Shown here piece after piece: positions 1 through 64,000 of a stretch of DNA of 64,000 nucleotides. Each line of letters opens with the position of its first letter. Within the stretch, counting starts at the first letter, position 1. A model generated the notes under the pieces. It had not been told where the DNA came from. It did not search any database and saw only the letters and a list, made by a program, of their open reading frames with translations. Source of the stretch: Telopea speciosissima (Eukaryota > Streptophyta > Magnoliopsida > Proteales > Proteaceae); assembly GCF_018873765.1 (NCBI RefSeq), contig NC_057925.1, forward strand, positions 57,796,970 through 57,860,969. Reading direction: 5' to 3'. The position numbers and the translations under genes were made by a program.

Positions 1-2048
1 AAGTTTCTGCCAAATCGGAGTTGTTCACATTGTATGACAAACAATATAGGGTGCAAGGGGCTATATGAGAGTGCATGGGATTACATGAGAAGATATGCCA
101 TTATATGGAAGGGTAAATGATTGAATTTAAATCTGAAATTTATCATGTGGTCAATCTAGATTATTTCCTAGATATCCAATGGTCAAATTCACTACATCAC
201 TCTTTCAAGAGGCAGAATGAAAACCATGGTTACAATGCATTTGTCAATGGTGACAACAAGATTTTCCCTTAATAGATTATGAATTTGCACAGAATAGAAA
301 ATAGGCTTGAAAATTTGAAACTGAACTAGAATGTTTTGTTTGAATGTGCAATGAAATGAGAGAGTATCCTTCTAAGTTCCATAGAATGGAAATAGCGAGT
401 GAATTGAACTGAACTTACACTGCTTTGGATAGGTTGCTAGTTTTCAGTTGGTCACATTTTGGTAAAAGTAGTTTATACTAAGTAGGGTACAGAAATTTGT
501 TTAAAAATAAATCTAAATAAAGTGAGGAAAAGGTCCATCAAAAAAAAAAAAAAGTGAGGAAAAGATGGAGTTAATAAAACCATTACATAGGCTTAAGAAA
601 GTGAACGATGCATTCAGAACACAAGCCATGAAGTATACAATGATAGTAATCCCAAGGGACGCAAAAGAGTGGAAAAAGGCAAAAGGAAAATTGAAGTAGA
701 GAGGGAGAACAAGTTCAAAACAAATGAGGGTAAAGGTGAAAGAATTTGTAAAAGAATAGAGAAGTATCATATTAGTTGGGTTGGGTTTGGATTGGTCTTG
801 TACAGGTTGTGCGGGTATGGATTTGGTGCTGATTTAGACTGGCTGGCTACGGTTTGGGTACAAATGCTAAATTAACTTATTGCATTCTTATTTGTCATGC
901 AATGTCAATTCAAACAACCATTCCAACATATAATTTTCTGGTATAACAGATTGGTTAAATTCCAGCATTCAAATTGATGTAAATTAAAACAAAACAACCA
1001 ATTGGCACTAAAAATAGAGATTTCCTATGTTTGATCTGCACAACCAATAAAATGAGTTCAGAAACAATCATTTTTTCAACTCCCAAAGGACACATAATTA
1101 AATCAGCACCAGAAAAGAAAATCTGAGAGAGAGAGAGCATTAAAATCAGGTTTAGAGCTTACAGATTAGAAACTCAAGCAGGAGGATCAGAAATGAAGTC
1201 CTTCAGCATCTGGAATTCATAGTAAGATTAGAAGACAAAGGGAAGACAGGGTAAGAATGATGTTCTTCCTCCCAACTGTTGGATTCCTCTGTCTTCCTCT
1301 CCCTGCAAATGAAGCTTTTGTTTCTGGTTTTTACGAATACTTTTGTATTGGATAAACTGGCGTTGAGGAACACAGAGTTATAGATGCAGTTTTCACCAGG
1401 CAAGCGAACAAATTTTCTTCTTGGAGAGAGGGGAACACGAAGAGCTATGGGGAGAGAAAGAAGTACTCTCCAAAAGGCACACCAATCACCCAAGGAGTGA
1501 AAATGGGAGAAAATAAAATTGAAGGGTAAAAGTGGAATGCTAAAAATGAGAGTAGACGAAGTTCAAAAAAACCTTTTTTATATGGTGCACAGATAACAAC
1601 TAAGATTTCAATTCATTTGAGTTATGCACTTGGGTCTTTTTATCCAACATAGGGAATAGTGTAACTCATATCTCAGTTGAAATAAAATCTACCAACATTC
1701 ACTGATGAAAAGCTAGAGTTATCAACCAAACCAGCCATGAGTGCACTACCAAACAACACCCCCCCCCCCAACCAAGGGGGGAGAAAAACAAGAAAAGAAG
1801 ATAGATGCAGACCTTAAGGTTTGCTAAGAAACCAAGCAACAAGGGACCATCACATACTGCCCCAAATCACACCCAAAACTGCAAACTGGGTATTCATCCA
1901 TCCTCAAAAAAGTTTTAAGCCCAGCTCCATATACACCCGTTTGACCTGTAAAAGATCATAAAGCAGATTATGTTTTCCCTTTCCCTTTCCCTTTCCCTTT
2001 CCCCTTCCCCTCCCACTTCCACTTCCACGTCTCTGGCCTCGTACTGAG
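1..2048. other. Intergenic, no gene recognised
   Basis: I see no convincing exon chain here. There is a short A run near 540-553, a C run near 1760-1768 and a (CCCTTT)-type pyrimidine microsatellite at about 1977-2030. The open stretch at 1203-1493 (minus) has no ATG at its start and no recognisable domain, so I do not call it a gene. The A/T-rich composition is typical of plant intergenic DNA. Confidence 0.5.
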
Positions 2049-2050
2049 AA

Positions 2051-2624
2051 TCATCTTGATTCCCTACTACAAGTATCCATTCCTTTCCCAAAAAGGCATA
2101 GCAAAGCACCAAAATTTTCAATCATTTTATCAGCATTAGAGGCACCTTCCCTATGAAGTCTGTCCCGCCCTTCTGGCTTTTTGAAGAATTGACAGTCCTC
2201 TTCATTCTCTCCGTCTTGGTTCTTGTCTCCATACTCTATTGATTCACCGCTCAAAGCATAACCCAGATATTAGTCAAGCCAATAAAGTGATGGTAATAAC
2301 TTAATTATTGCAGTAGAGAGATGATGGAACATTACTGGGCAGGAATTGGAAATAACTCCGAGCACCATTTGCTGAAGCTGAAGTTGAATTCGTCTCTGCC
2401 AAAAAAAACACAATAAAAAGTTTCAAAACTCCACGCATTGGTGAGTATATAATCAAGTTTAAAGTTGTTTCATGGGATTACATATTTGATAAAAAAATAT
2501 CAGGAAATTAAATTTAAAAAGGAAAAGAATTCAATCACTTCAGTGGGAAATCCACTCAACTTTTTACCCGTCCACATCTCTTTCGTCAATGCCATGGACA
2601 GGCAGAAGCTCGCATGTTTCATCA
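2051..2624 (-). CDS. Unidentified gene, three linked exons (partial)
   Basis: I do not recognise this protein. Three minus-strand segments join in phase with splice signals. Exon A is 2624-2568 (preceded by TTGTCAG, followed by GTAAAAAG). Exon B is 2395-2336 (preceded by TTTGGCAG, followed by GTAATG). Exon C runs from 2249 (after TTTGAG) to a stop near 2051. The chain reads SDETCELLPVHGIDERDVDG, then DEFNFSFSKWCSELFPIPAH, then GESIEYGDKNQDGENEEDCQ and onward. The product is hydrophilic and acidic with no membrane segment. The acceptor of exon C has a poor pyrimidine tract, so that junction is the weakest. Upstream exons should lie above 2624 but I could not fix them. It could also be a decayed gene. 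The phase agreement across two introns is what I see; that it is a gene is inference. Confidence 0.42.
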
Positions 2625-3349
2625 CTGACAAGTGGGGAAAAAGAGTGTAACCAAAGAGCAATCATGAAGTAGAAAGAGGCAGTTGATGTGAGAAGAGAAG
2701 CAGCATTCCATAATCCATATTCATCCTACTTTCTACTGTAATTTTTCATAGGAGAAAGGTTCCAAAGGACCAGGCCTCAGGAGTTACTAGAATGGTTTTA
2801 AGGCAATAACAAAGATTGTACAATGCCTTGCAATCTGACAGAATATCAACTCCAGAAATCATCAGACTACAGTTGACAGAAGAATGAAAAGTTGGTAATT
2901 TACAAATAAAACCTATATGAAAGTAAAGCTTCAAGGGCACTTCACAAAAAGACCTTACTTTTAGGGCTGAAGAGTACTGTCAACACAAATCATGCTCAGG
3001 TTGATTGCAGCAGTTTTCTCTACTAAAAGAGCTAGTAACATACAACACATTCATCAGGTCAGTGAATTGATTACCAGCAACTAAGCACATCAGTCAGCTA
3101 AGCTTAGTCTCTAGCAAGGGCATTTACGTTGGGCTATAACAGAAGCTATAATTTTATCAGAATACATCTTATGTATGCCTTATAAAGACTTTGTATTTCT
3201 TACATCTTATTGTATACCATGTACTTTAGTCAACCTCAAGTCCTTTTAGCTCTCTGATGGTATCAATAGATTCAATAGGAGGATATCTGTACAAAAATTC
3301 TTCATTCACAAATTCTATTTTGATTTATAATAATCTATGAAAAGAAAGG
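2625..3349. other. Non-coding or intronic stretch
   Basis: No exon can be supported here. If the exons at 2.05-2.62 kb are real, this is probably intron or 5' sequence of that gene. The right edge is the AGGAG target duplication of element A. Confidence 0.4.
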
Positions 3350-3354
3350 AGGAG

Positions 3355-4699
3355 TAATGTAGTCCTAGATAGGTAGGAGACCTACTAGGAGCCAAACAAC
3401 AGGATCAAATAAAAAAAGGGGCTGCTGGTTCGAATGGACAGCACTAGGATTTAGGTCAATTCCTAGGGTTAGGGTTGGATATTGGGAAAGGGGTTTATAG
3501 GGTATTAATGGGCAGGTCTAGGGGGTCAATATGGTATAAAAATAATAGGATTTGGGAAGGTTTTAAAATTCTGCAGTTCTGGACAGAATTGTGTTGCAGG
3601 TTTTGGGTTTCAATGGAGTGAAGGAATGGAGGGGATAAAGTGGGAGTTTGGGGCTGAAACTTGGATCGAGTGTCAACAATGATGTAAGGGATGTATGCTG
3701 AAAGTTTGGTTTGAAACTGATGGACAGATTTGGAGTTATGGAGGTTTCCTAGTAGAAGTAGGAGAGAGGGGTAAAACTGTAATTTCAGACAATCGGCTGG
3801 GTGGATGGTGCTGAAATTTGAATCGAGTCTCTCTTAGGGTTTGAGAAAGACTTGATCAAATTTTTAGCAGATTCTAATGGTTAGATTTGGCTGGGCAGAA
3901 TTCTCACGAAAATCACCTTGTATGTGACCTTCTAGAAGGAAGAAGAATAGTTGCAGAATTTCTTACTTGTTACAGGTCTTCAATGGCAACAACTTTGAAG
4001 ATGAACAATGGGGTCTCCCGATCTTCACAATGCAAGGAGATAAGTAGCAGCCCTCCCGATCTTCATAATACAAGGAGTCGATTGGAGATCCACCAATCCC
4101 TTCAACCTTGATATTACTCACAAGGCAACCTTGATATTACTCACAAGGCACACTCACGATGGAGCAAAGGCAGCAACAAAGGCAGCAAGCATAAAGCTAA
4201 TTTTTATTAATCAAATTCGTATACAATGCTGGCCTCCCTTACAAACTTATATAGAAGACTCAAAAATAGACTTAGACATTAAAAAGGAATGGCCTAACCT
4301 TATCCCTAATTTATTAGGCAACTTAAACTGACTAGGAAACTCAAATAGACTCAAAATAGAGTCCTAATGACTTAAAACAACTTAAACTACTTAAAACAAA
4401 GAAGATTCCCTAGTAGCCAATAGGATATAAGAACCTCTTAGCCAATAGGATCACTTCACTTAAATTAGACCAATTGAACCAATTGGATGCAACCAATTTA
4501 AACCGGTTCAATTAAAAACACAAAATAAAAACTAAGTATTGGACTAATCCCGTATGCAACCTATATACCCCTATTTCAGGCCCACTAAAGTGGCCTAATA
4601 CATAGAAAACCCTTGGGAACAAAGGCCTAACATATATATATCCCAACCCTACACTTATTCCCAATGAAACAAGCCCTATTTGATGATGAATCTGCATCA
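3355..4699 (-). repeat. Element A 3' LTR
   Basis: This is the left-hand direct repeat, 1345 bp, the same length as its partner. It carries the telobox-like CCTAGGGTTAGGG near 3463 and an AT-rich right half. Small open stretches inside it are repeat sequence, not genes. Confidence 0.85.
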
Positions 4700-5663
4700 A
4701 CTCTCCCCAACTTGAAAAACTTCGTCCTCGAATTTTGTAGTGATGAGGGGGAATCAACATGCGATCAGCAGCTTTGACCATCCCCAAACAGAATTTCGGT
4801 GAAGCGGGAACATTGGGGATAAAGTCTTCAATGCATGGAGCGTTCTCTTCAAAGAACCATAGTGGCATAACAAACTCTATGTGCTCGACCTCTTCAAGAA
4901 CAACATCTTGGATGTCGATGATTTCTTGTGGAGTGTTGTCAATCACCACTTCATCTTCCATGTCCTCAGCCTTGTCTACTTTGCCCTCTTCAGTAGTTTC
5001 TTCTACCATTGTGTGTTGGACCTCCACATCAATTTGATGGCCGAGCTTCTCAACCATGATCTCAACTACTGGTGCAGCTTGGTCTACTTGAATTTCTTTA
5101 GCTATAGGTTCTTGAATCTCTTCAACACAAACCGCTTTAGTAGAATCTTTTGTTGGTACATCTGCCATAGGTGAAACTTCAAACACAGTCGACGTCACTT
5201 GCATTTTAGTTGACATGTTTGGCAGTCCTTGTGGCTGTACAGTCGATGTGGTCACCTTTGGTTGTAATCCTTTTAGAGTAAACAAATGGTATAGACGCTA
5301 TCGATCAGGTAGGACACACAAGTTGTTTTCCGGTTCAATCCAACCTTGTCGCTCGTCCAACCAATTGCAACCTACTGCAATAAAGATCCTTGGAGATGGT
5401 ACCGGCTTACACCAAGCACCATCATGATATGAAGAATACCCAAATTCAACACAGACTTTACCTGTAGGCTCGATGCAAATCTCTCCTGATTGGGACAACA
5501 TATCCACCACGGATTGTGAAATAATGTTGTTACGTCTCCTCTCATCAACAACTAAGATGGTTGTGCTCCCATTGGGTAGACGAACTTGGGTCTTGAAAAC
5601 GAAGGGAGGTGGGTCTTTCAAGGCTTGGTTGGAGCTGCCCTCCGCCATAGCTTTGATACCACT
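4700..5663 (-). mobile_element. Element A interior with two open stretches
   Basis: Two open stretches lie on the minus strand. The first (5648-5298, 116 codons) starts with ATG two bases past the primer site and contains NNIISQSVVDML and CNWLDE, a layout faintly like retropepsin-region proteins of plant gypsy elements. The second covers about 5285 down to the purine tract. It is Glu/Val-rich and acidic (for example QEIIDIQDVVLEEVEHIEF) and resembles no domain I know. Whether either is translated is unknown. Treated here as part of a fossil element. Confidence 0.55.
5650..5661 (-). other. Element A primer binding site
   Basis: TGGTATCAAAGC on the minus strand, two bases inside the right-hand LTR edge. 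It matches the plant iMet-tRNA primer consensus TGGTATCAGAGC at all but one position. Confidence 0.8.
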
Positions 5664-7008
5664 TAATGTAGTCCTAGATAGGTAGGAGACCTACTAGGAG
5701 CCAAACAACAGGATCAAATAAAAAAAGGGGCTGCTGGTTCGAATGGACAGCACTAGGATTTAGGTCAATTCCTAGGGTTAGGGTTGGATATTGGGAAAGG
5801 GGTTTATAGGGTATTAATGGGCAGGTCTAGGAGGTCAATATGGTATAAAAATAATAGGATTTGGGAAGGTTTTAAAATTCTGCAGTTCTGGACAGAATTG
5901 TGTTGCAGGTTTTGGGTTTTAATGAAGTGAAGGAATGGAGGGGATAAAGTGGGAGTTTGGGGCTAAAACTTGGATCGAGTGTCAACAATGATGTAAGACA
6001 TGTATGCTGAAAGTTTGGTTTGAAACTGATGGACAGATTTGGAGTTATGGAGGTTTCCTAGTAGAAGTAGGAGAGAGGGGTAAAACTGTAATTTCAGACA
6101 ATCGGCTGGGTGGATGGTGCTGAAATTTGAATCGAGTCTCTCTTAGGGTTTGAGAAAGACTTGATCAAATTTTTAGCAGATTCTAATGGTTAGATTTGGC
6201 TGGGCAGAATTCTCACGAAAATCACCTTGTATGTGACCTTCTAGAAGGAAGAAGAATGGTTGCAGAATTTCTTACTTGTTACAGGTCTTCAATGGCAACA
6301 ACTTTGAAGATGAACAATGGGGTCTCCCGATCTTCACAATGCAAGGAGATAAGTAGCAGCCCTCCCGATCTTCACAATGCAAAGAGTCGATTGGAGATCC
6401 ACCAATCCCTTCAACCTTGATATTACTCACAAGGCAACCTTGATATTACTCACAAGACACACTCACGATGGAGCAAAGGCAGCAACAAAGGCAGCAAGCA
6501 TAAAGCTAATTTTTATTAATCAAATTCGTATACAATGCTGGCCTCCCTTACAAACTTATATAGAAGACTCAAAAATAGACTTAGACACTAAAAAGGAATG
6601 GCCTAACCTTATCCCTAATTTATTAGGCAACTTAAACTGACTAGGAAACTCAAATAGACTCAAAATAGAGTCCTAATGACTTAAAACAACTTAAACTACT
6701 TAAAATAAAGAAGATTCCCTAGTAGCCAATAGGATATAAGAACCTCTTAGCCAATAGGATCACTTCACTTAAATTAGACCAATTGAACCAATTGGATGCA
6801 ACCAATTTAAACCGGTTCAATTAAAAACACAAAATAAAAACTAAGTATTGGGCTAATCCCGTATGTAACCTATATACCCCTATTTCAGGCCCACTAAAGT
6901 GGCCTAATACATAGAAAACCCTTGGGAACAAAGGCCCAACACATATATATCCCAACCCTACACTTATTCCCAATGAAACAAGCCCTATTTGATGATGAAT
7001 CTGTATCA
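5664..7008 (-). repeat. Element A 5' LTR
   Basis: This is the right-hand direct repeat, 1345 bp. In element orientation it starts TGATACAG and ends ACTACATTA, and is followed by the primer site. The AGGAG duplication lies immediately outside at 7009-7013. Confidence 0.85.
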
Positions 7009-7013
7009 AGGAG

Positions 7014-8333
7014 ACATTAGCAAGACAAAAGGATAAACAACTAAAAAGCATGGATGGCACTCCCTGACCTAAAATAACCAGGACTCACGAGTCACGCCAG
7101 ACCAGCTAATGCAGTATACGTCAGCAATTTCTTCCCCCTCTTTTTTTTCCCTTCCTCCTCTCTTCCTCTTCTCAGTTCTTCCCACCCACCCCCCTTTACA
7201 CCCTTCCTCCTCTTCTTCTACTCAGTTATTCCCACCCCTTTTTTTTTCTTTTTTTTTGTCTTTTTCCCTTCTTCCTCCTCCTCCCCTTCTTCTGGCCTAT
7301 TGCTTTCTTCTTCTAGACCTGAACTCTACAGCTAACAGGTCCTATCTCTTCAATGCTCAATTCTATTCTGTTTTCTTCTACTTCTGATTTCTTTTACTCT
7401 CTTCTTCTCCAACCCATCAAGTCAAATTTAGTATTCAGTTTGTTTCCTGCTGAATATAGTTTCTGGAATCAAATCTGCGATTCAGAGTTCTGCTTGAATC
7501 GTATCTGAACTGCTTCTTAGATCTGATCATCAAAAACAGGGTTTGTCCTAGGCTATGCATATTTCAAATTCTGTTAAGTGCTAATTTTAAGTGTTCATTT
7601 CAAGTATTTGTTTTTTCTTCAAAATCTGTTTGTCACTTGTAAGTTCTGATTTATGGTGGATTATGGTTTCTACTGGATGATGTTTCTGATTCACTGTTGA
7701 TTGTTCAATTTATTTAATAATTAATTTTATGCTTTATTTTATGAATGTTCAATTTAATGGTAATTGGTTTATTTGACTCTTTTAATTTATTTATAATGTT
7801 TCTGATGTAGTTTTGTAGTCAGTGACTCATTGTTCTATCATATTGCATTGTTATGGCTTCTATAATTGATTTTCAATGTGCCATAAATATTGATTATTGA
7901 TGTAACATACAAGGGGGATTATTTCATTGCTATATAAGATATAATGGATACATATAAATAGATGGTTCAGATTTATCTTGTGATTTCCGGAAACATCACA
8001 TTCCTTTGTTGCTTATTATTATTAAGCAACATAAAGTTAATGCAAAATAGTTGAAACACATAGTATGGCCTTTTCAACCTAGTCGGTGAAAAGACCAAAT
8101 TGAATCAAAGCTCTATTTACACATGCCCAATCTAATTTTCTAGGTTCAATTGATTTGTTAAGAAAACATAACTTAATGAAGAATAAAAAAACCTCAGAAT
8201 AGCAACAAATATTCTGCATGCTGATCAAGCATTTAAGAACATTTTAACATACATATAGCACAATGAACATCGTCTAAGAATAAAATGGTAAATGATACAT
8301 ATACAAGGGAAAATAGGGAGGCAAAATTTTATC
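7014..8333. other. Intergenic with long pyrimidine tract
   Basis: 7120-7310 is a nearly pure C/T strand (CTTCCTCCTC-type) about 190 bp long, followed by T-rich sequence. No exon is supported. The part next to 8333 is probably 3' untranslated or intronic sequence of the F-box gene, because that gene's coding frame ends at a good splice-donor sequence. Confidence 0.5.
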
Positions 8334-9503
8334 TTACCTCTTTGCCAATCCAACAGCATTCCGGAGTGGGAGAAGGCTTCCAACATGAGTTATTGCCTCA
8401 AAACAGGGTGGAAGTCCTCGGATTCGAATATCCCTGAATTTTTTCTTCACAGGGTCATAGAAAACCAGACATTCACCTTTATACGACATCAAAAGTTCAC
8501 CATTTTTCATCAATCTTAAAGGTTTAAAATGGCTACTGTCTCTGCCCGAATCTTTCGATGAGATGACATATTCTTTAGTCCAAGACCACTTTATTCCATA
8601 TTCTTTCATTACCCATATCTCAAGCCGCCTATCGATTGAATAATCGAATAAACAGAGATGTTCCCCTAACACACCTAAATTCATTCTATCGCTCCGGCCA
8701 CCGAGGATGAAGTCTGGCGGTGGCGGAACAACTCGGAATTCTTCCTTACCCAAATCAAAAGATACAATCAGTTCTCTATACTCATCCGTCATCCAATGAA
8801 GAGCTCCATTCACGAATGCAGGCGATGATTTTCCACGAAGTGCATATGGCACATCTCCAATATGTCTCCATTTACCCAAACTAAGTGAGTACACTTCGCC
8901 TTCCAATTTAAAAGTCGAAGTGCCACTTCCACACCCAAGATCAACTGAATGGAACAACATCCTTACCACCTTAAACTCATTAGCCACCTCATCATAGCCA
9001 AAACCGAATACAATGTCAATATCAGTACGCTTATCAGGCTTCGGAAGCGAAATGTATTCCCCTGTAACAGGATTGCAGACAAATCGAGGACCATAATACA
9101 TTGGATCCGACAAACAGAGCAAGCCATTACAAGAACCCACAACATCAAACTCCTTCTTTGGAGAGGAAAACAGGGGATTAGCAAAAACAGCACGGCCATC
9201 AAGAGTATCATCAGGAGTATCATGTTGTAACAAGTAAAGCGGTGCATCAATGCAATACCTACCGTGAAGCAGAAGGCTGGGAGGAATATCACCTTGGGTT
9301 GCCCTATTATGGTGCATTTTGATAAAATGACGGATGTGAGTAATGCGACGCATATCCTTACACACGCTTCTGCACCTTGCGAGGGTCTTGATAGGTAATC
9401 GAGAAAGAATGTCGAATGCAACTTCCGAAGGGAGCTTCGACATCACTCCGATGTCCATTGGCTTCTCTATCTGTTCGTCCTCTTCTTTTTGGAGAATAGC
9501 CAT
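8334..9503 (-). CDS. F-box protein with F-box-associated domain (CPR1/CPR30-like)
   Basis: An uninterrupted 389-codon frame. Residues about 21-60 form an F-box (MSKLPSEVAFDILSRLPIKT, then LARCRSVCK), the surface that in this family binds SKP1 in SCF ubiquitin ligases. The remaining 320 or so residues are a beta-rich F-box-associated domain with the usual marks VVGSCNGLLCL (about 120), the NPVTGEYISLP block (about 143), FGFGYD, and WRHIGDVPYALRG. The target protein cannot be read from sequence. The start used is the first ATG before the F-box, but the frame is open much further upstream. The stop lies in AGG-TAA within the donor-like AG/GTAAGA, so a short extra exon could extend the C-terminus. 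Family assignment is firm; the CPR1/CPR30 likeness is by general form only. Confidence 0.85.
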   Translation of the reverse strand: MAILQKEEDEQIEKPMDIGVMSKLPSEVAFDILSRLPIKTLARCRSVCKDMRRITHIRHFIKMHHNRATQGDIPPSLLLHGRYCIDAPLYLLQHDTPDDTLDGRAVFANPLFSSPKKEFDVVGSCNGLLCLSDPMYYGPRFVCNPVTGEYISLPKPDKRTDIDIVFGFGYDEVANEFKVVRMLFHSVDLGCGSGTSTFKLEGEVYSLSLGKWRHIGDVPYALRGKSSPAFVNGALHWMTDEYRELIVSFDLGKEEFRVVPPPPDFILGGRSDRMNLGVLGEHLCLFDYSIDRRLEIWVMKEYGIKWSWTKEYVISSKDSGRDSSHFKPLRLMKNGELLMSYKGECLVFYDPVKKKFRDIRIRGLPPCFEAITHVGSLLPLRNAVGLAKR

Positions 9504-9953
9504 CTCGTAGGTATAGTCATCGTCCTCTTCCTCTTCATCTTCTTCTTCTTCTTCGTCATGGTAACCAGGGAGAGGGTAACCATAAAACTTAGCCCAGTGA
9601 GTCTGGTCACCACCCCAGTGACTGTAGTCACCCCTGTAGTTACCTTCCTCGTCGTAGCGTAAAGGATCGGTATAATCATCGTAGCTGAAGGGGTTGGAGA
9701 AGTCGATGTCATCGAAACCTATACCGTCGGAATCGTAATCGAAATCGAAATCGAAATCTTCACTTCAAAAGTACTGTGGATAACTTCCTATGTTCATGTG
9801 AGGACCAACCTCTGCTACTTCTTTGTTCTTCTGCTTCGCTTGGGGGTTGCTGCTTGAGACCATATGGCTTTGATCTTCCTTCCCTTTCTCCTTCCCTTTG
9901 TTGCATGTTTCTCCCATTTTGGAGAGGTTCCTTCTACTTCTACTACCACCCAT
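9504..9953 (-). pseudogene. In-frame N-terminal extension of the F-box gene, interrupted by one TGA
   Basis: Upstream of the F-box ATG the same frame continues without a stop for 87 codons, in a very acidic and aromatic segment (DFDFDFDYDSDG, YDDYTDPLRYDEE, and an E/D run ending DDDYTYE). It then meets a single TGA at 9767-9765. Beyond that the same frame is open again for 62 codons and starts with ATG (MGGSRSRRNLSKMGETCNKG, 9953). The composition looks coding on both sides of the stop. An acceptor-like CTGTTTAG lies near 10016. Either the ancestral protein began at 9953 and now starts at 9503, or the leader belongs to an untranslated exon. I cannot decide between these. Confidence 0.45.
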
Positions 9954-10079
9954 TGGGTCTACGAAGTTTGGAGTGGAATTGGCAGAAATGCTTTCGCGGT
10001 TTTTCCAGACCTAAACAGTAGAAAACAGTGGATAACGAAATGTGAAGGACTAAAGGAACATTGCGTGGAGTCCAAGAAA

Positions 10080-10400
10080 ATATGGTTACTTGGCTCCTGT
10101 CCAGGGAGCTCAGCGCCCAAGCACGCCTAGGGGCATCCAAGGGTTTGCCTGTGCTGCACATATCTCGGTATATACCTATGGATGTGTGCAGCATAACCCA
10201 ACGGCTGGATGCTCTTTGGAGAGAAGCTCAATCCACTTATGTACCAGACAACTTTGGATCGGGCTCTTCTCCTTAGAAGGCATCACCCAAAGAGTGCCCA
10301 ATGAAACATCCAATGGTTGGGTTGTGCCACACACATCCCGATGTGTGTCCCAAAAGTTTTTCATAGCCACACATGTGGAAGAATCCCCTTTAGTGGACAA
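10080..10400. repeat. Foldback/MITE-like inverted repeat
   Basis: The arm at about 10181-10210 (GATGTGTGCAGCATAACCCA) is an imperfect inverted match to about 10309-10337, and the flanking CCAAAGAG-type motifs also mirror. The region is moderately GC-rich and has no coding signal. The outer ends are not fixed. Confidence 0.4.
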
Positions 10401-10477
10401 AATATACAAATTCTTCTCCCACCAAGATTGATGGAATTCAAAATATTAAAAAAAAAATGGTAAGAAATCAACATTTG

Positions 10478-10632
10478 ATTTGGATAGTCGGTGCAATAGT
10501 AAAGGTTGTTCTATTGTGACCAAATAATCACGGGTTCGAGTTTGGAAACAGTCTCTTTGCAAAAGCAGGGGTAAGGTTACATACATTATGACCCTCTCAA
10601 GACCCCGCAGTGGCTCGTACCCCTTTTTAGGG
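10478..10632 (+). mobile_element. Au-type SINE
   Basis: It has the tRNA-derived promoter layout with a box B (GGGTTCGAGTTTGG, about 10532). The conserved Au-family body follows: a GTAAGGTTACATACATTATG-like block, a GACCC...GACCCCGCAGTGG block, and a T-rich end at CCCCTTTTT. Degenerate old copy. Confidence 0.75.
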
Positions 10633-10813
10633 GAAAGAACTCTCTCCTCCACCTGACCAACCTCTTCGCTACAGCCATCGATACTATGGGTGGACTGGGA
10701 CTTATTAAAGATCTTCTGCAATAATGTCTAACAGCTTAGGAGAGGAACATGATAACCGATCTCTGCATCTGTCTTCCATTTCAGTTTTGTGCTTCAAATC
10801 CTTCTGTGTCGGT

Positions 10814-10971
10814 TAAGGGTGTCAAAATCAAACCGAAATTGTTTATCGAAATCGAATCAAACCTTTTAAACTAAAACCAAAAAACCGTTTAATAAATGAT
10901 TCAATTATGTTTTAAAATTGAGACCAATTAATTAATCGATTTAAACTGAATAAACTGTTTAACACTCTTAG
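10814..10971. mobile_element. hAT-like MITE
   Basis: A short AT-rich element with imperfect terminal inverted repeats: TAAGGGTGTCAA at the left and GTTTAACACTCTTA at the right. The inner sequence is rich in AAACCGAA/AATCGA motifs. No coding capacity. Confidence 0.5.
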
Positions 10972-11231
10972 TTTTCCCTACATAAAACCAACCTCCCAAA
11001 TTTTCCAGTCTAACATCACAATAATTACCTAAGGTTCTTTATAAGCAGCAATCCATTTATTAAATATAATTCCTGGAATCGTTTCCTTTTACAATAAAAC
11101 TATCTCTATTACAAACTCACCATAAGAAATAAAAACAAACCCACAAACAAATTTACATTGTACTTATCATACATGATCTCACATTGTATGTAAATATTAA
11201 GCAGTATAAGAAACCTAACTTCCACTTCCTC

Positions 11232-14200
11232 TCAAGGACAAGTTGGGGAAACACTCCCTATTTGAGTCCATTTGACATTCTCACATGAGGTAGTAGCTCT
11301 TCCCCTTACACTTACTAGATTAATATCTTGCAATGAAATCCCAAAACATGGAAAGCTCTTGCTGCAATCAAATTTCACAGCCACCTCTGAAGCACTTGTC
11401 CCTTTGATGTTCTTATACATCACTTGCTTTACTTGCACCGCCGACTTCTGCTGCGAAAAAGGATCATCAAACCAAGTTCTTAGTAATTAAAGGAATCAAG
11501 AGCTAGGTAGGCAGAGTCCTTACCAGTTCCTTGCATGGCTCATCTTCATCACAGTAGTTTTGATCTATTATTATTGGATTTGTGACATTGTACATGGCAA
11601 TGTTTTGAAATATGATGTTGTTTGCACTCCCAGATCCTCCCTGCACAGTAAATTAACAAACGTGTGAACATTGTTACATCCTTATCATTCAAGAATGCAA
11701 AATCGCCGTAGAATGTATTCCAAAATGCATACCAAACACAGCATAACTGTACTTACTGGCCAAGTCTTGATTCTGACCCCATTTGTGGTTCCAGAAAGTC
11801 TAGCTCTATCGACTATCACATCTGAAACATGGGCTTCTTCATTACCTGCTCCCAAGCTTCCAATGCTAAATTCATGACCATAAGAAGTCCAAAGAAATAT
11901 TAGGAAAATAGAAAATAAAATAAATTAAAAGATGAAAGTAGAAATATTTCAGCTGGGATTTGTTTTAAGGTTAGGATTTGAGTCCTAATACCTGATCCCA
12001 TGACCTGGTCCACAGGTTATGTCAGAAGCTTGAACCTTTGAAGACCCACTTACAATTGAGATGCAGTCATCACCTTAAGCATATAATAAAAAGAAAAGAA
12101 GTTCATCAGCTATATAACTTTTTCCTCTAAAACCCAAATTTGAATTTTAAAAATCATAATTGAGTACAAGTTTTTTTTACCTGTTTTGATTACACAACTC
12201 TTGATCAGAATGTTTTGTGTCCCTGTAACATGAATTCCATCTGTGTTTGGGCTGTTTTCTGGTGCAGTTATCATGAGATTGAAAGCTTGAACAGTGACAC
12301 AATTCTCAAATTCAACATGAATTTGTTGGGAGTCTTTGATCTTGAGGTTTCTCACCAGCAAGTTCTTGCATTCCAAAAAAGTTAAGGCCTGTAGAAATGA
12401 AGAATTTCAATATCTTCTTTATAATATATAGAAAATTTAGTTAGGTTCTGTTTATTTTCCTGTAAAAAGCCCAAAAAATAGAATGTGGTAGGTTGAATTT
12501 CTATGAATTGGTTTGAATTTTAGTTTATGGGAAAAGGTTGTGCTCGCCGCCAAGGTGCCCAGCATGTGTCATTCTATCTCCTCCCCTGCCCTCCTGTACC
12601 AGTCCAGCCCTGTGATTGATTCTTATTTTAAGGAAAATTTTCTCGTTTAAGAAAATGTATAAAAGGGTTTTCAAAAATAATTTGAATGTGACATATCATT
12701 ATGTCTTTATCGAAAGATGTCATTATCATGTATATTTTTCAAATACACATATGAAATGACTCTACTACTCTCTTTAAAAAAAAAAAATTGTGTCATAGTT
12801 AAAAAAAAACAAAAAAAACAAAACCAATTGAAAAGCAAGGATTCATGTAGCCAACCCCATATAGGTGGGATTTCGTTGAGTTGTTGACGTTGTCATTGTG
12901 CTCTATTCTTGTTACTTTTTACTTCTATTCTCTTAATATTTTATATCTATTAGAATCCTTGTAAGGCTGTTGTTGGTGTTGTTGTTGTCAATAAGAAAAT
13001 ACAAATGGCTTAGACATAAACATACCGTGGGCGCAGACTTGCAAGGCTGCCAGAATCAAATATGGAAACAAAATTTAAGAATAGTTAGTCCATAAATGTA
13101 AGAAGATAATGGGATTGTATAAAACTAAGGGCCTGTTTGTTTGCTGGAAAAAAAGGGGTGGGATCCATCTGTAATGGGGTGAGTGAACAAGAAACGCAAT
13201 GAAAGGAAAGGGAAGGATGGGAAAAGTGATTTTTGTAAGCTTCACATTAATAAAATAACCAATTCCCTCTTTTCCCTCACAAAATCCTACCTAAAAGGGA
13301 GTGAGAAATCTTGACTGCCACGTCAGCAGACAATCTTCTTAAATTATGGAAAAATTGTCTCCTCACTTCTCCCATCCAACAACCAAACAAACATGGGTTT
13401 CGATGTTTTATGAAAAACTTACATTTTTTCCACCAAACAAACGGGCCTAAGAGAATTCAAAGTGCTAAGTACTTACAAGTTTTTTATTGACTTTGCAGGA
13501 ATTTTGCCACCATATATTTCCATTGCCATTGATGATTCCACCACCTTCAACTATTAAATTTTGTATATTTTCAAATACCAGCCAATGTTGACGATCACTT
13601 TCGTAGTCTGCTCGATCATCTGAAGCTTCAATTGTTCCATAGACCTGCAGGTATATAGAAAAGAAACGATTCTTATCTTGCATGGAGCAACCATTCATGT
13701 AAGAAGCTTCTTTATTTCTTCTTCTTCTTCTTCTTCTTTTTTAGTGGGGGAGGGGTGTTGGTGATGGTTATAATAATCTCACCATCATTGTAAGATCAGA
13801 TTTGCAAGGACCAGAGAACGTAATCGGCTTAAGAAGATAATTCTTGTTTTGAGGCACAACAACAACAGCAGGGGAAGATGAACAAGCTACCTTCCAAGCC
13901 TTCTTAAATGCCTGAATGAACTCAATAAGCAAACAATCAATTAAGTTTAATATAATATATTAAGTAGAAGAAAATTAACCAAAAGATTAACAAGGATTTA
14001 AATTATAGTACACACCTCTGTGTCATCTCTTCCATCACCTTTAGCTCCATAATCATCAACATTAACCACTTTAACTGAAGTAGCAGAACTACCAACTTGA
14101 TCAAGTTGCTCCAAGGCAGAAATTTCAGTTTTTTCATAGTTTATAAGGTTCCTGAAAATGGGCTCAAACTTCTTGTCTCCATCATTAATGGTGCTGAAGT

Positions 14201-14342
14201 AAGTAGGATAGGCATGGGTGTTGTAAACAGAGGCTTCATTAAGATAAGTAGAGGGTGATGGGTCCTCTTGCAAAATGCTATAAGAGGAGTTAGAAGATAA
14301 CAACAGCATAAAGAGTGGGAGTAGTTGTTTTTGTATACCCAT
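11232..14342 (-). CDS. Polygalacturonase (GH28), complete, nine exons
   Basis: Secreted pectin-degrading enzyme that hydrolyses homogalacturonan in the wall. Exons: 14342-14016, 13911-13783, 13644-13477, 13046-13026, 12388-12181, 12073-11992, 11865-11757, 11640-11524, 11450-11232. They sum to 1380 nt, 459 residues, with every junction GT-AG and in phase. Residues 1 to about 22 (MGIQKQLLPLFMLLLSSNSS) form a signal peptide. VDDYGAKGDGRDDTEAF opens the GH28 domain. All four family motifs are present: SPNTDGIH, GDDCIS, GPGHGIS and RIKTW. It should therefore be active. The general form is like the QRT2/ADPG clade known from cell separation (abscission, dehiscence), but the clade is my inference. 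A second ATG 14 codons upstream (14384) is possible. A TATA box sits about 115 bp before the start. Exon 4 is only 21 nt. Confidence 0.93.
12838..12990 (+). mobile_element. RTE LINE 3' tail fragment in polygalacturonase intron 4
   Basis: CATGTAGCCAACCCCATATA and the following GGTGGGATTTCGTTGAGTTGTTG are the usual 3' end of plant RTE LINEs, and the piece ends in a GTTGTTGGTGTTGTTGTTG-like tail. It is a 5'-truncated copy with no coding sequence. Confidence 0.6.
13129..13447. mobile_element. Tourist-like (PIF/Harbinger) MITE in polygalacturonase intron 3
   Basis: 319 bp with terminal inverted repeats GGGCCTGTTTGTTTG (left) and CAAACAAACGGGCC (right), flanked by a TAA duplication at 13126-13128 and 13448-13450. 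The TAA target and GGGCCTGTTTG ends are typical of the Tourist superfamily. It ends about 30 bp before exon 3's donor side and does not alter the exon. Confidence 0.8.
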
Positions 14343-14455
14343 TGTACCCTTCACTTGTAAGAGACAAATAACAAAAAAATCCAAGAGATGTGCAAGATTG
14401 ATTGCTTAGATAATTTGAAGGATTGTGGTGAAATCATGTTATGATAGAGGTTATA

Positions 14456-14463
14456 TATTTATA
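14456..14463 (-). promoter_or_regulatory. TATA box of the polygalacturonase gene
   Basis: TATAAATA on the minus strand, about 115 bp upstream of the MGIQ start, inside a CTATAAATATATAA tract. This predicts transcription start near 14425-14432 and would allow either candidate ATG. Confidence 0.6.
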
Positions 14464-14867
14464 GGAAGGAAAGATTGCTTAGTACCCATGTTTGTCTCTC
14501 TCTCTCTCTCTCACACACATACACACAAACACATACATGTATAGAAAGGGATTGTTTGTGTCAAAGTTGTAAGAACCAACCATTACTGATCATGATCTTG
14601 TAGGTATATGTTTGTACATTTTTTTTTTTTTGGGTAAACTATGTTTGTACATTTTTATTTTTTTTGGTAAGAACTATGTTTGTACATGTATAGAAATACA
14701 AAACACAACTAAACAACATCTACATATACCCAAATGCATAGTAGTTTGTGACCAACTTATGGGTAGAGAATACATTCAACCACTATGGAAGACATGTACA
14801 TACCAGTAAGCAAGCAAGCTTCTATACATTTATGTACCATGTCCCATGCATTAATAAATATGCATGC

Positions 14868-15022
14868 ACATAGCTGTTTGTGACCTAGTGGACCAGTGGT
14901 CGCGGTTTTGAGTCTGGAACCATTCTTTTCATAAAACAGGGGTAATTAAAACTGCATACATTGTGACCCTCCCTAAACGCCGCAGTGATGGAGGCCTCGT
15001 GCACTGGATATGCCCTTTTTTT
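14868..15022 (+). mobile_element. Au-type SINE, second copy
   Basis: TTTGTGACCTAGTGG, TTTTGAGTCTGGAACC (box B region), GACCCTCC...CGCCGCAGTG, then GCCTCGTGCACTGGATATGC and a T run. This is the same family as the copy at 10.5 kb, in the same orientation, and is 5'-shortened and diverged. Confidence 0.75.
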
Positions 15023-18000
15023 TATGTTGGTCAACATAAGTACCATGCATTAGGACACATGGTTATGGGGATTATGTCAAAGAGGGCATGTTTGATTCAA
15101 AAGTGTTGAAAGCAAAATCATACTTTTTGGGTAATCTATCCCATAGAGTAAGAAAGTAGAAGGTGACTTGTGTTAAGGAATGTATTAGCGTGTGCTTTTG
15201 AGAGCTTGGAAAGAGGGAAGGTCTGGGTTTGGACTTTGGAGTAGTGTCGTTTGAGACTCTTAGGTTAATACTCTTTTAAGTCTCTATTGTTTGTGACATA
15301 TGAGAGGGAAGACTTTAATTAGGCTATCTTCTAGATATGTTACCTTATAATTTCCTCTCTCTCTCTCTGTATCTATTTCTCTTTAGTTGATAAGACTACT
15401 AAGGTTGGAAACAGTGTTAGGTCTCAATATAAGTACCCCATCAGATGGGGCAACAGTTTGGGAATAGGAATTTCTGGTATATACATTGAGCGAGCTGATT
15501 TAAGGCATATGATCTACATCATGTCTTCCTATGACAAATGTAATATCGACACGTAGGATAAGGTGATTATATCAGATGTGATCGCGAGAATTGTCTTAAT
15601 TAAGAGTCGTGCCGCCCTTTTGTCTACTTTTCAAGGTTACTTAAGTGAGATTCCTAATCGTCACTCATGCTGAATTCACAATCAATTGACTGTGTTGTAT
15701 GAAGCAAAACTGAACAATTGACTGTGTTTATCTTGTTCTTGTTAGTAAATCCTATAATTATTAGTTGATAATAAGAAGCAATTTGGTTCATAACAGAGAG
15801 AGAGAGAGAGAGAGAGAGGTTTAAGCTCAGCCAGGATATTGTGTTTCTAAATGCCATTGGGAATTTGATTACACATTAAAATTTATACAGGCTTTGTCTC
15901 AATTCCCTATTATCAACTAATAAATGGGAAGATGATTTTTATTTCTCACATGCTTCACAATCTTGAATTGATACTTAGACAACTTTAGGAGATCGTTTCA
16001 AATATTGCTTTGAGTTTGAGGTATGGGCCTTGGAATCATGTCATAACTCATGAACAAGTGACTTTCTCCATCAGAGTTTCCTTTTTCCTATTTCTGATGT
16101 GCACACTTAAGCATAGAGAATTCATCATTCATTAAATGAAATGGCTTAAATACTTCAAGGTTAGATGGGCGGCCATCTTTGCTCAATGGCTGGTTCCTTG
16201 ATTTAAGCCATGTGGAGTGCTGACGTGACCAAATACGACATCGAACGAATCGGCCACCTGTCAAATTTTGCAGGTGCTTTATTCAATGTATATAGGTAAT
16301 TTCTGTCGACGGCAATACTATTAACACCAAGTAGGTAACTACTCTCCTATTCATCAAGTCCTTCACGTATAGCTTTCCTTGTAGTTTGAAAACTTGTTCA
16401 TAGCAAACATTGTAAATAGTAGAGACTAGTAAGTAACATGAGGAAGGGTTTCCAGAACATTGACTCTAAATGAAATTTCAAAGCTTTATATGTTTACACT
16501 ACAAAACCTGTTTGGACTGAAACTTGATACATGAACTTGGGTAATCTGTCTACCCTGCTAACCCTTGATTAATAGGAATTTCATGGAACATATCTCACGC
16601 AACAGTCACAGATGCACAGCCAAAGGTAGGAGTTATGGAAACTGTTTTACCGGCCTTTTTGGTAATGAGGATTCATCTTTCTAGTCTTCTAGATGGTGGA
16701 TAAGCTGCCAGGATTAATTTGGATCAATCAGGCCTGTTGAATAAGCATCCTAAGAGTCAAGTGAATTGGCGAAAAGTTAAAAGACACATTAGCACCTACA
16801 ACAGCAATTCAAAGGCATATTTGGAAATACATTGAATATACAAATGACATTAAATCCCATATATATACAAGCCTACGCTAGCACCTTAGGATCTCTCTCT
16901 CTTTTTTATTTCATAAACTCCATTTGAAGCAATTAATATAGAACAACATTAACAAATGGTATTAAACCTCTCTAAAGATAAAGGGTCCTCATCCTCACTC
17001 CTTGGCCAAATACACCCAGCCAGCCAGTTTTAGTATTGGTTTAGCTACCAACACATGAGCTTGGGTTTGGATTAGGCTGATCGAATAATGGCCTTTAAGT
17101 TCAAGCAAGTTTTAGAATTCGTTCAGCTTCCAACCCAAAAGCTCGGGTTCAATTCAGGTTGATCAAACTGTGGCCTTTTGATTGCTGGCCCTGTTTTTAT
17201 TATCTGTTTTGGACCTCGCATGGCATCGAAACATTTTTTGCTTGGAGAGCACAGAATTGTCCAGTATAATGGTTTGTTTAAAGTGGGCTTCGTAATATGT
17301 TTACTTCCACAATGAAATCAGTATGGCTATGATGCCAGAGTGAAAAGAACAAAATGCCTTCCTTCATACTTGCATGCATCACTTAATTAAACTTTGGTAG
17401 AAAGTTTAATTAAACTGCAGAGCAAAATCAAACTCAAAAGTATAATAAGATTTCAATTAATAACAAACATTAGTCATACTGCTCAGGCAATGGATAGATG
17501 AAATTCCTGCTCGGCAATGGGCACTTGCGCATGTTAATTTCCATAGTTCTGGAATCAGGAAGCAAGTTGCAAACCGTCAACAGCGAAATAGAACCCAGCA
17601 GCAAAGAATGAAATTCACATGATTTTAATGGTGGAGCAGCCAGGATCATATTGCAGGCCCACAGAACAGAAACCCAATGATATTGGATACCTTGCGTTGG
17701 TCACGCATGAATAAATTGACTGATTTTTACCACCAAAAAATAAAGTCATGTTACCACTATGATATGATGGTGATCTGCAGAACACTGGAATGCTGGACAA
17801 CAATCAAAAGAGGATGAAAACTGATACAGAAGCTCAATTGAGTGGATGTATGTGCCAGCAGATTTTCAGCAGTTGATAGGATCACTTAGAAGATTATATA
17901 CAATAATCAAATCCACCTGAATAGCAGAAAACTTGTGCAAAGGCAAGAAGCAATATTAACAGTACTAACAGTAGTCAGTAGCAGTAAGAGTAGAATAAAA

Positions 18001-21000
18001 GCTAACAACAATTAATAAAGCAGCAGCAACAAAGCAAAATCAATCTGGCTATGACCCAGATCTTCATTCAATTCTAGAAACAAGCCCCCAGATCTTTTAA
18101 AAAGAACTGCTACAACCAATAATTGTATAGCTACAATAGGAATCTAATGACTTAGACTAGGATTTTTAACACTTCAACCGATTCCTCCTTAACCTTGCTC
18201 ATGGCATCTACCTGGATTCAACAAAATAAAACAAAAGAATTAAAATCGAGAAAGTTAAATTTGTCTGGATTCTTGGACCTACCAACTGGACTTCATAAGT
18301 CGGCCTATTACAATATGAACCTTCAAAAATAAAAACATGACAAATAAACAAATCAAACTATCAGCAATTCATCACATAAAACCAGATATATTGAAAGGAT
18401 CAAAAATCTAGATCCTCTACAGGATCCTCCAGCATCAACTACACATGCATAAATGCATTACAACATTAAAAAAAAAAAGTCTCCAAAAATACTTATTAAA
18501 TTATATAATATACCAATAATTTAAACCAACCTTAAACTAATCTTAATATGTAAAGAAAATACAAGTTGAGTGGGGAATCTGTGCTTCATCTTTTATCTGG
18601 TGTTATTTCTATAGGGTGTTCTGGGCCCATTAGTCTCATTTATCAAGTCATCCAGTACCGAATTAGCAGATCTATCTCCAAGATTTAATATATATATATA
18701 TATATTCAATGCCCACTCAAGAGTCCAGGCTCTAGGTTGGCTAGACACTACAAGAAGGAAGTGAAGCTAAGCTTTTCAAACCTGGAGGGAATTTACAACT
18801 TAAATTTCGTTTTCACCCACAATACCTTTCAGGACTAGGATTGGTTATAGAACATCCTCGGCCCTTCCAAATAATTCAATTGATGGGCTATCTATTCATT
18901 ACTCTAACTTCCAATTGACAGATGGTTCTTCAACCATGTTGCTTTATATGACGGTTGAACAGAGATGGTGCAGATACCAGGATAAGATTCTTTCATATCC
19001 TAAACCTTACAGGAATAACTGCTTGGGCATGCCCCCAAACTTATCCACAGACTAAATTCAGGTCAAGTACCGTCTGAAATTCAAGTCAACTCTTATTCAG
19101 GAAGATTTCTCAGTAAAGATATCTAGCTGAAATGGTGGAATTGTTAAAAATGTCCTGCATTAACCAAACACTCAGAGAAGCTTCATTTGACATCAATAAA
19201 CTAGCAATACAGATAGACCCTCTTTTTCTACACTACCTCGTGGAAAACAGAGGTGCAAGAGCTTCAAATATGTTTCTCTTACATAGTGGACGAATATTAC
19301 CACTTGCAAACTCAAAATATAGATAACCATAATAGAAGACTCAGAAATCTAAAATGAATAATAGGTCATTGGTTTTAAGAAAAATCATTAATCCAAGATG
19401 CTATAACTGTGTGTTCGTGAATTTGATGTATTCTCAATGCCTGTTGTGTGATGACTGATGCTAACTTTCACCGCCATGATTGCTATTCCAACCCGAGACG
19501 AACTTAAAACCCAATCCAGATCCGCAACCATTGAAACCGAATGCCTTTTACTTCTCACTTGAAGAGCAAACCCAAGATCACAAACTACTATACTACCCTT
19601 TGGCTATTGCTGTCCTGTTTGGGAGTCCAACAGAAATCAAATGGTATCACTCCAATAATCAAAATTGCAAGTGATGCTAATGCCCATGCTACTTTTCTTA
19701 GGAGATGAACTTGTGCATGCCGATGCCCATGCTAATTTTATCCTGAATTATATATGGAGCGCCAGAAATCATATAGTGTTTAGACCAATGGTGCCATCTT
19801 GTGCAAACTTTGAACTATATTGCTAAGCAGAATGTCAGAGAAGCATACATCATAACTTAACACAACAAAAAAGCTCTTGGGTATTAGTACCTAATGATCT
19901 GGCGGTAACCAAAAAGAATTAAATCTCTTATGATTCTAATTATCGTAGTTCAGATCCACAGACAGAAACCTAGTGATGTTGGATTCTTATCAATGGATGT
20001 AAGTCTGAAGGAGTAATGAATACCATGATATGTGATGTAGACTTATAGGTCTCTTTTTTCTTTTGAGCTTCGTCCTCATCAATATGTGGCTTCTGATAAT
20101 TATATTAGGAAGAAATTTGTTCATGCCTTCGTAAAATCTTCATTGTGCCCACTCACATGGGTTCAGACCCTTGGCCTCGCAAGAATTTTGGCGTTTGGGT
20201 GAACTCAACAAGCCTGATCCCAGCTAATAAGTGTATTAGTGTAGAAGTGGGGGCATAAGGATAAGGCCTCAGGCGCCAAAAAAAAAAAATTTGTCACCTA
20301 CAGGTCATGACATGCAACATCCCCCTAAACTTTAAATCTATATGTGGAAATTGGAAATGATAGTTTACCTTCCAAGATAAACTACTATAATTGATGCAGA
20401 GAAATCACTGAACAAGATTTGCTTTAGTCAAAGTAAGAGTTGGGATGTGTTACACATATATTAGGCTTATGGTCCAACGGTTTTCATTTTTAATGGGTCT
20501 AAGGAATGGGTGGGTAGTAAGTAGAAAAAAGATTGCTGTTTTGGGGGTTCAGTTTCTACTTTGTGACTAGAGAGAGCTAGCTTTAGCCAAAAACTAATTT
20601 CAAATTTACTATTGGTGGCTAAACTCCTAGATAGTTTCTAATTCTGTTCTAGCTTCTAGACAATTTCTATCATAGTTAATTGTTTGACCTGTAATGGCAA
20701 CACCATGCATTCAGGCCCTCTATTGACCATGTTTTAATGAAAAGTTTTGGACATCTTCATGGCTGTTGGGATTCATAGAGATGCTGATAGGGGAGGATTC
20801 TTCCAAGTTTGGTTGGATTCCCAAAGCTGCCGCATGTGGATTCCAGCAATTCTCTCACTGTTTTTCTTGCATTCTACTTCAGAACTTCTTGTTTAAGTTC
20901 TCAGATTGTCAAATTAGGTCAGCAGTTCTGATTCCCTGTTTAGTTCACTTCATAATTGATATCCAGTTTCTGAACATATTTTAGTCAATCTGAGAAACAT

Positions 21001-21652
21001 CTCATTCTTTATCCATCCAAAGGTCTGACCACAAGGGCCACTAGACCAGGTTTGAGGTTCCACAGATGAGTGATTAAATAATTATTTTCTCCTTGAGCCA
21101 TAATTCTGAGTTCTGATTTCTGTTGTTTCTTAAATCAGATTTTTAGCCTTTTATTTCTGTTACCAGATTAGTCCTGTTTAATAGTACTTAATCATTCCTA
21201 TTACCTATTCTGTCCCTAGACCATTGCAGTTTCTTCTGTAATTCTTAAATTAGGGTTAGGGTTTTCAGGTTTGGGTTAGCCTGGCACAAAGTGCTGCCCT
21301 AGTTTACAAGGGTAAAAGAAGGGAAGCTTTTAGAATCCAATATATAGATGGTAGTCTCACCCAATATGGTACAAATACCTAATTTGATTAGTGATGCAGT
21401 GTATTAGCCCTTCCAAAAAATCAACTATACACAAGACAAAAGACTTGTAAACACTAAAGAACAAATCTAGTCATTGTTAGATTGTTCATAAAAAATCATT
21501 TTCAAGCAATAGGACACCAATTGGAAGACCACTTGAACGCACCAATCAAACTGTCCAAATTAATTCATAGTTGGGACTTCGACCTGGATGGAAAAACTTT
21601 TGCCCAACTTAAAAGCCAGTTTTCCCTGCTGATTGATAAATATAAATCTTGT
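15023..21652. other. 6.6 kb without recognisable genes
   Basis: Both strands hold only short, domain-free open stretches. Visible features are a GA/CT microsatellite near 15797-15819, a (TA)n tract at about 18690-18706 and A runs near 18467 and 20279. 17464-17800 has a Cys-rich minus-strand stretch that I cannot assign. Parts of 18000-18350 and 20430-21300 look like old repeat sequence, but I cannot name a family. Confidence 0.5.
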
Positions 21653-21871
21653 CCCAATTAGCATCACATGTGCACAAATTTAACTAGAAAATGCTTCTGC
21701 ATCAATAAATAGGAAAAACACAGCTTTACGAGAAGGTACCACTTCTATAAAGCAGAGCACAGGCTCAGGGGCTCATATGTAGACCCAATCAGCATCACCG
21801 TATTATAAGTCAACGAGGAAATGCATTTGCGATTATTATATATAAGAAAGACAACTGTCTGAGGAGGTACC
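21653..21871. repeat. Diverged tandem repeat, second unit split by element B
   Basis: A unit starting CCCAATTAGCATCAC (21653) and reaching GAGAAGGTACCACTTCTATA is followed by a second unit starting CCCAATCAGCATCAC (21784) and reaching GAGGAGGTACC. Its continuation, ACTTACACC, lies beyond element B at 31634. The two units are recognisably alike over about 125 bp. Function unknown. Confidence 0.55.
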
Positions 21872-24638
21872 TGTTATACCCGCACCCCGGGAGTATAATT
21901 AATTATTAATTCTTCCCCGTGACGTGTAGTTATCAGTACCACGTATGCCGGTGAGTTGTTCTCACTGGTGGTCAAACCCAGCTATATTGACCATAGTACG
22001 AGGTTGCCTGTGGAAACTAGTCGGGACCACAGAGGTTGCACCTTGACGTGTCGGGGTAAGTAGTTGACCAAATTTTGTTGTGTGCTTACTGCCCTCTCAA
22101 AGCCCTCGAAGTGTGGTCCAAAGGCCCTGACCTCTTATGGTGGGAACCACCTTCCTACTCGCATCGGAGGCAAGGTTATTGGCTGCCTCCGACCCGCATC
22201 CAATCCGCTAACAAGGACCCTTGTGGGTGAGACCCCGTGGCTAAGGTGCTATTGGTGCCTGCCATGTTTGACCCTACCCAAATAGACCCTAGGTTACACT
22301 TATGAGGCCTTATCCAAATAGGCCAATAAATGTGAAGTCTATATGAGAGAGAGGGGTAAGACTATTCCTTAGTCTTTCTTTTTTCTTTCTCTTTCCTAAC
22401 CTAATCGTGAAAGGAGAGGAGAGCTTTGAAGAGAGGAGGCGGCAAGGAGGAGAAGGAGGAGAAGGAAGGGAAGAAGAAGAAGGAAGCGGCTGCTTGGGTT
22501 TGGAGCTTTAAAGAGGGCACCTCGTGTGTACCTCAAACCAGGTAAGCCAAGTGCCCTTTTCCCCCATTTTCTCTCTTCCCCCTTGCTCGTTTGAGCTTGG
22601 GTGGTTCGTTGGTTGCAGCCCCAAGATGGGGATTTCTTTTTGGAAACCCAAAGGGTTAGCTCGAGCCATGTGTAGTTTCCCCTTGTAGGATGCTATCCCA
22701 TTTTCATTACAATCCTATAAAGACCTCTATTTTGACCTCTTGCTGAATCTATTTGATTCTAAAGCTTCAACCACCAAAGAAAACCCCAAATCTGGATTTT
22801 TGAGCTTTTGATCCTTTAAACCCCCTTAAATCTTTGAATGTTGGGTGTTTCTAAGACCCAAATAGACTCCAAGACACCCCTCCCTTGTCCCTTGAGGCTT
22901 AGAGAACCAAATGGGACAACCCTGGGCTTTTAAAGACCTTGAAATCACACTTGGGTTGCATCGGAGGCAAGCTGCGTGAGTCCGATGTTTGCCTCCGATG
23001 TGTCCCGAGCTGCGGGAAGGTCGGAGGCAAGGTCGGAGGCAAGCTGCCGAGTCGACGTTGCCTCCGATGCAGTTTTTAAGGCTTATAACTTATGTAAATG
23101 GTGGGGTTTCTCTATGAGGCCTCCCCTACACTCTCTCACACTCTTATTCACTTCCATAGGCGCCAACATATGTGCAATGGGGTGATTTTAAGCGGAATCG
23201 TTGCGCTTATACAAATTCCATTTGAAGTAATTGGTGAGTGGGTTTGGGTATTGTTTGAGCTTGTTTACTATTGCTTATTCATGCATTTATGAATTATATT
23301 GTGACATTATCATTCAAGCATGATTGCATATTTGCATTTATTCTTATTCGATGATGATGATTTGGATGATATGGATTTGTGTTGGGTTACGGTCCGGAAA
23401 TCGCACGGAACCCCAATTACGATGGAATTGTATATTGCATCTCATTCTTGTCTGTATGCGCCGTGTTGTCTTTGGTACCGGTGTTAGATGGAATGGGACG
23501 TTGACACACCGGATGTACCTCTCAACACGATAGGATTCATGTAGTATATCGTGGTTAGGCTCGGTTCCTATGCTACGACCCTTACCAACAGGGGTTTAGG
23601 TGTTGGGTAGCGAGCACTGCTGCTGTGGAGAGTTAGAGAGGCCAGGCCGGGGTAGTAATGGTTATCGGGTCCGCCTCGGGTGGTGATGACTACGACCGCG
23701 GGCTCCATAGTAATAATTGAGGTTGCATTGTGGTGAGAATGGAAGGATCCACAATGTCTTCCCGAGTTATTGCGAGTAGCATATACCCATTGACTTAGCA
23801 TTGTGTGTTAGGTGGTAAATGGCTCAGTTCCTATGCTACGACCCTTACCAACAGGGGTTTAGGTGTTGGGTAGCGAGCACTTCTTGCTGTGGAGAGTTAG
23901 AGAGGCCAGGCCGGGGTAGTAATGGTTATCGGGTCGCCTGCGGGTGGTGATGACTACGACCGGCGCGGGCTCCATAGTAATAATTGAGGTTGCATTGTGG
24001 TGAGAATGGAAGGATCCACAATGTCTTCGAGTTATTGCGTAGCATATACCCATTGACTTAGCATTGTGTGTTAGGTGGTAAATGAATTAATAATAGCATG
24101 CACCATGGACTATTTGTGATTGTGTGATTGTGCATCCCCTTTTCTCTCTCACTAGCTCGGTGGAGCTAACCCCGTGTACACATTCTTTTTAGATTTGGAT
24201 GCGAGATGATTCTTGTGGAGCTAGAGACAGTGACTAAGGATCATGGCGATGGTTGCCCCATGATGATTGTGCCTACGGCTATCTTTGTTACGGGATCGTT
24301 CCGTTTTATTATTTTTGAGCATTGTGTTTTGTACAAACTTTTATGTTTTACCTTTTTGGTAGCTACTTGATGGTCATAGGAATTTTGTAACTATGTTACT
24401 TATTATCATTAGCCAATGAACATCTTATAGTTATTTCTTTTACGCTTAGTAAACTCGACCTATCTCGGAATGTAATATTCCTTTGTCTTTCGCACTCTAA
24501 TATTATTGTATTGTAATATTGGTTTATGGATCGTGAGTTGGCCTGCATCGAGATCTGGCGGTGAGGTGGGATGACGCGTGTCACCCCAATCATACCCCGA
24601 TATTGTATTCTATCCCTTGTCGGGATAGGGGTGTGACA
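21872..24638 (+). repeat. Element B 5' LTR
   Basis: 2767 bp. It contains a purine-rich GGAGAAGGAGG tract (about 22440-22490), clusters of GTCGGAGGCAAGG and its complement (22160-22200 and 22957-23075), and a 263-bp tandem duplication at 23558-24083. Confidence 0.85.
23558..24083 (+). repeat. 263-bp tandem duplication inside element B LTR
   Basis: Unit 1 is 23558-23820 and unit 2 is 23821-24083, each starting GGCTC(A/G)GTTCCTATGC and ending TTAGGTGGTAAAT. The right LTR has the same doubling (about 30531-30802 and 30803-31069), so the duplication predates this insertion. Confidence 0.85.
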
Positions 24639-24641
24639 ACA

Positions 24642-24652
24642 TGGTATCGAGC
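24642..24652 (+). other. Element B primer binding site
   Basis: TGGTATCGAGC, three bases past the left LTR. It is close to the iMet primer consensus and of the form common in plant gypsy elements. Confidence 0.7.
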
Positions 24653-25402
24653 AATGATGCTCTGCACCGACCACGATCTTGCGGACTCTTGATTTACTCT
24701 CCACAATTAGGTTCTAAATTAAAAATCTTCAAGAACATAAATGATTGTGTGCGGACATAGGAGAAGCTGATTGTGGTGAAACAAGGACTTAGAAGATAAT
24801 AGATAACATGGAACTTAGGACTTGAACCCATAGGTCGTTAAGCTACAACTATGTAATTGCTTGGTTGAGTCTTAAGTAGGTCATAGATGGGCAACTATAT
24901 GTTAAAATTCATAAACAATAATGAATCAATTATAATCAAGCACAATTATCAACAATGATTTAAACAAGAGAGAATTAATCAAATACATAGAGATACATAT
25001 AAGATTAATTACAAATATCCAATTGTTCCAAATCTTCTTGGGAGGCAATCATATCCTTCCTATTTCAACATTCATGATTTCATCTTTTCCAACAAAAACA
25101 TATGACTCCATCCTGCTCAATCAAGAGATACTAATCTAAACACCATAATTGTTCGATTCTCTGTTTGGGCATAAGCTGTGCCTTTCCCAACTCGAATGCA
25201 AGACCCCATTTGTTCCAATTCGAAACTTTTGATTCTGGTTATCTCGGATTAAATATACAAGTCTACCATTTCTAAAAGTTCCCAGTTGTTCATCCTAAGA
25301 CAAGAACTAGAAGAACGATCGGGATAACTTCAATTTGTTGAGAGAAAGTTGGGATAGTCATTTGCACCACCGCCACCATCGCGACCAAGAAAGGTGTTGA
25401 TG

Positions 25403-26076
25403 TCATCTACCCCTCTCTCGATACCCTCTAGGCGCCGAGTCGGTCGAAGAGTTGCTTCGTGACCTCATCGAAGCCATCCACCACTCGAGGTTCAATCGCC
25501 TTGATGGTCGTCGAATGTCAATACCTCCCACGATGAAGGTATAGGGATTCCTTCTAGGTGAACAATAGGTCTTTGCTCCTCCAATGGACATTGATAATGC
25601 CGGCCAAGCGTGTCTTGCGTGAAGGCTATAGGAACCCCCTTTACATATGAAACAACCCGATAGTTTTGTGTGCCGGGTTCCGGTGTTGATTTGCATAGAA
25701 ATGTCGGATGAGTTTTGGGTAGTATGGTTCGGAAGGTTGAGAATGTTGGTCCACCCCAATGCCTCAAATCTACTGCCCCACCTTGTAAGCTTGAGATCAT
25801 CAACACTACATTCCGCCCTTCCATTATATTTTTGAAGCGGAAGTAGTCTCGGTAAAGCTCTTGGTCCTCTATCTTTTGGAACCATAGTGGATCTAGGGAC
25901 AGTTGGTGCAATTTGTTCAACGCATGCACGTGTGTTCTTGGAGCCATTGATTGTTTTAACGCAGCCAAAAGCCAAGTAGATAGCAAATTAATACCTTGAA
26001 TGCTAAGGCCTAAGTAGATGATCAATGTAAGGTTATGGGGTTTAAAACCTAGCCTTTGATTCTTTTCCCAAGGCAA
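25403..26076 (-). mobile_element. Antisense open stretch inside element B
   Basis: Overlapping open stretches of about 190 codons lie on the strand opposite to the element's own direction. The segment around NYRVVSYVKGVPIAFTQDTL resembles the so-called putative plant transposon protein region that often accompanies plant gypsy elements. That likeness is from memory and unverified. No other domain is visible. Treated as part of a fossil element. Confidence 0.4.
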
Positions 26077-28830
26077 TTAAGTTATAGCAGGATTCTTAGG
26101 CTAGAAATTTCTGATTTTTTATCAAATTGTGATCTAAGAAGTTGGAGAAAAAAGAAAGGCATGGCCATTATGTGAATGACATGATAAATAATGAAGATTC
26201 ATGGTCATAATATGCCTAAAAAGTAATATTTTATACAAAATAGTGGGTTCAAGCAAGAAATGGGTTTATTCAATCATGGAGCATGCCTTGAACTTCAAAG
26301 AAAATTTTCAGATTTTGTGGTTGAAAGTTTGAATCTTGGGAAACAAGTAAATATGATTTGTGACAACTCGGAATGTAAGCTAAGCCCTATCTAGTAAGAC
26401 CGAATCAAATATGGCAAAAGAGAAGAGGAAAGATTCTAAGGATTTTATCAACAATCATGTATACAAGGAAATATGTTTGAAGATAAGACAATGTGATAAT
26501 TTTCTATGAGATTTTATGGCATGTAAAAGAATTAGATTTGAACTTGGAGAGTTTTCCCAAAATATTGTGAATTGATAACTTTACCACAATCAAAACCCGA
26601 ACATAATCCTAGTAAAATTCAACTAGACTTGACAAACATAGCAACATCTCTAAAATGCTTGCAAAGACTTGAAAATTTATAAAAGATGCAATAATCAAAC
26701 GAGATCCAACAACTTAGTGCCATCGATCAAATAGGGCTTGATTTACATCTAAAAACCCTAGTTCGACCAATCGATTTTGGCATGGACTTGGTGTACATGG
26801 CCATGGGATTTCAAGCAAAATCAAGACATGATCACAACTTGAGATGATTCATCCCAAATCCAAGAAAGAGAAAGTAGGAATGAGAAGAAAGTCATATCAT
26901 GAACAAGTAAGAGTTGAACCTTGAGGCTTAAGATTACAAGAAAACCACCTAAGGGGAGCTTGAGCGAAAGTCCCTATAGAGCTTTTTCTCCCTGCGGTTA
27001 TGTCCTTTTCTTTGGAGCCAAAAATGAGTTTTAAAACTCGTGGCTCTGTTTTGTTAAAATTCTACGAACAAGCGAGCGAGCGGATCCACTTGTCGTGAAT
27101 CCGCTCTGCACAACACTCGAAATTATCATTTTAAAGCGTGCGGATCAACGAGCAGATCCACACTCATGCATCCATTCGTAGATCCGTTTGACTTCAACTC
27201 TCTCGCCTTTGAGACTTACGAGACCGGACGAATGAGCGGTTTGCATTCTACATCCGCCGTTAATCCGCTCTACCTATTTTCACGAGGAGCCACGAACGCA
27301 CCCGGATGCCGTCGCTTGTGAGTCCACCCGATTTTCTTTTAAGATTTTGAGCCTATTTTGGAGACCTTTTGACCACACCTATATGTGATGATCTTGTGCC
27401 TATACCCTAGATCGGACACCCCTGTTGTGTGACCCATTTGTGGGGACCACATGAGTCTAGTTAATACCTAAAAATTGAAAGAGGTTAGGACTTGTACCAG
27501 TGGGCCAGCTAATAAGAACTAGCGAGGCATTGGTAACTTGTGACTCCTCTCTTACCTAAAAGGAGAAGAGTTACCCTTGAGGATGAAGATCCTTAGACCC
27601 TATGAATGTAAGGACTCAAACCTTATGGATAGGGAAACCTAAATCTATGCGGGTAGAGACCCTTAAGGGGGTGCGTAGAATCTAAACCTGTGGGTAGGTA
27701 CTAGGAAAGGAAAGTAATAGGCTGGTTTGGGCTATTTATTTGAGTAAGCCATGAAGGTCACGTGTATTTGGAAGTCACTCATAACACCTCAAGCTAGTGA
27801 TGACTCTATTTGGACTTTACTTGGTCCATCCAAACCTTGTTTAGACTCATAGAGAAAGTCCTACACGTGATTCGACTTTCCAAAGAAAGGACTTAGCGAA
27901 CCGTACACGAGAACTTCTTGTTAGTGGATTGACCTAGATGATGGATATGTCCATAGGAATTTGAATGTAATTATTGAATCTATGCCTACATATTGGTGTG
28001 ATATATATATATAGTTATCCCTTAGAACCTTGGACTTGTGTGACTAGAGTGATTCTACGGTACTATAAGTATGACTTACCTCGACCTTCTTTGTGAAACT
28101 AGTTGGAGCCACGACCTTGGTTGACCAAACCTTAGGGTAATGAATAATGAATTTAATGACCGAGTAGGTTAATTTATTGAGACTGCTTGAAGAGTTGACT
28201 TGGACCAAAACTATTAAAGGGTTATTGGTTCTCGAAAGAGGGCGATGTGGACTCTTCCTTGTGGGATAAGCTGTGTAGTAGGTTTAAAGGTTGTGAAAGT
28301 TGAAAGCGAAGGATGTAACAAGACCTTCTCCAACGACGCAGGATATGAATGGGGTAATGGATCACCAAATGCGTTCCCTCATGGGAGTGAACAATAGGAG
28401 ATTCCATCAATATTCCAAATCATTCTAAAGTTGGGTTAGGTAATGAGACAACCGAGATGTGAAAGCCTTAGAATGTAAACCCTATGTTGGGTCATGGGAC
28501 AGGTTAAATCCTATAACCCAAGAATGACCAGAGCGAAGGCTAGAGTGGTATCACCGATCTGGAAGATCTAGGGAACCTTTGTTCCTTGAGACTTAACTTA
28601 GTAGTTGGAACCCTGTTTTCCTAGGGTTATTGTGAACCACACCCCTGTGGTAATGTGACCCTGTAAGAAAAAGAGAGTTGTGGAACTGACTTGCGTGACA
28701 TGTAGGCACTGCCTCATCTTGACCCGACCTTTGACTTAGTTTAAGATGTGGGTGACTTGGGATGTTGTTATCCAACAACCCTTATCACTGAGACCCTAGG
28801 CGCCTCAAATTTCGGGGACGAAATTTCTTG

Positions 28831-28844
28831 TAAGGTGGGGAGAA
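28831..28844 (+). other. Element B polypurine tract
   Basis: TAAGGTGGGGAGAA lies directly against the right LTR and is the expected plus-strand primer of the element. Confidence 0.8.
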
Positions 28845-31628
28845 TGTTATACCCGCCCCAGGAGTATAATTAATTATTAATTCTTCCCCGTGACGTGTAG
28901 TTATCAGTACCACGTATGCGGTGAGTTGTTCTCCTTGGTGGTCAAACCAGCTATATTGACCATAGTACGAGGTTGCTGTGGAAACTAGTCGGGACCACGG
29001 AGGTTGCACCTTGACGTGTCGGGGTAAGTAGTTGACCAAATTTTGTTGTGTGCTTACTTGCCCTCTCAAAGCCCTCGAAGTGTGGTCCAAAGGCCACGAC
29101 CTCTTATGGTGGGAACCACCTTCCTACTCGCATCGGAGGCAAGGTTATGGCGCCTCCGACCACCGCATCCAATCTGCTAACAAGGACCCTTGTGGGTGAG
29201 ACCACGTGGCTAAGGTGCTATTGGTGCCTGCCATGTTTGACCCTACCCAAATAGACCCTAGGTTACACTTATGAGGCCTTATCCAAATAGGCCAATAAAT
29301 GTGAAGTCTATATGAGAGAGAGGGGTAAGACTATTCCTTAGTCTTTCTTTTTTCTTTCTCTTTCCTAACCTAATCGTGAAAGGAGAGGAGAGCTTTGAAG
29401 AGAGGAGGCGCGAGGAGGAGAAGGAGGAGAAGGAAGGGAAGAAGAAGAAGGAAGCAGCTGCTTGGGTTTGGAGCTTTAAAGAGGGCACCTCGTGTGTACC
29501 TCAAACCAGGTAAGCCAAGTGCCCTTTTCCCCCATTTTCTCTCTTCCCCCTTGCTCGTTTGAGCTTGGGTGGTTCGTTGGTTGCAGCCCCAAGATGGGGA
29601 TTTCTTTTGGAAACCCAAAGGGTTAGCTCGAGCCATGTGTAGTTTCCCCTTGTAGGATGCTATCCCATTTTCATTACAATCCTATAAAGACCTCTATTTT
29701 GACCTCTTGCTTGAATCTATTTGATTCTAAAGCTTCAACCACCAAAGAAAACCCCAAATCTGGATTTTTGAGCTTTTGATCCTTTAAACCCCCTTAAATC
29801 TTTGAATGTTGGGTGTTTCTAAGACCCAAATAGACTCCAAGACACCCCTCCCTTGTCCCTTGAGGCTTAGAGAACCAAATGGGACAACCACGGGCTTTTA
29901 AAGACCTTGAAATCACACTTGAGGTTGCATCGGAGGCAAGGCTGCGTGAGTCCGATGTTTGCCTCCGATGTGTCACGAGCTGCGGGGAAGGTCGGAGGCA
30001 AGGTCGGAGGCAAGCCTCTTGAGTCCGGCGTTGCCTCCGATGCAGTTTTTAAGGCTTATAACTTATGTAAATGGTGGGGTTTCTCTATGAGGCCTCCCTA
30101 CACTCTCTCACACTCTTATTCACTTCCATAGGTGCCAACATATGTGCAATGGGGTGATTTTAGCGGGAATCGTTGCGCTTATACAAATTCCATTTGAAGT
30201 AATTGGTGAGTGGGTTTGGGTATTGTTTGAGCTTGTTTACTATTGCTTATTCATGCATTTATGAATTATATTGTGACATTATCATTCAAGCATGATTGCA
30301 TATTTGCATTTATTCTTATTCGATGATGATGATTTGGATGATATGGATTTGTGTTGGGTTACGGTCGGGAAATCTGGCGGAACCCCAGTACGATGGAATT
30401 GTATATTGCATCTCATTCTTATGCTGTATCGCCGTGTTGTCTTGGTACCGGGTGTTAGATGGAATGGGGCGTTGACACACACCGGATGTACCTCTCAACA
30501 CGATAGGATTCATGTAGTATATCGTGGTTAGGCTCGGGTTCCTATGCTACGACCCTTACCACTAGCAGGGGTTTAGGTGTTGGGTAGGGCACCTTTCTTG
30601 CTGTGGAGAGTTAGAGAGGCCGAGGCGGGGGTAGTAATGGTTATCGGAGTCGCCTGCGGGTGGTGATGACTACGACCGGCGCGGGCTCCATAGTAATAAT
30701 TGAGGTTGCATTGTGGTGAGAATGGAAGGATCCACAATGTCTTCCGAGGTTATTGCGATAGCATATACCCATTGACTTAGCATTGTGTGTTAGGTGGTAA
30801 ATGGCTCGGTTCCTATGCTACGACCCTTACCAACGGGGTTTAGGTGTTGGGTAGCGAGCACACTCTTGCTGTGGAGAGTTAGAGAGGCCAGGCCGGGTAG
30901 TAATGGTTATCGGGGTCGCCTGCGGGTGGTGATGACTACGACCGGCGCGGGCTCCATAGTAATAATTGAGGTTGCATTGTGGTGAGAATGGAAGGATCCA
31001 CAATGTCTTCCCGAGTTATTGCGGTAGCATATACCCATTGACTTAGCATTGTGTGTTAGGTGGTAAATGAATTAATAATAGCATGCACCATGGACTATTT
31101 GTGATTGTGTGATTGTGCATCCCCTTTTCTCTCTCACTAGCTCGGTGGAGCTAACCCCGTGTACACATTCTTTTTAGATTTGGATGCGAGATGATTCTTG
31201 TGGAGCTAGAGACGGTGACTAAGGATCATGGCGATGGTTGCCCATGATGATTGTGCCTACGGGCTATCTTGTTACTTGGGATCGTTCCGTTTTATTATTT
31301 TTGAGCATTGTGTTTTGTACAAACTTTTATGTTTTACCTTTTTGGTAGCTACTTGATGGTCATAGGAATTTTGTAACTATGTTACTTATTATCATTAGCC
31401 AATGAACATCTTATAGTTATTTCTTTTACGTTTCCGTAAACTCTGACCTATCTCGGAATGTAATATTCCTTTGTCTTTCGCACTCTAATATTATTGTATT
31501 GTAATATTGGTTTATGACTGTGAGTTGGCCACTGCATCGAGATCCTGGCGGTGAGGTGGGATGACGCGTGTCACCCCAATCATACCCTGATATTGTATTC
31601 TATCCCTTGTCGGGATAGGGGTGTGACA
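28845..31628 (+). repeat. Element B 3' LTR
   Basis: 2784 bp, colinear with the left LTR over its full length, including the internal tandem duplication and the GGAGGCAAG clusters. It is followed by the GTACC duplication. Confidence 0.85.
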
Positions 31629-31633
31629 GTACC

Positions 31634-33346
31634 ACTTACACCAGGCGGAACTAGCTCATTCGTAGAGCTGTTCAAATCTTTTATCAGCCATCTGCAATAC
31701 CATCCCTGTGATGAAGGTGCTAACCCTGATAAACCCTTCTCTGGTTCTAAACCTGTCATGTTTCAAATATGACATGACAACCAAACGGTGGGATGCCCCA
31801 CTTAAATTGTAGAATGGATTAGAGAGGTCTTATATGGCATAAGAAAGAGCACCCGAGACACTATTCAGGTTTAACAGAACCAATTTGATCCTTAATTCCT
31901 CCCCCCTGTTACCCAGATACTGCAGCCGCCATGCCCAACTGCTGACTGCCGAGAATGCATCACTGAGTCAATTAATCCCAAGTCCTTTCAAATCTGATCC
32001 CTAAAAGGGAAAAAGAGAGGAGAGGAGAGTCAGGAAGAAAATGGAAGAGGTAAAGTTACAGAAGAAGAAGATCAGGAGAAGGAGAATGGGACAGAAGAAG
32101 AGACATATGAATCAACCAGAATCAATTGATTGAATAGGAATATTTCAGGAAATAACAATAAGGATGGGGACGATTGGAATAAGCAAAAGGACTAAAGGAG
32201 TATTTATGTAAATTACTTAGAAGATTACATCTTCTACCCTACAATAGAGAAAACAGACCAGCAGAAGAGGAAGATCTAGCAAGTAGAAATTCTCTCATAT
32301 GAGCCATCGTTTGACCAGAAATTTCAGGGGTCTAATCCTAACCCAGGCTCCTCTTGAAAGCACCCAATTGCAGGCCCAAAAGATTATCCAATAAAATATT
32401 ATAAATGCAGCAAACAGACTCAGGCGGTAATGCTGAAACAAGGTCTGAACTTTGCTATGAAACTCACACCAAAGGGCTTATATGGGCTAAGGCTATGAGG
32501 CTTAACTCGCCCTAAGATAGCAATTCTATTCCCCAACTATGAAGGTGGAAGGGTGAGTAATGAGAGAGATCCAAGTCTCTCTGTGGAACTCAGATTTCGG
32601 TTGAACTATAATAAGGAGAAAAGAAGAGGGAGGGAGGAAGGAATAGCAGATAAGAAGAAGAAACACTAGGAGGAACTTACCGGAAGGGGGGGAGGATGGA
32701 ATTAAATGGAGGAGCAGAAGAATTCGGTTGACCACCAGAATCACATGCACACCACAGCTGTAAAGATATCTCAAACCCAACCAAGAAAATTTCTGAGAGA
32801 TTCTTAGTAATGATATCAGTGATAGCAATCAGATGAGTCTTGGGTAACCAATCCAACCAAGAAAAAGGGCTGCAACCAACTTGTTTTCAGAAAAATACTA
32901 CCTGCAGATGGTGAAACAAAGGCTATGGCACTGAAACTAATTGATACCATCAGAATAAAAGCCTAGTGTTGGTCAATTTAACGTTACAAACAATAATCTC
33001 ACCAAAAACCTTTTATTGGATCATTATCCTAGAGGTTTGGCGGGACCAAGGCCAATATGGATTTGCCTACGTGTACATTTCATTGGTGATAGAAATATCA
33101 GAATTCTTGTTACAAGGTAATGTCACAAAGAAAATAAAAAGAAATAAAAAAAAAATAAAGGTTTGATGATTAAACCATGTTTAGTTAAGGCTTTGAAGCA
33201 AGTCTATTATTCAATGCAGATTGAACTTCCAAGAGAACAGTAAGCATATGGACTTTCATCTGCCAAGATGCAGCAAAATAGCAAAATTGAGAACTTGATT
33301 CAAATAAGGCACTTCAGTGAAGGAAAACCTACACCAGTGAAGCTCT
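31634..33346. other. Intergenic; right end probably bL12 3' UTR
   Basis: No gene is supported. 32040-32110 is purine-rich (GAAGAAGAAGATCAGGAGAA). Sequence from about 33180 to 33346 is probably the 3' untranslated region of the bL12 gene. Confidence 0.45.
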
Positions 33347-33928
33347 TCACTCCATCACTGCAACACCACCCACAGCCTTGAGCTTCTCTATAATATCATT
33401 TGCCTCCTCCTTGGTTACCCCTTGTTTCAATAAGATTGGTGCCTTCTCTACTAGGTCTTTAGCCTCCTTCAGTCCCAGACTGGTAAATGCTCTTACCTCC
33501 TTAATCACCTTGATCTTTGCTGCCGCATCAAACTTCTCTAATTTCACATCAAATGCTGTCTTCTCTGCCTTCTTCTCCTCAGCTTTTGCAGACCCACTTG
33601 CAGCTCCCTGAGAACCCAAATCCATGCCTTCTGTTGATATTGGCTGCATCTTGGGATGCCTAAGCTTGTCTCTAAGTGTAGGACCAATCTGCTTGAGTTC
33701 CTCAGGGGCTAGAGCAGCAATACGCTCCGCAAGCTGGAGGATCTTATCAGAAGGTGGGGGTTTGGGACCATAGGGATCATAAAAAGCAGGATACTTGTAC
33801 CTCTTAGGCTTGGCCTTAGGATCTCTGGGAACAAAATCAGGTTGGAATAGACGACATTGTAGTGGACCAGTTATTTTAGAAAGTGTGGGAGGGGCACGTA
33901 CAACTTTGAAAAATGCAAGGAGCTTCAT
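33347..33928 (-). CDS. Mitochondrial ribosomal protein bL12 (L7/L12)
   Basis: 193-residue protein of the large-subunit stalk, which in this family recruits translation factors. The start is the ATG at 33928 ([20 protein letters not shown]); the frame is open seven codons upstream but has no ATG there. Residues 1 to about 35 are basic and hydrophobic, as expected of a mitochondrial presequence. 57-95 is the N-terminal dimerisation part ([17 protein letters not shown]). About 96-121 is an Ala/Lys-rich hinge. 122-193 is the conserved C-terminal domain ([49 protein letters not shown]). The coding part is one exon. An acceptor (TGTTGCAG, exon from 34001) and a donor (ACA/GTAAGG at 34992/34991) indicate a leader intron of about 990 bp, with a 5' UTR exon near 34992-35120. 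The [11 protein letters not shown] linker suggests a mitochondrial rather than plastid protein. Confidence 0.9.
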
Positions 33929-35128
33929 GGCAGAGGCTGGTGAAAGCAAAGATTCACGAGATGAAAACAGCTGGGAGAGGGAGACTATTTAAACCACCAA
34001 CCTGCAACATTGAGTGCAAAACAAAGGCACTAGTTGTATATGTCACACTGTTTAACAATCAGTAAGTCCAGTTGGAGCTCTCTTTCCTACAAAAGAAAGG
34101 GGAAAAAATTAGAAAAAATGGGATACACGTTAACATAAGTTACATAACTAACTAACAAAAAACAAACAAAGCATTCTCCATTTTGAGGCATAAGAGCACC
34201 TTTTTAATTCATCCCTGAATATGAATGGACCATATCCTGTAAGCATAAGAAGCATAACACCCTCATCTAGAACTTAAAGAAAAATCCTAAAAAATGTGTC
34301 TAGTTTCTTTGGTATTTTCCACAGTATGTATGTTCAGGAAAAAACAAAGGTCCCAGAAACGTTCAGCCATTGTTCAGTTTGAGATAGGGGAAAATGAAAT
34401 AGTAATAATAAAAAAAAAGAATGCAAAGCTTTTCAAATGCAAAAGTTTAGGTTTTAAAATTTTCCATAGCATCAAATATTTGTCTATATATTTGCATGTA
34501 AATATCAAGTCTCCTGATTTCCACACATCCAATTAATTATCAAATTCTAATAATTCATATGTAAAAAATATCAGCAACACAAAGGAGGGAGGGGAAGAAG
34601 AGGATATTATCTATTGGATTATGATCTCAATTTCATAAGTTAAACAACCAAAATGACTGCAGAGACTATCATCAAGCATAAAAAAAATCAAGTTGAAGAC
34701 CTTAATTCAAACAAAGGACTGAAAGTAAAATGTTTAAAATCACAGATGCGGCACAGTGAGCATACTACAATAAAAGGACTGAAAACAAGAGCATACAATG
34801 AGTAGTGATATTCCTACGAAAGTAAATACAGTTAAAAACCAAATCAAAATGAACGCACTTTAAAAGTAAAAGCAAAATTCTGCTACTATGAATTATCAGA
34901 ATACAGCCTCACTAGTCACTACCCAAGATTACTCAGGGTAAATTCTAGGACCACTTTTTCTCCAAGCATGATGATAGTGAAATCCCTTACTGTATTGAAG
35001 AGCACATTGATCTGCTAGGGATGAGATCTCAGATACGATAAAGAGGAGAGGAAGATGGCGGAACAACAAAGGGACAAAATGCAGAGAGTCTCTGTTCAGG
35101 GAAGGAAGACCTTCCTTTCTCTTTCCTC

Positions 35129-35440
35129 CCTCCCAAGTTAAAACCTAAAATCCATTGGACTTATGAAGCAAATAACCAAACAAGAAGCCACCCAATCGTT
35201 TCAGAGTGGAACAAATGCAGAAGCGCTTGTAGATTCCATTCAAACATTTGAAAGAAAGCCATAAAAAGAAAGGAGGTTGAGATGGAGAGAAAGGTCTTGT
35301 TTATTTCTAACCCTTTTTCCGTTACGCCGCTGCCTTAGTTGCAGAGTCGACCGTCAGTGCCGCTCACATCAACGCTGCTGTTCCACTACCTCAGATACTG
35401 ACGGAGGAGGGAGTCTAGGGACTGAGGGAGAAAGGGTATG
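35129..35440. promoter_or_regulatory. Probable promoter region of the bL12 gene
   Basis: GC-richer sequence (35300-35440) upstream of the inferred 5' UTR exon. No TATA box is obvious. Inferred from position only. Confidence 0.3.
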
Positions 35441-35759
35441 ATGGGCTTTGTTTTGGGGGGCGGGGGTGCTCATTGGCAACGAGGGAAACAGGGTTTAGAC
35501 GTGCCGTTGGAGAAAGAGAAGCAATATATGACGTTTTTTTCGTTTGTTAAAAACGGAAAGGGCCGTATTCAACGCGTTTCAAGTGGGGTCCGAAACAAGT
35601 CCCTTTGCTTGGGATACATACGGTAATTAAATGGTCAAACAGTAATAATAATACTCTTAAAAAAATCCGGTGTAATCAAATGTGTACGGCAATGATACGG
35701 TACATGTTTGCTATATGTTTACTGCCGCTTTGCTAGTAGATGTGTTGCTGAGAGAAGTG

Positions 35760-36135
35760 TTGGCTATATATGACATTGCTTGATGGATGTGCATTGTTCT
35801 GGACATATGCTAGATCTCATTGAATCCGATAACTTACATCTTATTAGGTTCTTATCGGATGGAAACACACCTTCGTTGTTGCTGATACGAACTATAGTTG
35901 ATGATGATATTTCTTATTTATCATCTATGTTTACATCTTGTATTTTTCGTTTTGTTCCAAGGGAGATCAACATTGTGGCTGATTCCCTGGCCTGGATAGC
36001 TATGTCGGTTATATGCTTGACAGTTTGGCTTGTATCCTTTCCTTGGTTTCGTGTAGGATGTTCACTCTCCAACCTTGAGTTGTAGCATGATACCCCTTAA
36101 TAAAGTTCCTCAATTTACCACAAATAAAAAAGACA
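35760..36135 (+). mobile_element. L1-type LINE 3' fragment (RNase H region)
   Basis: An open stretch at 35780-36085 contains FRFVPREINIVADSLAW, the C-terminal RNase H-like block of plant L1 LINEs (usual form FRFVPR..N..AH.LA). It is followed by an A-rich tail near 36120-36133. It is 5'-truncated, and nothing of the endonuclease or reverse transcriptase core is present here. Confidence 0.7.
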
Positions 36136-36139
36136 ATCA

Positions 36140-39100
36140 GTTTAGGAAAATTATCGGCAACACCCCCTTACTAGCCCATTAAATTAATGCCAATATGGGT
36201 AAAGGGTAGTTTAATCATTTTCATTCAACTAAGGTAATCCCGTTAGTTTTGGGGCTAAAATTGATTTTAGGGATGAGCAAAGAAGGATTCGATTAATGAA
36301 TGTATGTAGGGACTCCATTAAGTGGTGGAAATTCTTTTGGGATGAGAGGCTGGGGCAATCAGCCTCTGAGAATGTTATGAACGTTTTAAGCTCTTTTCTT
36401 CCTTGATACTTTTTATCATTGAAAAAACATTTTAGACTTGGTAATCCACGGTCAAATCTTAACCCCCTCTCTCTCTCTTATTAATTTGATCAAGAGTGCT
36501 AGTGTTCAACATGGCCTCAATCTCATAACTTTTCTTCCATTCAACTCCCTAAAAAATCATGGTTGGGCAGACAAGCTATTTCTGCTAAAAGAGACAAGAA
36601 TATCTGTTGCCTCTCAACATTTGATCTCATTCTTTATTCTCAATTCGTAAGATTTAAGGTTTTCCCCCTTTCCAGTATCTTAAACATTAAGAGTACAAGA
36701 TTAAAAATAAATAAATGCCTAACACTTGGTGGATTTAATGTGGAACCAACTATATCATATCCTACTCAGACCCAGGCAGAAATAATAGGAGTAGGTGTCT
36801 ATACATGAAGCCAAGCCATATCGAGTATCGATCCATCAGCAGCCATAGCTTTAGCATCTATTATCATTTGGAGGCAGAATGACCTCCCACTTATCAAACA
36901 ATCACCAATTACATTCCAGTTTCCATGAAATTATTTTGAAATTATAAACTTTTAGAATTCAGAACCTATGCCATCAGTTGCCAGACCGAACCTGAGGGTC
37001 CAGTTCTATACCAATAATGGTGATAAGAGGATGCTTGGATTGCTAAGGTGGTAATGTACAAGCATCAATAACACAACTTGGGTTGAGAGAGAGAGTAAAA
37101 TCCCATTTGTACATTAATGGAAAATGACATAGGTATCAGTAATCAGTATCCATGACCAGGCAATTTGGAGCAATAACAGAAAATGAAGAGACAACAGGCA
37201 ATCCAAAATAGGATGGAGTTTCATGCACCATAATGCTCACAGGTATACCTACCAAAAAAAGGGTAAAAAAATTCACTGATATCCCAACAGTTGGAATAAT
37301 GGAGTATAATTCCTAAATTTACTTTTCAGTATTAATTGAAATATCGCAGGCAACTGATTCCCGTTGAGGCTCCAAACACGTCTATGCAAAAAACAACAGT
37401 CACCTGCCACAGCAAAATTATAAACACGAGAATAAGCTTTTCATACCAATGAATACATCAAACAAAGAAAAGAGATGCTGAACATTTCAAACTCTATGAT
37501 AACAACACCACAGGATTGAAAGAAAAGAGAGTAAAAATTTTTAACTCTACCAATCAAGGGTATCTAAAAAAACAACATCCAGAACATCCCTCAAAAATGC
37601 CTGCCGTCAACGAGACATGAGAACATGATTCCTCTCAACCATGCAAATAAGACCAATATATCATAATTTCATGCAAAGTTCAAATTACTAAATCTTTCAT
37701 CACTGAGAACAAAGATAATACATCCACAACTTCCCTCAGAACGCCTATTATCAACCTAGCATGAAAACAAGGTCCCTCAACCTTTGCAAAGGAGCCTGCA
37801 AAGGGAGCACCCATCTTTCAGAATTTCTTGCAAAGTTCAGATTACTAAATCTTTCATCACTGGGAAATGTGGATTTAGGGGAGCACTTCCATTTAATCAT
37901 TATCATAGATACAGAGAAAGTTTAGGCATGTTCAGAAATAGCAGGGGAAAATCTATAATCAGTCAAAGACAAACATCCAAAAGTTAATCACAGAACAATT
38001 ATCCAGGTATTATTAAACTCTCCATATAGATTTGCAAATTTATGGAGCCTAGTGTCCAAATAAGCACAAAACCAGAAAAAACTTGAATGACCATCCAGAA
38101 GTAAAAAGAATATAGTTTCCATAAAAAGAAAACATACTCATTAAGCAACACCAATATATCAGGGATGATGCAATATGGTCCATGGCAAATACAAAAGTAT
38201 TTGGAAATGGAACCCTAATGGTTGTTAACAAGTCCCCTTATATTTTCTTTCTTTTGAGTGTGGGATTTTTTTTTATTTGGAGGGGGTGTGTGAAGGGTAT
38301 AGAAGAAAAAGAACAGAAATAGGAATCTAAGCAAAAGAAAACATACCCATTAAGCAACATATTGATACATCAGGGATGAATGCACTCTTGCCCAAGGCGA
38401 ATATAAAAAGATTTTGGAAGCGGAGATGCAATTTCTGTTAGTAAGTCCCCTTCTTTCCTGTGCACAATATTTTTTCCTCTTTTTTTTTTTGTTGGGAGGG
38501 GGAGAGGGATGGGGTGACGATGGTGGTGAAGGTATAGTTCAGTGCCCACACTTCATCTAAAATCAACCTCTTCTTCCCTTGCTGCTGATCCAATAGTCCA
38601 TTAATTAAAAAAAAAACACTATTCTGCTCATCCTTTCGCTCAATTATTGAAGGAGGAAGACAAGTAGTCTTATTTCTTGAGCATACAGTTCCAGTATTGG
38701 AATAAGTAAGACAAGGTATCAGTTAGGCCTTAAAATCCTCGACCAATTGGTCCTTCACTTAAAGATGTGGACATAAAGCAAGGACAAAAAAGAAGTCCAA
38801 ACGAGTGCTATGCCCAATGCCCAAAGCTCCACCTCTCTTCAATTTTTAGATACAACTCTGATACCTGACATCACCAACGAATCCCCCATAGAAGCAACTT
38901 CATGGGAAAAAATCTACCACCATTACCCCAGTTAAATCCTACACTTCCAAGTTCAAATGCTAACTATGTTGATCTGACTCCTCTCCTCCAACAGAATGGA
39001 ACTTGGATTTACAGTTGGGCTGTCTCTGCAAACAAGGAATAATAAACTGAGCCCAGCCCATGTCACAATGTGTCCTAACAGAAACCAATAAAGGGTACTA

Positions 39101-40523
39101 CTCTCAAATTATAACTACACCCAAATTCATTCCAACCCAACCCCTCTACGAAGGACATTTGTTTCTGCTTTACATTTTGAATATCTGGAAGGACAGGAAT
39201 CACTAAATTTCTAATTGTAAGTGTAGATGATGTTTCATATTTCCAAGAAATCAGAATAAAGATAATTTTTTGATCATCTGCCCACCAAGTTATGGGCCTA
39301 AGATTATCATTCTTCACCTCTAGGTGAGAGAAAACCCTTATCAGTCCCCCCTTTTTTTTTTTTTGGTGGGGGGGGGGGGGGGATGAACAGGAGGTTTCTA
39401 CTTTCTAATAATAGGTCAGAAATTAAGTTTTGGGGCCTTGAACAAGGACTTGGTTCACCGGATATTCTAAACCAACTTCATCCATCCTTAGTAGGGGAAG
39501 CATCAGATTCAACTCAACTTAAAAAATAGAAAAGTACTTCTTTTGGGTTGCTCCCAGTTGTGATCTTGGGAATTCTATTTAGAAACAACCAAGAACCATT
39601 AAAAAAAATTGTCTTTTGACTCAATGTATGGTGAAGCACATACACTTCCCTCGTTCAAGACAGAATGGATAGTCCAACCATATATTAAATTCTAAGAACC
39701 ACAAGTTATTGTAAAATGAGTACATGAATCAGAGGGTATAATCCTCTGAGGAAAAAATCCAAAAAGCTTACAAGAACATCTAGAACCACATCTGCTTGCT
39801 ATGAACCAGAATATACAATAAAATAGAAAATAATTCAGACAGCTCATGACCAAATCTAGAACTGATGCAACTTGCAACAGAAAGTTTGCATAAATATTCC
39901 GCAATTTTTGTTAACATCAAATGGAACTTCAAGGAGGAAAAAACAAAAAGAAGAAGACTAACTTTGCAGTAAGATTTATCGTTTTCAATATGTTTTACAC
40001 CATAAATTTGGTCAATTGCACTTTCAATATGGATGATCTGAGAACAAAATTAGAAAAGAATTGTACGCGCAAAGTAAACTTTTCATGAGTCATGACCATA
40101 TACAAAAAACAGGATCATATCTCCTTGTAAACCCAGTTTGCATCTCAGTATTTCTGACTAGTAAGACAAACAAACTACCAAAACACAGAAAGCTGCAACT
40201 GAAGAAAATTCAAAAAATAACACAAACATAAACTAAAAAGGATTTCATTCTGTTCAAAGCGAAACAACTGCATTCAAATGTAGAGAAAATTAGCTTCAAA
40301 TAAACAGGAAAGTCAAAACAGATTCGTTCTTGTTTTTTCCTTATTATTGTTATGGACAATGAATGAATGGTAACAGCATAAGATGGTAAACGCACCATAA
40401 AACCTGGTATTGAGAACAGTATCAGAAAATTTAAAAAAAAGAGGCATCTAATTAAACTTCCAAACAGACCAAAGAGACAAACCTAATCAGGAAGGTGAAA
40501 GCTCCTTTCAGTCGACCAGCACT
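36140..40523. other. 4.4 kb without recognisable genes
   Basis: Only short domain-free open stretches. 36250-36430 may be further LINE debris. 38080-38240 and 38320-38460 share AAAGAAAACATAC...TTAAGCAACA and ATACATCAGGGATGA-type blocks, a diverged local duplication. A run of 15 G lies at 39368-39382. The part below 40523 is probably the Tudor gene's 3' UTR. Confidence 0.45.
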
Positions 40524-42256
40524 TCACTTCCTGCCACAAGTTTTAAGGTAAACATAAACAGAAGGCACAGAAACAGAACTGTTAGTTCGAAACTAACTCA
40601 TTAGTTCAAATACAGGAGCATTTACCTAAATTTGGCCCTTGATCGCATCCTTTTGACAGGAATTTCAAGGCTTTCCACATTAGCCCGACTCTCCTCCTCA
40701 TTGGTTTGGGCATCTGATACCGGCTGTGAATCTGAAGACTTTGCATCATGCCCTCCATCTGAGACAGTTTCTTGGTTTGCCAAACTTGTGTTATTCTCAT
40801 CCTGCTTACCAGCTAGTGATTCTGAACCCTGAACCTTCACCTCTCTTCCTTCTTCCCAATTATCCTTGTCTCCTGGCTCCACTTTATCTCTTACAGCTTC
40901 ACAGCTCTCAATTTTTTGTTCACCAAGAACCTCAGGATCTTCTTCTTTATTGCTCCGAACTTCAGACGTTTCCTGGCTTCCATCACTTGCTTGCTTTGAA
41001 TCAAATCCTGTCTGATTTTTCCCATAACCAGGATCTTCAGATCCTTCCATAGTGATTTTTCCACCAGTTTTCTTCTTTTCAACTATTTCAGGAAGCACAT
41101 CAGCTTCCATGTCCTCTGAGTGCACAGTCTTCTCATCCTCAGCATTCCTTTTGACTTTTGGTTTAGACTTGCCCTTTTCTGCTGCCTTTGATGCTTTCTT
41201 TCTCATGATCTTTCCCTTCTTTTCAAGTGGTTTAACATCATTGACCTCAGTAGCGACCACTTTTGCAGACTCTCCACTTACCTCACTGCCATCGGAATCC
41301 AATTCTTTTTTACCAGGGTGAGGTTCAGCCTCATTGTGATGTTTCTGGGAACTAGCACCCACAACTTTGTCCATGTTGATTTCATCCATCACTATCTCCT
41401 GCTCAAATTTTTCACTTACTTTGTCATTAGCATCCAAAGCCAGATTTCCTTCGGTATCAGTATCTTTTCCACCTTGCAGCTTTGGATGCCTTTTTTTGGA
41501 AGCCTTTGAAGGTGTTCTCTCAATCCTAGCATACCTTTTCACTGGTTCAGAAGCCTCTTGCTTTTCCAAATTATGTGCTTCAGCAATTTGCACTCCCTCA
41601 GATTTTTTAGGATGTCCAATAACCTGTGTAACAGCATCATCTATAATACGTGAACCCTCATTTATAATGTCTCTACTCTCCCCACCATTATCTGGAATCT
41701 CACGATTAGGCTCCGATCTAGAAAATATAGTGAATCCCTCACTCGGCATAATTTCAAGCTCAAACCTCTCCGTCATCAAGTTTAACTCCTCTTTGTCACC
41801 ATCGTCATAGAAAACACGGTGGAGCTTCTTCTCATTGTCAAATGATTTTATCTTTCCCAAAAACCACCTTCTAGAATCAGGCCAGAAAACCTTAATTCTC
41901 TTCCCCACAATTCTCTCAAAATCATTCACACTCAGTAAAACCCTATGGAAGGAAGGTATATCCTTCCTTGGGCGGAGTCTAGACGACCCCAGTTCAGGTG
42001 ACTGGAAAAATGCCTCAGCTATTTCTTTGTCTGGGCCTCTTTTCCGTTTCTTAGCAACAGCTTTAGACATTTCAATTTTCTCAAACTCTTCAATCCCAGT
42101 CTCAATAACACCTGTTAGTTTCTTTTCCTCAGCTTTATCTACTGTTTTCCCTTCTATTTTTTCCATTTTGTATCCCCTTGTGTTCTCTTTGTTGCTGGTT
42201 TCCATAACTTGTGGTTTACCAGCAATGGATTTCTGTTTCTTCTTCCTATTTACCAT
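40524..42256 (-). CDS. Tudor-domain nuclear protein (PDS5-like Tudor, plant family)
   Basis: Main exon 42256-40626 and a terminal exon 40530-40524, giving about 545 residues. The large frame appears to stop at AGG-TAA, but that is the donor AG/GTAAAT. Splicing to GTGGCAG/GAAGTGA gives a C-terminus RAKFRK. Residues 116-170 form a Tudor domain (VGKRIKVFWPDSRRWFLGKI, then HRVFYDDGDKEELNL and ERFELEIM) like that of PDS5 and related plant chromatin proteins. 63-74 carries a nuclear signal (AKKRKRGPD). The rest is highly charged, Glu/Lys/Ser-rich and probably disordered. A role in chromatin or cohesion is inference from the domain. A 5' UTR exon likely ends at 42970 (GAGAG/GTATCT), with a leader intron between it and the start. 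Confidence 0.85.
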
Positions 42257-43113
42257 CTCTAGAAACTAAGAAATCTAATTTCAATTCCAAACTTTCAGTA
42301 TCAACCCCAGTAGGAAAATCAGATAACCATGTAACCCTGCAAAACCTAAGAAAGGCTTCCAAGGTTATTTCATCTAGAAAAGCATAGAAATGCATAAACC
42401 AACCATTCAAAGAACTCCTCAAACATAAAAACCCTAGGAACCCCGAACCCCCCACCCCCTTCCCCCCCAAAAAAAAAACCTTTAATCGTTAAATCTTTTA
42501 ACAAAAAAAAAATTCAATCTAGAAGAAAACCCTAACTATGTAAATCTTCACAAAACTAATAAGCTCTCTCGAGCATACCTGCCAAATAAAGGTGTACAGA
42601 AAATATAGTACGAAATACAAGCATCAAAAGAGGAACTGAGAAACCCTAAAATAAAAAACAGAAATACAACCTAATACCAAATATCTCAACCCATAAACAA
42701 CAAAGACCGAATTTTTTAGTGAAACATTTTTTCAGAAAATTTACCATAAAACAAGCCTAAAGCAATGCATAGAAACCCTGATTTATCAGATACAAAGCTA
42801 CAAAACCCTAATAGTGATATCTGAACCCATAAACAACAACGATCGAAACTTGCAGTGAAACTTTTTTTAACGAAACTTACCATCCAATAAGCTATAGCAA
42901 TGCAGAGAAATCATATACTAAACCATAGAAAACTCAGAAAGACGAAGGAACATAAAAGGAAAGAGATACCTCTCAAGAGCTTGCGTTTCTGGGTTTCTGC
43001 CCCGTCGTGGGTTCCAAATGCAAGCTGAGAGGGTTCTTATGCACATGAGTGGTATAAGGAAAAAAGCCATCTCAGCTACAAAAAGAGCGGGAAAGCAAGG
43101 GTAATTTGACACG

Positions 43114-43920
43114 TGGCAATAGGTGATTTGTGTATAACAGGAACAGGGATACCTAGGCGCCTAGGCGGACTTGTTTAGGCTGGAAGGACTGGTGGACGAA
43201 GATGAGTGCCTCAGTTCTTCCCACTCCCTATTTATGGAAACTCAGCATTTAATTTTGATGCATTGGCGGGTGTTTAAAGTCTATTGTTTCAAATCCAAGA
43301 CAGGTTCGGTTCGACCATAGTTTTTTGTATTGGTTCCCTTTGGTGTTTTATACCGAACCAGAGAGGTTGAACCAGGCAGATCACCTTGTGAAACTGAGGT
43401 AATTAGCTCATTGCGAAACTTCACATATATAAAGAGTGAAAAGGTTTTTTTTTCATTGAGATGCCTTTACATGGGAAGACTTTTTTGCCATCATGGAGTA
43501 GTTTTTGGTTAAGTGAACTGATGATTTGACAAACTAACCGATTGATAGATGGAAGATTACCTAGATAACTCACTAGTTAGATGTTGTAAACAATCACAAT
43601 CATATGGTCCGCCTTGTATGATGCGTTCTTCCTTGGGTTTTTAGTGTTTCTATTAATTCAATGCGATTTCATTGGCTTTTATGTTTCATGGCTTTTATTT
43701 GTTTTCATGCAGTGTTTTAAAAATTGGGATCCAATTGACCGATTCAGTTTGAAATCAATCGAGATCGATCCTGATTCAGATTAATCCATGTATAGAAACT
43801 AGGGTTAGGGCATTTTGGGTTGATTCTGATTGATTACTCACTGATATTAGGACCAGAATCAGATTCAAATCCCAATTCCGAGCTTTTAAACCCTGACTTT
43901 AGGATTTCAAGTTTTACGTT
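43114..43920. other. Intergenic, upstream of the Tudor gene
   Basis: No gene recognised. A short segment around 43300-43370 (GGTTCGGTTCGACC, ACCGAACCAGAGAGGTTGAA) is low-complexity, repeat-like sequence. Confidence 0.4.
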
Positions 43921-43924
43921 CTAT

Positions 43925-44640
43925 ATGTTCAAATTCAATGGTTTTAGGAACAACAACTCGGCCTTATCCAAGCTAAATGGGGTTGGCTACATGGATCCTT
44001 GCACTTCAATTAGCTCTATCAAGATCATATTTGAAACAAGGCCTAAGCCATGCATGTCTTTCCTCACCACTTCTCCTAATGTCATTTTATAGGTCTGCCC
44101 CTGACTCTTTTAGTTCTTTCAATCTGAATCAAATCACTCTTCCATACTAAAGCATCCAAAGGCCTCCATTGAACATTGTCATGACACCTCAAATAACTTT
44201 CTCGTAGCTTATCATGTATCGGAGCTACTCCCAAATCAGCTCTGATATGATCATTCATTACTTTATCCTCCCTGGTTTTGCCACTTATCCATCTCAACAT
44301 CCTCATCTCTGCTACACTGAGTTTATCGATATAATGATTCTTAACTGCCCAACATTCTGTGCTATACATCATAGTCAGTTGTATAATTGTCTTATAAAAT
44401 ATTTTGTTAAGTTTTAAAGGAATACGACGACCACACAACACTCCAGACGCAGCCTTTTACTTCATCTATCATATTTTACTTCTCTACCAAACATCATCCT
44501 CTATCACATTCTTTATTTATTATTAAACCCAAATACCTAAAACAATTACTTTATGGAATCTCCCTCTCATCAATTTTCACCATCTCATTATCTGTCCTAG
44601 TATAACCAAAGTTATAAACCATATTCTTTGTCTCATCAAT
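43925..44640 (-). mobile_element. RTE LINE 3' fragment
   Basis: The open stretch 44441-44082 contains MYSTECWAVKNHYIDKLSVA, EMRMLRWISGKTREDKVMND and GVAPIHDKLRESYLR, the region just after the reverse transcriptase in plant RTE LINEs (usual form YG.ECW..K...SVAEMRMLRWM.G.TR). It ends with VRGRPIK, then the usual untranslated tail (GGATCCATGTAGCC on the minus strand) and a GTTGTTGTT end near 43952. Sequence at 44450-44640 looks like further upstream RTE sequence with stops. 5'-truncated dead copy. Confidence 0.8.
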
Positions 44641-45489
44641 TTATGATTAGGTTTCATATATCTAAAATAATCACTTTCGAATATGCACTTACTAATTTAC
44701 ATATTCTTTTATTTTTCTTTACTTCCCCACATATCTCTTGCAATTTCATTTTCTTTCACTTTTGAACTTTCTTGACAACAAGCATAGTTTAGTATTGGGT
44801 TCCAATAAGAAATACTAAAATATAGTAAGAATTCTATGTAAAATTTTGATTAGGAGATATATATTTTACTTCTTAATATTTCCAAAAGAAGAGTGAGATA
44901 TAGATTTACAAAAAGTGCAATCTTCTTGCTGGTTCAGTTGTTAATAAAGTTCCACATGCTGTCTTTCACATTGTTAAACATGACATTTTTTTTTTTTTTA
45001 CCAAAACAGGGGTTAAATTGAGACTCTTGCATCCAATTAAATAGAATGTGGCTAAGCTTTGTGTTTTAATAGTTAGAAATTTCATGAACTTAAAAGCTTT
45101 AGCATAGCAATGCAATCCAATAATTTAGTATCTCAAAATGTTAACATTTGAACCACCAAAGTAATAGTTACTTTTGTTTCTTGTCCTCCCACTTTTCACT
45201 CTTTAACACACCCATTAGTACTGTTTAGAGTGAGGAAAACAATTTAATGATGTTAGATACAACCTCAATAGATTAAGAGAAATTTCACATAAACTTTTTA
45301 TTTTCTTCTAGGTTTTTATCAATAGATGAAAGGATGTAGTGGTAACTAGCTGATCATTAAACCAAAAATAGAAAGAAAGAAAGTATTGGATACCATGACA
45401 AAATGATATTCTTTAGCTCAAGAATTTCATTTTCTTTTTTATTGAATAAGACATACCTATCTTGTAGGACATGGTTTTCCTTAAGCCAT

Positions 45490-46180
45490 GCCAAAGGAGG
45501 AGTTCCTTCACCGATGGCCATCATTGCACTTGGATGAGTATCTGGGAACATTGAAGGGCATTTCGGACCTCCATCATATAGGGGGAGTAATGATGCCCTT
45601 AGATTCGTGAGTGAATCTTTTACCGTGGGTGTAGGAAAACTTTTCCCTTACATGTATCTAGGTCATGCATGTACCAAGAACAATTTGCGTGATAACATGA
45701 TTGAAAATCTATACATTGAAATTGTACTGTTGTGATGTGTATATCAGATATAAAATTCATAAGAATGTAGAAACATGCATAATAAATTCCGTAGTCGATT
45801 ATGTGTGAAAACTAAAAAGATTGTAACCAAGAAAGAAAGAAAAAAAGTAGTAATATAATTGTAATATGGAGTAGAAAACCATCAAGGGACAAAAAAAGAA
45901 AGAAATTAGACAAATCTATTGATATTGAATTGAGAAGTTTGGGAAGCCTTATCTTGCATTCATCATGTTGGCTCAAATCCATGGTTTGGGTCGCAGAAAT
46001 AGAATTATCTTCTTCTACAATCTGCAACAAATTATTATTCAAGATGAAAAAGATCTTTTTTTTAAGTGAATTCATTGAAGAATGCATGCGATTCTCTATT
46101 GAAGGACGAAAGCTTCGATTGAATGCTCTGAAATCGAATGAGATCTAGGGTTAGTATTTGGTTATTTAGGGTTTTGGTAA
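45490..46180 (-). CDS. Exon-like pieces of an unidentified gene
   Basis: I cannot name this gene. The better piece is about 45645-45495 on the minus strand. It reads SLTNLRASLLPLYDGGPKCP, SMFPDTHPSAMMAIGEGTPP, LAWLKENHVLQDR and then a good donor (GATAG/GTATGT). A second piece near 46030-45870 follows TTTGTTGCAG and contains MDLSQHDECKIRLPKLLNSI. Upstream of it, about 46150-46180, is leader-like sequence rich in AACCCTA. No junction between the two pieces could be fixed, so they may be one short gene, two genes, or remains of one. The downstream exon (below 45490) was not found. Confidence 0.35.
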
Positions 46181-46915
46181 AGAAGAAAGAGAATGAAAGG
46201 AAGAAAAATGAGCAAAATTTATTAGGGAAACAAGTTTTGAAAGAGTCTAGAATCATCGAACGTATCAAATGCATTTACCAAAATACCCTTACAGTACACT
46301 ACGGTACCACGTGACACCCAACCACTTATTGAATAACCATTGGTATTGACTACTAATGGCTACTAAAACTAGCCTGATTGACCAACCCAAATCTAAACTC
46401 TTCCAAAAAGGATATTTTGGTCATTTCATAAAAGCAAGTCGAATTTCTTTTTGGATAGAGAAAGATTTAAGTAAATTTATTGATATAAAAAAATGCCAAA
46501 TTCATACATTTTGAAGTAATGTGAGTAACCAAAAAAAAGCAAATGAAAGTAATGAACTTTATAGTAATTATAAAATGTATATTTTGAAAATCTATTCCAC
46601 CGAGGCATAAAAGAAATACCACAACTTCTTGTGGAAGTATTGTTCATGAATTTATATAAAGATTTCTATGTTTTTCTATTTTCCATACAAAGGCACTGCA
46701 CTTTAAGTATTTTGCTATTCTAATTCTTATGACTTGTCACCTTAAATGTTGACAACTGTATGGCGACTAAATTAAAAAGAAAAAGGTTGTAACCTTGTAA
46801 TCTTGTATTAGTCCTACTTTAGTAGGGTTTCAAAAGGGGTGGACTGGAGTTGGTCCTTACATTTGGTATTTTTTGCACAAAGTGGCCACTAACAATTTTT
46901 ACATATTAATTTAAA

Positions 46916-47066
46916 GGGCAAGAGAACGCTAACTGGCTGAGTAGCCCTTACACCAGCACCAGACCAATGAGGGTGCGCACAAAAGCATAGATTTGGATGG
47001 GATTTTCGATTTCAATGGGGACTGAACAGGTGCAGTAACCATGCGACTGGTAAGCGTTCTTTCTCT
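46916..47066. mobile_element. Small MITE-like element
   Basis: The left end GGGCAAGAGAACGCTAAC and the right end GTAAGCGTTCTTTCTC are imperfect inverted repeats around a 150-bp body with no coding capacity. TAAA on both sides could be the target duplication. The last 110 bp of the window contain a possibly related sequence (GGTCCGCGTTCTCTATGGGG). Confidence 0.45.
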
Positions 47067-48030
47067 AAACTAAATTAAAATATTTACTAGATATTGGTCA
47101 TGATCTTATTAATCACTTCAATTGACCTTATGCACCATGTCTTTCTTTAGTCTTTTCAGTTATTCCCTTCTGCATCATATCAACAAGATTAAATAATCAA
47201 ACTCTGTTACATATGAAAGACCATTCCTTCACAACTTTCTTAGTGACAATGGATGTTATCCTATATTACCATGAGAGGATTATAGAAAAATTTTACCATA
47301 AACTTACTGCCCATAGTAAACTTCATCTTATCAAAACTACTCTTCCATTGAGAAAGTGTGGTACACACTTGGTTTAGTCCTCTCTTAGTATGAGTAGGGT
47401 TTCATTTCAGCTTATAATTCTCTCCAAATAAGCATGTGGTGGATTCTCCTTTTGATGGAATAGTTCTTTAAAGGTTTGGACACACTTCATAAAATTTTCC
47501 CACTCCAAGCATCTTCAAACACCCTAATTTTCTCCTCATTTCAGTCTTTTTTAGGATTCAGTTGCAATCTATCCATCCCAAGCTTCCTTATACAATTTTG
47601 GGTCCCAGAGCCTTTTGCTTTCTCACAAGTCTCTATAGATTAAGTTCTCCTTCACCAATGATTGGTGATTTGACCTTGTGATGGACTCTAGTATGATTCA
47701 TGTGCTTGAACAATCTTGCTACCACAGAAAGACTTGCTTGTCTTTACATTCCAGCTTCAGTAGGGCCGGCCAGGTCAACAAAGTCAATTTCAGGGCCATA
47801 CTCCCTACAGCTAACACAGTGTAATGGGTGGCTGGCTTAGCACATATTTGAAGCTAATGAACAGAAACAGGAACCAATCCCATCATAGGAACATTGCTAA
47901 AAATAGGCTTTACTTGACACAAAAGAAGGCACTGCATAAGATCAATAAAGATTACCACTACTACTAGTATCAGTTTTTATAACAAAGAGCAAAGCAAAAC
48001 ATTTCTCTACTCGTTCCCCTGAAGAAGATT

Positions 48031-48047
48031 CCCCCCCCCCCCCCCCC
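48031..48047 (+). repeat. Run of 17 C
   Basis: Homopolymer in the presumed 3' UTR side of the galactosyltransferase-like gene. The length may be unreliable in any assembly. Confidence 0.9.
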
Positions 48048-51000
48048 TTCCCTGTCTCTTTACATACATTAGCATAGCAGTGATAAATCAGATACATCCC
48101 CAACTCTCACCATGTACACCCTATACATGTCCTCCTTACTCTCTCTACAACCCCCAAACCTTGCCATCTCCCCCACAATCATGAAGTTTACTTTGTTTTT
48201 ATGTTCTTCGGTTTCAAATCTCTGGTAATTAAACTTGGATTTCCACAGACCATCTGTACATCTCCTCCTCAGGGAAGGGGATGGTCAAAGTCAGTAGTCC
48301 AGTGTCAGAGTTGTAGCTGAATTCGGTTTTTTGGGTACCCACTGTACACTTCAGGGGGCATTGGGATGAGTAGGCGCCAAACCGGCCACATCCCCTGACT
48401 TTGAGGACTATAGTTGCAGATGGCGACCTATTCTCACTGAGCAAACTTGGATGCTCAGGTGGGACTTCACCACCAAACAGTTCTGATTTCTTCTCAGTAT
48501 CCTTCCGAACTACAAATTGCTCCACAGACCCACCGGAGTTGAACATGTCGAGCAGGCCTATGGGTGCAAAGGAGATGTTGGCTGTGATTTCCTGCATCAC
48601 AAAGAGCAGGGGAGAGGATAGGAGGGAAATTATCTTTATGCTAGAATAGGCATGTATGCTGTTGGCCAAATAAGAATCTGTATCACCATGAACAGAAATA
48701 AAACTTTCAAAGCTGGGGATCATTAAGGGCTCACCTTGAGGGGACAGAAGTGGAAGAGCTCATACTCCAGGACCTTGAGTGTCACAGGCAGTGAAGCAAC
48801 TTTTGGTAGCCGAACCAACTCCCCTGCAGTGGCACCAATGTATCACATTAGTACACATTTGTCTCTCTACCACCATGAAACTTTTTTGTAGTATCACATA
48901 GTTGAGACTCACATCCAATAAGACTTTACTCACCTGATTTATGGGCATAGACAATTGTTTCACTATTCCATTCAGGACCAGCAACATGATCCATTACTTC
49001 AACATCAGTGGCGCGAACAGAGCCACTGAGGTTCCCAGGGGATGCATCGTGGATGCGTGCCTTCTTGGCAATCTTGCACCACCCAGCGCCTTGGCTGTTG
49101 AACACACCCACCACACCAGAGCATTTGTTTGTGTTCCATATTTTGAGCAAGCTGCGCATCTCATTTCCAAATTATATGTTCCAGAACATGCTCTTTAACT
49201 GCTGAGTCTTAAAGGAGATACTATGATTACTTTCATATCGATCACTAGACAAGAAGATGGAAATGGAGCAAAGAACCTGGTTCTATCCCTAGCAGGGTCC
49301 ACAAACAGGCAGTCGCGAGTGGGCCTTCCAGGGAGTAGGGCACGCAGCACAGACCCATCAGGAAGGACCAGCTTCTTCAAGAGCTCGAAGTTGTGGTTGC
49401 CTGGCTTATCACTGGTCAAGGCCAAACAAAAAAAAACATCATCCTCCAGTAAGACTCAACAGACTGAGAAGACTTCAATCCCAGCTTTGCAACCAAAACA
49501 GAAGCTAATTAAAATGCTTACGAGGAGGCAATTTGGGTGTTAGGTGTGAAAATTACCTGACATAAATAGCACATCCGCCAATGGCTCGAGCAGCAGCATG
49601 ATACTCTCCGGCTGGGTGTAGGCTCTGCAGAGTAGTTGTCAATCATATCTATCTTTGATTGTTGAAACTACTAGTGGCTTTCAACTACCAGTCAATTAGT
49701 GCAATTACAAAGCAAGACACCGATGATTACTTACGTGGAACATATCCCAGTCGGGTTGCATGAATTCGCCAAGGAAAAGAGTGTTGTATGCCACCGAAGC
49801 AATGTGGATGGTGTGAGATGCCGGGTCCCTGGGGTAGAAATCATCAGAAGCTCTCACCACGGCTGTCTGCTGGGCACTGTAAATTCCATCGGTGTTGTGG
49901 CACATGCAAGCAATGCAGCCATTGTCGGGGAAGTTGTGAGCAATAGAGGTTTCAAGGGCCTGGTGGTAGGCACGGGTGAGTGCAACACGACCACCATGGC
50001 CTGCTCCAAGGGTCTCAATGATGTTCTGGACGTCGACCTTAACTCCATCGATCCCACAGGAGGCAAGGTAGGCATGAAGCTCATTGTAGAGGTTAAACAC
50101 CTTCTTTGGGTTAAGAAGCCCAAGACCGTGCACGGCAAGGGTGTCTATGACAGTGTCTGGCTGGTTCCCTAATACTCCTGGTGACTGAACTGGGTATGCC
50201 AATGCAGTGTCGTAGTGTTCCATGCCAGCAGCAGCCGGTTTCACCCCACCCCAATAACCGGCAAGAGCATGCTAGACGTATACAAATCTGTACAATATAA
50301 CAAGTAGATTACACAAATTAATCAAGTTAGATGAGTTGATTCAGTTAAAAGATATCTACATTTATTTTTATGCTACAATCTTTTGCATGTAGAACCTCAC
50401 TCCCATTGCCTCATACAATTGGTGAGCCCCATGAATGCTTCTTAGTTCCTTAGTGCGTTTGGGCAAGTATTTGAAGAGGGTGGGTTTTGTTTCAGTTAAT
50501 TATAAACACCCAATCAGTTCATTAATTGGAATGAGGAAAGTAAATGAGGACGATGGACCACTTACTTCACATTGTGATTTTGCTTGGCTTCGTCTATCAC
50601 GCTTTTTAGACCTAGCAAATGGTCGTTCTTGCTTTCCTTTTGGAACTTCGCATTTTCTTCTATTCCGGTGAGTCTGCTAGCGAATCTATTACGGATCAAT
50701 TCAATTGAAAAAAAATAAAAATAAAATCAGAGCCAGTCAAAATCTATAGAAGCAATATATTTGAAGTGCCATCTGATCTGATGATGATGAAGTAATTCAT
50801 ACCAGGAGAAAGGGAGAAATATTTTACTGTGCTTCTTCTTGGACAACGCTGTTGGTATCCTTCACCTCGTTACCAATCTGTTGCCAACCATCATCGATAA
50901 TCAAGAAACGAGGAGGCGCCCCACCCTCAGACAGGCTGCAAAAGAAAACTTAGTTTAATTAGTAATCTCTCCTCAGTGTACACTACTGTCTCTCTCCCCT

Positions 51001-51482
51001 CTTCTTTAGATATTATGGAAGAGGAAGAAAAACAACCTTCTCAGGCCTTCTTCGACGCCCTCAGCTGTGACGTCTGTATAGAAAGCATCCAATGTGCACC
51101 AGCCAAACCAGTCAAGGAAAGAAGGTAACTGCATCACCATAAACCGGAAAAGAGACCACAAAAATCATTTTGAATGTGAAGGTCATGCTTCCAAGAATTA
51201 AATGAAACTTACCCTTTTCTTCTCCCTGTGGAGGAAAGTTTGCATATGTTTTTCAATGGCCCTGTTTTCACAAGAAAACAAGCGAATGGATAGTGTCTAT
51301 CATCCATTATCCCCACAATTTCTGCGTTAGTTGTAGGGGCTGGGAAACTCCCCACTCAGAACGTTTATAGAAACTCTCTTTCAAGATCTTCCCTTCAAGG
51401 ACACGAGGATTTCCTCTGTTTCTTATTCCAAATTTCAAAAAAGAGAAGAAAGAGGGACTTACATTACAGCTTGGTTGATGAC

Positions 51483-51839
51483 TGTTGAGAAGTACTGTTC
51501 ACGTGAACAGTGATTTGGTTGATATGTGTATCTTCTATTTTCCTAGTCCTAGTTGGAGTCTTAGTATCTAATTATATCAAGTTCTAATTCTACTGAGAGT
51601 TATTAGTCTTAGTTTCAATTTGAGTTGTTAGTTCTAGTTCTTTTCCTATTATAACTTGGAATTCTATCATGATTAAGAATTCCTAATTTGATTAGGAGTT
51701 CCCTTTTCTATTTGTAATTTCCTCTCTATTATAAATAGAGGGGCTTTCCTATCAATAAAGACAAGAAGTTATTATTCTCTCATTCTCTCTTTTTTTCTCT
51801 TCTCTCAAGTTACTGGTTACAAGTCTTAGGTTTTCTACA
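51483..51839 (+). repeat. Element C 5' LTR
   Basis: 357 bp, with a TATA-like ATTATAAATAGAGG near 51728 and AATAAAG downstream of it. This is the usual promoter and polyadenylation layout of a short Copia LTR. Confidence 0.85.
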
Positions 51840-53559
51840 TGGTATCAGAGCTAGGCAACCAGTGACTGATTCTCTCCAAGATTGCCGGTTTGAGAGTCGT
51901 TTCAAGGTTCTCCGATTTATGGAGAAACCCTAGTTCATAAAAAAAGGAGAACTAGGGTTTCGTATTGGTTTCTTCTTCTAGTTGTTTCAGCACCGCATGC
52001 CATCATTCTTGGTCTGCATCTGCTGTTACTCTAGGGTTTTTTGGAGCTTCGAATCTGCTATCGTTTTCTACTGCTGCCATGTTCGGATTTTCCATGGTTA
52101 TCATAAACTGTTGCTCGAGTTTACTTCTGAGTCGAAGATTACTGATTTTATTCACTAGTTCCGATCAAATTTGCAGTCGATAGTTGAGGAATATAAATTT
52201 GCTGCTGAAATTCCAGGTTACTTGTTATTTCCTTCGATTTTACTGATAGGGCTCTGGTTCTGCTGAATCCAAGATTGCTACCTCAAGTCGATGCTTTGCC
52301 ACTGCTGATTCTTCGAATCCACCTCTTTTCTGCCTCTGGCTGTCGCTGCTATGGTTATAGTATTTACTGGATCGAAGGATTGGTCAATGGCTGCATCGAT
52401 TCTGCCCAATTTTTTGAATCAGTTCTATCCAACAACTGGGAGATTGTAGATTGGAGTTTTTTTGCACATCGGTTCTTCTTTTTTGAAGATCGATCAAGTC
52501 TCCCCTTCTGGAAATCCCTGCTTGGTTCTTTTGAATGCCATGAAATTGATGCTTTGTTCTTGGTTCATCGATATATTGCGTTGATCTGCTGGAGAAACCA
52601 GATACTGCAATCTGACCTTGATTTTATTCTCTATTGAATGTGACTTTGATTTGGAGTAGCGAAGAAATCTCCCTGTTTGCTATCGAATTGAACTACTAGA
52701 GCCGTCAGAAGAGATATTGGTATGGTCGATTCTCAAGTTTCCGCCTCTGGTTCACGGTGGAGATGGGAGACCGCTGCTATTCTTCAAATCTCAGGTTTCC
52801 TTTTCCGCTGGATTTGCTGGTTCTGTTGAATCGTAAGAAAGGAGATAACATCATTCTCTATGATTTTTTTATTTTATTTTAACCTAATTTTCCCATATTA
52901 CCCCCATCTTATGTCACTATACTCATATCACGTTAGCTCTTGTTGCCTCCCCCTTCCTCACGTTTCCTTTATCTTTTCCTTTTAAGTTTTAATTTATTAG
53001 GTATTTAATGCTACTAACCTACTACCTAGTACCTTACCATTTATTATTGTCCATCCTTTTTATGATTATTTACATCTTGCCATTAAGAGTTTCCTCATTC
53101 CAAGTATATCCCCCATCTATAAATCCAATTCCCTACATGACCCATTACTTTCTTATTTACCAAGGGCCCCTTGCAAAATTCTGCTTATTTACAAAACTAC
53201 CATCCCTTATTCCACTTTATGTTATTTGCAATTTTGCCATTCCTCTATTTGACTATCCAATTGACCCTTGAAAATTCTAGTTTATTACCAGTTTATCCTT
53301 AGGCTTGGATTGTATTTAAAAGTGAATTTTCATCAAATTACAGTCATGCCATCCTTTTTTTTTTCCAACACCGTTCCCTTTCAATAATGCTAATTCCCTT
53401 CATATCCCAAAACATACATTTGGTATTTACCCATAACCTTTGGAAACTGCTGGTAAATTACAATTTTGCCATTCCTTCTTTTTTACTTACCCATAGCACC
53501 TTTGGAAAATTCTGAAATATTATGTTTTTGCCCTATCTCTTACATCATCTCTATTATGT

Positions 53560-53717
53560 CCACGTGTACTACACGTGAGGAGGGGATTATGTACAGTACA
53601 CCTGCAGACATTGTAGAAGCAGAACTTGCAAGAACACTTGGTGCAAAGTATAGACGATTAGAGTTTTCACCATTGCCAATGGGTATCTACTTTGTTATTG
53701 GGTTGAGTCTGCCGTAA
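53560..53717 (+). mobile_element. Short coding-like stretch inside element C
   Basis: A stretch containing PADIVEAELARTLGAKYRRL has protein-like composition, in contrast to the AT-rich surroundings. I cannot assign it to a retroelement domain or to a host gene. It ends at a purine tract (GTAAGGGGGAGATTG). Confidence 0.3.
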
Positions 53718-54103
53718 GGGGGAGATTGAAGTATTGAAATATTAAAGATATTTGGTTGTTGCCTATTTGAGGACTTTCAGTTGGGTTGATACAGTATTTT
53801 TTCCGCTGCTTGATTCAGTTTGTTTTCGCTACTTGCTGCTCTAGTTATTTCACTTTAAGATTCTAAGTCACTATGACAATCTGAGATTCATCACTAGATA
53901 GCTATTGAAGATCGTTGAAAGCTGTCTTTTTTGGAAGACATTCCAGTCCCGATTTGCTGATCATGTCTGTCTAAGTTTTGAAGATCTATTTTTTTAAGTT
54001 CTTGAAGGTTTATTTGGGAACTGCATTCATATGTCAAGTTGGATTCTACTACAACTTAATTTTTTTTTATTTTGTTCAAGTTGGGCATTAGTACCTTGTA
54101 TGC

Positions 54104-54207
54104 ACCAACTTGAGGGGGAGTGTTAGCATTATTAGGAGTTCTTTTTTCTTTAGTTCAAGCTGGATTTTCTTTATTTATTTATTTATATAATCCAGCTTGA
54201 GGGGGAG
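54104..54207 (+). other. Repeated polypurine tracts of element C
   Basis: CAACTTGAGGGGGAGTGTTAG (split at 54104-54124) and CAGCTTGAGGGGGAG (54193-54207) are near-copies. Only the second abuts the LTR. A third purine tract lies at about 53714-53726. Confidence 0.6.
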
Positions 54208-54553
54208 TGTTGAGAAGTACTATTCACATGACACTGTTCACGTGAACAGTGATTTGGTTGATATGTGTATCTTCTATTTTCCTAGTCCTAGTTAGAGTTC
54301 TAGTTTTTAATTATGTCAAGTCCTAATTCTACTGTGAGTTGCTAGTCATAGTTTCAGTTTGAGTTGTTAGTTCTAGTTCTTTTCCTATTGTAACTTGAAA
54401 TCCTATCATGATTAGAAATTTTCTATTTGTAATTTTCCCTCTATTATAAATAGAGAGGCTTTCCTATCAATAAAAACAACAAGTTATTATTCTCTCATTC
54501 TCTCTTTTTTCTCTTTTCTCAAGTTATTGGTTACAGGTTCTAGGTTTTCTACA
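54208..54553 (+). repeat. Element C 3' LTR
   Basis: 346 bp, aligned to the left LTR throughout. It carries a short extra block near its start (GACACTGTTCACGTGAACAG, partly repeating the preceding TTCACATG). Confidence 0.85.
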
Positions 54554-55848
54554 ATAACTTTGAAAGGATTAGTCCCAGCATGCATATAGACCATGTGAAG
54601 TCCTTGGTTGGTCCGAACAGCATTGTCTCCTGCAAAATCAACCACAGCACAAACGAAAAACCCAATCGTTTTGGTTCTTCCGAACTCCACCTTTTACTTT
54701 GTTTTCCAATCCAAATCCTATAAGCTTCATAAATTTTGACTCATTGTATGATTGATTGATTGATTGATTTCTCCAACTTGAATTGTGTTTCCATGACAGA
54801 AAGCTCCGACCCCCCAAAATTCGAACCGTACATTTCCGTAAGAGGTAATTTACTTACCACTCTCAAGGCAAATCTCTAACTCATTCTTCTCGTTGCCTTG
54901 AAGAACAGCACGGAACTGGCCTTCAAGGATAGGAAGAAAGACAGTGTAGACAGTTGGTGTGTCCCCTTCATTGGCTTCATCAGCGTTGCCTTCTTTGCTC
55001 TCGATGAGCAAGAATTGGGTCTCCAGGGGAACATCCTTCCCACAAGTTCCCATTCTCTGTGTCATCCACCATAGCTTGAACCGGAAACAACATATGAAAC
55101 GAAGACCCCTGTTGAAGCAAAGCAATCAAAATGCGCTTGAAAAAGCTAGTAATGGCGTAATAATCAAATTGTACAGTGATTGAACTCACTCAAATATACC
55201 CAAGGGGAAAACGTGGAGGCTTTTTCTAGCAGTCGCCGTTGCACCTATGAAGGCACCTGCAACGAGCCCCTCGGCGGTCCCGGGTGTCAGCACAATATTG
55301 TCGGGCAAATTCGTCAGTATAGTTTTCCCAAGAACGACTAAGTTTCCATCGACGATGGAGATTTTTGGAGTCACAGTCATCTTCGATATATTCTTACTAT
55401 ACACAATAAAGCAATAACAACAATATCAATCACCTCGTGATCCATCAAAAAATAAGCTGAAGCAATTCTTGCTAACATTTCTACCACCCCAAAGAAACAA
55501 AAAACAAAGAAAGACCTGTTTGAAGCAGAAAAAAACAAGATTACTTAAAGCAATACACCCTGCATATCAAGTTTGGAATCAAACTACAAGAAACCGATAA
55601 TATACCCAACAAAATCTTCGTAAACCCTCAAATAAAACTCACCTGAAAATCATCAGTCGGCGAAGTAAGAGTTGTCGAGGTCGAATAAGAAAGAGAGGGA
55701 AGCAACAAATTCGAAAAACAGAAACGAAAGATGAACTCCAAAAATCACAATATACCAAATGCACAGAACGAACTAAGAAACGCTGGACCGACTATGTCCA
55801 TTTTATAAACCGGAACCGCTAAACATTGGGCTGTCTTATTATTCTTAT

Positions 55849-56510
55849 AACTTGGGGGATCTTCTTGACAATGACACATGTGACATGCCATATGAAAATA
55901 AATTTTTTACTGCTTATGCACTTCCACGTGTTATTTTCATCGATTTTGCCTTAGGTGTTAATCGATCCTGTTTCATCGATTTAGCAATGAAGAAAGACAT
56001 GCAAAGTTTAGTTATTGTTTCTAATATGACGTTAAATAGAACTAATTGGAGGGCAAATATCGCGTAATTGATCCTAGTTAATATGTTTAATATGATTTCT
56101 TGTTGTGACGCGTTGTGTTTCTTTTCGTCTTTGCAAGGATCCGTGTAGCGGACCTGATTTAATTGGAATAAGTATGAGTTATTGTTATTGTTGTTAATCA
56201 ATCTGATTTCAGTTCTAGATCAATTCAAATTATGAAGACTGGAAATCAAAATCGAATCATTTATTTAAAACATGGGCAATGGCCTTTTTTTATCCTCTCA
56301 AATGGTCAAGCATTAGGTATAAGCAAATCTATATTTTTCCCACTTGATTCAACTTCTGTGGGTCTATTATATCTCAGTTCTGAACAAAGACAAAAGTTAA
56401 GTTAGAATGTATTATCGATCTCAAATGCATTCCAAGAATTTATAGCAAATGCAGCCTTCCTTTTGCACCAACCTGTAATAGTAAAGTTTTACCCCAATTC
56501 TTTTGAATCC
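55849..56510. other. Intergenic, no gene seen
   Basis: AT-rich sequence upstream of the galactosyltransferase-like gene. Only short domain-free open stretches. Confidence 0.45.
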
Positions 56511-56516
56511 TACAAG

Positions 56517-56920
56517 TAAGGGTATCAAATTTCAGCTTGAACCAGTTAGATCGACTGAACCTGAACAGTTCCAACCTGAAACCAAATCGAACCCTTATTG
56601 GGCTGGTTTTGGGCTGGACTTTTGTGAAATCACAAAAAACCTTGCCAAACTGGCCAAAACAGACTGAACCCAATACATAAACCAATAAAAAATCAATAAC
56701 CAATCATACAACCCTAAAAATATTTTTTTTTTCATCGAAACTGAACCAAACAGAGGCCAATATCAAACCGATAAAAATGTAACCAACAAAAGCAGAACCA
56801 AACCGAACCAAAACAGAGTCTCCTCTTATCGGGCTTGGTTTTAGTTTGGCCCAGTCTAGCCTGAAGATCAGTCCAGCCCGACCAAAATGAACCGTACGAA
56901 CCAACCGATTAAAACCCCTA
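56517..56920. mobile_element. hAT-like MITE
   Basis: The left end TAAGGGTATCAAATTTCAGC and the right end CCGATTAAAACCCCTA are imperfect inverted repeats. The body is made of AACCGAACC/AAACCGA-like motifs. It is similar in style to the element at 10.8 kb. Open stretches in it are low-complexity artefacts. Confidence 0.5.
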
Positions 56921-57689
56921 CTCACAATTGAGCTGTTTAAGCCAATATACTTTGCATATATCACTGGGCTTGAGCCCAGTTCTTTTAGTCATTGGTCCAT
57001 AAGGATAGGGTATGTCTTTAAAGCCCATTCGACCCATGCCCTCACAATTATAAGCAGATGGGTCCCCTTAGGCCATGAATGCGTCCACCTAGAGATTTAG
57101 ACCCCAAGACCCTACTATGATTATGGGAGGAAACCAAATTAAAGTTAGGGATAATGCTGTTATTCCAAATCCAATAACATATGGTTTTCACATCCAACTA
57201 CTTTTTAAGTCTATTTATTATTGGTAGACCCAAAAGGCTAAGAGACTTAAATAAAATTTAATCCAAGTTAAACTAACTACCAATTTGATCCTTGGGGGGT
57301 TCGACCAATTACAAGAAAGATTGGTTAGGAAGGTGGAAAGAAGATTTCCACCAATCCAAGGCCTGATAGCTTATAGATACAGTTAGTTGCAATTCTCTAG
57401 AGGGGATCAAGAATCAAGTAAATGGTCTTTTAGTATTTAGTAGTAGAAAGTTAGTGGCAGTCCATTCAAGCACAAATCTAGGATTACAAATTAAAGAAAA
57501 TCTAAAGCCTAATTTAGACATTTTTTGAGATTAATTAGTGCTTCAATGACTACTATTTCTTTTATGTTTGGGTCTTAGGATTCTCTTTTTTTCTTTCTTT
57601 TTTTTTTTTTTTTTTTTAAATAAAGAAAAAAAAAATGAATGAGAGGGATCCACAATATTGGGGGTGTGGGGGTGGAGGTAGTTGTAGAT

Positions 57690-58255
57690 GAATTTTGTTG
57701 TAACAGTTTTATATTCTTTGGAATAAAATATGGTAAGATTTGTTGGGGCCCCACCTTAGATGAAAATTTCTCTATCAAATCTGCTTATAGGTTGGGCTAT
57801 CAGCTATCCTCTTGCTACTCCAAGTCAGTTGGAAAAGCACTCTCTACTCCAAAGGAGGTTTGGAGAATTTTGTGGAACTCCCCTATCCACCTAAAGTAAA
57901 ATCTTTTTTTGTAGAAGGCGGGGGGTTATGGAGTCTTGACGAAACTAAAGCAGAGATGTGTTGTTTAGTCTGATGTTTATCTTTGATGTCTATTATCTTG
58001 CAAAATCTGGAAGCTCAGAAATGCAAGAGTGTTTAAAGCATCCTTCACCCCTTTAGATCTTGGGTGGATATGGTAAATAGAAGTGTTGGTGAAGTTCTTT
58101 CTCTTCTCCCAAGTACTGCCTCTTGTGAGAAGCAAGCGCACACGGTCTCGAGTCCTCCTCCCCCTCCAGTTGAAGCCCTATCTATCTTCATAGATGAGGC
58201 AACTGCTTCTAGGACTAGGGTGACGGGAGTTGGGTGCATTGTACTCAGACCATAA
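57690..58255 (+). mobile_element. L1-type LINE fragment (zf-RVT and start of RNase H)
   Basis: ICWGPTLDENFSIKSAYRLG and EVWRILWNSPIHLK match the zf-RVT region of plant L1 LINEs (usual form W....G.FSVKSAY, then IW....P.K). Further on, EALSIFIDEATASRTRVTGV resembles the opening of the RNase H domain. Several stops lie between, so it is a dead copy, truncated at both ends. A T run (57600-57621) lies just upstream. Confidence 0.7.
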
Positions 58256-58559
58256 GAACCGAGTTAGGTTGATTACTTCCAAGGCCTAAGGATCTATTTG
58301 TCCACAAAATTTCAATCCCACTTAATACACCATGTAGCAAATATTTGTGTGATCCATTATTTTGTCATTTGATGTGCTGTTCAGGAAAACTACTCCCAAA
58401 AAAATACATGTTTATGTTTCAGTTTTTTTTTTTTTTTTTCACATGAAAAGCAATACAAATTCATATTTGTCAACTTATTTTGCTTAGCATGGATTATGTA
58501 TCCACAAATTTGGGGACATCAAGTTGCAACCATGGAATTAAATCTCGGTATCATATCTT

Positions 58560-58770
58560 TTTTAATCAGATCCAACCAACACCAAAAAGTGGGGTTCCCA
58601 TTAGAAGAGGGGACAAGGGGAAATTAACAAGATGTCAAGCATCTGTTGGGAAAGGTGGGGGGAGGAAGAGTCGAACAAGCAACCTCTCCCAAGACTTAAG
58701 CCACAGCTATAATGCGAATGGCAGCCACCACCACGCCAAGAGATTGCTTCCCCGTTTGTTTAACTTGAGT
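58560..58770 (-). mobile_element. Possible tRNA-derived SINE
   Basis: On the minus strand GTGGTGGTGGCTGCC, GTGGCTTAAGTCTTGG and TTGCTTGTTCGACTCTTCC resemble boxes A and B of a pol III promoter (box B form GTTCGANTC). No tail or target duplication was identified. It could equally be chance. Confidence 0.3.
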
Positions 58771-59454
58771 TCATGAACAAAACTGAATGCAGCTAAAAAG
58801 AGACCATCTTCATCTTCCCATCCCATTCGGAAAGAAAAATCAGAGCCAAGCACATCCACAACGAAATATAGAGAGAGGTACACTAAATTTGGAGAAAAAA
58901 AACCAAATATAGTTATAGTTGGCTGGTCTTCATCTTTTGTCACCCCACATGAAAGATATAACTTAGGCATAGTGATGGAACATTACCTTTCATCCCATGT
59001 GGGTGTGGCCATGGATGTTTCACTGTTTTGCACTTTTGAGGAGGTAGGGAATCTTAACTCCATACAGTAACAATGCAAATTACTTTGTTCATGAAAGGGC
59101 GTGTGAGCCAAATTACATATTTACAACCAAAACAATCTTCCCACATCTTAATTCTAAACTTAGTTCTCTCCTGCAATCCCTCATCAAATACAAATAGCTA
59201 CAGTATAGCCCACTTCTGAAACATATGACAATCTCATCTCCATTCTTACAACTTCCCTCCCCCCACCCCCTACCCAGAATCCAAGATAAGAGAAAGAAAG
59301 AATAAAAAGAAATTCAAGAACCCATAAAAACAAACAAAAAAAGAGACGAAAGAAATAGGTGGGGGAAAAAAAAAACGAATTTTGATGACAAAACAAAAGC
59401 ACAACGAATCTGTTTCGCTTTCATTTTTCAAAATTATTTCTTCTCTTTCTTGTT

Positions 59455-62956
<3,502 letters not shown>

Positions 62957-63887
62957 GAATCACAACTTATAATTTTCCAATTCTTCTGATGTCCGAACAA
63001 ATCAAAAGACAAGATTTGGAAGGGGCGTCAAACGGTAAGAAAAAATATCCAATCTAAGGCTGCAGATTTTTTTTTCCTTGCAAAATTGTTGGAATCCAGG
63101 CACAACCTCAAGAACCCAATTTTGTGTAAGAACTCTCGCGGCTCTGCAGGGATAAACGCTGGAGAAACGAAGAGAAATATAAACCTTGGTGGAAGGACGA
63201 ACAGAAAGAACTTGGCCTCCTAAAATTAGTCAAAAACCCAAGAAGCAACGAAGCAGAAGACGGGAGATTAAACACACAAAAACCCACCAAGATGTTCAGA
63301 TTCCACCGCGTAGGAAAAGCAATCTGAGGGAAACCCAGATGGATTCAAAGATCCAAAGGTGATTTAATGGAACAAAGGAAGGGTTTGGGAAGAAGAGGTT
63401 GAAAAATTCAATTTAGGGTGCGAACACGCCATGAACGAGAGAGGGTCAAAGCTCTTTCGGAGAGACTTCTCTCTCCCTCTAAGCATGTGACTCCCTTCTC
63501 TTCCTCTCCCTCTCTCTATCTCTAAACTCTTTCTGTGAATTCAATAAAAAAAAAAAAAAATTTGAGAGAGAGAATGAAGAGAAACGCGTTCCTCTTCTCT
63601 CCTCCCAAAATGTCCAAATAGAATCTCAGAAATTTTCAGCAACAAAACAGATACCTTTCTAGAAATGCCCCTGAATCTAACAAATATTTCATGATGCATT
63701 AATCTTACCATAATACCCTTTACCTTTCTGAAATGACAAAAATGGCCACGAGAACAAACCAACTGATTAACTACCTACTTTGGCTTGGATTAAAGTGGAT
63801 GGACAGCATGAATCACTGAGATGGCATGTGATCATTTTCAAGTTGCCGTTGAGTTCTACAGATAAGGATTACCCAAAATGTAAACAG
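62957..63887 (-). promoter_or_regulatory. CDPK 5' UTR and promoter region
   Basis: Pyrimidine-rich leader-type sequence upstream of the CDPK start, with GA/CT tracts at 63465-63540 and an A run at about 63546-63560. No clear TATA box. Whether a leader intron exists cannot be told. Confidence 0.4.
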
Positions 63888-64000
63888 TTGGGTAAATTAT
63901 TGGTCCGCGTTCTCTATGGGGGAGCGTGGCCCTTGTGCGCATCTAAGGCCCAATGAAAGCATGCACATTAGCATCATGCATGGGGATGAGATTTCTGCCT
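63888..64000. repeat. Edge of a repeat running off the window
   Basis: GGTAAATTATTGGTCCGCGTTCTC and following text (GGGGGAGCGTGGCCCTTGTG, CCCAATGAAAGCATGCACA) look like the start of a GC-rich MITE-like element resembling the body at 46.9 kb. It is cut by the window end. Confidence 0.35.

What the first reader, a model, noticed from the sequence alone, without database searches (positions are those of the whole stretch)
50270..54553. Galactosyltransferase-like gene with two independent lesions but otherwise intact exons
Thirteen exons keep frame, splice sites and both catalytic Asp motifs. Yet a 3-kb LTR element splits exon 3, and a conserved Trp codon before HALAGYW is TAG (50272-50270). By LTR divergence the insertion is not new, so I would expect more decay. 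Possible readings: a null allele in an otherwise functional population, a duplicate kept conserved until recently, or transcripts that avoid the element. The alternative acceptor after GTCTAG loses frame, so the TAG is not removed by simple re-splicing.
Basis: partly seen in the sequence, partly recalled or inferred. Interest (0 to 1): 0.7.

Follow-up and report, generated by a model that had tools for sequence, protein, structure and literature searches.

The report
LTR-disrupted alkaline alpha-galactosidase pseudogene
A plant sugar-enzyme gene has been knocked out by a jumping element, a stop codon and a damaged binding site, while an intact sister copy sits elsewhere on the same chromosome, so this looks like an ordinary, fairly young dead duplicate.

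Summary
A 13-exon Raffinose_syn (alkaline alpha-galactosidase type) gene lies on the minus strand, 55380-48229: 12 GT-AG introns, 775 codons in one frame. A 3071-bp non-coding LTR element (51483-54553, TSD ATGAC/ATAAC) splits exon 3. A third lesion was missed: Trp207 to Leu (51092-51090). Both positions align with sugar-contacting Trp307 and Trp211 of AtAkaGal3. An intact paralogue lies 49 Mb away (86.5% identity).

The "too intact for its age" puzzle mostly dissolves. Window dN/dS is raised (0.29 against 0.12). LTR divergence (K 0.088) is a poor clock: 22 of 27 polarised changes are C>T/G>A, against 32 of 120 in the exons. On the other change types about 0.8 stops and 3 frameshifts are expected (by hand); 1 and 0 are seen, so the unbroken frame stays borderline (P 0.02-0.05). 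Best reading: a duplicate under relaxed constraint, inactivated fairly recently. Fixation, transcription and splicing around the element could not be tested.

The parts
48229..55380 (-). Raffinose_syn / alkaline alpha-galactosidase-like pseudogene, 13 exons
   Evidence: exon model; Pfam; PDB relative AtAkaGal3
55190..55380 (-). exon 1 with ATG
54858..55108 (-). exon 2, carries FRFKLWW (WW-box region)
54554..54629 (-). exon 3, 5' part, ends in one TSD copy
51463..51482 (-). exon 3, 3' part, begins with the other TSD copy
51483..54553 (+). non-coding LTR element, antisense to the gene, splitting exon 3
51483..51839 (+). 5' LTR
54208..54553 (+). 3' LTR
51840..51851 (+). putative primer-binding site TGGTATCAGAGC (initiator-Met-tRNA type, recalled)
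   Evidence: sequence
51037..51128 (-). exon 5; codon 207 (51092-51090) reads Leu where relatives have Trp
50272..50274 (-). in-frame TAG at codon 306, aligned with galactose-contacting Trp307 of AtAkaGal3
49735..50287 (-). exon 8, holds KVDV and RASDD catalytic motifs
48229..48591 (-). exon 13 with terminal TAA

Best explanation
This is a duplicate of an alkaline alpha-galactosidase/SIP-type GH36 gene. It evolved under relaxed purifying selection and was then inactivated, fairly recently, by insertion of a mosaic non-coding copia-type LTR element into exon 3, plus a stop codon and loss of an active-site Trp. Translation of the assembled locus would end 21 codons inside the element, giving 194 residues and no catalytic domain. 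The intact paralogue L044 presumably keeps the enzyme function. Shown: the lesions, the intact paralogue, the raised dN/dS, the C>T bias of the LTRs. Inferred: order of the lesions, age, methylation as the cause of the bias, and loss of function in the living plant.
For: Lesions. Intact paralogue, 13 of 13 exons and no internal stop. Raised window dN/dS. 29 against 14 replacements at sites invariant in the other three genes (binomial P 0.03). A neutral segment of zero length fits worse (lnL -8249.80 against -8244.49). LTR changes 22 of 27 C>T/G>A; by other change types the copy is not distinguishable in age from 25 sampled family LTRs (P 0.39). One stop agrees with expectation (0.9-3.3 at neutral lengths 0.012-0.044).
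Against: No frameshift in 2.3 kb. With indel rates calibrated on L045 (12 non-3n gaps per about 96 neutral changes) and introns (17 per 130 mismatches), 3-4 are expected even at the younger age (P 0.02-0.05) and 9-13 at the ages from missense load or raw LTR divergence. The codon model cannot separate abrupt loss from long relaxation (lnL -8244.49 and -8244.26). Window against L044 omega alone was not significant on four genes (P 0.32); polarised changes are 55 N: 65 S in the window gene and 27 N: 48 S in L044 (difference not tested). Outgroups are saturated (dS about 2) and the place of L045 in the tree is uncertain (20, 14, 16 informative sites).
Confidence: 0.78

Rival explanations
1. The element and TAG are a null allele still segregating in the species, with functional alleles at the same locus.
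For: The reading frame is otherwise whole; zero frameshifts fits young lesions.
Against: Trp207Leu and doubled unique replacements suggest decay along the lineage, not one fresh allele. Raw LTR K of 0.088 is old for a segregating insertion. No second copy of the locus among scored candidates, though a collapsed assembly would hide one.
Confidence: 0.13
2. The raw LTR age is right and the exons stayed under selection after insertion because the element was spliced out like an intron; the TAG came later.
For: One frame-keeping donor/acceptor pair exists among 4 donors by 3 acceptors: donor in the left TSD copy (54558), exon resuming in the LTR at 51494, net +4 residues. Of 200 shuffled elements 11 gave any such pair. 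Zero frameshifts at the raw LTR age is very unlikely.
Against: Both sites score near the bottom of real sites (4.4 and 4.7; medians 8.6 and 9.0). 11 of 200 is weak, and the site model rests on 48 introns that include the window's own. Replacement rate rose and Trp207Leu hits an active-site position. LTR divergence is C>T-dominated.
Confidence: 0.06
3. The TAG, and perhaps Trp207Leu, are assembly errors; only the element is real. (Overlaps the main reading, since the element alone truncates the protein.)
For: No reads were available to check; single-base errors occur in assemblies (recalled).
Against: Two separate codon lesions and a raised replacement rate over the gene.
Confidence: 0.06

Closest known systems
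AtAkaGal3 (Arabidopsis alkaline alpha-galactosidase; PDB 7exf, 7exg and others, titled probable galactinol--sucrose galactosyltransferase 6)
   Same: Same Raffinose_syn/GH36 architecture; KxD nucleophile and RxxDD acid/base motifs kept.
   Different: The window gene has TAG at the Trp307 position, Leu at the Trp211 position and an LTR element in exon 3.
Paralogue L044 (G000:C10:8.93 Mb)
   Same: 13 exons, same phases, 86.5% protein identity over 773 residues.
   Different: Intact, no element, Trp at both positions, omega 0.11.
Decayed copy L045 (G000:C10:8.90 Mb)
   Same: Same subfamily, also broken.
   Different: 12 frameshifting gaps and 3 in-frame stops in 1261 aligned exon bases, several exons not found in the 9-kb locus: far more decay.
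Non-autonomous copia-type (LARD-like, label recalled) LTR elements of this genome
   Same: 5' LTR 92-95% alike to the 39 other scored places, 3' LTR 82-93%; same PBS type in many sampled copies; no long ORF.
   Different: A mosaic: its three closest full-length internal relatives (93-94% over about 2331 bp) have LTRs that match only 140-145 bp of the window LTRs; its LTR pair is more diverged than the 8 sampled pairs.

Membership tests
Raffinose_syn / GH36 alkaline alpha-galactosidase (SIP) family | Pfam PF05691 above gathering score | tested here: met
   206.5 and 668.6 bits against cut-off 20 for two pieces
Raffinose_syn / GH36 alkaline alpha-galactosidase (SIP) family | KxD nucleophile and RASDD acid/base motifs | tested here: met
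   KVDV 384, RASDD 446; roles from PMC9912918 passages
Raffinose_syn / GH36 alkaline alpha-galactosidase (SIP) family | Sugar-contacting Trp at AtAkaGal3 positions 307 and 211 | tested here: not met
   TAG and Leu: descended from the family but not a working member
Raffinose_syn / GH36 alkaline alpha-galactosidase (SIP) family | Enzyme activity on raffinose or galactinol | not testable with these tools
   needs an assay
Unprocessed (duplicated) pseudogene | Introns kept, disabling lesions, intact paralogue | tested here: met
Unprocessed (duplicated) pseudogene | No functional product | not testable with these tools
   no RNA or protein data
Non-autonomous LTR retrotransposon | Two LTRs with TG..CA ends, TSD, PBS, polypurine tract | tested here: met
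   (TSD 4 of 5; PBS and tract read by eye)
Non-autonomous LTR retrotransposon | No coding capacity | tested here: met
   longest interior ORF 120 aa; these ORFs were not searched against protein families

The most novel reading that the evidence does not exclude
The LTR element worked for a time as a new intron in exon 3, with a donor in the target-site duplication and an acceptor in the LTR (+4 residues), keeping the gene under selection after insertion until the later TAG.
Probability: 0.05. Interest if true: 0.5.

Novelty: new member of a known kind. Interest (0 to 1): 0.17.

Why it matters
It is one more duplicated gene being lost, caught early. The wider point is a caution: LTR divergence taken from C>T-prone elements can overstate age and make ordinary pseudogenes look paradoxically intact. 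If the element was ever spliced out, it would be a case of a retrotransposon becoming an intron.

Tried and rejected
Chimeric LTR pair as the whole explanation of K: in the FastTree tree the two window LTRs are not sisters, but the strong split there comes from misaligned leading columns. Without the first 36 columns each LTR's partner is the most distant of 26. The private changes (15 + 12) equal all 27 pair differences, which suggests no shared derived state; chimerism is neither shown nor excluded. The 14-bp and 24-bp LTR indels lie at short repeats; the 14-bp state also differs within two other pairs (C9:15.17, C1:0.65), so I gave them no weight.

Simple omission of exon 3 is no rescue: 91 nt is not a multiple of three (hand count). 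Candidate splice sites were limited to exon 3 plus 500 nt of each end of the element and to scores at or above the third-lowest real site; all 4 by 3 pairs were tried.

Rfam had no match at gathering scores in the window. Species: assembly size and contig count resemble Telopea speciosissima from recall only; a paper search did not confirm it (listing seen). LTR-age inflation in print: two searches (listings, 2 of 2 and 10 of 65 papers seen) and passages of PMC8547701, which mention deamination of methylated cytosines in maize TEs; I saw no statement on inflated LTR ages. PMC9912918 was found (listing) and read in passages. The four-gene free-omega fit gave unusable values on saturated branches and was set aside.

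Rows dropped before counts: 8 of 33 extracted LTRs (both ends at C11:13.05, C4:2.38, C8:8.43, C6:66.96) because under 330 bp matched; 25 family LTRs remained. Seven further fetched LTR loci (L055, L057-L059, L067, L072, L074) duplicate places already in the 33. L045 was used only where aligned (404 codons). L047 and L049-L052 were modelled but left out of the codon alignment as distant or incomplete. Columns before 36 of the LTR alignment were left out.

Full report
What is there. The window lies at G000:C10:57796970-57860969 of an 823-Mb assembly in 1287 contigs. On the minus strand 13 exons (55380-48229) give one frame of 2328 nt with one internal stop. Two pieces of the product match Raffinose_syn (PF05691). 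In the PDB search the only matches at E 0.001 or better were two sequences, the AtAkaGal3 entries. An LTR element of 3071 bp sits in exon 3, antisense, with 5-bp target duplications differing at one base. Reading exon 3 on into the element gives a stop after 194 residues in all (sum by hand).

A third lesion. Codon 207, in FGWCTWDAFY, reads Leu. The six paralogues whose exon 5 could be modelled and the Arabidopsis enzyme have Trp. By the alignments (offsets counted by hand) codon 306 corresponds to Trp307 and codon 207 to Trp211 of AtAkaGal3. Passages of PMC9912918 say that Trp307 contacts galactose at subsite -1 (though not in the galactinol complex) and that Trp211 helps hold glucose at +2 through water. 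Both catalytic Asp motifs remain.

Paralogues. An intact 13-exon copy (L044) lies at C10:8.93 Mb, 86.5% identical over 773 residues. A decayed copy (L045) lies about 30 kb from it, with 12 frameshifting gaps and 3 stops in 1261 aligned bases. DNA and protein searches showed no second near-identical copy of the window gene (only best candidates are scored).

Constraint. A codon-likelihood script of my own on four paralogues gave window omega 0.25 against 0.121 for the rest (P 0.006) and below 1 (P 0.005), but with saturated outgroups, and window against L044 alone was not significant (P 0.32). With L045 added: window 0.286, L044 0.112, rest 0.122; one omega lnL -8249.80, window free -8244.26, window fixed at 1 -8247.62 (one topology). 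A model with a constrained part and a neutral end gives a neutral length of 0.023-0.030 over four topologies, with a support interval of roughly 0.012-0.049 interpolated. The two models fit equally, so abrupt loss and long relaxation cannot be told apart. Polarised changes: window 120 (55 N, 65 S), L044 75 (27 N, 48 S); the window gene gained more of both kinds. Which lineage L045 joins is unclear by site counts, though the pairing with L044 fits best.

Is it too intact? Indel calibration: L045 gives 12 frameshifts per about 96 neutral changes, introns 17 per 130 mismatches, both near 0.13. At half the LTR divergence (0.044) about 13 frameshifts and 3.3 stops are expected; at 0.03, 8.7 and 2.3; at 0.012, 3.5 and 0.9. 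Seen: 0 and 1. With half that indel rate the chance of no frameshift is 0.002, 0.015 and 0.19.

Why the LTR age misleads. Against 25 other LTRs of the family, the two window LTRs carry 27 private changes, 22 of them C>T or G>A. The other LTRs have 51 of 93 (Fisher P 0.014), and the window exons 32 of 120 (P 2e-7). Counting only other change types, the window copy is not distinguishable from its family (5 of 644 against 42 of 8275 sites, P 0.39), whereas its C>T/G>A load is far higher (22 of 644 against 51 of 8275, P 4e-9). Dividing 5 of 644 by the exon share of such changes (0.73) gives about 0.011 neutral changes per site (Poisson range about 0.003-0.025, by hand): about 25 mutations, 0.8 stops, 3 frameshifts (P of none about 0.05); at 0.014 the P is 0.017. 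That is borderline. Caveats: the exon spectrum mostly reflects time before the insertion and under selection; the sampled LTRs were top hits to the window LTRs or chosen pairs, which favours little-mutated copies; methylation was not measured.

Element. It is a mosaic of a high-copy non-coding family (1722-2296 first-look candidates, 40 scored per search). Three full-length internal relatives at 93-94% have LTRs matching only 140-145 bp of the window LTRs, while its 5' LTR matches other copies at 92-95% and its 3' LTR at 82-93%. Eight other LTR pairs have K 0 to 0.036 over the same columns; the window pair has 0.0945.

Could it be spliced out? One frame-keeping pair of weak sites exists; 11 of 200 shuffled elements have at least one. 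Suggestive at best. Even then the TAG would stop translation at codon 310.

Verdict. An ordinary duplicated pseudogene, fairly young, with a real but mostly explained excess of intactness. Whether it is fixed, transcribed, or was ever spliced around the element needs reads and other individuals.

Noticed in passing
L045 (G000:C10:8897500-8906500): Heavily decayed copy near the intact paralogue, with one exon piece in inverted orientation and several exons not found; useful as a neutral yardstick.
   Followed up: yes
window 51483-54553: The element is a mosaic of LTR and internal sequence from different subfamilies of a high-copy family.
   Followed up: partly
window 51036-50936, 50827-50686 and 49276-49152: Introns 5, 6 and 10 have weak splice sites (donors 3.8, 3.4, 4.4; acceptors 4.3 and 3.3 for introns 6 and 10); the intact paralogue also has non-consensus donors for introns 5 and 10.
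   Followed up: partly
L050 (G000:C10:60630500-60637500): A further broken Raffinose_syn-like fragment with stops, about 2.8 Mb from the window gene.
   Followed up: no
window 8334-9503, 33347-33949, 40622-42256, 62381-62956 (minus): ORFs with F-box, ribosomal L7/L12 C-terminal, PTM/DIR17 Tudor and protein kinase domains; 6 of the 8 ORFs of 170 aa or more were scanned, 4 matched.
   Followed up: no
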